Assembly (NCBI GenBank): GCA_017556045.1
Contig: JAFZFF010000082.1
Span: 1-56,991 of the forward strand
Reading direction: 5' to 3'
DNA: 56,991 nucleotides
From: Bacteroidaceae bacterium
GTDB lineage: Bacteria > Bacteroidota > Bacteroidia > Bacteroidales > Bacteroidaceae
The first letter of the stretch is position 1. Each line of letters starts with the position of its first letter. Shown here in pieces: positions 1 through 56,991 of the stretch. Position numbers and translations under genes: made by a program. The notes beneath the pieces were generated by a model. That model was not told the DNA's origin. It saw only the letters and a program-made list of their open reading frames with translations, and did no database searches.

Positions 1-497
1 CGGAGGAAAACGCGAGTGTAACGATGCGTTCTCTGTGAGATTCGTGAGATCTGCGTGAGACAAAAATGTGTGATAATCAATAATATGCATAAGAGTCTTT
101 TGAGGATTTAAGACCCCAATAAATGTGTACAAAGATTAGCTGTCTCAGAGGGACAATTCCTTTTAGATAGTTTTATTCGCTGTTTCACTCTATAAAATTA
201 CAAAAAATCCGCGAGATTATCAACATCTAAGCGATTTATTTTCAGTCTTTTCAAAGATTATTTATAGGGCTTACCGTAACTCTCATTTGCGGAATAACTC
301 CCTATTGAAAAGCAGTAACTTTGCAGCAGAAACGATAACGATAATGCTGACGCGAAAGGAGCGTCAGTTGCGACGAAGAAAACTTTAGTTTTCCCGAGGA
401 GTGCAGCTTGCTGCCCCTGACTGCCGTCCGGAAGGTTAGTCAACGTCAGCGTTAACGTCAACGTTGAAAATAATTTTCAATTTTCAATTCAAACATC
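1..497. other. Non-coding 5' region and long leader of the HU gene
   Basis: No convincing gene is visible in these 497 bases. A Bacteroidetes-type -7 element TAACTTTG lies at 316-323, which would give the HU gene a leader of about 165 bases. The leader can fold: GCTGACGC/GCGTCAG at about 346-367, GAAAACT/AGTTTTC at about 376-392, and AACGTCAGCGTT-like dyads near 440-463. It ends in the AT-rich ATTTTCAATTTTCAATT motif (about 474-489) also used by other intergenic repeats in this window. A 67-codon minus-strand reading frame here looks like chance. Confidence 0.5.
316..323 (+). promoter_or_regulatory. Putative promoter (-7 TAACTTTG) of the HU gene
   Basis: TAACTTTG matches the Bacteroidetes -7 consensus TAnnTTTG. 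The nearest TTTG (286-289) is 26 bases upstream, longer than the usual 19-20, so the -33 part is weak. It would serve the HU, smalltalk and M15 genes. Confidence 0.45.
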
Positions 498-917
498 ATG
501 CCCATTACCTATGCAATCAAGAGAGTGAAGAACCCCGGCAAGAATGCCGTTGAGGGAGTGAACTACTATCATGCGCAAGCCATCAAGACGGGTGAGCTCA
601 CCATGGAGAAGCTGGCCAAGCGTATCAACAACAGCACCACCGTGACGCAGACCGACTGTCGCGCCGTGCTCATGAGTATGAAGGACCACATCATCGAGGC
701 CCTCACCGAAGGTCAGGTGGTGGTGCTCGACGACCTCGGCCGCTTCCAGGTGACCATCCAGGGCAAGTGCTACTCACAGGATGCGATGGCTGCCAGCGAC
801 TTCTCGCCCTCGGCACAAGTCAAGAGCCACAAGATCGTGTTCCGTCCCGACGTAGCCCTGCGCAAAGCTGTTGCTGCTGAGTTCTCGCTCGTGAGACAGG
901 CGGAGCCGAAGAAGTAA
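498..917 (+). CDS. HU-family DNA-binding protein, Bacteroidetes HU-related type
   Basis: This 139-residue protein belongs to the Bacteroidetes HU-related family: an HU/IHF fold with a longer N-terminus than classical HU (90 residues). The N-terminal stretch (ITYAIKRVKNPGK, then YYHAQAIKTGELTMEKLAKRI) and the core GQVVVLDDLGRFQVTIQGK are typical. It should bind DNA as a dimer without strong sequence specificity. It is followed by a smalltalk micro-protein and an M15 peptidase, an order often found in Bacteroides/Prevotella near VirE-type genes and surface polysaccharide loci. Its role there is not known. Start ATG at 498 is preceded by a long structured leader. Confidence 0.9.
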   Translation: MPITYAIKRVKNPGKNAVEGVNYYHAQAIKTGELTMEKLAKRINNSTTVTQTDCRAVLMSMKDHIIEALTEGQVVVLDDLGRFQVTIQGKCYSQDAMAASDFSPSAQVKSHKIVFRPDVALRKAVAAEFSLVRQAEPKK

Positions 918-919
918 AC

Positions 920-1076
920 GGAATGTACCATTGGACCATTTACAATGTACCATTTCGTCCCCGCGATGATGTCATCCTGAACGGAGTGCCGACGCGGTAT
1001 GAAAGCGTCGGCGCTGCGCTCAAAATGACACCCATCGCGGTTTCTCTAAACACTAAACACTCAACACTCAACCATT
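920..1076. repeat. Mosaic intergenic element between HU and smalltalk genes
   Basis: Left arm is built of GTACCATT/ACCATTT units, the centre holds CGCGATGATGTCATCCTGA, a CCGACGC...GCGTCGG hairpin (about 992-1011) and a second CATCGCGG, and the right arm repeats ACACT(A/C)AACACTCAACACTCA-type units up to the smalltalk start. The same arm-centre-arm plan with a CATCGCGG centre recurs at 41807-41895 and, less completely, at 23608-23734. An 80-codon reading frame across it encodes low-complexity sequence and is rejected as a gene. Confidence 0.5.
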
Positions 1077-1175
1077 ATGAAAACCAACACTACCAACTGG
1101 GGAAAGATCCTCAAAGTTCTCATCGCTGTACTCACCGCACTTGCCGGCTCGCTGGGAGTCGTTAGCTGTATGTAG
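1077..1175 (+). CDS. Smalltalk protein (32-residue micro-protein)
   Basis: A 32-residue protein starting MKTNTTNWGKILKVLIAV and ending GVVSCM. It matches the smalltalk family of very short Bacteroidetes proteins: a polar N-terminus with Trp, a single hydrophobic helix (about residues 11-28, Ala/Leu/Val/Gly rich) and a Cys near the end. The family is defined only by conservation and position between an HU gene and a cell-wall peptidase or amidase; no function is known. The hydrophobic helix suggests a membrane peptide, and the pairing with a peptidoglycan-cleaving enzyme resembles holin-endolysin pairs, but that is inference. It is too short for most gene callers. Confidence 0.8.
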   Translation: MKTNTTNWGKILKVLIAVLTALAGSLGVVSCM

Positions 1176-1177
1176 CC

Positions 1178-1237
1178 ATGAGTACCTTCCTCCGTGCGCT
1201 ACTGCTCATCGGCGGCGCACTCACACTAATTGGCTGA
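1178..1237 (+). CDS. Possible 19-residue hydrophobic peptide
   Basis: An ATG two bases after the smalltalk stop opens a frame of 19 residues, MSTFLRALLLIGGALTLIG, almost entirely hydrophobic after a single Arg. Position and hydrophobicity make a second membrane micro-peptide plausible, but 20 codons without a stop is easily chance. I do not recognise a family. Confidence 0.25.
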   Translation: MSTFLRALLLIGGALTLIG

Positions 1238-1275
1238 AGACCCCCTCTAACTCCCCCTCTATGGGGAGGACTCAA
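1238..1275. repeat. Dispersed CCCCCTCT/ATGGGGAG repeat, copy 1
   Basis: The sequence CCCCCTCTAACTCCCCCT is followed by CTATGGGGAGGACTCAA and CATCG. From CCCCTCTATGGGGAG onward it matches 26 of 28 bases with a stretch at about 25190-25217, inside the HAD phosphatase gene. A second arm, CCTTCCCCCCTTGGGGGG then AGAGGGGGGCC, lies at 1339-1370 within the M15 peptidase gene, so the two may be the ends of one palindromic element of about 130 bases containing the M15 start codon. Confidence 0.6.
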
Positions 1276-1304
1276 TCATCGTTGTAAACAAAAACATCAG
1301 AATT

Positions 1305-1775
1305 ATGAAAACATCAGACTTTACCGAAAAGGCCGAGACCTTCCCCCCTTGGGGGGATAAGAGGGGGGCCTCATATTTTACCATTTCCGAATTGACCTCC
1401 AGCGCCACAGCGCAGCGCGAGGGCATCGACAATCGCCCACCGACGAGTGCATACCACCTGCTGCACGTATTAGTAGAGCAACTCCTTGACCCCATACGCG
1501 AGGCGTGGGGAGCACCTATCTTAGTCAGTAGCGGATATAGATGTAAGGAACTGAATGAGCTCGTGGGTGGAGCAAAGAATAGTCACCACCTGCTGGGATG
1601 CGCTGCGGACCTCATCGCAGGCTCGAAGGCGGAGCACCTCAAGCTGTTTAACCTCATACGGCAGATGCAGCAGGCGGGGAAGATACGCTTCACCCAGCTC
1701 ATCTGGGAGGGCGATGGCCGCTGGATACATATCTCCTACGTGCCCTCTGACCTACGGTGTCAGGTGATCGAATGA
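1305..1775 (+). CDS. M15-family peptidase (D-Ala-D-Ala carboxypeptidase type)
   Basis: 156 residues. The core matches the peptidase M15A family, zinc enzymes that cut peptidoglycan peptide stems: YFTISELTSSATA (24-36), SGYRCKELNELVGGAKNSHH (76-95), then LLGCAADL. Probable zinc ligands are His95, Asp102 and His142 (WIHIS). No signal peptide is visible, as in endolysin-type members. Homologues normally begin close to YFTISEL; here residues about 11-22 (ETFPPWGDKRGA) are encoded by one arm of a palindromic C/G-run repeat (1339-1370), so the N-terminus has probably been altered by a repeat. It ends 25 bases from the convergent helicase gene. Confidence 0.85.
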   Translation: MKTSDFTEKAETFPPWGDKRGASYFTISELTSSATAQREGIDNRPPTSAYHLLHVLVEQLLDPIREAWGAPILVSSGYRCKELNELVGGAKNSHHLLGCAADLIAGSKAEHLKLFNLIRQMQQAGKIRFTQLIWEGDGRWIHISYVPSDLRCQVIE

Positions 1776-1800
1776 GGGAGCTTGAGAAAGGCTAAACCCG

Positions 1801-3297
1801 TCACTCCTTCTCCCTCTTTGGCCAATTCACCAGATAGACCTGTTCGGTGGCGCGGGTAAAGGCGGTGTAGAGCCAGCGGTAGTAGTCGATGACGGAGGTC
1901 TCGGGGGGCAGGTAGCCTTGGTCGAGGTAGATGGCTCCCCACTGGCCGCCCTGGGCCTTGTGGCAGGTGACGGCGTAGGCAAACTTGATCTGTAGGGCAT
2001 TGAAGTGGGGGTCTTCGCGCAGCTGCTTGTAGCGCTCTTTCTTCTGGGAGATATGGGCATAGTCTTCCATCACGTTCGCGAAGAGGCGCTCACTGTCTTC
2101 GCGAGTCAGCGAGGGGGACTCGGAGTATAGCGTGTCGAGCAAGACGGTGGCCTCCATCTCATAGTCGTCGTAGTCGGGGAAGCGGAGCAGGACATCGGCA
2201 TAGCGGAAGCCATACATCTCGCGGGTACGGCGAACACGGCGCACGATGGCGATGTCGCCATTGGCGATGAAGGAGAGGGGTAGCGATATGCTCTGAGCGG
2301 CGAGCGATGGGTCTTGAGCCCTGAGCGCTCTGAGCTCTTTCTCAATCCAATAATAGTTGTTCTTCACGATCATGATACGGTCGCCTGTAACGAGCTCATC
2401 CTCACGGTATAAGATACGGTTTCGCACGCCTTGATTATAGATGTTTGCGCGCTTGTTTGAGCGACATATTATCATGCAGTCATCGGCTCCCCAGCGTGAG
2501 TAGGCCGACTCGATAGACTCTATCAGTTCGTCGCCTCTGACGTGGCTCACATCGGGAAACTTGACCTCGCCGTCGCCAAGGAATGAGGTGGCCAGGCTCG
2601 TGGCATCGGAGCTATACTCCTCGGTGGCTGAGGAGAGCTCCTCTCTGATACGTGTGGCGCAGTAGAGGATGCCCGACTCGGAGAGCTGACGCATCACCTG
2701 GGTGAGCGTCTTCTCATACACCTGCAGGCCATACGACGCTAACACTGAGGGGGATAGGGCGGGACTCTCCTCCTCACCCACGGGAGGCAGCTGGGCGGTG
2801 TCGCCCATGAGCATCAGGCGGCAGCCCTCACCCGAGTAGACGTACTGTATGAGGTCATCGAGCAGGCGGCCCGTACCGAAAGTGGTGGACGAGAGGCCAT
2901 CGTTGGCCACCATGGAGGCCTCATCGACGATGAAGAGCGTATGCTTCGACAGGTTGGGGCAGAGCGAGAAGCTGGTATCGTCGGTCAGCGACTTCTGCCG
3001 ATAGATGCGCTTGTGTATGGTGTAGGCAGGACATTCGGCATAGGCCGAGAAGACCTTGGCCGCGCGTCCCGTAGGGGCCATGAGCACCACGGGCTGCTTG
3101 AGAGCGACGAGCGTCTTGACCAGGGCACCTACGAGGGTGGTCTTACCCGTACCGGCATATCCACGCAGCAGGAAAAGTTCCATGCCTTGGCGCGATATGA
3201 GAAAATCTCCCATCATACTGATAGCTTCGGATTGTTCACTCGTAGGCTCAAAACCGAAATTTTCTCGTATTTTTGTTGTTAGAAAACTATTTATCAT
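1801..3297 (-). CDS. RecD-like ATP-dependent DNA helicase (superfamily 1)
   Basis: 498 residues. Walker A GYAGTGKT at 46-53, a VLMAPTGRAAKVF motif just after it (about 71-83), DEAS Walker B at 125-128, MGDTAQLPPV (motif III) near 205-215 and VTCHKAQGGQW in the UvrD_C_2-type C-terminal part near 447. This is the compact RecD-like helicase common in Bacteroidetes, lacking the N-terminal extension of RecD2. It should unwind DNA using ATP, probably in repair or recombination. No RecB or RecC partner is in the window. It converges with the M15 gene and is divergent from the gene at 3392. Confidence 0.85.
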   Translation of the reverse strand: MINSFLTTKIRENFGFEPTSEQSEAISMMGDFLISRQGMELFLLRGYAGTGKTTLVGALVKTLVALKQPVVLMAPTGRAAKVFSAYAECPAYTIHKRIYRQKSLTDDTSFSLCPNLSKHTLFIVDEASMVANDGLSSTTFGTGRLLDDLIQYVYSGEGCRLMLMGDTAQLPPVGEEESPALSPSVLASYGLQVYEKTLTQVMRQLSESGILYCATRIREELSSATEEYSSDATSLATSFLGDGEVKFPDVSHVRGDELIESIESAYSRWGADDCMIICRSNKRANIYNQGVRNRILYREDELVTGDRIMIVKNNYYWIEKELRALRAQDPSLAAQSISLPLSFIANGDIAIVRRVRRTREMYGFRYADVLLRFPDYDDYEMEATVLLDTLYSESPSLTREDSERLFANVMEDYAHISQKKERYKQLREDPHFNALQIKFAYAVTCHKAQGGQWGAIYLDQGYLPPETSVIDYYRWLYTAFTRATEQVYLVNWPKREKE

Positions 3298-3350
3298 CGC
3301 CTTTCGAAGAAAAAAAACGGTTATTTATAGCATATTCAAACTATTTGTTT

Positions 3351-3358
3351 TACTTTTG
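3351..3358 (+). promoter_or_regulatory. Promoter -7 element TACTTTTG for the 3392 gene cluster
   Basis: TACTTTTG is a full match to TAnnTTTG and lies 33 bases before the ATG at 3392. No clear TTTG sits 19-20 bases upstream. It is in the spacer between the divergent helicase gene and the 3392-rsmD cluster. Confidence 0.6.
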
Positions 3359-3391
3359 CAGCACGAAATTAATCAAATAAATCATATAAAC

Positions 3392-4135
3392 ATGAAAAAA
3401 TTAGTAAATATCGTATTGGTATTGTGTGTAGCCGGTCTCGCTTACATCTGCGTAGGTAGCATCATGGGCTCAATCAACTTCGGCAAAGAGCGTGAAGCAA
3501 GAGAGAAAGAAATCATTGCACGTCTGATTGACATCCGTACCGCACAGATCGCTTTCCGCGACCGCAACAAGGGTCAGTACACTGACAACTTCGACGAACT
3601 CATCTCATTCGTAAAGAACGATAGTCTCCCCTTCGTAAAGAAGGTAGGTGAGCTCACAGATAAGCAGCTCGAGGATGGTCTCACAGAGACTAAGGCTATG
3701 AAGCTCATCGAGGAGGCAAGAAATGCTAAGAAGCCCGCTATCGCTAAGAGAAAATGGCAGGAGGCTGAGAAGGCAGGTCTCGTTAAGTTGAATAAGCAGG
3801 GCGAGGTAGAGGAGTTTATCTTCAGCCGTGACACCATGTGGGTGCTCGCTCTCGACACATTGTTCCCCAAAGGCTTCAACGCTGACTCATTGCGCTATGT
3901 ACCCTTCGGTAACGGTGCTGAGTTTGAGTTGCGCACAGGTTGCGACTCAAGCAGTAAGTCTGGTAACAAGCTCTACCTCTTCGAGGCTAAGACTCCTTAC
4001 CGCACATACCTCGAGGGTATCAACAAGGACGAGTTGAACAACCTCATCGACCTCCAGTTGGAGTTGGGTCGCTACGCTGGTTTGAAGGTGGGTGACGCTG
4101 AGGTTGGTAACAACAACGCTGGTAACTGGGAGTAA
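3392..4135 (+). CDS. Membrane-anchored protein of unknown function, upstream of DUF3822 and rsmD
   Basis: 247 residues from the ATG at 3392; the open frame runs further upstream but that part lies inside the divergent helicase gene and before the promoter. Residues 5-27 form one hydrophobic helix after MKKL, followed by a charged helix (GKEREAREKEIIARLIDI) and FRDRNKGQYTDNFDELISFV, a layout like the N-terminal helix and early globular part of pseudopilins, though no prepilin peptidase site is visible. The remainder is soluble, with Asn/Gly at the end. I recall this gene paired with DUF3822 and rsmD across Bacteroidales; the function is unknown. Codon choice suggests good expression. Confidence 0.75.
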   Translation: MKKLVNIVLVLCVAGLAYICVGSIMGSINFGKEREAREKEIIARLIDIRTAQIAFRDRNKGQYTDNFDELISFVKNDSLPFVKKVGELTDKQLEDGLTETKAMKLIEEARNAKKPAIAKRKWQEAEKAGLVKLNKQGEVEEFIFSRDTMWVLALDTLFPKGFNADSLRYVPFGNGAEFELRTGCDSSSKSGNKLYLFEAKTPYRTYLEGINKDELNNLIDLQLELGRYAGLKVGDAEVGNNNAGNWE

Positions 4136-4169
4136 TCAGTACTATCTCAACACACATATTGGGAGCATT

Positions 4170-4982
4170 GTGATTGATTTCAACCGCACCAAACAATATA
4201 CATTATCCATCCGTGTGAGTACGGATGGATTTTGTTTTTCCGTACATAACCCTCAGGCCGACAATCAGTACGCCTTCCAGCCCTACAGCATCGACCCACT
4301 AAAGTCTGTCACGGCCAACCTCAAGGCTGCCGTACAGGAGACCGAGATGTTGCGCCACGCCTATGCCAGGGTGAACGTGATCGTGGCGGAGGCACCCTAC
4401 ACCATAGTACCTAAAGAGTATTATGCCGAGTCACACCAGAGGGAGCTGTATCTGCAAAACTTCCCCACGAGCACTGACAACACCATCGTACTGCCCAACA
4501 TGGTGGGCGAGAGACAAGCCGTAGTGCTCTTCGGCATCGAGCGACAGCTACACCAGTTCGTCACCGAGCGCTACCCCAAGGCACAGTTCTACTCGCCCGT
4601 GAGCCCGCTCATCGACTTCGGCGTAGAGAAGAGCTATGCCAGTGGACGCAACTACTTCATGGTACACCTGCACAAGCGCTACGCGCACGTGCTGTGCTTC
4701 ACCAATGCAGCACCCCTCTTTGTCAACACCTTTAGCGGACGCGACACCTCAGACATCCTGTACTTCCTGCTCAACTGCTGGCAGACCCTCGGGCTATCAC
4801 AGACCGAAGACACCATACACCTGACAGGCACGTCGCGCAACGTCAAGGCCCTGACACGAGAGTTAGAGAAATTTATTCAACACATACACGTCATACGCCC
4901 CGCCGAAGAGTTCCACTCCACCGAGTTGGCACGCATAGGCGAGGTACCCTTTGACCTTCAAGCCCTTATCGCATGCGAGTAA
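4170..4982 (+). CDS. DUF3822 family protein
   Basis: 270 residues from a GTG at 4170. An in-frame ATG at 4092 would overlap the previous gene by 44 bases and add 26 residues with no family resemblance, while family members begin close to IDF-x-xxKQYTLSIR, so I prefer 4170. The start IVIDFNRTKQYTLSIRVS and the later MVHLHKRYAHVLCF are typical of DUF3822, a Bacteroidetes family with no assigned function. The N-terminal strand pattern recalls actin-like ATPase folds, but the nucleotide-binding residues cannot be confirmed by eye. It overlaps rsmD by 10 bases, so the two are probably translated together. Confidence 0.75.
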   Translation: MIDFNRTKQYTLSIRVSTDGFCFSVHNPQADNQYAFQPYSIDPLKSVTANLKAAVQETEMLRHAYARVNVIVAEAPYTIVPKEYYAESHQRELYLQNFPTSTDNTIVLPNMVGERQAVVLFGIERQLHQFVTERYPKAQFYSPVSPLIDFGVEKSYASGRNYFMVHLHKRYAHVLCFTNAAPLFVNTFSGRDTSDILYFLLNCWQTLGLSQTEDTIHLTGTSRNVKALTRELEKFIQHIHVIRPAEEFHSTELARIGEVPFDLQALIACE

Positions 4983-5539
4983 TCAGCGGAAAATACAAGA
5001 GACGCACCTTCGAGGTGCCCCGTACGTTCAAGGCACGTCCCACCACAGACTTTGCCAAGGAGAACCTCTTCAACGTGCTCAACAACCTCATCGACTTCGA
5101 GGAGTGTCACAACGTGCTCGACCTCTTTGCCGGCACAGGCAGCATCAGCCTCGAGCTGGTGTCACGTGGCTGCGCCCGCGTAGTATCTGTAGAGCGCGAA
5201 CCCTCACACCACACCTTTATATATAAGGTAAAGGAGCAGCTCAAGGAGGAGGGTTGGCTACCCCTACGTGCCGACGTATTCCGATACATCGAAAAGTGTC
5301 ACGACACCTTCGACCTCATCTTCGCCGACCCCCCTTATGCACTCTCACGCTTGAGCGAACTCCCCGATCTGATACTCGAGAAGGGTATGCTCGCGCCCGA
5401 TGGCCTGCTCATCCTCGAGCACGGCAAGGACAACAACTTCGCTCATCACCCCCACTTCATACAAGAGCGCATCTACGGCAGCGTACACTTCAGCTTCTTC
5501 GGCGCCCAAGAGCAAGAAGCATCGGCGGAGGAGGCTTAA
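4973..5539 (+). CDS. rsmD: 16S rRNA (guanine(966)-N2)-methyltransferase RsmD
   Basis: 188 residues, the usual length. RsmD methylates N2 of G966 in 16S rRNA using S-adenosylmethionine, acting on the assembled small subunit. Visible motifs: MRVISGKYKRR at the start and RPTTDFAKENLFNVL, both typical of the family; the SAM-binding loop VLDLFAGTGSISLE (about 48-61); the catalytic DPPY at 119-122 (FADPPYAL). The start overlaps the DUF3822 gene by 10 bases, giving a three-gene operon with the 3392 gene. Confidence 0.92.
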   Translation: MRVISGKYKRRTFEVPRTFKARPTTDFAKENLFNVLNNLIDFEECHNVLDLFAGTGSISLELVSRGCARVVSVEREPSHHTFIYKVKEQLKEEGWLPLRADVFRYIEKCHDTFDLIFADPPYALSRLSELPDLILEKGMLAPDGLLILEHGKDNNFAHHPHFIQERIYGSVHFSFFGAQEQEASAEEA

Positions 5540-5644
5540 TCGCCTATCCATAGCACGACGTCTATCCCTGAAGTTCCATGCTTCGGGGATTTTAACACCT
5601 CTCAGCTAAACTCGAAATAATTTTAGGCAATAATATAGCAGTTT

Positions 5645-5765
5645 ACCCTGAGCCAAGGATTGTCCCCCTAAGTAGGGGGACGAGCGAAGCGGAGGGGGTA
5701 TTGTCTGCAGAAAATTCATACCACCTCCCCCTCTACGAGGGTACTCCTCCTACCTTAGGAGGAGA
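5645..5765. repeat. Composite palindromic C/G-run repeat region
   Basis: The 363 bases between rsmD and the AI-2E gene hold no gene. A perfect palindrome GTCCCCCTA/TAGGGGGAC sits at about 5662-5681, followed by GAGCGAAGCGGAGGGGG, and a second block at about 5719-5763 contains CCACCTCCCCCTCTACGAGG and a CTCCTCCTACC/TTAGGAGGAG dyad. The style (C and G runs around a CTCT core) matches the elements at 1238-1372, 23608-23650 and 25083-25265. Confidence 0.5.
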
Positions 5766-5820
5766 ATCGTTAAAATGGGTAAACACCTATATTATTTCTT
5801 AATTTTAAAACAGATTATAG

Positions 5821-5851
5821 TTTGTAGTACAAAACAGTTTGTTTATTTTTG
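5821..5851 (+). promoter_or_regulatory. Promoter of the AI-2E family gene
   Basis: TTTG at 5821-5824 and TATTTTTG at 5844-5851 with a 19-base spacer: a complete Bacteroidetes -33/-7 promoter, 51 bases before the start codon. Confidence 0.75.
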
Positions 5852-5902
5852 CAAAAGAAACAGTGACAAATTGCTGCTGTGATTTATTAACAAACATCCG
5901 AT

Positions 5903-7033
5903 ATGAATAGAGAGATCACCTTTGACCGCTTCATCCGCGGACTCATGACAATCGCAGGCATCATCATCGCCTATATGCTCATCAGCAGGCTCAGTGGTGC
6001 GCTATTGCCTTTTCTCATCGCATGGCTGTTTTGCTACCTGGTGTACCCTATCGTCAAGTTTTTCCAGTACCGACTGAAGTTCAAGAGCCGCGTACTCTCT
6101 ATCATCACCGTACTCCTCTTGGTGACAGCACTGATGGTAGGCTTATCATTTGCTATCATCCCTCCCATCATACAGGAGGCAGTGATGCTCAAGGAGTTTG
6201 TCACCAACTACCTCACCTCGGGCAGCACCGCCAACAACATCCCCGATGTGGTCAACAACTTTATCCGCGAACATATCGATATGCGCCAGGTAGAGGCCTA
6301 CTTCTCTGCCGACCGCATAGGCGAACTCATCAAGAGCGGACTCCCCAAGCTGTGGCGTGTAGTGTCGCAGTCGTTCAGCCTGGTGAGTGGCGTGGTGGCA
6401 GCCTTCATGGTGCTGGTATACGTATTCTTCATCCTCAATGACTATGAGACCTTGGCACACGGGTGGGTACGCCTCATCCCCGAGAAGTACCGTGAGCGCG
6501 TACTGAGCGTGACACGCGACGTGGAGATCAGCATGAGCAACTACTTCCGTGGTCAGTCACTCATCGCCCTATGCGTAGGCATACTCTTCAGCATCGGCTT
6601 CCTCATCATCGACTTCCCCATGGCCATCGGCTTCGGCCTCTTCGTAGGTCTGCTCAATATCGTACCCTATCTGCAGATCACCTCTATCGTACCCATGATA
6701 TTCTTGTCATTGGTGAAGGCTGCCAACACGGGCGAAAACTTCTGGTGGATACTCATCGCCGCTGGCATGGTGATGCTCGTGGTGCAGATCATCCAGGAGA
6801 CCATACTCATCCCACGCATCATGAACAAGGCCATAGGCCTACACCCTGCAGTCATCTTGCTCTCACTCTCCATCTGGGGTAGCCTGCTCGGGCTGGTGGG
6901 CATGATTATCGCACTACCAGCTACCTCGCTGATACTCTCGTACTACCGCCGATTCTTACGCAAACAGGCCGAGGAGGAGAAGGTGGAGGCCAAAGCATGC
7001 CTCGAAAAGCCGCAAAAAGAGGGCGAAGAATGA
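5903..7033 (+). CDS. AI-2E family transporter (TqsA/PerM-type membrane protein)
   Basis: 376 residues with the profile of the AI-2E/PerM family: two or three helices at the N-terminus (about 12-85), a soluble central part (about 95-165), then a C-terminal bundle of helices (about 155-350). IALPATSLILSYYRRFL near the end and LIPRIMNKAIGLHPAVILLSLSIWG are family signatures. Members export small solutes; some exchange Na+ for protons and TqsA exports autoinducer-2, but the substrate cannot be read from sequence. The tail is charged (QAEEEKVEAK). It has its own promoter and is followed by the tRNA-Lys gene. Confidence 0.85.
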   Translation: MNREITFDRFIRGLMTIAGIIIAYMLISRLSGALLPFLIAWLFCYLVYPIVKFFQYRLKFKSRVLSIITVLLLVTALMVGLSFAIIPPIIQEAVMLKEFVTNYLTSGSTANNIPDVVNNFIREHIDMRQVEAYFSADRIGELIKSGLPKLWRVVSQSFSLVSGVVAAFMVLVYVFFILNDYETLAHGWVRLIPEKYRERVLSVTRDVEISMSNYFRGQSLIALCVGILFSIGFLIIDFPMAIGFGLFVGLLNIVPYLQITSIVPMIFLSLVKAANTGENFWWILIAAGMVMLVVQIIQETILIPRIMNKAIGLHPAVILLSLSIWGSLLGLVGMIIALPATSLILSYYRRFLRKQAEEEKVEAKACLEKPQKEGEE

Positions 7034-7050
7034 AAAAGAGGGCAAAAAAG

Positions 7051-7081
7051 TTTGCAGTTACGCAAAAAAGCTGTACCTTTG
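7051..7081 (+). promoter_or_regulatory. Promoter of the tRNA-Lys gene
   Basis: TTTG at 7051-7054 and TACCTTTG at 7074-7081, spacer 19 bases: a complete consensus promoter whose start would fall about 30 bases before the mature tRNA. Confidence 0.8.
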
Positions 7082-7117
7082 CACTCGCAAATGTGAAAGC
7101 ACTTGCACAATGAGGTC

Positions 7118-7190
7118 GATTCGCTAGCTCAGCAGGTAGAGCACATCCCTTTTAAGGATGGGGTCTTGGGTTCGAGCCCCAAGCGAATCA
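7118..7190 (+). tRNA. tRNA-Lys (anticodon UUU)
   Basis: 73 bases fold as a standard cloverleaf. Acceptor arm GATTCGC (7118-7124) pairs with GCGAATC (7183-7189) with discriminator A at 7190. The anticodon stem CATCC/GGATG encloses the loop CTTTTAA with TTT at 7151-7153. The T arm is TTGGG-TTCGAGC-CCCAA. CCA is not encoded. It stands alone with its own promoter and terminator. Confidence 0.95.
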
Positions 7191-7194
7191 CTGA

Positions 7195-7228
7195 AACGAG
7201 GGACTCTCTTGAGCCCCTCGTTTTTTTA
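7195..7228 (+). terminator. Rho-independent terminator of tRNA-Lys
   Basis: CGAGGG (7197-7202) pairs with CCCTCG (7215-7220) and is followed by seven T residues. Confidence 0.85.
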
Positions 7229-7257
7229 TTCCACACGATAGTTCACTACACCTTCTC

Positions 7258-8733
7258 TTAAGAAGCAGTCTTGGCCGCATCGCCCTCCTCCCAATGGAAG
7301 GGTTCGAAGTTGGTAGATGCATCCTTCCACGAAGGCTTACGCAGTGCATAGATGATGAGCGGGATGACGACTACTACCACACATCCGATGACAAGCACGG
7401 CATACCACATCGTCTTGCTACCTACAGCGATCTGACCAGGAGGGATGAAGCTGAGGATAAAGGCGAGCAACGAACCGAGGAAGCCCAAGCCACCGATGAT
7501 CCACATCAGGCCATTACCCCTATTGCCAATACGGAAGGGACGCTCAGCCTTCTTCATGCTATAACGCAGGTAGATAGCAGCAGCAAACATCAGCAGATAC
7601 ATGATCAGATAGAGCAGCACGGTGAGCTGAGAGAGAATCTGATAGAAGCTCTGCACCGAAGGCATCACCACGAAGAGCAATCCGAGCAAAGTCACCAGTG
7701 CACCCTGGATGAGAAGGATATTGCGCTGCACACCAGCCTTATTGGTCTTCTGGAAGAAGGGAGGCAAGTAGCCCGCACGACCCACAGCAAAGATACCCTT
7801 CGAAGGACCTGACACCCAGGTGAGCACACCTGCCAATACACCAAAGGCAAGGGCAATAGCGATCACGGGCGACAGCCATGAGGCCTTGATGAAGGCAAAG
7901 TAACGGTCAAAGCCTACGAGCAGGCTCTGCGTGAGGTTGATCTCACTCTTAGGGATGATGATACCCAGCGAGTAGGTACCGAGGATAAAGATGAGCACCG
8001 TCACAAACGAACCTATAAACACCGCTTTAGGATAGTTTACCGAGGGGTTCTCCACATCTTTCACATGGATACCACCCATCTCCATACCTGCATAGAAGAG
8101 GAAGATACTCGATGCCAATACGAGGTTATTGAAGTTCGTCAGGTCGGGGAAGAAGCTGCCATGGAAGTCGAGCTGAGAGTGTCCGCCACCGATGAGGTAC
8201 ACGATAGCCAGCACCACGAGCAAGCCTGCAGGGATGATAGTACCTACGAGTCCACCTATCTTTGACACCTTGCCCACCCACGACATACCTTTGAGAGAGA
8301 TGAAGGTGGCGAGCCAGTAGATGGCCAATACCACTACGAGCGTGTAGAGTCGGTTTGACGCCAAGGCCATGTCATGTGTACTATTCATACCGATGAAAGC
8401 CAGCGACACCGCACCGAAGGTCAATACCGTAGGATACCAGATGGTGCTCTCCACCCATTGCAGCCAGATAGCGAGGAAGCCCATGCGCTTACCGAAGGCC
8501 TCACCTACCCAGCGAAACACACCACCCTGCTTGTCAGAAAACATCGCAGCCAGCTCAGCCGCCACGAGCGCCGTAGGGATGAGAAACACGATGGCTGCAA
8601 AGAGATAATAAAATGCTGAGCTCAGTCCATACTCAGCCTCAGCAGGAAGTCCGCGCAGCGACACTACAGCCGTTACGTTCATGATAGCGAGTGTTGCCAC
8701 ACTCAGCTTAGTTGCTTTACCTATATTTGCCAT
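7258..8733 (-). CDS. gadC: Glutamate:gamma-aminobutyrate antiporter GadC
   Basis: 491 residues, about twelve membrane helices, APC superfamily. It resembles E. coli GadC along its length: AAELAAM then GGVFRWV in the first third, FFPDLT before IFLFYAGMEMGGIHV, IIPKSEINL, SGPSKGIFAVGRAG, and LAFILSFIPPGQI near the end. GadC imports glutamate and exports GABA in the inner membrane; together with GadB this consumes one cytoplasmic proton per cycle. The C-terminal 30 residues after the last helix could correspond to the E. coli pH-sensing C-plug but are not clearly similar. gadB is 2.5 kb away on the other strand. No glutaminase gene is present. Confidence 0.85.
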   Translation of the reverse strand: MANIGKATKLSVATLAIMNVTAVVSLRGLPAEAEYGLSSAFYYLFAAIVFLIPTALVAAELAAMFSDKQGGVFRWVGEAFGKRMGFLAIWLQWVESTIWYPTVLTFGAVSLAFIGMNSTHDMALASNRLYTLVVVLAIYWLATFISLKGMSWVGKVSKIGGLVGTIIPAGLLVVLAIVYLIGGGHSQLDFHGSFFPDLTNFNNLVLASSIFLFYAGMEMGGIHVKDVENPSVNYPKAVFIGSFVTVLIFILGTYSLGIIIPKSEINLTQSLLVGFDRYFAFIKASWLSPVIAIALAFGVLAGVLTWVSGPSKGIFAVGRAGYLPPFFQKTNKAGVQRNILLIQGALVTLLGLLFVVMPSVQSFYQILSQLTVLLYLIMYLLMFAAAIYLRYSMKKAERPFRIGNRGNGLMWIIGGLGFLGSLLAFILSFIPPGQIAVGSKTMWYAVLVIGCVVVVVIPLIIYALRKPSWKDASTNFEPFHWEEGDAAKTAS

Positions 8734-8830
8734 AGTCTAAAGGTTTTTAGATTCTGAGGGTTATAACACCTGAGGCGCAGAGTTGTTTATGAGAACATTC
8801 CCCATAAGGAGTAAAAGGATGAAACAATTA

Positions 8831-8861
8831 TTGGCACTTTGATAAAATAATATTACTTTTG
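8831..8861 (+). promoter_or_regulatory. Promoter of the 8886 lipoprotein gene
   Basis: TTGG at 8831-8834 and TACTTTTG at 8854-8861, spacer 19. The -7 ends 24 bases before ATG 8886, which rules out the upstream TTG at 8859 as start. Confidence 0.65.
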
Positions 8862-8885
8862 CGCTGTATTACATTATATATTCAA

Positions 8886-9569
8886 ATGAAGAAAAAAGTT
8901 TTTACATTTTCACGCATATTTTCAGCTATTGCCTATGTGCCGATGCTCTCACTCGGCTTGACTGCTTGTACCCAAGACGAGATCGAAGAATATACTATCC
9001 CTTGTGCTCAAGAGGGACATGTACACGCTGTAGACCTCGGCCTGTCTGTGAAATGGGCTTGCTGTAATGTCGGCGCTACCTCGCCCGAAGAGTTTGGCGG
9101 CTACTACGCATGGGGCGATCCCGTAGAGAAGGACTCTTGCATATGGACCAAGTACGAATGGTACAACGACAGCATAGAAGAGATTATCAAGTATAACGAT
9201 TTGGATGGTAAGACAGCCCTTGAAGCTACAGACGATGTAGCCCAAACCCTTTGGGGCGATGAGTGGCGTATGCCCACCCAAGCTGAGATGAAGGAGCTCA
9301 TGGATCGCTGCACATGGACATGGACCTCTGTCAATGGCGTCTATGGCTACAGAGTCAGCGGTAACGGCAACAGCATCTTCCTCCCCGCAGCAGGCTCACA
9401 GTACGAAGACCTCTACACCAGCCAAGGCTCGCAGGGATGCTACATGTCATCTACGCTATACGGCGATGACTACGAACTTGAGATATGCCTGGGATTCAAC
9501 AAGAAGGACCGCTATACTATCAATAGTGACCGTTGCGATGGACACACCATACGCCCCGTAAAGAAATAA
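8886..9569 (+). CDS. Surface lipoprotein with FISUMP-type domain
   Basis: 227 residues from ATG 8886. Residues 1-27 are a lipoprotein signal ending LTAC (Cys28), followed by the acidic TQDEIEE that resembles Bacteroidetes surface-export signals. The rest is one domain of the Fibrobacter-succinogenes-major-paralogous (FISUMP) kind: AVDLGLSVKWACCNVGATSP, then GGYYAWGDP, GDEWRMPTQAEMKEL, and the end HTIRPVKK. These domains have a lectin-like fold and are common on Bacteroidetes surface proteins; ligands are unknown. It lies between gadC and a PagL-like gene, so an acid-stress link is possible but unproven. The fimbrial protein at 35625 ends in a related domain. Confidence 0.75.
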   Translation: MKKKVFTFSRIFSAIAYVPMLSLGLTACTQDEIEEYTIPCAQEGHVHAVDLGLSVKWACCNVGATSPEEFGGYYAWGDPVEKDSCIWTKYEWYNDSIEEIIKYNDLDGKTALEATDDVAQTLWGDEWRMPTQAEMKELMDRCTWTWTSVNGVYGYRVSGNGNSIFLPAAGSQYEDLYTSQGSQGCYMSSTLYGDDYELEICLGFNKKDRYTINSDRCDGHTIRPVKK

Positions 9570-9596
9570 GACACCTATCACATAGCGTAAAAGCAA

Positions 9597-9628
9597 AGCA
9601 GCGAGCCCCGTAGGACTCGCTGCTATTA
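9597..9628. terminator. Terminator shared by the converging 8886 and 9652 genes
   Basis: AGCAGCGAG (9597-9605) pairs with CTCGCTGCT (9616-9624), followed on the plus strand by ATTATTTT. It lies between the two converging genes. Confidence 0.65.
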
Positions 9629-9651
9629 TTTTCACCTCATCAGAGAGGGAG

Positions 9652-10932
9652 TTACTTCCACCAGTTCTTCGTGTGATGGAAGATATTGCTATCTCCCTTA
9701 CGCAGACCCTTCTTGAGGAAAGGTATCTGATAACCTAAGCCAAACTCCACATACTCACAGATATGGAGGTGAGTCTTCGCCGAGGTCTGCAGATAGAGGT
9801 TATCCCAGATGCGATACTTCATACCGAAGCGGATATAGTGGAATGCCTCATCGGTGCCAGCACCATCATTCTTATAGAACAAGGGACGCTTACCATAGCC
9901 GTAGATGGGGTGATCAGTATCGTAGTAGTTGCGCGAGGGGTTGAAGAAGTATACACCCCAGTCGACCATACCAGTCACTACACCAAAGCGGAACTCATTG
10001 TTCAAGGCCAAACCTGCACGCACCTTGTCCATAGTCGTATAGTCTCTATCCTGACGATAGAGCGAGCGGCCTGTACCCTTGTCAATAGCACCATTGTAGA
10101 ACACATCCATACCGAGACCTAAGCCATACCAGTTGGTCACGCTATACACAGCACCTGCGTGGAATGACGAGATGAGGTAGCGGGGATAATACATCCATGC
10201 TCGGTGAGCACCTGCTGCACCTGTGATATTGAGCGTCCACTTATAGGGAAGGTCAGGGAACTGGATAGGCTCCTTCTTAGCCTCAGCATTGAAGGTAGTG
10301 ATAACACCCACACCAGCAAAGAGGATATCCGCTCCGATATTGGGCATACAAGTACGTCCGTTACTCATGTGGAAGTATCCAGCCTCACCATTGAGTGCCA
10401 CATTCTTAGTAATAGGGACACTTACATTGAGCGCTGCGCTGAGATAAGCATTGAGGTAACATCCGAAGATAGTGTTCACATCGGGCGAATAGTACTTATA
10501 GTTATCAGGATCCACATCGCCGGTATACCAGTGCTCTGTCACCACGCCAAGTCCTGCCGCCACCTTGAAGTTGACATCGAGATACTTGCTACGCACTGCC
10601 GGGATGAGCAGGTAGGGATACATAGATACGGCCTCACCCATCATAGCGTGACCAAAGTCTATCACCGAAAGACCTACACCCCAAGTAGGGTTACCCAGAT
10701 ACTGCTGCCAAGGGCGCTGCTGCGACGAGGGGAGCTCGAGACCCAAGTTTATACCGCTGGGAGAGAAAGGTCTGAATTTCTCAAAGTGATACGAATGACT
10801 GGTATACGATCCCTGGAAGGGCTCCACCTTGATTGCAAACTTGTTTTCGCCGAAAACACCCGTTTGATTATCCTGCGCCGATGCCAAAGTTGTAAACAGC
10901 ACCACCGCCAACAGTGAAAAGATACGTCGCAT
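9652..10932 (-). CDS. Outer-membrane acyloxyacyl hydrolase, PagL-like lipid A deacylase
   Basis: 426 residues with a signal peptide (1-19, cleavage after LASA). The rest is beta-rich with many alternating aromatic strands, as in outer-membrane barrels. GYFHMSNG at 186-192 contains the HxSN motif of PagL, where His (188) and Ser (190) are catalytic; MPNIGAD follows, as in Bacteroidetes relatives. PagL removes the 3-O-linked acyl chain of lipid A. The protein is far longer than PagL (about 150 residues); the extra length includes a second, probably also beta-barrel-like, half (225-410), so substrate is uncertain. It is transcribed divergently from gadB. Confidence 0.65.
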   Translation of the reverse strand: MRRIFSLLAVVLFTTLASAQDNQTGVFGENKFAIKVEPFQGSYTSHSYHFEKFRPFSPSGINLGLELPSSQQRPWQQYLGNPTWGVGLSVIDFGHAMMGEAVSMYPYLLIPAVRSKYLDVNFKVAAGLGVVTEHWYTGDVDPDNYKYYSPDVNTIFGCYLNAYLSAALNVSVPITKNVALNGEAGYFHMSNGRTCMPNIGADILFAGVGVITTFNAEAKKEPIQFPDLPYKWTLNITGAAGAHRAWMYYPRYLISSFHAGAVYSVTNWYGLGLGMDVFYNGAIDKGTGRSLYRQDRDYTTMDKVRAGLALNNEFRFGVVTGMVDWGVYFFNPSRNYYDTDHPIYGYGKRPLFYKNDGAGTDEAFHYIRFGMKYRIWDNLYLQTSAKTHLHICEYVEFGLGYQIPFLKKGLRKGDSNIFHHTKNWWK

Positions 10933-10978
10933 TTATACGTGTTGATTATTATAACTTCTTAATTCTCAAAATCGGACG

Positions 10979-11010
10979 CAAAATTACTACATTTTGTGCG
11001 AAGAAACAAA
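10979..11010 (-). promoter_or_regulatory. Promoter of the PagL-like gene
   Basis: On the minus strand TTTG (11007-11010) and TAATTTTG (10979-10986) are 20 bases apart, 47 bases before the start codon. The rest of the 286-base gap to gadB shows no clear plus-strand TAnnTTTG element. Confidence 0.7.
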
Positions 11011-11218
11011 TTAGTCACACTTATTAACTCTTTTCCCACTCCACATCACCACACAATCCACTCCGTGCAGATAATTTTAACATAAAATGCAACATAGACC
11101 AACTAAAACCATCCGTTTTCTGCGCCATTTACACTCACCATTTGAACTGACGAAGAAACATTCTACGCTGCGCATTGTTACTGACTGAACTTAACCCCTA
11201 AACCTTAAAACAACAATT

Positions 11219-12637
11219 ATGGAAAGAACAGATTTTAGTACCGACGTATTTGGCTCTAAGGAGATGCTGCAGCCCTCTCCCACAGACCGCATCCCTCAGC
11301 ATGGCACACGCCCCGACATTGCCTATCAGATGGTAAAGGATGAGACCTTCGCGCAGACGCAGCCTCGACTAAACCTCGCCACCTTCGTCACCACCTACAT
11401 GGACCCCTACGCCACACGCTTGATGAACGAGGCCATCAGCCTCAACTATATCGATGAGACTGAGTACCCGCGCGTAGCAGTGATGTGTGCCAAGTGTATC
11501 AACATCATGGCTGCATTGTGGAACTCACCCGAGAAGGCGCAGTGGAAGACTGGAGCCTTGGCCATAGGCTCATCAGAAGCCTGTATGCTGGGCGGTGTAG
11601 CTGCATGGCTGCGCTGGAAGGAGCGCCGCTTAGCTCAAGGAAAGCCGACAGACAAGCCCAACTTCATCATCTCTACCGGCTATCAGGTAGTGTGGGAGAA
11701 GTTTGCCGACCTTTGGCAGATAGAGATGCGTACCGTGCCTCTGACCTTGGAGCAGATCACCCTCGACCCCAAGCAGGTGATAGCGATGTGTGACGAGAAC
11801 ACCATCTGCGTAGTACCCATACAAGGTGTCACCTGGACAGGCCTGAACGATGACGTAGAGGCACTCGATGCCGCACTCGACGAGTACAACGCCCGCACAG
11901 GCTACGACATCCCCATCCACGTAGATGCCGCTTCGGGTGGATTCATCCTCCCCTTCCTGCAGCCTGAGAAGAAATGGGACTTCCGCCTCAAGTGGGTACT
12001 CTCTATCAGCACCTCGGGCCACAAGTATGGCCTCGTATACCCGGGCCTCGGCTGGGTCATCTGGAAAGACAAGAAGTACCTCCCCGGCAAGATGTCATTC
12101 TCGGTCAACTACCTCGGTGCCGACATCACACAGGTGGGTCTCAACTTCTCTCGCCCCGGAGCGCAGGTATTGGGTCAGTACTACCAGTTTATCCGCCTCG
12201 GATTCGAAGGCTACCGTCAGGTGCAGCAAAATTCCATGGACATCGCCCGCTACCTCCACGCAGAGATTGGCAAGATGGCACCGTTCAAGAACTACAGCAC
12301 CGACATCGTAAACCCGCTCTTCATCTGGTACATGGAAGAGAAGTACGCCAAGAACGCCAAGTGGACACTCTTCGACCTACAGGATAAGCTGAAACAGAGC
12401 GGCTGGATGGTACCCGCCTACACCATGCCTAAGAATATCGAGGACAGCGTAGTGATGCGTATCGTAGTGCGCCAAGGCTTCAGTCGCGACATGGCAGACA
12501 TGCTCCTCGGCGACATCAGGAATGCCATTGCCGACTTCGAAAAGTTAGAGTACCCCACTCCATCGCGCATGGCCCACGATAAGCAGCTGCCCGTCAAAGC
12601 CACCATCTTCACCCATACCGGCGCGAAGAGAAGCTGA
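11219..12637 (+). CDS. gadB: Glutamate decarboxylase
   Basis: 472 residues, close to E. coli GadB (466). It decarboxylates glutamate to GABA, using pyridoxal phosphate and a cytoplasmic proton. The cofactor lysine is Lys269 in STSGHKYGLVYPGLGW; His268 beside it and HVDAASGGF (234-242) are conserved. The N-terminus (STDVFGSKEML) and YQMVKDE match the family. Together with GadC it forms the glutamate-dependent acid-resistance cycle. It stands alone, ending in a strong terminator; the long AT-rich leader region has no obvious consensus promoter, consistent with regulated expression, though this is inference. Confidence 0.95.
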   Translation: MERTDFSTDVFGSKEMLQPSPTDRIPQHGTRPDIAYQMVKDETFAQTQPRLNLATFVTTYMDPYATRLMNEAISLNYIDETEYPRVAVMCAKCINIMAALWNSPEKAQWKTGALAIGSSEACMLGGVAAWLRWKERRLAQGKPTDKPNFIISTGYQVVWEKFADLWQIEMRTVPLTLEQITLDPKQVIAMCDENTICVVPIQGVTWTGLNDDVEALDAALDEYNARTGYDIPIHVDAASGGFILPFLQPEKKWDFRLKWVLSISTSGHKYGLVYPGLGWVIWKDKKYLPGKMSFSVNYLGADITQVGLNFSRPGAQVLGQYYQFIRLGFEGYRQVQQNSMDIARYLHAEIGKMAPFKNYSTDIVNPLFIWYMEEKYAKNAKWTLFDLQDKLKQSGWMVPAYTMPKNIEDSVVMRIVVRQGFSRDMADMLLGDIRNAIADFEKLEYPTPSRMAHDKQLPVKATIFTHTGAKRS

Positions 12638-12656
12638 GCTGCTAAAAGCCTTACTT

Positions 12657-12687
12657 AGAAGAGGTCATCCTGGCCTCTTCTTTTTTT
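12657..12687 (+). terminator. Rho-independent terminator of gadB
   Basis: AGAAGAGG (12657-12664) pairs with CCTCTTCT (12674-12681), then a run of T. Confidence 0.85.
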
Positions 12688-12732
12688 ATAAAGTTTTTTT
12701 AATCAACACATCTTACTTATTGGGGAAAAGAT

Positions 12733-12740
12733 TATCTTTG
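12733..12740 (+). promoter_or_regulatory. Promoter -7 element of tdh
   Basis: TATCTTTG matches TAnnTTTG, 41 bases before the tdh start. No good TTTG is seen at the -33 position. Confidence 0.55.
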
Positions 12741-12781
12741 CACCATATTTTAGAAATAACAACACTTAATTATAAACCAAA

Positions 12782-13807
12782 ATGAAAGCGTTAGTAAAGA
12801 AAGAGCCCATGAAGGGCATTTGGATGGAAGAAGTCGCTATGCCCGAAGTAGGCGTTAACGACGTGCTCATCAAGATCAAGAAGACCGCCATCTGCGGTAC
12901 CGACTTGCACATCTACAAGTGGGACGAGTGGAGCCAAAAGACCATCAAGACCCCCATGACCATCGGTCACGAGTATGTAGGCGTAGTAGCTGAGGTAGGA
13001 CCCGGCGTACGCAACATCAAGGTAGGCGACCGTGTTACTGGCGAGGGACACATCGCTTGCGGACACTGCCGTAACTGCCGCCGTGGCTTGCAGCACATCT
13101 GCGAAAACAGCATCGGTGTAGGTGTAAACCGTGACGGAGCTTTTGCTGAGTACCTCTGCATCCCCGAGTCAAACGTAGTGAAGCTCGACGAGCGCATCTC
13201 TGATGACATGGCAGCTATCATGGACCCCTTCGGCAACGCTACACACACAGCACTCTCATTCCCCTTGTTGGGCGAAGACGTGCTCATCACCGGCGCTGGC
13301 CTCATCGGTACCATGGCTACAGCTATTGCCAAGTTTGCTGGTGCTAAGAACATCGTAGTGACCGACCTTAGCGACTATCGCCTCGACATCGCCAAGAAGA
13401 TGGGTGCGACCTGCACTGTAAACGCTTCTAAGGGTGAGACCCTGCAGGGCGCTATGGATCAGCTCGGCATTCGCGGCTTCGACGTAGGTCTCGAGATGTC
13501 AGGTGCTCCCGTAGCCTTCCGCGAGATGGTAAGTAAGATGTACAACGGCTCTAAGATCGCACAGCTCGGTATCCTTCCTCCGACCACTACTGTTGACTGG
13601 AGTGAGATCATCTTCAAGGCACTCACCATCAAGGGTATCTATGGCCGTGAGATGTGGGAGACTTGGTACAAGATGGAGCAGATGCTCGTATCAGGCCTCG
13701 ACCTTGCACCCGTAATCACACACCACTTCCCCATCGCAGAGTTCCAGAAGGGCTTTGACGTGATGGAGTCTGGCCAGTGTGGTAAGGTTATCCTCGACTG
13801 GGAGTAA
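12782..13807 (+). CDS. tdh: L-threonine 3-dehydrogenase
   Basis: 341 residues, identical in length to E. coli Tdh. It oxidises L-threonine to 2-amino-3-ketobutyrate with NAD+. Catalytic zinc ligands are Cys38, His63 and Glu64 (TAICGTD and IGHEYVG); the structural zinc is held by Cys93, 96, 99 and 107 ([16 protein letters not shown]). The Rossmann loop is GAGLIGTMA. The usual partner kbl (2-amino-3-ketobutyrate CoA ligase) is not adjacent and not in the window. Single gene with its own promoter and terminator. Confidence 0.95.
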
Positions 13808-13830
13808 CACTCATTACCTCTATATAGCAA

Positions 13831-13860
13831 AAAGGGCTTCAACTTGTGTTGAAGCCCTTT
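13831..13860. terminator. Bidirectional terminator between tdh and ridA
   Basis: AAAGGGCTTCAAC pairs with GTTGAAGCCCTTT around a 4-base loop. On the minus strand it is followed by TTTTTGC, so it can end both converging transcripts. Confidence 0.85.
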
Positions 13861-13879
13861 GCTTATCTATACCATTTTT

Positions 13880-14257
13880 TTAGCGAGCTGCAATGCACTC
13901 AATCTCTACGCGAGCCTCCTTGGGGAGGGTCTTCACAGCTACGGCAGAGCGAGCGGGACATACGCCCTCGAAGAATGATGCGTATACCTCGTTCATCTCG
14001 GCAAAGTCGGCCATGTCAGCAAGGAAGACGGTGGTCTTGACCACATTATCCATAGTCAGACCTGCCTCAGCGAGGATAGCCTTCATATTGGTGAGTGACT
14101 GGCGAGTGAGTTCCTTGATGCCTCCCTCGGCGAAAGCGCCTGTAGCGGGATCGATGGGGAGCTGACCGCTCACGAATACCATACCATTGGCCTCGATAGC
14201 TTGGCTGTAGGGGCCGATAGCTGCAGGTGCAGCTGCAGTGTTGATTTGCTTCTTCAT
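13880..14257 (-). CDS. ridA: RidA family reactive imine/enamine deaminase
   Basis: 125 residues, typical. RidA hydrolyses 2-aminoacrylate and related imines released by PLP enzymes. Conserved residues: Tyr17 (IGPYSQA), Arg103 (PARSAVAV) and Glu120 (VEIECIA). It is the last gene of a minus-strand group rlmN, DUF4837, pdxA, ridA, 20 bases after pdxA. Pairing with a PLP-biosynthesis gene fits its job of detoxifying products of PLP enzymes. Confidence 0.92.
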   Translation of the reverse strand: MKKQINTAAAPAAIGPYSQAIEANGMVFVSGQLPIDPATGAFAEGGIKELTRQSLTNMKAILAEAGLTMDNVVKTTVFLADMADFAEMNEVYASFFEGVCPARSAVAVKTLPKEARVEIECIAAR

Positions 14258-14277
14258 TGTGTTGTATTATATCGTTA

Positions 14278-15357
14278 TTAGTCTAATTTGAGTCTGTCAC
14301 TATCGTCGCGCTTCTCGAAGTAGAGCTTGCGCAGGGGATTGCGAGACGCATCTGCTTCATTCTTTCTATTTCTATAGATGTCGATACCCATGTAGATAGC
14401 TTGGCGGAATGAATTTTCAGAAGCTTCACCCTTACCAGCAATATCAAATGCAGTGCCATGGTCAGGTGAGGTACGCACAATCGGCAAACCAGCAGTGAAG
14501 TTCACGCCTTCATCCATAGCCAATACTTTGAAAGGAGTGAGTCCCTGATCGTGATACATAGCCAATACTCCATCAAAATGAGTGTATAAATTATTACCCA
14601 TGAAACCATCGGCAGGGAAGGGACCATAGCAGATAACACCCTGTTCGCGCATAGCCGAGATGGCAGGAATTATAATATTCTCTTCTTCCATACCGATAAC
14701 ACCTCCGTCACCAGCATGGGGATTAAGTCCCAACACGGCGATACGGGGAGCACCAATGCCAAAGTCAGTCTTAAGCGAAGTGTTAAACAACTGAATTTTC
14801 TCTTCTATAAGTTCCTTGGTGAGTATTGACGAAATCTTAGCGATTGGGACATGCCCCGTTACAAGTGCTACACGCAATCGTTCACTGGCAAGTATCATCA
14901 GCGCTTTGTCTCCGTCTCCCAAAGACTGTTCGATATACTCTGTATGGCCGGGGAAGGTAAATCCCTCAGACTGTATCATCTCCTTATGAATAGGAGCTGT
15001 AACTAAAATATCGTAGAGCCCTTCCTTGTAATCAATCATAGCTTTCTCCAACGCTTCAAAAGCTGATTTGCCAGATTCTCGAGAAGGCTTTCCAAATTCG
15101 ACCTTGACCTCGTCTTCATTGCAATTTATCACATTGATCTTGCCTGGGATAGCCTCGGCAGCAGAGCCGATGATGGTGAACGAGGTTTCGAGGTTGAGAG
15201 TCTTGCGGTGATAGGTCATCACCTTGGGCGAACCGTATATGATGGGGGTACACAGCTCGAGCATCGTGGGGTCTTCGAAGGCTTTAAGGATGACTTCGTA
15301 GCCTATGCCGTTGACATCGCCTTGTGTGATGGCGACTCTTATCCTGTTTTGTTCCAT
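14278..15357 (-). CDS. pdxA: 4-hydroxythreonine-4-phosphate dehydrogenase
   Basis: 359 residues. PdxA oxidises 4-phosphohydroxy-L-threonine in the DXP-dependent route to pyridoxal phosphate. Family landmarks are VAITQGDVNGIGYEVILKAF at the start, ILVTAPIHKEMI, FPGHTEYIE, VTGHVPI, LGLNPHAGDGG and AMYHDQGLTPFKV, which contain the metal-binding histidines, and IVRTSPDHGTAFDIAGKG. The gene lies between a DUF4837 lipoprotein gene and ridA and is more AT-rich than its neighbours. Confidence 0.95.
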   Translation of the reverse strand: MEQNRIRVAITQGDVNGIGYEVILKAFEDPTMLELCTPIIYGSPKVMTYHRKTLNLETSFTIIGSAAEAIPGKINVINCNEDEVKVEFGKPSRESGKSAFEALEKAMIDYKEGLYDILVTAPIHKEMIQSEGFTFPGHTEYIEQSLGDGDKALMILASERLRVALVTGHVPIAKISSILTKELIEEKIQLFNTSLKTDFGIGAPRIAVLGLNPHAGDGGVIGMEEENIIIPAISAMREQGVICYGPFPADGFMGNNLYTHFDGVLAMYHDQGLTPFKVLAMDEGVNFTAGLPIVRTSPDHGTAFDIAGKGEASENSFRQAIYMGIDIYRNRKNEADASRNPLRKLYFEKRDDSDRLKLD

Positions 15358-15399
15358 AGTGTATTTGTATTTCTATTGTTTTATAATTCTTAGTTTTAT

Positions 15400-15475
15400 A
15401 AGTTGTGAGCCATGAGCTGTGAGAAGTAAACACATTACCCAAGGCTCAAAGCTCATTATTCAAGGCTCATACCTC
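15400..15475. repeat. Intergenic inverted GAGC-type repeat between DUF4837 and pdxA
   Basis: GTGAGCCATGAGCTGTGAG near 15404-15423 is partly inverted by AAGGCTCAAAGCTCATTATT and CAAGGCTCATACC near 15441-15473. This is another short-word, arm-and-centre intergenic element like those at 41807 and 47447. Confidence 0.4.
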
Positions 15476-16617
15476 TACAATTCTGGCTCGATAACGATCT
15501 CTTCGAGATTATACACGAGGTTATCGACCTTGTCGGCTTGGGGAAGCTGTAGGGTGTAGAGGGCTGCCTCCATGCGACGCATGAGGTCGCGCTTGAGCGA
15601 CTCGGGAGCATAGACGAAGGCCTCGGCTACGATGACACGACCATTGACCTCGTCGACACGTGAGTGAGATACGAAGGGGCCTCCCATACGGTCGCCCTGT
15701 ACGCGCCAAAGGCCACGAGCTACCTGAGCATACTTACCCTGTACGGTAGCATCCTTGACATATACGTAGTCGCGCTGGGTGGTCATATAGCTACCCTTGG
15801 GGCCACCGGGGATGTTGACCTTCATCACTGAGTCGCGCTTATTGAGGAAGTACTCAAGGGTGAAAGTATTGGTATCGGTGTAGGGGTATGAGTAGAGCAC
15901 TATGCTCATGTCTTTCTTTCCGGTATTGGTCGATGCCCAGAGGAAGTCTTTGCCCTTCTTAAACTTGTTGACCTCCCAGGGTACCCATACGTCGACACCG
16001 AGAATCTCTTGAGCGAGGCGTGACACCTCGGGGTTGTGCTCCTCGCGCAGGTTATCGATCTCGCGGTTCATCTCGGCCTTGGTAAAGAAGTCGAGGATAG
16101 ACTGAGCATTATCCTTGACATACTCGGCGAGGCTGGCCTCATCGGGAGCCTGCAGGGTCATCACCATCTGGGGGTATGAGTATACGTTGCGGGCAAACTT
16201 GAGTTTGGGCTGAGTGTAGATATTCTGAATATCGACCTTGATGACATTGCGCATGATACGAAACATATTACTGCTGAATGCGCTAGGGTCGATACGGGTG
16301 ATACGGAACGAGCGCTCTGACTGGGGAAGGCCGGGCACGTCGGTGTCGAGCACGCCAAACACGGCGCGACCCAAGGGACGATCCCACTGCTCATCGCTCA
16401 TGACCACGAGCATCTCGTAGGGCAAGCCACTGGCATTGGGCATCAGCAGCTTCTTCTTACTTGCGGGCTTGGCGGTCTTCTTAACACTCTTCTGAGTCTG
16501 CTCACTCTTGGTGGCAGGCTGCTCTGCTGTATCTTTCTTACCTTCGCCACCAGCGCAGCTGGCTACGCTAAGTGCCATGAGGCACACTGTGGCGTATACA
16601 AATAGTTTCTTCATCAT
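15475..16617 (-). CDS. DUF4837 family lipoprotein
   Basis: 380 residues. A lipoprotein signal ends SVASC (Cys21), followed by a Lys/Thr/Glu-rich linker (25-53). The mature part matches DUF4837 of Bacteroidetes: SGLPYEMLVVMSDEQWD, LPQSERSFRITRIDPSAF, and near the C-terminus LWRVQGDRMGGPFVSHSRVD. No biochemical role is known for the family. It sits 20 bases after rlmN on the same strand. The N-terminal Met pair leaves the exact start uncertain by one codon. Confidence 0.8.
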   Translation of the reverse strand: MMKKLFVYATVCLMALSVASCAGGEGKKDTAEQPATKSEQTQKSVKKTAKPASKKKLLMPNASGLPYEMLVVMSDEQWDRPLGRAVFGVLDTDVPGLPQSERSFRITRIDPSAFSSNMFRIMRNVIKVDIQNIYTQPKLKFARNVYSYPQMVMTLQAPDEASLAEYVKDNAQSILDFFTKAEMNREIDNLREEHNPEVSRLAQEILGVDVWVPWEVNKFKKGKDFLWASTNTGKKDMSIVLYSYPYTDTNTFTLEYFLNKRDSVMKVNIPGGPKGSYMTTQRDYVYVKDATVQGKYAQVARGLWRVQGDRMGGPFVSHSRVDEVNGRVIVAEAFVYAPESLKRDLMRRMEAALYTLQLPQADKVDNLVYNLEEIVIEPEL

Positions 16618-16637
16618 CGGTATGTAAAATATATCTG

Positions 16638-17672
16638 TTATTCTTTACTCTTTAACTTCTTGGTCGACAACATGCCACATGCAGCATAGATGTCTTCTCC
16701 GCGTGAGGCTCTAATCGTGGTAAACAGTCCGTGACGTGTGAGATAGTCGCGGAAGGCTACCATGCGCTCCATGGGGACACCGTCGAGCTCTGAGTCGGGG
16801 ATGGCATGGAAGCGGATGAGGTTGATGCGACACTGGAGTCCATCGAGCAGGCGTACGAGCTTGCGGGCATCGGCCAGCGTATCATTGACCCCATCAAAGA
16901 GGATATACTCAAACGACAGACGGCGCTGCTTCGTAAAGTCGTAGTCCTTGAGCACCTCGACCATGTCAGTGATGGAGTATATACGCTCAGCAGGCATCAG
17001 CTCGGAACGCAGCTGAGGTGTGGGGGCGTGTAGGCTGATAGCCAGGTGGCAGTCGCTCTCGTCGAGGAAGCGCTTGAGGTTTCCCTTGACGCCTACCGTA
17101 GAGAGGGTGATGCGGCGAGGACTCCATGCCAGCAGCTTGGTGTCGGTGAGCAGGCGCAGTGCCTTGAGCACCTCATCGGTATTGTCGAGCGGCTCGCCCA
17201 TGCCCATCATCACGACATTGGTGAGCGATGCGCTCTCGGGGATGGCATAGAACTGATTGAGTATCTCGCCTGCCGTGAGGTGTGCGCTGAAGCCCTGGCG
17301 GCCTGTCATGCAGAAGGCGCAGTGCATCTTGCAACCCACCTGTGACGACACACACAGCGTAGCACGATCAGCATCGGGGATATAGACAGCCTCGACAAAC
17401 TGTCCCTCACGTATCTTAAACAGGTACTTGATGGTGCCATCGACCGAATGTATTCCCTCCACGGGGTCTACAACACCTACCTCGTAGCATTGGTTCAGCG
17501 CCTCGCGATGCTTGAGCGAGAGATTGGTCATCTCATCGATAGAGCGCACACGGCGCACATACACCCACTCCATCATCTGCCGTGCAGCAAAGCCCGGCAT
17601 GCCCATCTCCTTGGCCACCGCCTGCATCTCGGCGAGGTCCATACCCAATAGTTTTTTCTTAGGTTCGCTCAT
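16638..17672 (-). CDS. rlmN: 23S rRNA (adenine(2503)-C2)-methyltransferase RlmN
   Basis: 344 residues from ATG 17672; the frame continues 12 codons upstream into repeat sequence but family members start near this Met. RlmN is a radical-SAM enzyme that methylates A2503 of 23S rRNA and some tRNAs at position 37. The iron-sulfur cluster cysteines are Cys114, Cys118 and Cys121 (VGCKMHCAFCMTG); the methyl-carrying Cys is about 332 (YAACGML). MGMGEPLDN and IRFHAIP are family motifs. It is first in a minus-strand group with DUF4837, pdxA and ridA; its leader contains a palindromic repeat. Confidence 0.95.
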   Translation of the reverse strand: MSEPKKKLLGMDLAEMQAVAKEMGMPGFAARQMMEWVYVRRVRSIDEMTNLSLKHREALNQCYEVGVVDPVEGIHSVDGTIKYLFKIREGQFVEAVYIPDADRATLCVSSQVGCKMHCAFCMTGRQGFSAHLTAGEILNQFYAIPESASLTNVVMMGMGEPLDNTDEVLKALRLLTDTKLLAWSPRRITLSTVGVKGNLKRFLDESDCHLAISLHAPTPQLRSELMPAERIYSITDMVEVLKDYDFTKQRRLSFEYILFDGVNDTLADARKLVRLLDGLQCRINLIRFHAIPDSELDGVPMERMVAFRDYLTRHGLFTTIRASRGEDIYAACGMLSTKKLKSKE

Positions 17673-17699
17673 CGTATCAATGTTTAATTTAAGTTTCGC

Positions 17700-17880
17700 C
17701 AAGCCCAACTCTCAGGAGATAAAGGAGTTAGAGGGAGATAAATCTCCACTTTGCTTCGTTTTTAGGAGTTAAATGCCAATAGTTTAGTACACCGTGTACA
17801 AATCATTTGGCCTTTATCTCCTTAGGCTCGCAAGAGCCGATAACTCCCTTTGACTACATTTATCTACCAACTTCGCCCCA
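17700..17880. repeat. Large palindromic repeat (GTACAC/GTGTAC type), copy 1
   Basis: The 335 bases between rlmN and the GT2 gene hold no gene. The core at 17771-17815 is a dyad: AAATGCCAATAGTTTA, GTACACCGTGTAC, then AAATCATTTGGCCTTT. Outside it, AGGAGATAAAGGAGTTAG on the left faces TTTATCTCC and TAACTCCC on the right. A copy in opposite orientation lies at 22437-22482 after lysS. The element sits in the presumed leader of rlmN. Confidence 0.7.
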
Positions 17881-17900
17881 GCGAAAGTAAAATATATCTG

Positions 17901-17908
17901 CAAAGATA
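17901..17908 (-). promoter_or_regulatory. Possible rlmN promoter -7
   Basis: TATCTTTG on the minus strand, about 230 bases before rlmN. If used, the transcript leader contains the palindromic repeat. No good TTTG at -33. Confidence 0.4.
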
Positions 17909-17948
17909 GTGCAAACGGGTGAATAAAACTACCTTTATTAGTCGAAAC

Positions 17949-17979
17949 TTGCTTAATTGCTCACTTATTCGTACCTTTA
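17949..17979 (+). promoter_or_regulatory. Possible promoter of the GT2 gene
   Basis: TTG (17949-17951), 20-base spacer, TACCTTTA (17972-17979), one base off the TAnnTTTG consensus, 29 bases before the start codon. Confidence 0.45.
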
Positions 17980-18007
17980 CGGCCAATAATAGACATACAA
18001 ATTATTT

Positions 18008-19456
18008 ATGACACCTACGATTGATTGCTTTGTCCCCTACATCAATGATGGACATTTCCATACGCTATGCCAGGCTTTGGCCGATAGCCCCATATCACAG
18101 ATACATCCCATACACATGGAGGGCGAGGGGGGAGCCCCCTTTATCCCCTTGGAGCGTAACCTATCGACCCAAGCGCTACGCGACATCGCTGCTCGCTGTA
18201 CAGGCGACTACCTGCTCCTCTACACCCACTGCGGGGGATTGACTATCGCCTACAGAGCGGTAGAACGTATGCTGCGCACTGCAGTGGAGAGCCAAAGCGA
18301 CTGGGTATATAGCCACCGCCATATGACCAAGCAGAGCGAGACGCTGGCCGTGCCTACCAACGAATATCAAGAGGGCAGCGTGCGCGATGACTTCGACTTC
18401 GGCCCATTGCTCCTGGTGCGTACCGAGGCACTACGCCAGTTCCTGGCTACCGAGCCGGAGGAGATGACACATGCCGCTCTGTACCAGCTACGCCTGTATA
18501 TCAGCCGCACCAGCCGTCTCGTACATATCAACGAATACCTATACACGGAGAGTGAGCTCGACATGCGCAGCTCAGGCGAGAAGCAGTTTGACTACGTAGA
18601 CCCACGCAACCGTCAGATACAGATAGAGATGGAGCGCGCCTGCACCACACACCTTAGTGCTGTAGGAGCCTTCGTGGACTATCGCACCCTGCAGACGATC
18701 GACACTACTGCAGGTGACTTCCCCTGCGAAGCTACTGTCATCATACCCGTACGAAATAGAGCCAAGACCATAGGCGATGCCATACAGTCGGTGTTGGCGC
18801 AAGAGACAGACTTCGACTTTAACCTCATCGTGGTAGACAACCACTCTACAGATGGGACAGGAGAGATTATCGAAGAACTATCGGCAGCCAACAATCAGCT
18901 GCTCCACCTCATCCCTGAGCGTACAGACCTGGGCATTGGAGGTTGCTGGGACCTTGCCATCCGTCATGACAAGTGCGGACGCTATGCCGTACAGCTCGAC
19001 AGCGACGACATATATAGCGATGCGCATACCCTACAGAGCGTCGTCGACGCCTTCCACCGCGAGCGAAGCGCAATGGTAGTGGGCAGCTATCGCCTGTGTA
19101 ACTTTGCCCTGGAGACCTTGCCTCCCGGCATTATCGACCATCGTGAATGGACCGAAGAGAATGGCATGAACAATGCGCTGCGTATCAATGGACTCGGAGC
19201 TCCGAGAGCATTCTACACACCTATCATCCGTGAGATAGGGTTCCCCAATGTGAGCTACGGCGAAGACTATGCTGTGGGTATTGCCATCAGCCGTCAGTAT
19301 CGCATCGGACGCATCTATGAGCCAATCTACCTGTGTCGCCGATGGGAGGGTAACAGCGATGCAGCCCTCAGCCCCGAGCGCGTAGCGGCACATAACCACT
19401 ACAAAGATAGTCTGCGCACACAGGAGCTAAGAGCTCGCCAGCAGCTACAGCGCTAA
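18008..19456 (+). CDS. Family 2 glycosyltransferase with extra N-terminal domain
   Basis: 482 residues. From about 240 onward this is a GT2-type GT-A domain: [20 protein letters not shown], then [18 protein letters not shown], and the metal-binding DSDD at 331-334 ([12 protein letters not shown]); [11 protein letters not shown] near 420 is the likely acceptor-side acidic motif. Residues 1-235 look like a second, degenerate GT-A domain (a strand-helix start, then [10 protein letters not shown] where DxD would be, lacking the aspartates). It transfers a sugar from a nucleotide donor, acceptor unknown. No polysaccharide cluster is nearby, so it seems a solitary enzyme. Confidence 0.8.
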
Positions 19457-19471
19457 AAACAAGAAAGAGTA

Positions 19472-20077
19472 TTACAACCTACGCAGCGCCTCCTTGATAG
19501 CCGCCTCTACGGTCACGGAGGGCTGCTCTTTGATAATGGCCTTCACCACCTTTTGTGATGCTGCGGGAGTGTAGCCCAGCATGGTAAGAGCTGCCACGGC
19601 GCTATCAAGCACCTCATTGTGTACCTCAGCCTCTGCCATGAGAGCAGCAAGTCCTACGGCAGGAGCTTCGCCACCTACGGCACCAATCTTGTCTTTCAAC
19701 TCCACAATGATGCGCTGTGCGGTCTTGCCACCGATGCCCTTGACCATCTTAAGCAACTTATCATTGCCCGAAGCTATCACCTCGCATAGCTCATTAGGGT
19801 TGAGAGCCGAGAGGATGGTACGTGCCGTATTTCCACCAATGCCCGACACAGAGATGAGCTGCAAGAAGAGCTCACGCTCGCGCTTGTCGACAAAGCCGTA
19901 GAGCTGGTAGGCATCTTCGCGGATGGACTCGTGGACGTAGAGCTTTACCTGTGGGCGATTCTGTATGGCCGTATAGGTGTATAGCGATATATGGGTGAGG
20001 TAGCCCACTCCATGACACTCTATCGTAGCAGTAGTGGGGGTGAGCTCGGTAAGGTCTCCTCTCAAGTATTCGATCAT
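19472..20077 (-). CDS. ruvA: Holliday junction branch migration protein RuvA
   Basis: 201 residues, normal length. RuvA tetramers bind Holliday junctions and load RuvB. The N-terminal OB domain starts [20 protein letters not shown] and has GVGYLTHIS; two helix-hairpin-helix motifs are visible ([20 protein letters not shown] and [20 protein letters not shown]); the C-terminal domain (155-201) is the RuvB-contacting three-helix part. RuvB and RuvC are not in the window. It converges with the GT2 gene, 15 bases apart. Confidence 0.95.
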
Positions 20078-20178
20078 AAGATTTGAATTGCATTTGTCAT
20101 TTGGGCAGTAAAAGTACTATATTTTTATGAAATCTGGAGATTGTTGGCGATTTTTCTCATAAAAAAGCCGAACGATAC

Positions 20179-20209
20179 TTGCATTTCCCGTGTTAAATGA
20201 CTAATATTG
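20179..20209 (+). promoter_or_regulatory. Possible promoter of the DUF2007 gene
   Basis: TTG (20179-20181), 20-base spacer, TAATATTG (20202-20209), one mismatch to TAnnTTTG. Confidence 0.45.
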
Positions 20210-20249
20210 CAGACGAAAGCCAAGGTGGTTTTTATAAACTTAATCAATC

Positions 20250-20256
20250 AAGGAGG
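20250..20256 (+). promoter_or_regulatory. Canonical Shine-Dalgarno site of the DUF2007 gene
   Basis: AAGGAGG, seven bases before ATG 20264. Strong Shine-Dalgarno sites are uncommon in Bacteroidetes, where most starts lack one, so this fixes the start and may give high translation. Confidence 0.7.
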
Positions 20257-20263
20257 ATAAGCT

Positions 20264-20491
20264 ATGACAACGAACAACAACAGCGCATGGGTAGAAGTAT
20301 TCTCTGGCGCAGCATTTGAGACCGAAGTCGTGAAGGGATTGCTCGAAGCAAACGGTATCCATTGTATTCTCGAAGATCACACCATGTCGGCCTTGACATC
20401 GCACTACAGCGGCATAGGTGGCGACATGTGTATCCTGGTAGCTCCTGAAGATAAGGAGGAAGCTCTAACGCTGATAGAACATAAAGAATAA
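20264..20491 (+). CDS. DUF2007 domain protein (putative signal-transducing protein)
   Basis: 75 residues, the whole length being one DUF2007 domain: a strand (WVEVFSGAAFETEVVKGLLEANGI) with helix, HCILEDHTMSAL, then GIGGDMCILVAPEDKEEALTLI. The fold is a small ferredoxin-like, ACT-like sheet. The family is often labelled signal-transducing, but without experimental proof. Cytoplasmic, single gene between ruvA and lysS, with a canonical ribosome-binding site and its own terminator. Confidence 0.8.
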   Translation: MTTNNNSAWVEVFSGAAFETEVVKGLLEANGIHCILEDHTMSALTSHYSGIGGDMCILVAPEDKEEALTLIEHKE

Positions 20492-20497
20492 AGTTGT

Positions 20498-20528
20498 AGT
20501 CCGCTTCGTTTGAGGCGGACTGCTTTTT
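20498..20528 (+). terminator. Terminator of the DUF2007 gene
   Basis: AGTCCGC (20498-20504) pairs with GCGGACT (20515-20521), followed by GCTTTTTT. Confidence 0.85.
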
Positions 20529-20536
20529 TGTAGGTA

Positions 20537-20644
20537 TTTTTCTCGGTTTGCGGTATCTTTAGCCTACTCTGTAGGCTTAAATTAGGCTGCGGCTCGGAAA
20601 TATTCAAATAAATTTGATATTTCGCTCGCCTTGCACTAATTTTG
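20537..20644 (+). promoter_or_regulatory. Structured promoter element upstream of lysS, shared with argS
   Basis: From CTCGG at 20542 to the end of the -7 element at 20644 this is 103 bases long, the same length as the related element before argS (45497-45599). Order: stem 1 (AGCCTAC/GTAGGCT, 20561-20577), constant linker TTAGGCTGCGGCTCGG (20582-20597), stem 2 (GAAATATTCAAAT/ATTTGATATTTC, about 20597-20623), constant CGCTCGCCTTGCACTAA and promoter -7 TAATTTTG (20637-20644). TTTG at 20613-20616 gives a 20-base spacer. Stem sequences differ from argS but pairing is retained. Confidence 0.75.
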
Positions 20645-20672
20645 TACCCTCAAATACAAAACGTTGAAAGAA

Positions 20673-22400
20673 ATGAACGTATTAGAACTTAGTGAACAAG
20701 AGATTGTAAGACGTAATAGTCTGAACGAATTGCGTGCTATGGGCATCGAGCCCTATCCCGCCGCAGAGTATGTGACCAATGCTTTTTCTACCGACATAAA
20801 AGAGGAGTTCAGCGATGAAGCAGAGCCTCGTAAGGTATCTATCGCAGGCCGCTTGATGAGCCGTCGTGTGATGGGTAAGGCTTCATTTATCGAGTTGCAG
20901 GACTCTAAAGGACGTATCCAGGTATACATCACTCGTGACGACATCTGCCCCGAGGAGAACAAGGATATGTACAACGTGGTATTCAAGCGCTTGCTCGATA
21001 TCGGTGACTTCGTAGGTATCGAGGGTGTGGTATTCCGCACTCAGATGGGCGAGATCAGCGTACATGCCCACAAGCTCACCGTATTGTCTAAGAGCATCCG
21101 TCCGCTGCCTATCGTAAAATATAAGGATGGCGTTGCTTACGACAAGTTTGATGATCCCGAGTTGCGTTATCGCCAGCGCTACGTAGACCTCGTGGTAAAC
21201 GATGGCGTGAAGGAGATCTTCATCAAGCGCAACAAGGTGTACACCTCAATGCGTGAATTCTTCAACACACGCGGCTACATGGAGGTAGAGACTCCCGTAT
21301 TGCAGTCTATCCCCGGTGGAGCGGCAGCACGCCCCTTCATCACACACCATAACGCACTGGACATCCCCTTGTACTTGCGTATCGCTAATGAGCTCTACCT
21401 CAAGCGCCTCATCGTAGGTGGTTTCGAGGGTGTATACGAGTTCTCTAAGAACTTCCGCAACGAAGGTATGGACCGCACTCACAACCCCGAGTTTACTTGT
21501 ATGGAGATCTACGTATCTTACAAGGACTACAACTGGATGATGGCCTTCACCGAGCAGATGCTTGAGAAGATCTGTCTCGACGTAAACGGCACTACCGAGG
21601 TACAGGTGGGTGACAATGTGATCAGCTTCAAGGCTCCCTTCGCACGTCGCACCATGACAGAGGCTATCAAGGAGTTCACCGGTATCGACATCACCGGCAT
21701 GGACGAGGCTCAGCTCCGCGACGTATGTAAGCAGCTCGGCGTAGAGATTGACGAGACCATGGGTAAGGGTAAGCTCATCGACGAGATCTTCGGCGAGAAG
21801 TGCGAGGGCAACTACATCCAGCCTACCTTCATCACCGACTACCCCATCGAGATGTCGCCCCTCTGTAAGCGTCATCGCGAGAACCCCGAGCTCACCGAGC
21901 GCTTCGAGCTTATGGTTAACGGTAAGGAGTTGTGTAATGCATATAGCGAGCTCAACGACCCCATCGACCAGCTTGGCCGCTTCCAGGAGCAGTTGCGTTT
22001 GAGCGAGAAGGGCGACGATGAGGCAATGTTTATTGACAACGACTTCGTGCGTGCTCTCGAGTATGGTATGCCTCCCACCTCAGGTATGGGTATCGGTATG
22101 GACCGCCTCGTGATGCTCATGACCGGTCAGCAGACCATCCAGGAGGTACTCTTCTTCCCGCAGATGCGTCCTGAGAAGAAGTCTCCCAAGGATCCCGCAA
22201 GCAAGTATATGGAGCTGGGCATCGCTGAGGAGTGGGTACCTGTGATCCAGAAAGCAGGATACAAGCTCGTAGCTGACATGCAGGGTGTAAATCCGCAGAA
22301 GGTACACATGGACATCTGTGGTGTAAATAAGAAGTATAAGCTGGAACTGAAGAATCCCACCGTGGATGAGGTGACAGCTTGGATCGAAAAAATAAATTGA
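20673..22400 (+). CDS. lysS: Lysine--tRNA ligase (class II)
   Basis: 575 residues from ATG 20673 (an in-frame TTG at 20664 would add three residues; homologues begin [17 protein letters not shown]). The enzyme charges tRNA-Lys with lysine using ATP. An OB-fold anticodon-binding domain occupies about 50-150 ([20 protein letters not shown]); class II motif 2 is [15 protein letters not shown] and motif 3 is [14 protein letters not shown]-terminal extension of about 70 residues after motif 3 ([14 protein letters not shown]...) is seen in Bacteroides LysS. Codon use suggests high expression. A tRNA-Lys gene is in the same window at 7118. Confidence 0.95.
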
Positions 22401-22608
22401 GAAGATAAAGGGAGTTAAATGGAGTTAGAAGGAGATAAATGCCAAATGTTTTGTACGCGGTGTACTAGACTATTGGCCTTTAACTTCCCAAGAGCGAAGC
22501 GATATCTCCCTTTATCTTCCTTTAACTCCTAAATAAAAACTATTGACCTTTATCTCCCCAAGAGCAGAGCGATATCTCCCTTTATCTCCCTTTAACTCCT
22601 AAAAAGAA
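22401..22608. repeat. Large palindromic repeat (GTACGC/GTGTAC type), copy 2, with tandem arm
   Basis: Core at 22437-22482: AAATGCCAAATGTTTT, GTACGCGGTGTAC, then TAGACTATTGGCCTTTA. It matches the reverse complement of the core at 17771-17815 with a handful of mismatches. Left arm: GAGATAAAGGGAGTTAAA-type words; right arm is duplicated in tandem (about 22475-22543 and 22544-22608), each unit carrying CCAAGAGC, then GCGATATCTCCCTTTATC and CCTTTAACTCCTAAA. It fills the whole lysS-gpsA spacer. Confidence 0.7.
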
Positions 22609-23607
22609 ATGAGTTTTCCTCAAGGTAAAGTTGCAATTATGGGTGGCGGTAGCTGGGCTACCGCCATTGCCAAAATGATCCTCAACAATGAGGATTCAAT
22701 CAATTGGTATATGCGCCGTGATGACCGCATCGCAGACTTCAAGCGCACAGGCCATAATCCTGGATACTTATCTTCGGTGCACTTTGATGTGAACCGCATC
22801 AACTTCTCATCAGACATCAACCAGATCATCAAGGAGAGCGACGTATTGATATTCGTAACTCCGTCGCCTTACTTGAAGTCACACCTCAAGAAGGTGAAGA
22901 CCAAGATGCACGACAAGTTTGTGGTGACCGCCATCAAGGGTATCGTACCTGAAGAGAACATGCTCGTGTCAGACTACTTCCACAAGGAGTATCACGTACC
23001 CTACGACAGCATCGCAGTTATCGCAGGTCCTTGTCATGCTGAGGAGATTGCGCTCGAGCGTCTGTCGTACCTCACCGTAGGATGCAGCGACCGCAACAAC
23101 GCGCTCGCCTTCGCCAAGAAGCTCAACTGCAGCTACGTGAAGACTACCGTGAGCGACGACGTCACTGGCATCGAGTATAGCTCGGTATTGAAGAACGTAT
23201 ACGCTATCGCAGCTGGTATCTGTAGCGGTTTGAAGTACGGTGACAATTTCCAGGCTGTGCTCATGAGTAATGCACTCGTGGAGATGTCGCGCTTCATCGA
23301 CTTCGTGCACCCCATCAAGCGTGTGGTCAGCGAGTCGGTGTACATGGGTGACCTCCTCGTGACTGGATACTCAAACTTCAGCCGCAATCGCGTGTTTGGT
23401 TCGATGATCGGCAAGGGTTATTCCGTGAAGAGTGCACAGCTCGAGATGGAGATGGTGGCTGAAGGATACTACGGCACCAAATGTATCAAAGAGATTAACC
23501 GTAAGTACCACGTCAATATGCCCATCGTAGATGCAGTCTACAACATCCTCTACGAGCGCATCTCACCTGTCATCGAGATTAAGTTATTGACTGATTCAAT
23601 AAGATAA
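22609..23607 (+). CDS. gpsA: NAD(P)H-dependent glycerol-3-phosphate dehydrogenase
   Basis: 332 residues. GpsA reduces dihydroxyacetone phosphate to sn-glycerol 3-phosphate for phospholipid synthesis. The Rossmann loop GGGSWATAIAKM (13-24), FVTPSPYLKSHL, VVTAIKGIVPE, IAGPCHAEEIA and the C-terminal GIEYSSVLKNVYAIAAGICSG, which holds the catalytic Lys, follow the family order. It lies between lysS and pgi, separated from both by repeat sequences, so co-transcription is uncertain. Confidence 0.93.
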   Translation: MSFPQGKVAIMGGGSWATAIAKMILNNEDSINWYMRRDDRIADFKRTGHNPGYLSSVHFDVNRINFSSDINQIIKESDVLIFVTPSPYLKSHLKKVKTKMHDKFVVTAIKGIVPEENMLVSDYFHKEYHVPYDSIAVIAGPCHAEEIALERLSYLTVGCSDRNNALAFAKKLNCSYVKTTVSDDVTGIEYSSVLKNVYAIAAGICSGLKYGDNFQAVLMSNALVEMSRFIDFVHPIKRVVSESVYMGDLLVTGYSNFSRNRVFGSMIGKGYSVKSAQLEMEMVAEGYYGTKCIKEINRKYHVNMPIVDAVYNILYERISPVIEIKLLTDSIR

Positions 23608-23734
23608 TGGCCTCCCCCAACCCCCTCCCAAAGAGGGGGCTTGCTGGCATCGCGGATTAGGAAAATTGTACAATTATAAAATTGCAAATAAATAGTACAT
23701 TGTAAATTGTCAAATTGTAAATAATAAGTATAAT
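23608..23734. repeat. Composite intergenic repeat between gpsA and pgi
   Basis: CCTCCCCCAACCCCCTCCC and AGAGGGGGC (about 23611-23640) form a C/G-run dyad, followed by GGCATCGCGGATTAGG and an AT-rich right part with AAATTGTACAATTATAAAA and ACATTGTAAATTGTCAAATT words. It combines the C/G-run family with the CATCGCGG-centred family. Confidence 0.5.
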
Positions 23735-25078
23735 ATGAATAACATCAGTTTGAACATTGATAAGACCGCAGGTTTTATCGCAGAAGGCGCCGTTAAGGCA
23801 TACGCTCCTAAGGTACAGGAAGCATTGGAAATGCTCGAGAAGGGTACTGGTCTTGGTAACGACTTCTTGGGTTGGTTGCACCTCCCCTCAAGCATCACCG
23901 AGGAGCACCTCAACGACATTCAGGCTACAGCAGACACTCTGCGTGCCAACTGTGACGTAGTAGTAGTAGCAGGTATCGGTGGTAGCTACCTTGGTGCACG
24001 TGCCGTAATCGAGGCACTCAGCAACAACTTCCACTGCTACCTCAAGGGTGACAGCCCCGCTATCATCTACGCAGGTCACAACATCAGCGAAGACTACCTC
24101 TTCGAGCTCACCGAGTTCCTCAAGGACAAGAAGTTCGGTGTTATCAACATCTCTAAGTCAGGTACCACTACCGAGACCGCTCTCGCTTTCCGCTTGCTCA
24201 AGAAGCTGTGCGAGGACCAGCGCGGCATCGAGATGGCTCGCAAGGTCATCGTAGCTGTTACCGACGCTAAGCGTGGTGCTGCACGCACTACAGCAGACAA
24301 CGAGGGCTACAAGAGCTTCATCATCCCCGACAACGTTGGTGGCCGCTTCTCAGTGCTCACACCCGTAGGTTTGCTCCCCATCGCTATCGCAGGCTTCGAT
24401 ATCAAGGCTCTCGTTAAGGGTGCTGCCGACATGGAGGCTGCTACCGCTCCCGAGGTTCCCTTCGAGGAGAACATCGCTGCTGTATATGCCGCTACACGTA
24501 ATGCCCTCTATGCTGATGGCAAGAAGATTGAGATCCTCGTCAACTACCAGCCCAAGCTTCACTACGTATCAGAGTGGTGGAAGCAGCTCTACGGAGAGTC
24601 TGAGGGTAAGGAGAACAAGGGTATCTTCCCCGCATCAGTAGACTTCTCTACCGACCTCCACTCTATGGGTCAGTGGATCCAGCAGGGCGAGCGCACCATC
24701 TTCGAGACTGTAATCTCTGTTGAGAACACCAACCACAGCCTCGTAGTACCCGCCGACGAGAAGAACCTCGACGGTCTCAACTTCCTCGCAGGCAAGCACG
24801 TAGATGAGGTAAACAAGATGGCAGAGCTCGGCACACTGCTCGCACACGTTGATGGTGGCGTGCCCAACCTCCGCATCGTAATGCCCAAGCTCGATGAGTA
24901 CTACATCGGTCAGCTCCTCTACTTCTTCGAGAAGGGTTGCGGCGTAAGCGGCTATGTACTCGGTGTTAACCCCTTCGACCAGCCCGGTGTAGAGGACTAC
25001 AAGCGCAATATGTTTGCCCTCCTTGGTAAGCCCGGCTACGAGGCAGAGACAGAGGCTATCAAGGCACGTTTGGCATAA
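23735..25078 (+). CDS. pgi: Glucose-6-phosphate isomerase
   Basis: 447 residues, the short bacterial form. Pgi interconverts glucose 6-phosphate and fructose 6-phosphate. Signatures: [20 protein letters not shown] (about 79-98), [34 protein letters not shown], and [16 protein letters not shown]. Codons are strongly biased, as expected of an abundant protein. Its stop codon TAA overlaps the ATG of the following phosphatase gene by one base. Confidence 0.95.
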
Positions 25079-25935
25079 TGGAGAAGACCCCCTCTAAGAG
25101 CTCGCAAGCGAGACGCTTTTGTGAATCTAAAGATTCAGTCAGCGCAACCGAGGCTCCTCTCGCCTCGGCCCCCTCTATGGGGAGAACTCAACCATCGCCG
25201 ACACATTCGGCATTGCCGCCCAACTCCCCCTCCATAGAGGGAGGGGGTAAGGGGGGTGGGTCTGCTCTTCGTGCTGTCCTCTTCGATATGGACGGCGTGC
25301 TCTACAACTCTATGCCCTACCATGCTAAGGCATGGCATAGAGCCATGACAGAGTTTGGCTTCGACCTCCCTGAAGACGAGGTGTATCTGCATGAGGGACG
25401 CACAGGAGCATCTACTGTCAACCTCGTCAGCATGCGCCAGCATGGTGTAGAGGAGACCGAAGAGCGCATACAGGAGATCTATAGCGTGAAGTCAGCGTAC
25501 TTCAATGAGTTCCCCCCAGCCGAGCCCATGCCCGGTGCTTTCGAGCTACTACAAAAGATCAAGGCACAAGGACTGAAGATACTTATCGTGACAGGCTCCG
25601 GACAACACTCATTGCTCGACCGCCTCAACCATCACTTCCCCGACATCTTCTGTCGCGAGCTCATGGTCACCGCCTTCGATGTCAAGTATGGCAAGCCCCA
25701 CCCCGAGCCCTACCTCATGGGTATGCAGAAGGGCGGTCTTACTCCCGAGGAGTGCGTAGTGGTAGAGAATGCTCCACTCGGCGTACGTGCGGCCAAAGCT
25801 GCAGGCATCTACACCATCGCAGTCAATACCGGTCCCCTACCCGATAAGGTCCTCACCGACGAAGGTGCCGACCGCCTCTACCCCTCTATGCAAGCCCTCT
25901 GCGATGGTTGGGAAGAGTTCGTAGCTTCGCTATAA
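25078..25935 (+). CDS. HAD-superfamily phosphatase / beta-phosphoglucomutase-like, with repeat-derived N-terminus
   Basis: 285 residues. The HAD core begins at about residue 63: RAVLFDMDGVLYNS with nucleophile Asp70 and acid/base Asp72, cap domain to about 150, VTGSGQHSLLDRL (motif II), KYGKPHPEPY with motif III Lys, and VVVENAPLGVRAAKAAG (motif IV). Relatives include beta-phosphoglucomutases and sugar-phosphate phosphatases; substrate unknown, though overlap with pgi suggests sugar phosphates. Residues 1-62 (Ser/Pro/Gly/Arg rich) are encoded by palindromic repeat DNA (25083-25265). No alternative start lies between the repeat and the core, so the extension must be translated unless the gene is broken. 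Confidence 0.8.
   Translation: MEKTPSKSSQARRFCESKDSVSATEAPLASAPSMGRTQPSPTHSALPPNSPSIEGGGKGGGSALRAVLFDMDGVLYNSMPYHAKAWHRAMTEFGFDLPEDEVYLHEGRTGASTVNLVSMRQHGVEETEERIQEIYSVKSAYFNEFPPAEPMPGAFELLQKIKAQGLKILIVTGSGQHSLLDRLNHHFPDIFCRELMVTAFDVKYGKPHPEPYLMGMQKGGLTPEECVVVENAPLGVRAAKAAGIYTIAVNTGPLPDKVLTDEGADRLYPSMQALCDGWEEFVASL
25083..25265. repeat. Dispersed C/G-run palindromic repeat inside the HAD gene
   Basis: GACCCCCTCTAAGAGCTCGC at about 25086 begins a composite of inverted words: GAATCTAAAGATTC (about 25123-25136), GAGGCTCCTCTCGCCTC, CCCCTCTATGGGGAG then AACTCAACCATCG, and CTCCCCCTCCATAGAGGGAG then GGGGTAAGGGGGG. The CCCCTCTATGGGGAG...CATCG block matches 1254-1281 at 26 of 28 positions. Confidence 0.7.
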
Positions 25936-25954
25936 CAGTTGAAAGAGATATGAT

Positions 25955-25990
25955 AAGAGGCATAGGACACACCCTATGTCTCTTTTTTTA
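25955..25990 (+). terminator. Terminator of the pgi-HAD operon
   Basis: AGAGGCATAGG pairs with CCTATGTCTCT around a 6-base loop, followed by a run of T. Confidence 0.8.
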
Positions 25991-26063
25991 TGCACCACAC
26001 ACATTGTTGGTGTTGAAAAATGGCCCAAAAATCACCTTTACATTATTTTGCCCCATTTATAAG

Positions 26064-26093
26064 TTGTTGTTTCAAAAAAACTATGTATATTTG
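26064..26093 (+). promoter_or_regulatory. Promoter of the fimbrial gene cluster
   Basis: TTG (26064-26066), 19-base spacer, TATATTTG (26086-26093). It lies 90 bases before the DUF3575 gene. Confidence 0.6.
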
Positions 26094-26182
26094 CTACGAT
26101 TTTTGGACGCATGAACCTTGTACATGCGTGTATTTATTATAGTACGCAATGTGCCAACAAGCGATAAAAAAACAAGATATCA

Positions 26183-27421
26183 ATGAGGCGAGCGATTCAG
26201 ATTGTAGCAAGTTTAATGATTCTCATTATGGGAGTCACCAAGAGCTATGCGCAAATCGTTTTGCACAGTGAAGCCAAGAGCCTGGTGGGTATCGAGGTAC
26301 ACTTCCGTTTTGATGACTCTCAGCTCGACCTCGATTATATGGGCAACAGGAACTCCCTCTCCCGTTTCACATACGTGGTCGACTCTATCGGATTGATGAA
26401 GATAGACTCTATAGTTGTCGTTTCACAATCTTCGCCCGAGGGCACGTATGAGCACAACATGCGCCTCTCACAGCGCCGTGCCGCTACCATGCGCCGTGCT
26501 ATCGAGCGCCGCCATCCTGAGCTGAAGGAGCTGCTCCGCATATATCCCGACGGTGAGTCGTGGGCACAGTTGCGTGAATACGTAAAGAGCGATACTACGA
26601 TGCAGCAGTCTGCCATCGACGAGGTACTACGTATCATCGACTCTGACGTCAATATCGCCACGAAGAAGAGACAGATGAGCCAACTACCCGTATACGATTA
26701 TCTGCACGTCAACTACTACCCACGCATCCGTAACTCAGTGTTCTGCATCGTATACTACGACCTTCACACTACAGTAGAGGGTATCGAGGGTATCATCTCT
26801 AAATCGATAGCCCCCACACCTGTACCCGACACTCCAATCTCATCGGCATACCCCATTATCCTAAATGCACCGACACCCAGTGTACCAAAGCTCAACATCC
26901 GCACCAACCTGGTAAATGACCTCCTCTTCTCGCCCAATATCGAGCTGGAGTATCGCATAAAGCCACATTGGTCAGTGATGGCCGACTACTCCATTGCATG
27001 GTGGAGCCGAAAGAGCGTTCACTGGTACTACCAGCTGATGCAGTTCAACCCCGAGTTGCGTTATTGGTTCCGCACAGATAAGCCCTGGCATGGCCATTAC
27101 GTGGGAGCTTTTGTCGGTGGCGGATACTATGACCTCGAGAATGGCTATCGTGGATATAAGGGAGAGCACATCCTCGCGGGACTCTGCTATGGTTATATGT
27201 TCCCCATAAGCCAGCAGCTCTCATTGGATGCAGGCATAGGTGTGGGCGCCATGGTCACCGAGTACGAAGAGTATCTCCCCATCGATGGATGTTATGTATA
27301 TCAGCAGACCAGCCGTACCCAGTATGTAGGCCCGCTCAAGCTACGTCTGTCTCTCACATGGCATATCGACGATGCTAAACTACACAAAGCCGCTCAGTGG
27401 CTGAAAGGAGGTGCACGATGA
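26183..27421 (+). CDS. DUF3575 domain outer-membrane protein of the fimbrial locus
   Basis: 412 residues with a signal peptide (about 1-23, KSYAQ). Residues 30-165 look like an OmpA-like domain (VEVHFRFDDSQLDLDY, then VVSQSSPEGTYEHNMRLSQRRA), a pattern that contacts peptidoglycan in OmpA proteins. From about 225 (VPKLNIRTNLVNDLLFSPNIELEYRI) it matches DUF3575, a small predicted barrel found at the head of Bacteroidetes fimbrillin operons. Its role in assembly is not established; an outer-membrane anchor or platform is plausible. The stop overlaps the DUF5119 start codon (ATGA). Confidence 0.75.
   Translation: MRRAIQIVASLMILIMGVTKSYAQIVLHSEAKSLVGIEVHFRFDDSQLDLDYMGNRNSLSRFTYVVDSIGLMKIDSIVVVSQSSPEGTYEHNMRLSQRRAATMRRAIERRHPELKELLRIYPDGESWAQLREYVKSDTTMQQSAIDEVLRIIDSDVNIATKKRQMSQLPVYDYLHVNYYPRIRNSVFCIVYYDLHTTVEGIEGIISKSIAPTPVPDTPISSAYPIILNAPTPSVPKLNIRTNLVNDLLFSPNIELEYRIKPHWSVMADYSIAWWSRKSVHWYYQLMQFNPELRYWFRTDKPWHGHYVGAFVGGGYYDLENGYRGYKGEHILAGLCYGYMFPISQQLSLDAGIGVGAMVTEYEEYLPIDGCYVYQQTSRTQYVGPLKLRLSLTWHIDDAKLHKAAQWLKGGAR
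27405..27412 (+). promoter_or_regulatory. Strong Shine-Dalgarno site for the DUF5119 gene
   Basis: AAAGGAGGT within the end of the DUF3575 gene, six bases before ATG 27418. A full anti-16S match is unusual in this phylum and supports the 27418 start and coupled translation. Confidence 0.6.
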
Positions 27422-28425
27422 AGCGGTTGTATCCCCGTCTCGCTCTCCTGTCGTGCCTGCTGCTCACTGTGGGGTGCCGCAAAGACTTGTGTTATGGTCA
27501 CGACCATCACTCCTTGGGCGTAAGGTTTGACCTCGTCGCCTCATGGGATACTGTGTGGGAGCGCGACTATGGCTGCAATTGGGAGCAGAGCTGGCCAAGT
27601 GACTGGACCTGCTCATACGAAGACCTCCTGCCGTCGCCCGCCTCAGGCATACGAGCCCTGGTGTATTATAAGGATAGCGTCGTGTATGATGAGCGCAACT
27701 TCCCCACCACGGGTGGTCGTCTCTACCTCACCGATGAGACCTTCTCTATACTATTCTACAATAACGACACGGAGTATATCGTATTTGACAACCTATACCA
27801 AGGAGCACACACCCGTGCTACCACCCGTACGCTCACCCGCGCCACCTACATGCCTTTGCATAAGGAGGAGCGCACCATCAACCCGCCCGACATGCTCTAC
27901 GGACACTATATCGAGAGCTATACTGGCGAGCGCGCTGTAGATGCCTATCGCTACGAGGGCGAGCTGCGACCTCTGGTATATACCTACCTCATCCGCTACG
28001 AGTTTAGCCATGGAGCCGAGTACCTCTCCCTGGCTCGTGGAGCATTGGCTGGCATGGCCGAGTCGGTATACCTCTACGATGGCCACACAGGCTCCCAGTC
28101 GGCCACCATACTCTACGACTGTACGGTAGAGCCGTGGGGCGTGGAGGCTCGTGTACAGACCTTCGGTGTACCCGGATATCCTGGCGACCATTACATGCGC
28201 TCTCCGACAGATCCGCTACACTATGCCATCAACCTCGAGGTGAAGCTCACCAATGGTACCACGAAGACCTTTGAGTTTGACATCTCTGACCAGATAACCA
28301 ATCAGCCTCGCGGAGGCGTCGTCACAGTCGCTGGCTTAGAGATTACCGATGAGGAGGGTGCTGGCGCCTTCTATGTGGGCGTCGACGGATGGGACGACGT
28401 GATTGATGTACCAATAGAATTATAA
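27418..28425 (+). CDS. DUF5119 lipoprotein, fimbrial anchor-like
   Basis: 335 residues from ATG 27418, selected because it follows a strong Shine-Dalgarno site and gives a clean lipoprotein signal (LLLTVGC, Cys20); an in-frame upstream start lies inside DUF3575. The mature part begins RKDLCYGHDHHSLGVRFD and matches DUF5119, a family of fimbrillin-operon proteins related in role to Mfa2/FimB, which anchor fimbriae in the outer membrane. Unlike the following subunits it has no Arg processing site shortly after the Cys, as expected for an anchor that stays lipidated. A Thr/Arg-rich loop (HTRATTRTLTRATY) lies near 138-151. Confidence 0.8.
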   Translation: MKRLYPRLALLSCLLLTVGCRKDLCYGHDHHSLGVRFDLVASWDTVWERDYGCNWEQSWPSDWTCSYEDLLPSPASGIRALVYYKDSVVYDERNFPTTGGRLYLTDETFSILFYNNDTEYIVFDNLYQGAHTRATTRTLTRATYMPLHKEERTINPPDMLYGHYIESYTGERAVDAYRYEGELRPLVYTYLIRYEFSHGAEYLSLARGALAGMAESVYLYDGHTGSQSATILYDCTVEPWGVEARVQTFGVPGYPGDHYMRSPTDPLHYAINLEVKLTNGTTKTFEFDISDQITNQPRGGVVTVAGLEITDEEGAGAFYVGVDGWDDVIDVPIEL

Positions 28426-28492
28426 CTGAATATAAATGAGAAAAAAATATTATTTATTAATAAAACATTGTTCAACTAAAAACTTAATGATT

Positions 28493-29536
28493 ATGAGAAA
28501 GAGTTTTTTGATGCTTGGAATGGCTGTAGCAGCCTTGACAAGTTGTACACAGAGCGAAGTGCTTGAGATTGCAGAAAGCAGAGTTATCGGGTTTGATTCG
28601 TTTGTTGGCAAACACACAAGAACTGCATCAAAAATAGAACAAACAGGACAACAAAGTAATGACTTAAACATGTTCTGGGTCATGGGTTACGCACAACCTG
28701 ATGGAAGTTCTGTCGTTTCTTTATTTGATAAAGTAGCATGTAGCCATACCGGAACCGGATTTACTTATGAAAATCCCAAAGCATGGGCTTTAAATACTAC
28801 TTATAATTTTGCAGCTTATTCGAATGGCAATAATAGCCTAACAGACGAGCAAGTTTCATTTGCGGAGGTAAATGGCTCTTATGTATTAAAGTTTAATGAC
28901 TATAAGGTTGATGATGAGGATTTATTAGCTGCAATTGTACCTCCTTTTAAAACAAACGATACAGGTAGTGATATACCACAAACTGTAGCATTACCATTTC
29001 AGCATATGTTATCATGTGTGAGAATTACTATAACAAACGCTTCTGATAAATTGTATTTAAAGTTTGGTGATGTTACTATTAAAGCTATCGGAGAAGACAA
29101 CTGTACATATAAGATAGATAATAATACAAAAACTTGTGTATGGGAAAACACAACGTCAGCAGCATCAGCTGTATCTGCGACAGAAAAGGATTATACTTTT
29201 AAAGCGCCTACTACTAATGAAGGCTATGTAGCTCCTGGTAGTTCATTCCAAGATATGTTATTCTTTATTCCTCAGAGTAATAACATTGAATTTGAAGTAG
29301 ATATTGAAACTTATGAAAAAAACAATAACGGGGAATATATAAAAAGATTTGACAAAAAATCTACAGCGTCGTTGCTTATAAATGACGACCTTCATAAAGT
29401 TTGGCAACCAGGTTATCAGTATAATTATGCAGCTTCCGTAGCAGGCGAAGTTCATTATATTCGTTTCTCTGCTACAGTGGATAGCTGGACTCCTAATGAA
29501 ATTCCTCTGAATGGAGCAAGTTCTGCTCAGAATTAA
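28493..29536 (+). CDS. Fimbrillin family lipoprotein (Mfa-like)
   Basis: 347 residues from ATG 28493 (ATG 28487 is also possible). Lipoprotein signal MRKSFLMLGMAVAALTSC (Cys18), then HTRTA with Arg43 as a likely gingipain-type cleavage site before polymerisation. The body has fimbrillin features: AYSNGNNSLT, LPFQHMLSCVRITITNAS in the middle, and YNYAASVAGEVHYIRFSATVDSW near the end. Likely a structural or accessory subunit of a type V fimbria. It is much more AT-rich than the two genes before it, suggesting exchange of this subunit. Strong terminator follows. Confidence 0.8.
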   Translation: MRKSFLMLGMAVAALTSCTQSEVLEIAESRVIGFDSFVGKHTRTASKIEQTGQQSNDLNMFWVMGYAQPDGSSVVSLFDKVACSHTGTGFTYENPKAWALNTTYNFAAYSNGNNSLTDEQVSFAEVNGSYVLKFNDYKVDDEDLLAAIVPPFKTNDTGSDIPQTVALPFQHMLSCVRITITNASDKLYLKFGDVTIKAIGEDNCTYKIDNNTKTCVWENTTSAASAVSATEKDYTFKAPTTNEGYVAPGSSFQDMLFFIPQSNNIEFEVDIETYEKNNNGEYIKRFDKKSTASLLINDDLHKVWQPGYQYNYAASVAGEVHYIRFSATVDSWTPNEIPLNGASSAQN

Positions 29537-29554
29537 TGGATTACACTTTAACAG

Positions 29555-29590
29555 AACGTGCTCGGGGACTCCCGAGCACGTTTGTGTTTT
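29555..29590 (+). terminator. Terminator after the first fimbrillin gene
   Basis: AACGTGCTCGGG pairs with CCCGAGCACGTT around GACT, followed by TGTGTTTT: a 12-bp stem. Confidence 0.8.
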
Positions 29591-29828
29591 CTAAATATCT
29601 CATAAAAAACACGTACGTATGCTCATGCCACATCCCCATACAGCATTTCCCATCAAGATGTAAATAGTCGGAAAGCCTTACGAGGAGATTTCCGTAGCTT
29701 GTCAGAGGAAAGAGCAGCTTGAACATATCACACAGGAGCCACGCGCCGCACACACCTGCGATAAATTGGCGAAGAAGGGGTGATAAAATTCGCGCAAACT
29801 GACACCATACAGCCCCCTTACTGCCCAG

Positions 29829-29856
29829 GGTGTAGTCAGTGAGTCAGTAGTGTCAG
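29829..29856 (+). repeat. TGTAGTCAG repeat, copy a
   Basis: 28 bases: GGTGTAGTCAG, T, GAGTCAGTAG, T, GTCAG. Internally it is built of GTCAG words at a period of 8-9 bases. 26 of 28 bases match the copy at 33983-34010 in the same orientation. Confidence 0.8.
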
Positions 29857-29934
29857 CGATATATTTTTCATCACCCTGGAAATACTATAGAAAAATTTTT
29901 TATTTATATATCATTATCATACTTTATAGCGGGT

Positions 29935-29981
29935 GGTGTAGTCAGATTACTATGTGACTCTACTGACTCACTGACTACACC
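29935..29981. repeat. TGTAGTCAG inverted pair (half site plus full inverted copy)
   Basis: GGTGTAGTCAG (29935-29945) and its reverse complement CTGACTACACC (29971-29981) form an 11-bp hairpin with a 25-base loop. The right arm extends to a full inverted copy (29954-29981) of the 28-base repeat, with its first 22 bases identical to copy a. Confidence 0.8.
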
Positions 29982-30055
29982 CCAGCTCGAAGGCAATTTT
30001 TCGCGACGGCTACACTTTTAATTGTAAGTGGGGGCATGGTATCGAATCATTGTAT

Positions 30056-30063
30056 TATCTTTG
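30056..30063 (+). promoter_or_regulatory. Promoter -7 element of the HIRAN gene
   Basis: TATCTTTG matches TAnnTTTG, 37 bases before ATG 30100 and 75 bases after the inverted repeat. Confidence 0.6.
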
Positions 30064-30099
30064 CTCCTTGTTACACGTCACTAAACTTATCGAAACGCT

Positions 30100-31494
30100 A
30101 TGGCTATATACCGACTGAAGATTGTGGGCATACACTATGCCGTCAACCCCGACTCCGCATCCAGCGGCGAGGAGACCGCACTCATGCACCAGCGCACCGC
30201 CGACCAGCTACGTGAGCTGGACGACAAGCGCCCTGCCGTGGTACTCATGCACGAGCCTCAGAACCCCGCTGACGACCGCGCCGTGATGGCCCGCGTCATG
30301 GGTAGGCGCATCGGCTATGTAGACAAGACACAGCTCGATATCGTACATGCCCTGCTGGAGAGCAATGGCAGACGCCCCCTGCGCGCCACCATCGACGAGG
30401 TGAATGCCTGTCGGCACGGATGGCTGTTCGTGACCATCGAGACCAGCGAGGAGGTGCCCATGGAGCATCGTCAGAGGTCTGAGGAGGTGTGGCGGGAATG
30501 GGAGAGCACCCTGCCCGTCATCGCCCCCGACGAGGCCTACTTTGCCCGCGAGGAGGCTGAGGTGATGCTGGATGAGGTGTTTGCTACCCACCCCACCAGC
30601 GAGGGTATGTCCCCCGCCACCATCGAGCATATCGAGACCTACATGAACCTCTGGATACATAATGCCCTGCACGACCTGAGCAACGAGGCACGCCTCACAC
30701 GCGAACATTATATCAAGTGCCTAAAGGAGATGATGTCCCAAGACACGGCCTCATCGCAAGAGGGGGAGTCGTCTGACGCGACACCCTCATCCAGACCACT
30801 CACCCGAATCAAGGCACTGGTCACCGAGCTCATGAAGCAGCGCACAGCCATCTGCGGGCAGAGGCGCTCGACTCTGCGCGTGACAGGGTGGTGGAGAGAG
30901 CTGATGCAATCGGCCGAGATGCAACGCCTCTGGAACACCTGGACAGGCCGCATCGGCGATGACCTGGAGCAAGGGATGAGAGAGATCACTACACTCTTGC
31001 GCACCCTCCCCTGCGAACTATATGCCTACATCGATGAGCCGAAGGTCTTCTTATCCCGTATGCACTACTCTGGGGTACCGCGCGATAAGTACTGGCAGGT
31101 CGTCTCACTGATGCTCCTACGCCAGCGCACCCAGCTCGCCACCCAGCACGAGGGGGTGAACGATACGGTCACCCCTCCAGAGGTGACGACTGACGAACCA
31201 TTCCTCGTGACCATCCCCAAGGAGCTGCAGACACCCGAGGCCAAGAGAATACTCACCAAGCTACAGAAGAGAGGCCTGCTTGACGAAGACCTGCAACCCG
31301 TAGGGCTCAGTGGAGCCAAGCGGGGAGTACTGGCATGGGAGCTGTGTGACCACCCCGGCATCAAGACCTGCTGGAAGACGATGGGCACCCTGTGGAGATG
31401 TAATGGAGAGACCATCCGCAAGGCACGCGAGAAGGGCTTCATGACGGACGCGGTCAACGAATTTACAAAAAAGCTAAAGGTCTTAATCCGCTAA
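30100..31494 (+). CDS. HIRAN domain protein, partner of the VirE/DUF3987 gene
   Basis: 464 residues. Residues 1-120 form a HIRAN domain: YRLKIVGIHYA, HEPQNPADDRAVMARV (51-66) and RIGYVDKTQ (70-78). HIRAN domains, known from HLTF/Rad5-type proteins and some phage proteins, bind DNA ends. The remainder is helical and charged; a C-terminal part (about 385-464: FLVTIPKELQTPEAKRILTKL, then LAWELCDHPGIKTCWKTMGTLW) may be a winged-helix-like unit, but I do not recognise a family. Codon use is GC-rich, unlike the flanking fimbrial genes. It has its own promoter and is 129 bases before the DUF3987 gene. Function unknown. Confidence 0.7.
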   Translation: MAIYRLKIVGIHYAVNPDSASSGEETALMHQRTADQLRELDDKRPAVVLMHEPQNPADDRAVMARVMGRRIGYVDKTQLDIVHALLESNGRRPLRATIDEVNACRHGWLFVTIETSEEVPMEHRQRSEEVWREWESTLPVIAPDEAYFAREEAEVMLDEVFATHPTSEGMSPATIEHIETYMNLWIHNALHDLSNEARLTREHYIKCLKEMMSQDTASSQEGESSDATPSSRPLTRIKALVTELMKQRTAICGQRRSTLRVTGWWRELMQSAEMQRLWNTWTGRIGDDLEQGMREITTLLRTLPCELYAYIDEPKVFLSRMHYSGVPRDKYWQVVSLMLLRQRTQLATQHEGVNDTVTPPEVTTDEPFLVTIPKELQTPEAKRILTKLQKRGLLDEDLQPVGLSGAKRGVLAWELCDHPGIKTCWKTMGTLWRCNGETIRKAREKGFMTDAVNEFTKKLKVLIR

Positions 31495-31517
31495 CGTATA
31501 AGGCATTAACCGTGCAT

Positions 31518-31529
31518 CGGGGTACCCCG
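31518..31529. repeat. Palindrome CGGGGTACCCCG ahead of the VirE/DUF3987 gene
   Basis: A perfect 12-bp palindrome followed by CCCGTGGTATCCCC. It lies between the HIRAN stop and the next promoter and could be part of a terminator or operator; there is no T run. Confidence 0.4.
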
Positions 31530-31570
31530 CCCGTGGTATCCCCAACAAGGGTAATGGGAGAAATCCGTAG

Positions 31571-31578
31571 TAACTTTG
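31571..31578 (+). promoter_or_regulatory. Promoter -7 element of the VirE/DUF3987 gene
   Basis: TAACTTTG matches TAnnTTTG, 46 bases before ATG 31624. A small dyad ATCGC/GCGAT lies in the leader at about 31587-31602. Confidence 0.6.
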
Positions 31579-31623
31579 CCCTTGTAATCGCAATGTCGCG
31601 ATCACGTTAATACTTATAATTAT

Positions 31624-33921
31624 ATGATTGGAATAGCAAAGACCATCAAAGACAATGTACAGCCATGTACCAGTGAACAACTCAGCCAAGCCCTCGACTC
31701 ACCCCGAGTAGCCGAGGTGTGTAGCGCCATCGCCGAAGCCCTGCACAAGCACCGAGAGGGCGCGATCACCGATGAGGAGTACGACGCCACCAAGGCACGA
31801 CTCAAGAAGCAGCTGCCGCTCATCACGCCACACGCCACCTTCCGTAACGAGCGCCGCAAGAATGACGAAGCCATCCCGAGCGGTCTCTCTATGTATGACA
31901 TCGACCACATTGCCGACCCTCGTGCCAAGTGGGCAGAGATTGAGCCGCGCGTAGCGGAGCTGGGCATCGTATTTGCCCACGTCACCCCCAGCACCGAAGG
32001 GCTACGCCTGGTGTTTGTCATGCCCCAAGGAATGTCGCTGGCCGAGGCACAGGCGTGGATGGCCCAGCAGCTGGGCGACACCGAGTATGATGCCTGCGTC
32101 AAGGACTATGCCCGATGCTCATTCCTGGTGCCCCGCACCTATGTGCTTTATATGAGTGAGGAGCTGTGTGCACCCGCTATAGGAAGGACTCAGCCATCGC
32201 TGCCAACCACCGAAGCTAACACCCCGGAGACACTCCTCACCGAGGAGGCCGACGCGCAAGTACCGAGTGAGCCCTTGGAATCCTTCCCCCAAGAGTACGA
32301 AGAGATCCCCTACCCCATCTTGGTACAGACCCTCGAGGAGCAGATGGGCGGAGCGCCCGAGCATGGCAACCGTAACACCTTCATCTTCAGCATGGCATGT
32401 CACCTGCGTTATGTATGCAACGACGATGCCCGCTGGATAGCTTCCGTGCTCCCCAACTATGGCGAGGCAGAGGCCAAGCGAATGAGCACCATACGCAGCG
32501 CCTGTGCCAGAAGCCAAAACAAGTCAATGCCCAAGATCATGCAGCGCACCGTGCTCATCTGTAAGGAACGACTGGGCCTGACCACCGACGAGAACACCTC
32601 GCTCACCCCACCCGCAATGCCCAAACGCCTACCGGCACTCATCAAGCTGCTCGTGAGCCGCACCCCTAAGATGTATCAGCCCGCCGTGGCACATGCCGTG
32701 TTCCCCGCCCTGGCTGCCCACCTGTGGAACACTACCTTCCGCTACATCGACAATGTGGAGCACGAGGCCACGCTCATGAACGTACTCATGGCAGGCACGG
32801 GAGCCGGCAAGAACTGTATCACTGAGCCCATCAACCGCATCATGGCCGACATACGCGAGCGCGACCGCATCAACCTCGCCCGTGAGCGTGAGTGGAAGCA
32901 AGAGATGCAGACCAAGGGTGCCAACAAAGACAAGCGCCAGCGCCCCGAGGGACTTGTCATCCAAGAGATTGACCCCGACATGACCAATGCCGCCTTCGTA
33001 CAGCGCCTGGCCGACGCCGAGGGCCGCTTCCTCTACACGAGGATGAATGAGATAGACCAGTTTGATGCCCTCAAGACTAATGCCAACAAGAAGGCACACT
33101 TCCAGATCATGTGCCTCGCCTTCGACCCCGGCAACGTATATGGACAGACACGTGTGGGCACGGGTAGCGTGACCGAGCGCGTGTGTATCCGCTTCAACTG
33201 GAATGCATCGACCACCATCGCCAAGGGCAAGGACTACTTCCGCTCAGTGCTGACCGACGGCCCCATCTCGCGCATCAACTTCTGCACCATCCCCAAGCGC
33301 ACCATAGGCTCAGAGATGCCCATCTTCGGCACCTACGACGCGGCCTTCGACGAGGAGCTGCGCCCATACATCGAGAACCTCAACAAGGCACGCGGCCTGG
33401 TGGAGTGCCGTGCCGTAAACCGACTGATAAAGAAGCTGGTAGAGGAGAATGCCGAGTTTGCCCGCCTCTCACAAAACCGCGTGTATGAGAACCTCTCGTT
33501 CCGTGCCAGTGTCATCGCCTTCCTCAAGGCCATGGTGCTCTACGTGGCCAGTGGCGAGAAGTGGGACAAGACGATGGAGGAGTTTGTCCGCTGGTCATTG
33601 GAGTATGATCTCTGGTGTAAGATGCAGTTCTTCGGCAAGGCCATCGGCCGCCTGACAGAGGCTGACGAGGAAGAGACCCTCAAGACCAAGGGTCCTCAGA
33701 ACCTGCTCGACCTGCTCCCCGAGGTCTTCACCCGCGAGGAGGCCCAGCTCATGCGCATGCACCAAGGCATCCGCGAGGGTAACGTGCGCCTCATGCTCAG
33801 CAACTGGAAGCGCCGCGGCTACATCGAGGAGTACGGCGACACGCTACCTCAGAGCGATGTGATGCGCCAGCGCTACATCAAGACCCCCGCCTACCTGGAG
33901 AAACATCCGCAGGCGGCATGA
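31624..33921 (+). CDS. VirE N-terminal (BT4734-like) / DUF3987 protein
   Basis: 765 residues. An N-terminal BT4734-like (VirE-N) domain covers about 40-185: SMYDIDHIADPRAKWAEI, FAHVTPSTEGLRLVFVMP, DACVKDYARCSFLVPRTYVLY; this fold resembles replication-primase domains. A linker (185-225) contains IGRTQPSLP, whose DNA resembles a dispersed repeat. A primase-C-like helical part (about 235-320) is followed by DUF3987 (about 335-640) with a Walker-A-like AGTGAGKN at 390-397, where Asn replaces the usual Ser/Thr, and EGRFLYTRMNEIDQF. DUF3987 proteins are helicase- or primase-like parts of mobile elements in Bacteroidetes. Function unproven. Confidence 0.8.
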   Translation: MIGIAKTIKDNVQPCTSEQLSQALDSPRVAEVCSAIAEALHKHREGAITDEEYDATKARLKKQLPLITPHATFRNERRKNDEAIPSGLSMYDIDHIADPRAKWAEIEPRVAELGIVFAHVTPSTEGLRLVFVMPQGMSLAEAQAWMAQQLGDTEYDACVKDYARCSFLVPRTYVLYMSEELCAPAIGRTQPSLPTTEANTPETLLTEEADAQVPSEPLESFPQEYEEIPYPILVQTLEEQMGGAPEHGNRNTFIFSMACHLRYVCNDDARWIASVLPNYGEAEAKRMSTIRSACARSQNKSMPKIMQRTVLICKERLGLTTDENTSLTPPAMPKRLPALIKLLVSRTPKMYQPAVAHAVFPALAAHLWNTTFRYIDNVEHEATLMNVLMAGTGAGKNCITEPINRIMADIRERDRINLAREREWKQEMQTKGANKDKRQRPEGLVIQEIDPDMTNAAFVQRLADAEGRFLYTRMNEIDQFDALKTNANKKAHFQIMCLAFDPGNVYGQTRVGTGSVTERVCIRFNWNASTTIAKGKDYFRSVLTDGPISRINFCTIPKRTIGSEMPIFGTYDAAFDEELRPYIENLNKARGLVECRAVNRLIKKLVEENAEFARLSQNRVYENLSFRASVIAFLKAMVLYVASGEKWDKTMEEFVRWSLEYDLWCKMQFFGKAIGRLTEADEEETLKTKGPQNLLDLLPEVFTREEAQLMRMHQGIREGNVRLMLSNWKRRGYIEEYGDTLPQSDVMRQRYIKTPAYLEKHPQAA

Positions 33922-33982
33922 CGGCCCAGCCCTGTCACCTCCGAGGCGTAGTGAAGGATTCCAGTAACAAAAGAGAGTGCAA

Positions 33983-34010
33983 GGTGTAGTCAGAGAGTCA
34001 GTAGAGTCAG
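33983..34010 (+). repeat. TGTAGTCAG repeat, copy d, downstream of the VirE gene
   Basis: 28 bases: GGTGTAGTCAG, A, GAGTCAGTAG, A, GTCAG. It is in the same orientation as copy a and matches it at 26 of 28 positions. TTTTTTTTGCTACACTTTG follows; a GCTACACTTTT also follows the left cluster at about 30009. The copy is 46 bases upstream of the next -7 element. Confidence 0.8.
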
Positions 34011-34055
34011 TACTTTTTTTTGCTACACTTTGTACCATAAATAAAATATTATTTG

Positions 34056-34063
34056 TATTTTTG
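34056..34063 (+). promoter_or_regulatory. Promoter -7 element of the second fimbrial group
   Basis: TATTTTTG matches TAnnTTTG, 29 bases before ATG 34093. TTTG at 34029-34032 is 23 bases upstream, slightly far. Confidence 0.55.
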
Positions 34064-34092
34064 TGATGCATATCTAAATTAGGGTGAAAACT

Positions 34093-35613
34093 ATGCTTGA
34101 TTTAAAGTCAAAACACACGTTTATATGTGCTCTGCCAATATTCTTATTGGGATTGGTGGCATGCACACAAGATATCGAGTTGCGTTCAGAGAGCAATGGA
34201 GATGATTGCGCGATATTGTTTCAGGCAAAGGAACCTACGACCAGAGGACTCATAAATAGCTTGACTGCGAGAGGCACGAAAATCTGTCTGTATGGTTATC
34301 ATGGTGATAGTTTTCTTGCTCAAGGCAAATCAAAGCAATTCGAGGGAAAAACATTAACATATATCGACGAACTGAATAGTTGGGAGGTAGTCGATGATAG
34401 TGGTGCTCCCATCAATTACTTTTGGGAGGAAGAGGATCAGAATCCGTATAGATTCTTCGGGTGGTTGACACATGATGGAACAAGTCAGGTGCCACTCCCA
34501 CTCAGCTATAGTAATGAAACAAAAAAAATAACAATACCAGAAACTGTCGTAGACAAGGACTACAGCCAGTTTGACTTTCTCTACTCTAACGTTGACGAAC
34601 GTGTACTGAGTAGTACAAATAGGAGAGTTCCTGTATCGGTGAGCATGAATCATCTATTCACGGCATTCGGTATAGGAATTCAAAACACATCTGAAGACGA
34701 CATCACTCTCAAAAGTGTCACTCTCAGAACCCTGCATGACAAGGGCTCTGCAGTCATCGATTTTAGCCAAACTCCGTGTGTGGTGACTTATGGCAATACT
34801 GCAATTTCTCGTAATCCCAGTACTACAGCCTTCGTGTCATACACAGGAAATCATGTGTTAAACAAGAGGGGAGGCACTTTACCTAACATATTTGACCCTA
34901 CCGCCTCTTCAAGGCGATATTATATGGTGTGGCCACAGGCTGAAGATGTCTTCCCTGAGCTTAACTTTGCGGATGATGATGCAGAGGCAGCAGCTCCAGA
35001 CACTGATTTTCCCTTAGTCGTCGAGTATGTGGCTGACGGAAATTTGGTAAAGAAGCGTTTGAAGCTTCCCCAGCAAGCTTGGGTAGCAGGAAAGAGATAT
35101 TACTTCGAGGTGTTGATTGCAGATAAGTTGGTGGAGATTACAGCTACAGTCAAGGACTGGAACTATAGCACCTCTGAGATAAACTTCAGTGACCAGATGG
35201 TCGTGGTGAAGGAAAACAATCAGCTTGTATGGGATGAAAGCACTTGTCGGGTTGATCATTCTGTCAGAAAAGTTTATGTCCAAAATGGAAGGCCCATCGA
35301 GGGAGTATTTACTATTGATGCTCCTGAAGGTGGACAGTGGCGCGTCTCTCTCGAAGGCGATGTGACTGCATTTAACATTTTGGATGATGTGGCACCCACT
35401 GACGATGGCTTTGGTCCTATCGACGGAAAAGAGCATCGTATTAGGGTAGTACCCTTGATTAGCAATCCTGACCGCGACTATACAGCTCGACTTAAATTTG
35501 TAGCAATCACAGCCGATGGCAAGACACTCCCCGCTGACAATATGGTACAAGATGTTGATGGAAATCACCATCAGGCTGAGATTTATACCATTGTCCTGGA
35601 AAGTGCTAAATAA
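34093..35613 (+). CDS. Fimbrillin family lipoprotein with C-terminal extension
   Basis: 506 residues from ATG 34093 (an in-frame GTG at 34084 adds three residues). Lipoprotein signal ends LVAC (Cys24); PTTRG with Arg51 is a probable protease-processing site. Fimbrillin-like parts: VSVSMNHLFTAFGIGIQNTSEDD near the middle (the conserved H/L-rich strand before a Thr/Ser loop), and AWVAGKRYYFEVLIAD before ITATVKDWNY. About 120 further residues form an additional beta domain (from 380: WDESTCRVDHSVRKVYVQNG). First gene of a probable three-gene operon with those at 35625 and 37929; likely a fimbrial subunit. AT-rich relative to the genome. Confidence 0.75.
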   Translation: MLDLKSKHTFICALPIFLLGLVACTQDIELRSESNGDDCAILFQAKEPTTRGLINSLTARGTKICLYGYHGDSFLAQGKSKQFEGKTLTYIDELNSWEVVDDSGAPINYFWEEEDQNPYRFFGWLTHDGTSQVPLPLSYSNETKKITIPETVVDKDYSQFDFLYSNVDERVLSSTNRRVPVSVSMNHLFTAFGIGIQNTSEDDITLKSVTLRTLHDKGSAVIDFSQTPCVVTYGNTAISRNPSTTAFVSYTGNHVLNKRGGTLPNIFDPTASSRRYYMVWPQAEDVFPELNFADDDAEAAAPDTDFPLVVEYVADGNLVKKRLKLPQQAWVAGKRYYFEVLIADKLVEITATVKDWNYSTSEINFSDQMVVVKENNQLVWDESTCRVDHSVRKVYVQNGRPIEGVFTIDAPEGGQWRVSLEGDVTAFNILDDVAPTDDGFGPIDGKEHRIRVVPLISNPDRDYTARLKFVAITADGKTLPADNMVQDVDGNHHQAEIYTIVLESAK

Positions 35614-35624
35614 TCACTATACAC

Positions 35625-37910
35625 ATGTATCTTATGAAAAGCCATATCTATCAAATATCACTTCTGATTCTCATCTTCCTTGGCGTAGTATCGTGTACGG
35701 AGCACGATGTAGAGAAACTGGATGAGACTCAGTGTATGGAGCTTACTGTCAGTTGTGTCAATCTCAACGCTACGCGTACGGAGACCAACACGATGGGCGG
35801 AGAGGATAATCAGAATGAGAATCTAATCAAGACATTGCACTATTTCCTCTACCCGAGTGGAAAGACGGATGAGAATGCTGTATTGGCTGGAAAGATTGAT
35901 ATTGCTGAAGGCACAAAAAGGCAAACGATTGTCCGTATACCTATGGACGAAACGCTTCTCAACTATGTGGTATTCCCGCGACCTTACAATGACTGTAAAG
36001 TGTATCTCATAGCCAATCTTCCCAGTACTGTAAGCATAGATTTAGAGAATCATTCTCATACAAGTCTTAGCGAACTCAAGTCGTTGGCAATCACGACTAA
36101 TTTTAAGGACAATCTGCTCCAAGAGGCATTCGTCATGGATGGAGAGGCTACTGCAATCATCACCAGCCGTAATCAGACGGTAGCGGCGACAGGAACAATC
36201 TTGCTTGAGCGATTGGCTGCAAAGTTTACTACTCGCATCTCTGTAGCCAACTCATTTATAGATACCGATGGTAAGGTGTGGACCCCACAATTAGACCAAA
36301 TGCAGGTACATATGGATAATGCCGTATCAAATACTACGCTAGGAGCTACGTTCGGCGATAATCATTTTGACTATGCGCAACGACATCGTATCGGCACTAA
36401 GACTGAAGCTGCAAATGGAGTGACCAAGACACTTTATGTCTTTGCCCCCTTCTACTCTTATCCCTGTCAATGGGAATACCTCGACGAGGATGCTTTGGCC
36501 ATCTATATCAAGTTGCCCTGGCAGTATACTGAGGATGGTGCTACTCGTTATAAAGACTGTTACTATAAGGTATTCCCAAGTATGATGCAATTGGACCGTA
36601 ATAGCTGGTATAATATGGATTTGCATATCGGTGTGCTCGGTTCGTTTACGCAAACTGTCGATCCTATTGTGCTCGAAGGGTATTCATATAAGGTAGCCCA
36701 CTGGACGAACGGCTACGAGGATTGGAGTGCGGGACTTAATATAAATACAGATTTGCTCAGTGCCCACTATCTGGTAGTGGAGAAAAATGAGTATGTAGTA
36801 AACAATAAAAATCAGTTTGAGATACCATTTATTACTAGTCACAAGTGCATCATCAAGGAGAATAGCTTGACTGTTACACGCATGAACTTTGGAACAGCAT
36901 CAAATCCGACAGCCTCTCCAGAAAACATTACCAGCCAAGCAAAGGCTGGCAACTGGCTTACCGTCGAAGGTAATGTGATAAAGTTGAATCATGAACTTAA
37001 TAATGATTTCGAGAGTACTACCAACAAGAACTACGACTATACCCCCTACGTCTTTACCTTTACCCTTTGCCACGAAAACAATCAAGAGAATTTTAATGAA
37101 ATCATTACGATTACGCAGAAACCTGCAATTTCTGTTACGGCGCATCTGAATTCTCTATATGATTATAGCAAGGGTAAAACCATAACAGGTTATGTGTATG
37201 TAAATGGAAATGCTGCCGGAGGTAGTGGAAGTGGGAAGAGTGACTATGGCGGCGTCGCAGGTGTACAAACCTCAGGTACCAATAATACAAATCCATATAT
37301 GTATACGATTGAAGTCTCTGTATTGCCTGCAGGTTCGGAGTTCATATTAGGAGACCCACGAGTTAAATATGAGTTTGGTACAGATATTGCAGCTAAGAGC
37401 GATTTTTGTTCAGCACCTCCAGTGGAGGGAGGCAACAATAGAACGCTCACAAACTATTATGGTACAATCAGAGATGCATCTGCTGAAAATATGATTGCTC
37501 CTAAATTTAGAATGGCATCAGCCCATGGTCGCGTGAGCAGCTCATTGCAAGGTTATGCCAACACATTAAATCGTGCTGCATCATATCAGGAGGATGGCTA
37601 CCCTGCAGGACGTTGGCGTGTACCCACAATGGCTGAGATACGATTTGTCACCAAACTATATGCAGATGGTAAGATTCCGCCACTATTTTCTTCAGGAACA
37701 GGATACTGGAGCGCTACCGGAAGAGTCACACCAAGTGACAATGGCACTGTGACCATTGACCGTAATACGGGAAGTAATGCTACTAATAGTGCTGTCCGCT
37801 GTGTATATGACGAATGGTATTGGGATCATTCCACATATCCCCGCATGGCTTCTCGTGGTAATCATCCTAATAAATACAACCAATTCACCTGGGGTGATGA
37901 AATAAACTGA
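35625..37910 (+). CDS. Large fimbrial lipoprotein with C-terminal lectin-like domain, probable tip protein
   Basis: 761 residues (or 758 from the next ATG). Signal ends VVSC (Cys24), and ATRTE with Arg51 is a likely cleavage site. Residues 60-360 resemble large fimbrillin-locus proteins (DUF4906-like: LHYFLYPSG, KVYLIANLPS, LLERLAAKFTTRISV). The C-terminal domain (about 640-745) is FISUMP/C-type-lectin-like: PAGRWRVPTMAEIRFVTKLY, SSGTGYWSATGRV, and SAVRCVYDEWYW. In type V fimbriae such multi-domain lipoproteins sit at the tip and bind ligands; binding here is inferred. Eleven bases separate it from the previous gene. Confidence 0.75.
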   Translation: MYLMKSHIYQISLLILIFLGVVSCTEHDVEKLDETQCMELTVSCVNLNATRTETNTMGGEDNQNENLIKTLHYFLYPSGKTDENAVLAGKIDIAEGTKRQTIVRIPMDETLLNYVVFPRPYNDCKVYLIANLPSTVSIDLENHSHTSLSELKSLAITTNFKDNLLQEAFVMDGEATAIITSRNQTVAATGTILLERLAAKFTTRISVANSFIDTDGKVWTPQLDQMQVHMDNAVSNTTLGATFGDNHFDYAQRHRIGTKTEAANGVTKTLYVFAPFYSYPCQWEYLDEDALAIYIKLPWQYTEDGATRYKDCYYKVFPSMMQLDRNSWYNMDLHIGVLGSFTQTVDPIVLEGYSYKVAHWTNGYEDWSAGLNINTDLLSAHYLVVEKNEYVVNNKNQFEIPFITSHKCIIKENSLTVTRMNFGTASNPTASPENITSQAKAGNWLTVEGNVIKLNHELNNDFESTTNKNYDYTPYVFTFTLCHENNQENFNEIITITQKPAISVTAHLNSLYDYSKGKTITGYVYVNGNAAGGSGSGKSDYGGVAGVQTSGTNNTNPYMYTIEVSVLPAGSEFILGDPRVKYEFGTDIAAKSDFCSAPPVEGGNNRTLTNYYGTIRDASAENMIAPKFRMASAHGRVSSSLQGYANTLNRAASYQEDGYPAGRWRVPTMAEIRFVTKLYADGKIPPLFSSGTGYWSATGRVTPSDNGTVTIDRNTGSNATNSAVRCVYDEWYWDHSTYPRMASRGNHPNKYNQFTWGDEIN

Positions 37911-37928
37911 AAAAGAATATTTGAAACT

Positions 37929-40427
37929 ATGAATATACTGAAAAGGCTGTTTTTATACATTACATCCCTGCTCGCCCTCACCTCTTGCACCGATCAGTTG
38001 GGGAGTGACTTTGTTACTGATGGAAAACTGAGCACTACTATATCTGTAGTGTTACCTCAGATTCCTGACGCACATCTACAAACTCGTGCGATGGCGATGA
38101 GTCCTCAATTGAGCAATCTCTACTTGGCGGTATTTGATGAGAATGGGTATTTATTGGAGTATGTCAAGGCAGATGCAGCTTTGGCAACTACAAATAATAC
38201 GGTATATAATTATAAAGTCAGCCTCACTCCCACTGACTTTCCGACATACGTACATTTTATCGGTAATGCACCCTCAAGTATGAAATTTGGAACTGAGGTA
38301 GAGGCTGTAGGTAGTCTGTTTACAGAAAATGGAGCCGAAGCCTATTGGCAAAGGGTCATCTTCCCCGATGGTATCAAAAAGAGTGGTGCGTCACTTGCTC
38401 CAACGGTGGTGAGTGCACTGCAGAATGTACGTCTTATACGTAACTTTGCATGGATTAAGGTTCAACTCGGAAGTATGGTCGGCAATTTCAGTATAGACTC
38501 TTACTGTGTAGTAAATACGCGCACTAAGGGGTCTGTAGCTCCCTATAATACCGCTCAACTGCAATTTGCGGAATTTGCTCAGCAACAGACTCATGCGGAT
38601 CTTGTCAGTGAGGGGTATAATGGATTCATACCAGCTGAAGCGATATTGGATAAAAATATTCCAGACGAGTCTAAATGGTTTAAGGCAAATGGGGTAGCAG
38701 CTGATAACTATGCCTACTTTGTGTACGAACGTGAAAAGCCAATCTCAGACCCGACCTTTATTCTGGTAAAGGGAACATATACTCCTGAAAATGGTTCCCC
38801 GATGCCCAATAGATATTACAAGGTAGACTTGCGAGATAATTATGGGAACTATTTTCCCATAATTCGAAATTTTAGATATAACGTCGAAATCTCAAGTGTC
38901 AAGCATGAGGGTCATGCATCAGCAGCTGCTGCTGCGTCTGGTGCAGGTAGCGGTGATATATCTACAGCTATCGAGACAGATGACTTTACCAATATTTCTA
39001 ATAATGTGGCGCGTATCTTTGTAAGTTATACCGATACCACCTTGGTCAATCAGATGAACGACTTGAAGCTTCGCTATAAGTTTATGGTGTTTGAAACGAA
39101 AGATGCTCAAGGAAATGTGTTGATAAATGAGCAAGCACTCAATAGTGATGCGAATGTAACAATTACAAAGAGTACATCTACAGGTGGAGACGTTATCAAC
39201 ACTATGAGCAGAGCTGCAGCTGATGACACTGATGGTTGGCGTGAGATCACAATTTCTACAACAGCATTGGCAGACTATCGCAAAAGTCAGGATATCGTAA
39301 TTAAGGGTAACGTGACAATAAACAATCATAACTACCAACTCCAGCGTAGAGTTACAATCAATTTGCGTCCCAAATATACCATGCAGTTGATTTGTGATCC
39401 CAATGACATACAAAAGAAGGTAGGAGAGCCTTTTGACCTTGTACTCAAGGTGCCTGGTGGACTGGGAAGTGCGATGTTCCCCCTTGAATTTCAAATTGAA
39501 TCCGCTGCGCAGAGTATGACCCCCGACCTGGGTGATGACCTCCCCGTAGTCACAGGTAAGAGTATCGTTCCTGGTAAAGAGAATAAGGCTAGTATAGGTT
39601 TTATTCGTAATTTGGAGTGGACTGATTACGACGCCTTACCCAACGATGGAGGCTACAAGACCGTGCGATGCCATTTTAAGAGTATCAAGGCCGAAAGTGC
39701 CACTATGATTTATGCGCAGAACAAGTATTTCCAACAGGCTTCGGCAGAACTAAAAAATTACACACCAAGTACCTTTAGCAATTTGACGTTTAATCCTACT
39801 GTTCTCCCTATAGAAGAAGGAGCAAATATCTCATTCACATTCAGCATGTCACAGCTCCCGAGTCAGGGTTATGTTACCGTTACCTTGGGTAATCTTGAAC
39901 CTGCAAATGATGAAAATCGCCTAACCTACATTGATGCTGTAGGCGGCAAAGCGCGTTATAGCTTTAATCCTACACAAATAACCGAAACCATTAAGCTCAA
40001 GACTACATCGATTGGGGTAGCAGTGGATGTAAATCTATCAGCTTATCACTTTGAGGATGCTTCAGCTTCATTGATGGCTGAGTGTATCATTCCTGCAGGT
40101 AATATCAAGGTGGGTAATAATAGCTATATTTCGAATAGTAGTAATGTTACGTTTACTCTCTATTCTCAAAATCCGGGAAACAATGCAAATGCAGGTAATA
40201 GTGTTGGGAGCTTTACTGCTAAGAGAAATGGTTCAAACAGCTCGTCTATAAAGCTATCAGCGACACAATATCAGGCAGTAATGAATAATGGTGGATATAT
40301 CTATGTAAGGTTTAGTGTGACTACAAGAAATGGATGGAATCAAACAACAACATATTATGTAGCTACAGTTCAGTTGTCAGATCTTATAAAAGATGGTGGA
40401 ACAACTCTAACCTTTGTGCAGCAGTAA
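37929..40427 (+). CDS. Large fimbrial lipoprotein (fimbrillin-locus subunit)
   Basis: 832 residues. Lipoprotein signal ends ALTSC (Cys20), with QTRAM (Arg53) a probable processing site. The first 350 residues resemble FimC/FimD- or Mfa-type accessory proteins (LSNLYLAVFDENGYLLEYV, YVHFIGNAPSS, NRYYKVDLRDNYGNYFPIIRNFRYNVEI). An Ala/Ser/Gly hinge (about 326-336) leads to repeated beta-sandwich-like domains (about 350-450, 480-600, 605-720), ending in an Asn/Ser-rich segment. No von Willebrand domain is seen. Last gene of the fimbrial group, 18 bases after the previous one. Role in adhesion is inferred. Confidence 0.7.
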   Translation: MNILKRLFLYITSLLALTSCTDQLGSDFVTDGKLSTTISVVLPQIPDAHLQTRAMAMSPQLSNLYLAVFDENGYLLEYVKADAALATTNNTVYNYKVSLTPTDFPTYVHFIGNAPSSMKFGTEVEAVGSLFTENGAEAYWQRVIFPDGIKKSGASLAPTVVSALQNVRLIRNFAWIKVQLGSMVGNFSIDSYCVVNTRTKGSVAPYNTAQLQFAEFAQQQTHADLVSEGYNGFIPAEAILDKNIPDESKWFKANGVAADNYAYFVYEREKPISDPTFILVKGTYTPENGSPMPNRYYKVDLRDNYGNYFPIIRNFRYNVEISSVKHEGHASAAAAASGAGSGDISTAIETDDFTNISNNVARIFVSYTDTTLVNQMNDLKLRYKFMVFETKDAQGNVLINEQALNSDANVTITKSTSTGGDVINTMSRAAADDTDGWREITISTTALADYRKSQDIVIKGNVTINNHNYQLQRRVTINLRPKYTMQLICDPNDIQKKVGEPFDLVLKVPGGLGSAMFPLEFQIESAAQSMTPDLGDDLPVVTGKSIVPGKENKASIGFIRNLEWTDYDALPNDGGYKTVRCHFKSIKAESATMIYAQNKYFQQASAELKNYTPSTFSNLTFNPTVLPIEEGANISFTFSMSQLPSQGYVTVTLGNLEPANDENRLTYIDAVGGKARYSFNPTQITETIKLKTTSIGVAVDVNLSAYHFEDASASLMAECIIPAGNIKVGNNSYISNSSNVTFTLYSQNPGNNANAGNSVGSFTAKRNGSNSSSIKLSATQYQAVMNNGGYIYVRFSVTTRNGWNQTTTYYVATVQLSDLIKDGGTTLTFVQQ

Positions 40428-40469
40428 TCGAAAGATAATAGTAAGCATATAGATTAAGACTGAAAAGGA

Positions 40470-40550
40470 AATCTTGCAGAGCTTGTACCTGTAATGTGAA
40501 TAAATATAATTTTCTGCAAGACCTGGGAGCTGCACACGTGCAGCTCCTAC
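40470..40550 (+). terminator. Hairpins ending the fimbrial operon
   Basis: TCTTGCAG (about 40472-40479) can pair with CTGCAAGA (about 40514-40521), and GGAGCTGCA (40526-40534) pairs perfectly with TGCAGCTCC (40539-40547). No T run follows, so termination may be Rho-dependent. The rest of the 262-base gap shows no gene. Confidence 0.4.
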
Positions 40551-40689
40551 CTTTATAAGATCACTGGTGAGCTCATGGAACGGTAAAAACCGACCTGCCG
40601 TATAATGAGATTAATTACCTAAAATTTGGCAGAGTGGTAAGATTGTGCTACATTTGTCAACACACATCTAATACATAGACAAATAAGAC

Positions 40690-41805
40690 ATGAAGAAAGT
40701 AATGACTCTCCTGACATTAGCAGCGCTAATGATGAGTTGCGGACATGAGACTCCCGACAAGAATGAGGTGCTGAGCATCATCGACAAAGTGAATACTCAC
40801 TGGCAGACCAACAATAAGGCCGAGGTGAACCCCTTCTGGGATAATGCGGCGTACCATACGGGTAACATGGAGGTGTATGCGCTCACGGGCAATGAGGAGC
40901 AGCTGGCCTATACCAAGCGCTGGGCAGAGCATAACAACTACTGGGGAGCTACAGGCACTGATAAGACGAAGTGGCGCTACTCATACGGCGAGCGCGAAGA
41001 GTATGTACTCTTCGGTGACTGGCAGATATGCTTCCAGACCTATGCCGACCTCTACAACCTGGAGCCCGACACGATGAAGATAGCTCGTGCACGCGAGGTG
41101 ATGGAGTACCAGATGAGTACACCGAAGAGCGACTACTGGTGGTGGGCCGATGGACTATACATGGTGATGCCGGTGATGACCAAGCTGTACAACATCACGG
41201 GCAATGAGCTCTATCTGGAGAAGCTGCACGAGTACTTCACCTATGCCAAGGATCTGATGTTTGATGAGGAGGAGGGTATCTTCTACCGCGATGGTAAGTA
41301 TCTGTACCCGAATCATAAGACCAACACCGGCTGTAAGGACTTCTGGGCACGTGGCAACGGATGGGTACACGCAGGCCTTGCCAAGGTGCTGAAGGATCTG
41401 CCCAAGGATGATGCACACCGCGACGAATACATACAGGTGTTTACCCGCATGGCTGAGGCCGTGAAGGAGTGTCAGCAGCCCGAGGGATACTGGACACGTA
41501 GTATGCTGGACAAGAATCATGCTCCTGGCCCTGAGACCAGCGGCACGGCATTCTTCACCTATGCCCTACTCTGGGGTATCAACAATGGGTATCTCAAGGA
41601 TAGCGAATATTGGCCTACCGTAGAGCTGGCGTGGAACTACCTCACTACTGTGGCTCTGCAGGAGGATGGCAGCGTAGGCTATGTTCAGCCTATCGGTGAG
41701 CGTGCTATCCCTGGCCAGGTGGTAGACAAGCACTCGACCTCGAACTTTGGTGTGGGAGCGTTCCTGCTCGCGGCGTGCGAGATGGTGAGGTATATTGAGA
41801 ATTGA
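40690..41805 (+). CDS. Glycoside hydrolase family 105 lipoprotein (unsaturated uronyl hydrolase)
   Basis: 371 residues; lipoprotein signal ends LMMSC (Cys17). The (alpha/alpha)6 barrel of GH105 is indicated by NPFWDNAAYHTGNMEVY, WADGLYMVMPVMTKLY with the catalytic Asp, KDFWARGNGWVHAGL and ETSGTAFFTYALLWGI. GH105 enzymes hydrate delta-4,5-unsaturated uronic acids left by polysaccharide lyases (rhamnogalacturonan, ulvan, glycosaminoglycans). Lipidation places it in the periplasm or at the surface. No SusC/D or lyase genes are nearby; a sulfatase gene lies 2 kb away. Confidence 0.85.
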   Translation: MKKVMTLLTLAALMMSCGHETPDKNEVLSIIDKVNTHWQTNNKAEVNPFWDNAAYHTGNMEVYALTGNEEQLAYTKRWAEHNNYWGATGTDKTKWRYSYGEREEYVLFGDWQICFQTYADLYNLEPDTMKIARAREVMEYQMSTPKSDYWWWADGLYMVMPVMTKLYNITGNELYLEKLHEYFTYAKDLMFDEEEGIFYRDGKYLYPNHKTNTGCKDFWARGNGWVHAGLAKVLKDLPKDDAHRDEYIQVFTRMAEAVKECQQPEGYWTRSMLDKNHAPGPETSGTAFFTYALLWGINNGYLKDSEYWPTVELAWNYLTTVALQEDGSVGYVQPIGERAIPGQVVDKHSTSNFGVGAFLLAACEMVRYIEN

Positions 41806-41806
41806 A

Positions 41807-41895
41807 AATTGAAAATTGAAAATTAAAACTTTGTCAATTAGCCTGCTTAGGATGACATCGCGGAGTTAATTCTCAATTCTCAATTATCAATTCTA
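41807..41895. repeat. AATTGAAA-type inverted element with CATCGCGG centre
   Basis: Left arm: tandem ATTGAAA words; centre: AATTAGCCTGCTTAGGATG, ACATCGCGGAGTT; right arm: AATTCTCAATTCTCAATT and ATCAATTC. The arms are near reverse complements. The centre shares GGATGACATC...CGCGG with the element at 920-1076 (there inverted). Confidence 0.6.
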
Positions 41896-42549
41896 AAAGT
41901 CCAGCGAGAGCTGCCCATCGCCCAGGAGGTTATAGCTCATGCGGTGATAGGGTGTGAGGCCATGCTCCTTGATGCCGGCACGATGCTTGGCTGTGGGGTA
42001 TCCCTTATTGTGACACCAATCGTAGTGGGGGTACTCGTCATGTAGGCGGTTCATATAATCGTCACGATAGGTCTTGGCGAGGATAGAGGCTGCAGCAATA
42101 TTCATCAGCTTGCCATCGCCCTTGACCACGGTCTCGTGGGGCGTAGTGCCATAGGGCTTAAACTTATTACCATCTACCACAATATATTCGGGGCGAACGG
42201 ATAGTCCATCTAAGGCGCGGTGCATGGCGAGGATGGAGGCATTGAGGATATTGATCTCGTCGATCTCACGAGCTGTGACGATGCCGAGTGACCATGCCAG
42301 GGCATCACGCTCGATATCTTCGCGCAGGGCATAGCGCTGCTTCTCGGTGAGCTGCTTAGAGTCATTGAGCAAGGGGTGTGAGTAGTCGGGCGGCAAGATC
42401 ACCGCAGCGGCATATACATCGCCTGCCAAGCAGCCACGACCTGCCTCGTCGCAGCCTGCCTCGATGAGATGAGGATGGAGACAGGGCTTTAATGGACAAT
42501 GGATAATGGATAATTGAGAATTAGCTTCCAGATTACTCTTCTTACTCAT
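41893..42549 (-). CDS. rnhB: Ribonuclease HII with repeat-derived N-terminal extension
   Basis: 218 residues against about 200 in relatives. RNase HII cleaves RNA of RNA-DNA hybrids, including single ribonucleotides in DNA. The catalytic Asp34-Glu35 are in [17 protein letters not shown] and KTYRDDYM supply the other acidic residues, and [11 protein letters not shown] is typical. The extra first 22 residues ([12 protein letters not shown] and before) are encoded by intergenic-type repeat DNA (about 42484-42525: words such as TGGACAATGGATAATGGATA). No other start precedes the core. It sits among repeats downstream of sufS. Confidence 0.9.
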
Positions 42550-42603
42550 ACCTCTTCACTTTTCACTCTTCACTCTTCACTCTTAACTCTTCACTCTTAA
42601 CTC
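42550..42603. repeat. Tandem TTCACTC / TTAACTC heptamer repeat between sufS and rnhB
   Basis: About seven heptamer-like units (TTCACTT, TTCACTC, TTAACTC) in tandem. The same words form arms at 47447-47540. Too short and unspaced for a CRISPR array. Confidence 0.6.
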
Positions 42604-43818
42604 CTAAAACATCTTCCTCACCCTATCCACAGCTGCCACGAGGGCGTCGACCTCCTCCATGGTATTGTATAGGGCAAATGAGGCACGTACGGTGCCAGGA
42701 ATGCCCATGCGCTGCATCAGGGGCTGAGCGCAGTGGTGACCGGTGCGCACAGCAATGCCGAGGCGATCGAGCAGGGTACCGAGGTCTGAGGGGTGTATGT
42801 CACCCACATTGAAGGAGATGACAGCGCCACGCTCCTCTGCCTCGCCGATGATGCGCATCTCGGGTATCTCGCGCAAACGCTGAAGGGCGTAGTCGGTGAG
42901 GGCCTTCTCGTGAGCTGCGATATGCTCTATGCCGAGTGCCGACACATAGTCAAGGGCGCGAGCAAAGGCAGTAGTACCTATATAGTCGGGAGTGCCCGCC
43001 TCGAACTTATAGGGGAGTTCGTTGAAGGTGGTACGCTCGAAAGAGACGGTCTGTATCATCTCACCGCCACCCTGGTAGGGGGGCATACGGTCGAGCCAAC
43101 GCTCCTTGCCATAGAGCACACCGATACCTGTGGGGCCATAGATCTTGTGGGCACTGAAGGCGTAGAAGTCGGCATCGAGCTCCTGCACATCGACCTTGAG
43201 GTGAGGTACTCCCTGAGCGCCATCAACGGCAAAGGGCACCTCATGCTCGTGAGCAATGCGGATCATCTCACGGATGGGATTGACCGTACCGAGGACGTTA
43301 GAGACGTGCATCACTGACACCAGTCGGGTGTGGTCATTGAAGAGTGCCTTGTACTCGTCAAGACATATCTCGCCACGATCTGTGATAGGGATCACACGCA
43401 GACGTATACCCTTGCGCTGCTCGAGCAGCTGCCAAGGCACGATATTGCTATGGTGCTCCATCGTGGATACGATGACTTCGTCACCCTCATGCAAGAAGGC
43501 CTCACCGAAGGAATAGGCCAGCAGATTGATAGCCTCGGTGGTGCCGCGTGTGAAGATGATCTCACTGGTCGAAGAGGCATTGATGAACGAGCGCACTCGC
43601 TCGCGCGAAGCCTCATGCAGACGTGTAGCCTCCTGTGAGAGGAAGTGTACACCACGGTGCACATTGGCATTGACGGAATAGTACTCCTCGGTGATGGCAT
43701 CTACGACCTGGCGCGGCTTCTGCGTGGTGGCTCCATTGTCGAGGTACACCAGCGGTTTGCCATACACCTCACGGCCGAGGATGGGGAAGTCTTTGCGGAT
43801 ATCTGAGATGTTGTACAT
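42604..43818 (-). CDS. sufS: Cysteine desulfurase SufS
   Basis: 404 residues from ATG 43818; the frame extends 31 codons upstream through the promoter region, which is excluded. SufS removes sulfur from L-cysteine for iron-sulfur cluster assembly. The cofactor Lys is Lys225 (AFSAHKIYGPTG), the persulfide Cys is Cys363 (RTGHHCAQPLM), and HRGVHFLSQEAT and MEHHSNIVPW are group II signatures. Unlike many Bacteroidetes, the sufBCD genes are not adjacent here. Divergent from the sulfatase gene. Confidence 0.93.
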   Translation of the reverse strand: MYNISDIRKDFPILGREVYGKPLVYLDNGATTQKPRQVVDAITEEYYSVNANVHRGVHFLSQEATRLHEASRERVRSFINASSTSEIIFTRGTTEAINLLAYSFGEAFLHEGDEVIVSTMEHHSNIVPWQLLEQRKGIRLRVIPITDRGEICLDEYKALFNDHTRLVSVMHVSNVLGTVNPIREMIRIAHEHEVPFAVDGAQGVPHLKVDVQELDADFYAFSAHKIYGPTGIGVLYGKERWLDRMPPYQGGGEMIQTVSFERTTFNELPYKFEAGTPDYIGTTAFARALDYVSALGIEHIAAHEKALTDYALQRLREIPEMRIIGEAEERGAVISFNVGDIHPSDLGTLLDRLGIAVRTGHHCAQPLMQRMGIPGTVRASFALYNTMEEVDALVAAVDRVRKMF

Positions 43819-43840
43819 GTCTTCATTTTTAATAGTGATA

Positions 43841-43872
43841 CAAAAGTAGTATAAGACGAGAGAAATGCCAAA
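43841..43872 (-). promoter_or_regulatory. Promoter of sufS
   Basis: On the minus strand TTTG (43869-43872), 20-base spacer, TACTTTTG (43841-43848), 22 bases before the start codon chosen. Confidence 0.75.
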
Positions 43873-43890
43873 TAATATAGAAAAAATACG

Positions 43891-43898
43891 TATCTTCG
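43891..43898 (+). promoter_or_regulatory. Possible sulfatase promoter -7
   Basis: TATCTTCG, one mismatch from TAnnTTTG, 24 bases before ATG 43923. A short, tightly shared divergent control region with sufS. Confidence 0.4.
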
Positions 43899-43922
43899 CA
43901 CCACAAACCAAACGAAATAGTG

Positions 43923-45467
43923 ATGAACACCTCCACTCCCCTTCTCCTGGCCAGCTTAGGCACCACCGTGCTCACAGGCTGCTCGGCCAGCAAGCAACAT
44001 GCCGTCACTAATGATGATCAGCGACCCAATGTGATACTCCTCGTAGCTGACGATATCGGCTATGGTGACCTCAGCCCCTATGGTGAGCCCACCGTGCGGA
44101 CTCCGCAGGTACAGCGACTTGCCGACAGAGGACTCCGCTTCACCAATGCACACGCCGTGGCATCTACCAGCACTCCCTCGCGCTACTCACTCCTCACGGG
44201 TCATTACAGCTGGCGCCGCCCCGACACGGGCGTAGCAGCTGGCAATGCAGGCATGATCATACGCCCCGAGCAGCAGACCGTAGCCGACCTCTTCAAGCAA
44301 CGGGGATATGCTACAGGTGCCGTGGGTAAGTGGCATCTCGGCTTGGCCGACAAGACAGGCACGCAGGATTGGAACGGACATATCACCCCTGGCCCTTCGG
44401 ACATAGGGTTTGACTACTCCTACATCATGGCTGCTACAGGCGACCGCGTGCCCTGTGTGTGGGTGGAGAATGAGCACGTCGTGGACTTAGACCCCTCAGA
44501 CCCCATCGCCGTGAGCTATCGTGCTCCCTTCGAGGGAGAGCCCTTGGGCAAGACACACCCCGAGCTGCTCACCAAGCTACGCCCCAGTCCCAATCATGGG
44601 CATGATCAGGCTATCGTCAATGGCATCTCACGCATCGGCTATATGCGTGGTGGCCGTAGCGCCTTGTGGCACGATGAGAACATCGCCGATAGCATCACCA
44701 CCAAGGCGGTACAGTTCGTAGAGCGACATGCTCACGAGCCCTTCTTCCTCTACCTTGGCACCAACGATATCCACGTACCTCGCTACCCCCACGAGCGTTT
44801 CCGTGGCAAGAGCGGCATGGGGCTGCGTGGCGACGCTATCCTGCAGTTTGACTGGACGGTAGGTAATCTCCTCGATGCTCTCGACCGACTCGGCATTGCC
44901 GACAACACCATCATCATCCTCACCAGCGACAATGGTCCCGTGGTAGACGATGGCTATGCAGACCTCTCGGTAGAGCAGTTGGGAGACCATCGCCCCTGGG
45001 GTGACCTGCGTGGAGGTAAGTACAGCAACTTCGAGGCAGGTACTCGCATACCCCTCATCATCTCATGGCCACACCACGTGAAGCCAGGCAACTCTAAAGC
45101 TCTCGTATCGCAGATAGACCTCTTCGCCTCCTTGGCCACCCTCCTTGGTGCAGACATCGCTGAGGGTGCCGCTCCTGATAGCCGCAATGCCCTACCCTCC
45201 CTCCTCGGCAAAGACCGCCACGGTCGCGACTATATCATCGAGAAGGCAGGATCCATATCCATCTGTGACGGACGCTGGAAATATATCGCCCCCTCCAAGG
45301 GACTCGCCTACAACAAGCTCACTGACATAGAACTGGGCAACGCTCCCGAGCCTCAGCTCTATGACCTCAAGCACGACCTTGGCGAGCAGCACAACGTAGC
45401 TGCCCAGCACCCCGAGATTGTAGCCCGACTACAGGAGATGCTCCAGGAAGAGATGGGAGATAGGTAA
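43923..45467 (+). CDS. Serine-type sulfatase lipoprotein
   Basis: 514 residues from ATG 43923 (a GTG directly upstream also opens the frame). Signal ends VLTGC (Cys20). The alkaline-phosphatase-like fold starts PNVILLVADDIGYGD, with metal-binding Asp43-Asp44. The activation motif is STPSR (83-87), so Ser83, not Cys, must be converted to formylglycine by an anaerobic radical-SAM maturase (anSME), which is not in the window. ILTSDNGPVVDDGY and WKYIAPSKGL follow. It releases sulfate from a glycan; which one is not readable. Probably periplasmic or surface. Confidence 0.88.
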   Translation: MNTSTPLLLASLGTTVLTGCSASKQHAVTNDDQRPNVILLVADDIGYGDLSPYGEPTVRTPQVQRLADRGLRFTNAHAVASTSTPSRYSLLTGHYSWRRPDTGVAAGNAGMIIRPEQQTVADLFKQRGYATGAVGKWHLGLADKTGTQDWNGHITPGPSDIGFDYSYIMAATGDRVPCVWVENEHVVDLDPSDPIAVSYRAPFEGEPLGKTHPELLTKLRPSPNHGHDQAIVNGISRIGYMRGGRSALWHDENIADSITTKAVQFVERHAHEPFFLYLGTNDIHVPRYPHERFRGKSGMGLRGDAILQFDWTVGNLLDALDRLGIADNTIIILTSDNGPVVDDGYADLSVEQLGDHRPWGDLRGGKYSNFEAGTRIPLIISWPHHVKPGNSKALVSQIDLFASLATLLGADIAEGAAPDSRNALPSLLGKDRHGRDYIIEKAGSISICDGRWKYIAPSKGLAYNKLTDIELGNAPEPQLYDLKHDLGEQHNVAAQHPEIVARLQEMLQEEMGDR

Positions 45468-45491
45468 ATATTCATTCGTTGAGATTTTCGA

Positions 45492-45599
45492 TTTCTCTCG
45501 GCGCGCACTACTTTAAGCTATTTTTAGCTTGAAGTTAGGCTGCAGCTCGGAAAAACACAAAACAAGTTTTGCTTTTTCGCTCGCCTTGCACTAACTTTG
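45492..45599 (+). promoter_or_regulatory. Structured promoter element upstream of argS, shared with lysS
   Basis: Order as before lysS: stem 1 (TTTAAGCTA/TAGCTTGAA, about 45512-45533), linker TTAGGCTGCAGCTCGG (45535-45550), stem 2 (GAAAAACACAAAAC/GTTTTGCTTTTTC, about 45550-45578), constant CGCTCGCCTTGCACTAA, and -7 TAACTTTG (45592-45599). TTTG at 45568-45571 is 20 bases upstream, the same spacing as for lysS. Confidence 0.75.
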
Positions 45600-45628
45600 C
45601 AGATTAGAATATAAATTACGCTAAATAT

Positions 45629-47446
45629 ATGATAGAACAAAAGCTGGTACAGAGTGTCGCTCAAGCGATACAGGCATTGTACGGACAGGCTGCAGAACCT
45701 GCTCAAGTGCAGTTGCAGAAGACTAAGAAAGAGTTTGAAGGACATCTAACCCTCGTGACATTCCCCCTCTTGCGCATCTCACGCAAGGGCCCTGAGCAGA
45801 CCGCACAGGAGATCGGTGAATACTTGGCTGCACATGAGCCTATGGTGGCAGCATTCAACGTCATCAAGGGATTCCTCAATATCACCATCGCTGCATCGGC
45901 ATGGGTAGAGTTGCTGAACACCATCGATAGCGATGCTAAGTATGGCATACAGACACCTACAGAGAATTCACCTCTGGTGATGATCGAGTACTCATCGCCC
46001 AACACTAACAAACCTCTCCACTTGGGTCACGTGCGCAACAACCTCCTCGGCTATGCGCTGGCCAATGTAATGGAAGCTAATGGTAACCGTGTGGTGAAGA
46101 CCAACATCGTCAACGACCGAGGCATACACATCTGTAAGTCAATGCTCGCATGGCAGAAGTATGGCGAGGGCGAGACTCCCGAGTCATCAGGCAAGAAGGG
46201 CGACCACCTCATCGGTGACTACTACGTGGCTTTCGACAAGCACTACAAGGCTGAGGTGGCTGAGATCATGGAGCGCGAAGGCTGCACCAAGGAGGAGGCT
46301 GAAGCTAAGTCACCCTTGATGGCTGAGGCACGCGAGATGCTCGTAAAGTGGGAGGCTGGCGACCCCGAAGTGCGCGGCTTGTGGCAGATGATGAACGAGT
46401 GGGTATACGCTGGATTCGACGAGACATACAAGATGATGGGCGTAGACTTTGACAAGATATACTACGAGTCACAGACCTACCTCGAGGGTAAGGAGAAGGT
46501 GCTCGAAGGTCTTGAGAAGGGTTTCTTCTTCCGCAAAGAGGATGGCTCTGTATGGGCTGACCTCACAGGCGAAGGCCTTGACCATAAGCTCTTGCTCCGT
46601 AGCGATGGCACATCAGTATATATGACTCAAGATATCGGTACCGCTAAGCTCCGCTTCCAGGACTACCCCATCAACAAGATGATCTATGTCGTAGGTAACG
46701 AGCAGAACTACCACTTCCAGGTGCTCTCAATCTTGCTCGACAAGCTGGGCTTCGACTGGGGTAAGGATCTCGTGCACTTCTCATACGGTATGGTAGAGCT
46801 CCCCGAGGGTAAGATGAAGAGCCGCGAGGGTACCGTAGTAGATGCTGATGACCTCATGGCAGAGATGATCGCAACCGCTCGCGAGACATCTAAGGAGCTG
46901 GGTAAGCTCGACGGACTCACTGCAGAGGAGGCTGAAAATATTGCTCGCATCGTAGGTCTCGGAGCACTCAAGTACTTCATCCTCAAGGTGGATGCTCGCA
47001 AGAACATGACCTTCAATCCCAAGGAGTCTATCGACTTCAACGGCAACACAGGTCCCTTCATCCAGTACACCTACGCTCGTATACAGTCAATCTTGCGCAA
47101 GGCACAAGAGTTGAAGGTTGAAGGTTTAGTGTTGAGTGATGGTACCGCGAACTCCCTCAACTCTCAACTCTCAACCCTCAGCGAGAAGGAGATGGTGTTG
47201 ATACAAAAACTCGCAGAGTTCCCCGCAGTAGTAAAGGACGCAGGCGTAACATACACACCTTCGGTAATCGCTAACTACGTATACGACCTCGTGAAGGAGT
47301 TCAACCAGTTCTATCACGACTACAGCATCTTGCGTGAAGAGAACGAAGCAGTGAAGAGCTTCCGCCTCGTACTCTCCGCTAACGTAGCTAAGATCATCCG
47401 TCTCGGTATGGGACTGCTCGGCATCGAGGTTCCTGAGAGAATGTAA
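45629..47446 (+). CDS. argS: Arginine--tRNA ligase (class I)
   Basis: 605 residues. ArgRS charges tRNA-Arg with arginine. The N-terminal Add-1 domain spans about 1-100; the ATP-binding motif is HLGH (131-134, in YSSPNTNKPLHLGHVRNN), the second class I motif is represented by GKMKSREGT, and the C-terminal helical anticodon domain starts near 480. Residues about 491-515 (KVEGLVLSDGTANSLNSQLS and on) are encoded by short tandem words (TTGAAGG, CTCAACT) identical in style to intergenic repeats and replace a shorter loop of relatives. Codon use elsewhere is strongly biased. Confidence 0.95.
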   Translation: MIEQKLVQSVAQAIQALYGQAAEPAQVQLQKTKKEFEGHLTLVTFPLLRISRKGPEQTAQEIGEYLAAHEPMVAAFNVIKGFLNITIAASAWVELLNTIDSDAKYGIQTPTENSPLVMIEYSSPNTNKPLHLGHVRNNLLGYALANVMEANGNRVVKTNIVNDRGIHICKSMLAWQKYGEGETPESSGKKGDHLIGDYYVAFDKHYKAEVAEIMEREGCTKEEAEAKSPLMAEAREMLVKWEAGDPEVRGLWQMMNEWVYAGFDETYKMMGVDFDKIYYESQTYLEGKEKVLEGLEKGFFFRKEDGSVWADLTGEGLDHKLLLRSDGTSVYMTQDIGTAKLRFQDYPINKMIYVVGNEQNYHFQVLSILLDKLGFDWGKDLVHFSYGMVELPEGKMKSREGTVVDADDLMAEMIATARETSKELGKLDGLTAEEAENIARIVGLGALKYFILKVDARKNMTFNPKESIDFNGNTGPFIQYTYARIQSILRKAQELKVEGLVLSDGTANSLNSQLSTLSEKEMVLIQKLAEFPAVVKDAGVTYTPSVIANYVYDLVKEFNQFYHDYSILREENEAVKSFRLVLSANVAKIIRLGMGLLGIEVPERM

Positions 47447-47540
47447 TTGAGCAAAAAGTGAAGAGGGAAGAGTGAAGAGGTTACCAGCTTTGCGGAGCCT
47501 AATTGTTCACTCTTCCCTTTTAATTCTTCCCTTTTTCATT
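47447..47540. repeat. Inverted GTGAAGAG/CTCTTCC element between argS and the RNase H gene
   Basis: Left arm AAAAAGTGAAGAGGGAAGAG, then TGAAGAGG; centre TTACCAGCTTTGCGGAGCC; right arm TTCACTCTTCCCTTTTAATT then CTTCCCTTTTTC. The arms are imperfect reverse complements. Confidence 0.55.
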
Positions 47541-47541
47541 T

Positions 47542-48162
47542 ATGAAAAAAAAGTTTTACGTCGTTTGGAACGGTCTCACTCCCGGAATATACCGCAGCTG
47601 GGACGATTGTCAGGCGCAGATAAAGGGCGTCAAGGGCGCGGTATACAAGTCTTTTGACTCTAAGGAAGAAGCTGAGCGTGCGTATGCCTCACCAGCCTAT
47701 GCCTATATGAAGAAAAAGGCTGACACGCCGACCTACACACTCGACACCCTACCCTCCGTCGTAGAGCGCTACGCTCTCGCCGTAGATGCAGCTTGCAGTG
47801 GCAACCCTGGCCCCATGGAGTATCGCGGCGTATACCTTGGCGATGGCAAAGAGATATTCCACTTCGGCCCTGTACACGGCACCAACAACATTGGCGAATT
47901 CCTCGCCATCGTACATGCTCTCGCCATGCTCGATAAGCAAGGCCTCAAGATGACCATCTACAGCGATAGTCGTACCGCCATCAGCTGGGTACGCAAGAAA
48001 TGCTGTAAGACCCAACTCGAGCGCACTGAAGAGACTGAGCAGCTCTTCCAACTCATTGAGCGTGCAGAGGCATGGCTCAAGACACACCGCATCACCATAC
48101 CCATCGTAAAATGGGAAACAGAACTGTGGGGAGAAGTACCTGCTGATTTCGGAAGAAAATAA
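47542..48162 (+). CDS. Ribonuclease H1 with viroplasmin N-terminal domain
   Basis: 206 residues. Residues 1-50 are a caulimovirus viroplasmin / hybrid-binding domain (FYVVWNGLTPGIYRSWDDC, then VKGAVYKSFDSKEEAERAY), which grips RNA-DNA hybrids as in eukaryotic RNase H1. Residues 76-206 are the RNase H fold with catalytic Asp82 (LAVDAACSGNPG), Glu119 (IGEFLA), Asp142 (IYSDSR) and Asp202. It cuts the RNA strand of hybrids in the cytoplasm. This domain arrangement is common in Bacteroidetes. The start ATG lies directly after a repeat element. Confidence 0.9.
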   Translation: MKKKFYVVWNGLTPGIYRSWDDCQAQIKGVKGAVYKSFDSKEEAERAYASPAYAYMKKKADTPTYTLDTLPSVVERYALAVDAACSGNPGPMEYRGVYLGDGKEIFHFGPVHGTNNIGEFLAIVHALAMLDKQGLKMTIYSDSRTAISWVRKKCCKTQLERTEETEQLFQLIERAEAWLKTHRITIPIVKWETELWGEVPADFGRK

Positions 48163-48188
48163 CCTCCTACATTATATCGTTAGAGAAG

Positions 48189-48207
48189 GTGTATCATCAC
48201 GATACAC
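48189..48207. repeat. Short dyad GTGTATC/GATACAC
   Basis: GTGTATC (48189-48195) and GATACAC (48201-48207) flank a 5-base loop just after the RNase H gene. It may help end that transcript, but there is no T run. Confidence 0.35.
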
Positions 48208-48322
48208 TAATATGTTGTATAATTATTTCTCTCTTATCCTATTCGCTTACGAGAAATCGTGAGGAATAGATGCTTATTGCTATCACCTACCTCTACTACC
48301 CTATCTCACTATATAAAACAAT

Positions 48323-48346
48323 CGGGGATGAGCTAACTCATCCCCG
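48323..48346 (-). terminator. Terminator of the rpoBC operon
   Basis: CGGGGATGAG (48323-48332) pairs with CTCATCCCCG (48337-48346) around CTAA, 26 bases past the rpoC stop; on the minus strand ATTGTTTTA follows. Confidence 0.7.
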
Positions 48347-48371
48347 ACTGACTTGTATGTATCGTTATAGA

Positions 48372-51300
48372 TTATACTTCAGGTTCGCTGAAATCAATCA
48401 CGCTACGACGGCTTGTTGCAACACGCTCATAGTCTTCGCGTGAACCAACAACAATCTTATCGAACTCACGCTGACCAGTACCGGCAGGGATAAGGTGACC
48501 GCAGATAACGTTCTCCTTCATACCCTCGAGACGGTCGCTCTTGCCATTGATAGCAGCGTCGTTGAGCACCTTTGTGGTCTCCTGGAACGATGCAGCTGAC
48601 ATGAAGCTTGAGGTCTGCAATGCTGCACGTGTGATACCCTGCAGAATCTGTGTAGAGGTTGCAGGTACTGCATCACGCACTTGCACGAGCTTGAGGTCGC
48701 GGCGCTTGAGCGCACTGTTCTCATCGCGGAGCTTGCGAGCAGTTACAATCTGACCTGCTGCGAGGTTCTCAGAGTCGCCAGCATCTACAACAACCTTCTT
48801 GCCCCAGATGCGGTCGTTCTCTTCCATGAATTCGAGCTTATCAACCACCTGTGCCTCGAGGAAGCGAGTATCACCGGGCTCGTCGATGAGTACCTTACGC
48901 ATCATCTGACGTACGATGATCTCAAAGTGCTTATCGTTGATCTTTACACCCTGGAGACGGTATACGTCCTGTACCTCGTTAACGATGTACTCCTGTACTG
49001 CGGTGGGACCCTTAATAGCAAGGATATCCTGAGGAGTGATAGCACCATCAGAGAGCGGTGTACCAGCACGTACGTAGTCATTCTCCTGTACGAGGATCTG
49101 CTTAGAGAGTGAGATGAGATATTTCTTCACATCGCCAGCCTTAGAGGTAACGATGATCTCACGATTACCACGCTTAACCTTACCCATAGTAACCTCACCA
49201 TCGATTTCTGATACCACAGCGGGGTTAGACGGATTACGTGCCTCGAAGAGCTCGGTAACACGGGGAAGACCACCGGTAATATCACCAGCCTTACCCTGAG
49301 CACGAGGAATCTTCACAAGGACATCACCAGCCTTAAGCAACTGGCCATCCTCGATAACTACGTGACCACCCACAGGGAGGTTATAGGTACGCAATACCTC
49401 GCCATCCTCTGTTACGATATGAGCAGAAGGAATCTTTGTCTTATCCTTAGACTCGATGATGATGACCTCACGGAGACCGGTAGCCTCGTCAGAATCTACA
49501 CGGTAGGTTACACCCTCGATAACAGACTCAAATTGTACACGACCAGCTGCCTCAGTGATGATAACAGCATTGAAGGGGTCCCACTTAGCAATCATTGTAC
49601 CCTTTTCTACGATGGTCTTATCTGCTACAAAGAGAGTAGAGCCATAGGGCAATGACTGGGTAGAGAGGATGATATCTGTGTTCTGATCGATGAAGCGAAC
49701 CTCGCCCAAGCGACCAACAACAATCTTAACTGCTTCGCCTGTCTCATCTACAGCATCAACGGTACGAAGTTCGTCGAACTCTACGCGGCAGTTGTTCTTA
49801 GCCACGATAGTAGCGTTAGCTGCAATGTTAGAAGCGGTACCACCGGCGTGGAAGGTACGAAGTGTAAGCTGTGTACCAGGCTCACCGATTGACTGTGCTG
49901 CGATAACACCAACAGCCTCACCTCTCTCGACCATACGGCTGGTTGCAAGGTTACGTCCGTAACACTTAGCGCAGACACCCTTCTTAGCCTCACAAGTGAG
50001 CACTGAGCGGATTTCAACGCTCTCGATGGGAGAATCCTCAATCTTCTTAGCGATGTCTTCTGTGATTTCCTCACCACCTGCAACGAGGAGTTCGCCTGTA
50101 GTAGGATGTATAATATCGTGAACTGACACACGACCAAGGATACGCTCTGAGAGTGATGCGATAACCTCATCGTTGTTCTTCAACGCAGTGCAAACAAGGC
50201 CACGGAGTGTGCCACAGTCCTCCTCGTTGATGATTACGTCGTGAGATACGTCTACGAGACGACGTGTCAAGTAACCCGCGTCGGCTGTCTTCAAAGCGGT
50301 ATCGGCAAGACCCTTACGAGCACCGTGGGTAGAGATAAAGTACTCCAACACCGAAAGACCCTCCTTAAAGTTAGAAAGAATCGGGTTCTCAATGATCTGA
50401 CCCCCCTCTGCACCTGCCTTCTGGGGCTTAGCCATAAGACCACGCATACCAGAGAGCTGACGGATCTGCTCCTTACTACCACGAGCACCTGAATCCAACA
50501 TCATGTATACAGAGTTGAAGCCCTGATCGTCGGTAGAGATAGTCTTCATCAAGATGCGTGAGAGGTCGTCGTTTACGTGAGTCCATACATCGATAACCTT
50601 GTTGTAACGTTCGTTGTCGGTGATGAAACCCATGTTATACTCATTCATGATCTCCTCAACCTCTTCGTTACCCTTAGCCACGAGCTGTTCCTTCTCCTCA
50701 GGGATGATGATATCACCCAAGTTGAATGACAAACCGCCCTGGAAGGCCATCTTGTAACCGAGATCCTTGATACCGTCAAGGAAGTCTGCTGCACGAGCAA
50801 CACCGACCTTCTTGATAACGTCGCTAATGATATCACGCAATGACTTCTTAGAGATAATGGTGTTGAGATAACCACACTCATCGGGTACAATCTCGTTAAC
50901 AATCACACGACCTACAGAGGTCTCGCGCATCATCTTAACGATGTTACCATTCTCATCAAGGTCATTAACCAATACCTTAACCGGAGCGTGGATGTCTACC
51001 TTACCCTCATTGTAAGCGATAAGTGCTTCCTCGGGACCGTAGAAGGTAAGACCCTGGCCCTTAGCACCCTCACGCAACTTGGTGATGTAATAGAGACCGA
51101 GTACCATATCCTGTGCAGGCACAGTGATAGGTGCACCGTTAGCGGGGTTGAGAATATTATGTGACTGAAGCATCAACATCTGTGCTTCAAGAATTGCTTC
51201 ATTGCTCAAGGGCAAGTGAACAGCCATCTGGTCACCGTCGAAGTCGGCGTTGAACGCGGTACATGCCAACGGATGCAACTGAATAGCTTTACCCTCGATC

Positions 51301-52658
51301 ATCTTAGGCTGGAAGGCCTGGATACCAAGACGGTGAAGTGTCGGAGCACGGTTGAGGAGCACTGGATGGCCCTTCATTACGTACTCGAGAATATCCCAGA
51401 TGATAGGCTCTTTGCGGTCAACGATCTTCTTAGCAGACTTAACAGTCTTTACAACACCACGCTCAATCAACTTACGGATAATGAACGGCTTGTAGAGCTC
51501 TGCAGCCATCAACTTAGGCAGACCACACTCACCCATCTTCAACTCAGGACCTACGACGATAACCGAACGAGCTGAATAGTCAACACGCTTACCGAGGAGG
51601 TTCTGACGGAAACGACCCTGCTTACCCTTCAATGAGTCAGAAAGTGACTTCAACGGACGGTTAGCCTCAGACTTCACTGCGCTTGCCTTACGTGAGTTAT
51701 CGAAGAGTGAGTCAACAGCCTCCTGGAGCATACGCTTCTCGTTACGGAGAATCACCTCAGGAGCCTTGATCTCAATAAGACGTTTCAGACGGTTGTTACG
51801 GATGATTACGCGACGATAGAGGTCGTTCAAGTCAGAAGTAGCGAAACGGCCACCATCGAGCGGAACCAAGGGACGCAACTCAGGAGGAGTTACGGGGATT
51901 ATCTTCAAAATCATCCACTCAGGACGATTGCGATGCTTAGATGCACGGAAAGACTCAACTACCTGCAGACGCTTCAAAGCATCATTCTTACGCTGCTGTG
52001 AAGAATCGCTGTTAGCACGATTACGCAACTCGTAAGACAATGCATCGAGGTCAAGACCTGCGAGAAGGTCATATACAGCCTCAGCACCCATCTTGGCTAT
52101 AAACTTATTAGGATCGCTGTCATCGAGATACTGGTTCTCTCTAGGGAGCTTTTCGAGCATATCGAGGTACTCATCCTCACCGAGGAGCTGACCCTTCTCG
52201 ATACCCTCCTCAGCAGCAATACCGGGCTGGATTACCACATAGCGCTCATAGTAGATGATAGCATCGAGGTTCTTGGTGGGCATACCCAACAGATAACCAA
52301 TCTTGTTGGGGAGCGAACGGAAGTACCAGATATGAGCTACGGGCACAACCAACTGGATGTGACCCATACGCTCACGACGTACCTTCTTCTCAGTAACCTC
52401 TACACCACAACGGTCGCAGACAATACCCTTATAACGGATACGCTTGTACTTACCGCAATGGCACTCGTAATCCTTCACAGGACCGAAGATGCGCTCGCAG
52501 AAGAGACCGTCGCGCTCGGGTTTGTAAGTACGATAGTTGATGGTTTCGGGTTTCAACACCTCACCACTTGAGTTCTCGAGAATCTCTTCAGGAGAAGCCA
52601 AACCTATCGAAATCTTGGTGAAATTGTTCTTTATCTTTGTATCTTTTCTAAAAGCCAT
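48372..52658 (-). CDS. rpoC: DNA-directed RNA polymerase subunit beta'
   Basis: 1428 residues, typical for Bacteroidetes. Beta' forms the catalytic centre of RNA polymerase with beta. The zinc ribbon has Cys66, 68, 81 and 84 ([18 protein letters not shown]). The active-site [12 protein letters not shown] lies near residue 470; the second zinc site is CGTLRG...[14 protein letters not shown]. The end matches full-length proteins ([13 protein letters not shown]). It starts 28 bases after rpoB. Strong codon bias. Confidence 0.98.
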
Positions 52659-52686
52659 AATTTTCTAATCTGAAAGATGAAACGTC

Positions 52687-55600
52687 TTAATCGAGGGTTA
52701 CGCTCAAGCCCAAACCTCTTAACTCATGCAACAATACGTTGAGAGATTCAGGTATGCCTGGTGTAGGCATAGGATCACCCTTAACAATGGCTTCGTATGC
52801 CTTAGCGCGGCCTACTACGTCATCAGACTTAATGGTAAGAATCTCCTGCAAGATGTGGGCAGCACCGAATGCCTCGAGTGCCCAAACCTCCATCTCTCCG
52901 AAACGCTGACCACCGAACTGAGCTTTACCACCGAGGGGTTGCTGAGTGATGAGTGAGTACGGACCGATAGAACGTGCGTGCATCTTATCCTCAACCATGT
53001 GACCGAGCTTCAACATATAGGTTACACCTACAGTAGCAGGTTGGTCAAAACGCTCACCTGTACCACCATCGTAGAGATAGGTCTTACCATAGCGGGGGAG
53101 ACCAGCCTTGTCAGTCCATACAGAGAGGTCATCCAATGTAGCACCGTCGAAGATAGGAGTAGCGAACTTAACGCCCAACTTCTTACCGGCATGACCAAGT
53201 ACAGTCTCGAAAATCTGACCGATGTTCATACGAGAAGGCACACCCAGGGGATTCAATACGATATCTACGGGAGTACCATCCTCAAGGAACGGCATATCCT
53301 CCTGACGTACGACACGTGATACAATACCCTTGTTACCGTGACGACCCGCCATCTTATCACCGACACCGATCTTACGTTTCTTAGCGATATATACCTTAGC
53401 CATCTGCATGATACCAGAGGGAAGTTCGTCGCCGATGGTGATAGCAAACTTCTTACGCTTAATCTCAGCATCAAGTTCCTTGTACTTACGGATATAGTTG
53501 ATGATGAGCTGGCTGATCATGCCATTGATGCGCTCGTCAGTAGTCCAACCACTGAGCTGGATAGATGTATAGTCAAGTTCCTGAAGCTCCTTCTTTGTGA
53601 ACTTAGCGCCCTTAGCTACTACCTCAACACCCACATAGTCCTTCACACCCTGTGAAACGAGACCATCAGTGAGTGCGAGCAACTTGTCTACGAGAATCTT
53701 CTTGAACTCGCCTGCGCGCTCGTCAAACTCCTCATCGATCTTAGGCATCAAAGCCTTATCAGCGAGCTTAGAGCTACGAGTCTTGATAGCACGTGAGAAG
53801 AGCTTCTTGTCGATAACTACACCCTTCAATGAAGGTGAAGCCTTGAGTGAAGCATCCTTCACGTCACCAGCCTTGTCACCGAAGATAGCGCGGAGCAACT
53901 TCTCCTCAGGTGAAGGATCAGACTCACCCTTCGGAGTAATCTTACCGATAAGGATGTCACCGGGCTCTACAGTAGCACCAATACGGATGATACCAGTATC
54001 GTCCAAATCCTTTGTTGCATCCTCACTTACGTTAGGAATATCAGAGGTCAACTCCTCCATACCACGCTTGGTCTCACGAACCTCAAGGATGAACTCCTCA
54101 ACGTGTACTGAGGTAAGGATATCCTCACGAACTACGCGCTCGTTAAGTACAATAGCATCCTCATAGTTGTAACCCTTCCAGGGCATGTAAGCAACCAAGA
54201 GGTTCTTACCTAATGCCAACTCACCCTTCTCGGTAGAGTATCCCTCAGTAAGGATATCACCCTTCTTGACACGCTGTCCCTTTTCACAGATAGGACGCAA
54301 GTCAATAGTCATATTTTGGTTAGTACGCTTGAACTTGGGAACTTTGTACTCCTTCAATGCTGAATCGAAGCTTACAAACTCCTCGTCCTCGGTACGATCA
54401 TAAAGAATCTTAATGGTTGCAGCATCTACATACTCTACCACACCATCACCCTCAGCCACGAGCTGAGTACGTGAATCCTCGGCGAGCTGTTTCTCAATAC
54501 CGGTACCTACGATAGGAGCCTCACTGCGCAACAAGGGCACTGCCTGGCGCATCATGTTAGATCCCATCAACGCACGGTTAGCATCGTCATGCTCGAGGAA
54601 CGGAATGAGAGATGCAGCAATAGAAGCAATCTGTTGGGGTGATACGTCCATCAACTCTACTTCGCTGGGCTCTACCACAGGATAGTCAGCATCACGACGA
54701 GCCTTTACCTTCTTGCGGATGAAGCCACCCTTTTCGTTGAGAGGAGCATTACCCTGAGCAATGATCTTATCTTCCTCTTCCTCAGCAGAGAGATATACGA
54801 GTCCTGCGGGAGAGAGATCTACCTTAGCGTTCTCTACCTTACGATAGGGAGTCTCAATGAAGCCAAGGTGATTGATCTTAGCATAGATACAAAGTGATGA
54901 GATAAGACCGATGTTCGGACCTTCAGGAGTCTCGATAGGACAGAGACGACCATAGTGTGTATAGTGTACGTCACGAACCTCGAAGCCTGCACGTTCACGT
55001 GACAAACCACCAGGACCGAGCGCAGACATACGACGCTTGTGAGTAATCTCAGCCAACGGGTTAGTCTGGTCCATGAACTGTGAGAGAGCGTTCGTACCGA
55101 AGAATGAGTTAATCACTGAAGATACGGTCTTCGCGTTAATCAAGTCAGTCGGAGTGAACACCTCATTATCGCGAACGTTCATACGCTCACGGATAGTGCG
55201 TGACATACGAGCCAAGCCGATAGCAAATTGGTTTGCCAACTGCTCACCTACGGTACGTACGCGACGGTTACTCAAGTGGTCGATATCATCCACTACAGCC
55301 TTAGAGTTAATCAACTCAATAAGGTACTTGATAATCTCAATGATATCCTCCTTTGTGAGTACACCTACGCTCATATCTGTAGTAAGATTGAGCTTCTTAT
55401 TGATACGATAGCGACCTACTTCACCCAAGTCGTAACGCTTGTCTGAGAAGAAGAGGTTGTTGATAACCTCACGAGCACTTGCATCATCGGCAGGGTCTGC
55501 ATTACGCAACTGACGATAGATGTAGAGCACAGCCTCCTTCTCCGAGTTACTGGGGTCTTTCTGTAGGGTATTGAATATTATAGAGTAGTCTGACTGGTTA

Positions 55601-56499
55601 GCATTAACCTTGTGAACAAGGATAGTCTCCACACCAGACTCGAGAATTTCAGCAACTACATCCTCTTCCAATACTGTCTCACGATCGAAGAGCACCTCAT
55701 TACGCTCGATAGATACCACTTCACCGGTATCAGCATCTACGAAGTCCTCAACACGTGTCTTCAAGATTCTTGCAGCCAACTTGCAACCAAGCACCTTCTT
55801 CATGTTGGTCTTGTTGACCTTAACCTCCTCAGCTAAGTTAAAGATTTCAAGGATGTCCTTATCATTTTCAAAGCCGATGGCGCGCAACAATGTTGTCACG
55901 GGCAACTTCTTTTTACGATCGATATATGCATACATGACATTATTGATGTCAGTAGCAAACTCGATCCAAGAGCCCTTGAACGGGATAATACGAGCTGAAT
56001 AGAGCTGCGTGCCATTAGCATGAACGCTCTGACCGAAGAATACACCAGGTGAACGATGAAGCTGAGAAACAACAACGCGTTCAGCACCATTGATGATGAA
56101 CGTACCCTGCTCGGTCATGTAGGGGATAGGACCTAAGAAAACATCTTGAATTACTGTATCGAAATCCTCATGATCAGGATCGGTACAGTACAATTTCAAC
56201 TTAGCTTTCAAGGGGACACAATAGGTCAGTCCGCGCTCTAAGCACTCAGGTATAGAGTAGCGAGGCGGATCGATATAGTAATCCAAGAACTCAAGAACAA
56301 AGTTATTGCGGGTATCTGCAATAGGGAAATTCTCTGCAAACACCTTATACAAACCATCATTCTTACGGAGTTCGGGGGGAGTGTCTAATTGGAGGAAGTC
56401 TTTAAATGACTTCAATTGCACTTCCAAGAAGTCCGGACATTCAACCGGATTCTGAATAGTAGCAAAGTTAATTCTCTGATTTACAGTATTTGAAGACAT
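52687..56499 (-). CDS. rpoB: DNA-directed RNA polymerase subunit beta
   Basis: 1270 residues, full length, from [18 protein letters not shown] to [11 protein letters not shown]. Conserved regions: the rifampicin-pocket [33 protein letters not shown], with Ser/His/Arg residues as in sensitive strains; [25 protein letters not shown]; and [24 protein letters not shown]. Transcribed with rpoC and downstream of rplL, with a hairpin in the rplL-rpoB spacer. Confidence 0.98.
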
Positions 56500-56543
56500 T
56501 GGATGATAGTTTTAAGAACTTAAAATAAGATTAGGCACAAAAA

Positions 56544-56575
56544 GGTTAAGAATCCCAAAATGGAGATTCTTAACC
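56544..56575 (-). terminator. Hairpin (attenuator-like) between rplL and rpoB
   Basis: GGTTAAGAATC (56544-56554) and GATTCTTAACC (56565-56575) form a perfect 11-bp stem with a 10-base loop; on the minus strand it is followed by TTTTTG. It sits 23 bases past the rplL stop and 45 bases before rpoB, where it could end part of the transcripts and lower rpoBC expression relative to ribosomal proteins. Confidence 0.7.
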
Positions 56576-56598
56576 GTTTACCTGACGACAGGCTGCAA

Positions 56599-56976
56599 TT
56601 ACTTAAGTTCTACCTCAGCACCTGCCTCTTCGAGAGCCTTCTTCAAGTTCTCAGCCTCATCCTTAGAGAGACCTTCCTTAACTACGCTGGGAGCACCATC
56701 AACCAAGTCCTTAGCCTCCTTCAAACCGAGACCGCAAACTTCCTTAACAGCCTTTACTACACCGAGCTTAGCTGCACCTGCGCTCTTCAATACTACATCA
56801 AAAGATGTCTTCTCCTCAGCTGCGTCAGCTGCACCTGCAGCGGGACCAGCAGCAACTGCTACTGCTGCAGCAGCGGGCTCGATACCATATTCTTCCTTAA
56901 GGATTGTTGCAAGTTCATTAACTTCCTTTACTGTCAAGTTAACAAGTTGTTCTGCAAAAGCTTTCAAATCTGCCAT
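56599..56976 (-). CDS. rplL: 50S ribosomal protein L7/L12
   Basis: 125 residues, complete. The N-terminal dimerisation domain ([22 protein letters not shown]) is followed by an Ala/Gly/Pro hinge (about 34-52) and the conserved C-terminal domain ([48 protein letters not shown]). L7/L12 dimers form the ribosomal stalk that recruits translation GTPases. rplJ would lie just beyond the window end. Only 15 bases remain upstream. Confidence 0.97.
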
Positions 56977-56991
56977 TTTCGTATAATTTTA

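Follow-up and report, generated by a model that had tools for sequence, protein, structure and literature searches.

The promoters of lysS and argS in the window, which is the whole 56,991-nucleotide stretch analysed here (contig 71 of a 2.54 Mb draft genome that is 78% complete), each contain a copy of a short folded sequence. We consider it likely that this sequence is a non-coding mobile promoter unit, which inserts in one orientation at TTT|G of a -7 box and rebuilds the promoter there. The mode of movement and the use of the promoter are the parts that we infer; the insertion site, the size, the structure, the patchy distribution and the location at gene starts come from direct comparison of sequences. 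The unit would enter the TANNTTT|G -7 box of a working promoter, between TTT and G. The old box would be left behind about 83 bp farther upstream (as TANNTTTA in this genus), while the TANNTTT brought by the unit would join the G of the host, completing a -33/-7 promoter whose distance to the gene is unchanged. Because the promoter is rebuilt at an unchanged distance, an insertion should do little harm. The rebuilt box would in turn be a target for further units, giving tandem and sometimes mosaic arrays.

Build and folding of the unit

At lysS, the inserted unit covers positions 20561..20643 of the forward strand (83 bp, from A to TTT, with boundaries set from comparisons) and is followed by the host G at 20644. 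The preceding stretch, 20535..20560, is a remnant of the former lysS promoter and ends in the old -7 box TATCTTT (20554-20560). The unit starts with stem 1, a hairpin seen in both sequence and folding (AGCCTAC-TCT-GTAGGCT, 20561..20577). It continues as stem 2, an imperfect palindrome that includes both promoter boxes and is modelled by the covariance model R1 (20577..20644, matched with 94.6 bits). By sequence, the -33 box TTTG at 20613..20616 lies in the 3' arm of the AT-rich tip. After a spacing of 20 nt, the -7 box TAATTTTG at 20637..20644 forms the 3' arm of the outer stem, and its last G belongs to the host. The start codon of lysS (lysine--tRNA ligase, 20673..22400, forward strand) is 28 nt 3' of this box. 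In the window the old GTATCTTT of lysS is retained and the next base is now A; unit-free lysS orthologues (L116, L119, L122 and L127) have GTATCTTTG or GTACCTTTG at the place of the old box.

The argS unit covers 45515..45598 of the same strand (84 bp), with the host G next to it at 45599, and follows TACTTT (45509..45514), which by eye appears to be what is left of an older, now degenerate -7 box. R1 matched 45530-45599 with 78.5 bits. The -33 box TTTG at 45568..45571 and the -7 box TAACTTTG at 45592..45599 were again assigned from their letters, and the start codon of argS (arginine--tRNA ligase, 45629..47446, forward strand) is 29 nt 3' of the latter. In general, the units are non-coding and about 70-87 bp long, and consist of a small hairpin followed by an imperfect palindrome (62-68 nt in the two copies of the window), whose 3' arm contains the -33 TTTG and ends as the TANNTTT -7 box. 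The boxes and their spacing agree with the consensus (-33 TTTG / -7 TAnnTTTG) quoted in an excerpt of PMC7366714. A sequence-only reading of the window had described a 103-bp element shared by the two genes, with two stems. Its constant letters and both stems are at the places it gave, but the natural unit is 83 bp or 84 bp: the first 18-19 bases of the element are the older promoter remnant ending in TATCTTT or TACTTT, and its second stem forms only the tip of a longer imperfect hairpin, with the -7 box itself as the outer arm.

Folded as single-stranded DNA, the lysS unit was more stable than all of 200 shuffles (z of -4.55 and -4.73 for the two strands). The argS unit was less striking (z of -2.35 and -2.42, with 5 and 4 of 200 shuffles equal to it). 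The corresponding z values for RNA folding were -4.38 for the lysS unit and -2.17 for the argS unit. We collected 160 units from fetched loci, 155 of them distinct; the sources were a list of 147 matches (30 loci fetched), 120 hand-picked regions and the loci of the own genome. Among these, the side triplets pair as GGC/GCC (66), GCC/GGC (45), ACC/GGT (19) and GGT/ACC (4). Pairs between the left arm and the variable -7 letters are ATTAG/CTAAT (78), GATAG/CTATC (39), GTTAG/CTAAC (12) and GGTAG/CTACC (7); the search pattern behind the 147 matches fixed the right arm to CTCGNY and CTANY and left the left arm free where it was compared. Many units have GCTTCGC or CCTTCGG as the tip of stem 1, and the opposite strand of the former, GCGAAGC, is an unusually stable DNA mini-hairpin.

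Of the 110 distinct units whose tip is 25 nt long, 108 were placed in a gap-free alignment (L238:2673-2740, L005:3384-3451 and units with other tip lengths were omitted). Overall, 95.0% of its cells are paired, and 11 of the 23 base pairs show double-sided changes, in 263 cells, where cells (as in the wobble counts below) are sequences and not independent events. The covariation score was 0.279 compared with 0.093 in shuffles, none of 500 being as high, and slid partners gave at most 0.059. Four of five covariation measures were reached by none of 500 shuffles. The fifth, the number of further pair types, was 26 compared with 23.2 in shuffles, and 35 of 500 shuffles reached it. The earlier proposal of compensatory changes that conserve structure therefore holds in 108 copies.

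Some unpaired letters are conserved as well, namely TCGG opposite CNCTC, although one G-C among them may pair. Their persistence while the paired letters vary speaks for a fixed regulatory DNA structure, in which the palindrome is selected as a cruciform or as the site of a structure-specific protein, ties the promoters of growth genes to supercoiling or growth rate, and has rarely moved. Taken together with the distribution described below, we regard this reading as unlikely.

Empty and filled promoters

Promoters with and without the unit can be compared at two genes. At uxuA, one genome is empty (G012) and three are filled (G017, G009 and G003). Between G012 and G017, the difference is exactly 83 extra bp between TATCTTT and G, with flanks identical at 50/50 positions before and 49/50 after. 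At lptF, the unit is missing from G004, whereas 84 extra bp stand at the same position of the box in G013 and G010; the flanks agree at 28/30 positions before and 46/50 after, and the ungapped upstream match drops to 37/50. For both genes, the insertion point is between TTT and G of a pre-existing TANNTTTG box. The old box at lptF is TATCTTT and the new one TAATTTT, which indicates that the new box arrived with the unit. Since an R1 unit was found at only 3 of 14 uxuA loci, gain of the unit in the filled clade is the simpler reading there, while the difference at lptF may reflect either gain or loss.

The same arrangement was seen in the collected units. A TANNTTTR box lies 14-28 nt 5' of the palindrome in 107 of 158 units (100 ending in A, 7 in G), compared with 20 of 943 shifted control windows. 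In the other 51 an intact upstream box is missing, and several of them have a degenerate box by eye. In the 52 cases with different old and new boxes, the left arm fits the new box 47 times and the old box 3 times, so the right-hand box belongs to the unit. The two unit ends in these cases have TTT only in common, and the unit is largely palindrome. The letters of old and new boxes agree in 55 of 107 units compared with 29.7 expected, an excess due in part to like units standing together in arrays. In other genera, the base after the internal TTT is by eye G or T and not A, and such variation is expected if this base is the first of the next unit.

Arrays differ by whole units. Three consecutive units stand at aspS in the own genome, and L200 exceeds L222 by a single 84-bp unit that belongs to a different sequence family. 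The differences in the flank-matched comparison are often 82-87 bp or about twice that, with many rows redundant and some upstream matches being unit against unit. Array differences in unit steps would be expected from spread by homologous recombination between repeats and hairpin template switching alone, in which no transposase takes part. This explanation also agrees with the identical palindromes at different loci, and hairpin-templated correction would likewise make the arms complementary. However, such correction would tend to erase the conserved mismatches, and the flank up to the old TATCTTT looks unlike the unit at uxuA and lptF, so that a single-unit insertion there needs more than recombination between repeats. 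We therefore consider recombination alone an unlikely explanation.

Other sequences appear to have entered the units in turn. In L314, L015, L013 and L268, a unit seems to hold a second palindrome, about 71-76 bp long (AAC..TTGA...GAGATTT or similar), at TT|G of its -33 box; the one at L013 fits only with a boundary set by eye. After computational removal of nested insertions from 8 rows, the paired fraction was 0.571 compared with 0.457 in shuffles (maximum 0.607), which is not significant. In the test with 11 rows, 2 became identical to a known hairpin and 3 came within one mismatch of one; shuffles gave 0.9 on average and 3 at most, so this result is not significant either. Further types of insert were seen within hairpins at L355, L358, L289 and L225, for example AAGGACTGCCTTAGCACTCGG... 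and CCTTTAGGTCGCTGGCCGAAGG...

Distribution and downstream genes

The sequence of the unit recurs far beyond chance. With at most 2 mismatches, the 20-mer CTCGCCTTGCACTAWYTTTG has 29 copies in the draft genome and none in a reversed control. Three of the 29 are internal to tandem arrays and end in TTTA, which leaves 26 terminal sites in the own genome. All 19 genomes searched in the genus contain a 22-mer version, also with at most 2 mismatches, in 9-52 copies per genome; outside the genus, 1 of 22 genomes does. A covariance-model scan, which the sequence-only reading had called for along with a table of downstream genes, reached further: at E <=0.001 per genome, R1 matched 105 of 151 family genomes from 22 of 30 genera, and 72 of the 106 family genomes of good quality, where the E-values are rough, at most 34 candidates per genome were scored and some genomes are represented by a single weak match. 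The top matches in other genera have E of about 1e-20 and keep the same hairpin, and a record of Phocaeicola massiliensis (L384) is a named carrier with 57 bits. R1 gave no match in 80 named Bacteroidales lysS neighbourhoods (577,596 bases), which at about 7 kb per genome says little about each genome. One exact pattern had 0 matches in viral contigs; there was one match in a plasmid collection and one in a phage collection. Record MT837172.1 (L385), named 'Bacteriophage sp.', contains two tandem units and looks chromosomal from its hemK/prmC-, recX- and comF-like frames (by eye). Also by eye, other sequence families with the same build occur at L147, L200, L185 and L008, for example with boxes GTACCTTT/GTATCTTT and arms GGTAC/GATAC, and are intermixed with the main family in arrays.

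The downstream table ties the units to transcript starts. From 144 terminal units (those ending in TTTG), an ORF start lies within 60 nt of 111, within 100 nt of 123 and within 250 nt of 138; on the outward side, an ORF start lies within 250 nt of 87. Many of the other units stand before RNA genes. At 8 loci, some of them orthologous, tRNA genes (Arg, Ser, Leu, Pro) begin 11-27 nt past the box, a count that leaves out the tRNA of L273 at 377 nt. SRP RNA begins 6 nt past the box at one locus and RNase P RNA 12 nt past it at L016. Two cobalamin riboswitch models share 5 and 8 nt with the box. Judged from the distances to ORFs, tRNAs, SRP RNA and RNase P RNA, the unit most likely acts as a promoter with the start site just 3' of it, and the promoter in use would then be the unit's own.

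This position bears on an alternative raised by the sequence-only reading, a cis-acting RNA regulator of synthetases (attenuator, riboswitch or T-box-like) transcribed from further upstream. The lysS unit does fold well as RNA, synthetases are over-represented downstream, and pairing of the TGAANNTAG arm with either the box before it or the box after it is conceivable. Nevertheless, the element ends at the -7 box and thus lies 5' of the start, as the SRP RNA locus illustrates, which makes an RNA leader improbable on position. With start sites predicted, neither a location in a transcribed leader nor a match to a known family was found, and Rfam at the gathering threshold gave only tRNA in the window. 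The wobble counts are mixed. At the variable inner pairs (arm3-4, x0, x and hp3-5, summed), G-T with 22 cells is rarer than A-C with 44, which is against a fold of the sense strand. The two outermost positions, mostly fixed as G-T and T-G, bring the table to 208 G-T, 44 A-C and 304 other cells, which is in its favour. Because the inner counts and the totals point in different directions, wobble neither proves nor excludes a sense-strand fold. All in all, an RNA regulator seems highly improbable to us, and the case would be a warning that covariation 5' of genes need not indicate one.

The mobile promoter reading agrees better with what lies downstream, and the fallback idea of a dispersed promoter-carrying repeat proved apt: near-identical promoter sequences stand ahead of unrelated proteins, tRNAs, SRP RNA and RNase P RNA. 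Synthetases are preferred, with 7 of the 26 own-genome sites preceding trpS, pheS, pheT, leuS, aspS, lysS and argS (all above the NCBIfam cut-offs). The enrichment has P of about 6e-7 if synthetases make up 23 of 1000 transcription units and 2.8e-6 if the total is 800, values that rest on assumed counts (23 synthetase genes, 800-2100 transcription units). Other own-genome sites precede RNase P RNA, prfB, rlmB, threonylcarbamoyladenylate synthase, metK, a gyrase/topoisomerase IV A subunit, dnaE, lon, recG, an ABC-F protein, transporters and others; three downstream genes gave no NCBIfam match at the threshold used. Genus-wide, there are 127 downstream proteins in 94 clusters. In a Pfam scan of 91 of these (three short frames, two of them at tRNA-Pro loci, were left out), synthetase, S1 and translational GTPase families recur amid many single matches.

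Presence of the unit is patchy among congeners at lysS, argS, aspS, uxuA and lptF. At E <=0.01, R1 found a unit adjoining the gene in the gene's orientation at 5 of 18 argS loci (including L147, a weak match of another sequence family), 3 of 14 uxuA loci and 10 of 18 lptF loci (L393, L394 and L398 having 23.6-44.4 bits). At lysS, the scan of 13 loci gave 5 strong and 2 weak units, and five more loci (L123-L126 and L128; 18 in total hold the gene start) have no unit by eye. Ten other aspS loci have, by eye, no unit right at the gene, but in G018 weaker matches, of 24.5 and 42.2 bits, lie about 59 and 192 nt ahead of the aspS start. Orthologous promoters thus occur with and without the unit, as in a mobile promoter. 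The synthetase bias would be in keeping with the fixed DNA structure introduced above, but that reading is at odds with the many orthologous promoters of the same growth genes that lack the unit, and with copies ahead of mannonate dehydratase, MATE and sodium transporter genes.

The copies are not a regulator specific to lysS and argS. Joint control of the two by lysine or arginine had been suggested and is not supported: several same-genus orthologues have unit-free promoters, and many unrelated genes carry the unit. We rejected a basic-amino-acid regulon because of the several orthologous lysS, argS and aspS genes that have no unit. The synthetase link itself was a fair lead, since the bias is towards aminoacyl-tRNA synthetases of all kinds and is not specific to basic amino acids.

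Within genus g1, LysS proteins form two groups, with 96-99% and about 71-77% identity to that of the window; ArgS is less split (93-96% and 76-79%), and this difference suggests gene replacement. The draft has a second lysS (G000:C6:302-2023, L132), whose protein is 98% identical to the window's and whose promoter region is different; it may be a genuine second copy or a sign that the draft mixes strains. A MAG titled Lachnospiraceae (L040, JAMPGZ010000041.1) has a lysS 79% identical to the window's, probably by mislabelling or contamination.

Mode of movement and related elements

The unit may move as a folded DNA strand, by a transposition that duplicates no more of the target than TTT, in the manner of HUH-type elements. 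HUH-type single-strand transposition would give one orientation, a folded unit and a fixed short target, and the -7 box melts when a promoter opens. Melting of the -7 box would explain the target, the orientation and the synthetase bias together. The bias itself may come from the frequent opening of strong promoters, from selection, or from both. In its most specific form, the proposal is that the units are single-stranded DNA transposons whose point of entry is the -7 region where an open promoter complex has melted it. They would use the non-template strand at TTT|G, keep to one orientation, favour busy promoters such as those of synthetases and tRNAs and rebuild the promoter on arrival; we advance this proposal tentatively, as having a modest chance of being correct. 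If true, it would describe a class of promoter-replacing elements that continually rewire growth genes across a bacterial family. More broadly, if the unit is a mobile promoter, the core promoters of essential genes could be exchanged in one step with the gene start kept, and natural genomes would hold the states before and after, exact to the base. A mobile promoter would also account for the unrelated promoter regions of orthologous growth genes in these gut bacteria.

Our searches for Y1 and RAYT-like proteins in the 19 genomes of the genus identified no mobilising enzyme. Y1 transposases are present in 7 of the 19 and RAYT-like proteins in 10. The RAYT-like protein is a 339-aa Y1 protein (L163:1315-2334) with relatives, which matches NF047646 with E=3e-11, below the cut-off; a diverged relative with about 41-45% identity also exists. 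A REP/REPIN-type element moved by such a RAYT (Y1) transposase would account for the palindrome and for the absence of a long target duplication, and of the 13 loci tested, 2 have units near the RAYT-like gene, both at a single orthologous site. Against this, the other 11 loci have no unit end within the fetched flanks of about 1.5 kb or less, so the gene is not generally flanked by repeats. Neither Y1 nor RAYT-like genes were found in several unit-rich genomes, all incomplete drafts, or in G017, G009 and G003, the carriers of the uxuA insertion (88-89% complete). The fetched loci also contained no larger autonomous copy, with the arm pair around an ORF. In these genomes and loci, RAYT-like and Y1 genes do not track the units, and we consider this origin quite unlikely.

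We read the unit as a mobile promoter that resembles MITEs and REP elements: like a MITE, it is short, non-coding, present in many copies and intergenic (as judged from the downstream starts). Five sequence strings of the unit did not occur in the literature text searched, and no title or abstract start among those examined describes it. The parts of the literature examined also gave no description of an element that inserts within a -7 box and rebuilds it. The mobile promoter is already known as a kind. Putative mobile promoters were reportedly described by Matus-Garcia et al. in 2012 as short, repeated, promoter-bearing sequences ahead of unrelated genes, a study cited in PMC8049555. The likeness lies in promoter-bearing repeats spread before unrelated genes; the present unit would differ in being folded, in having a defined insertion point in the -7 box and in rebuilding the promoter. 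The idea of a mobile promoter would thereby gain a defined unit, a defined target and a testable structure.

Several other elements share parts of the build. The BOX elements of Streptococcus pneumoniae are modular with a variable number of modules, form hairpins and lie near gene starts. The modular hairpin build near gene starts is shared, whereas phylum and sequence differ, and we know of no BOX element inserted into a core promoter. Integron attC sites are short imperfect hairpins in which structure, bulges and an internal loop are conserved rather than sequence, and in this description they resemble the unit. REP elements, according to an excerpt of PMC3733652, are 20-40 bp long, have GTAG or CGTC tags and are associated with RAYT transposases; they too are small dispersed palindromes, sometimes in tandem, and the unit differs in carrying promoter boxes. 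The BrickBuilt MITE of Porphyromonas gingivalis, as described in the portion of PMC4596501 consulted, consists of 23-nt tandem repeats with a leader and a tail (one copy is 991 nt), makes target duplications of varying length and was not found outside P. gingivalis. That portion contains no unit of the present kind. One of its copies lies upstream of argS and is suggested there to be or contain the argS promoter. BrickBuilt is the nearest Bacteroidales element in the literature consulted. Like the unit, it is intergenic, repeated and stem-loop forming, and it has promoter activity.
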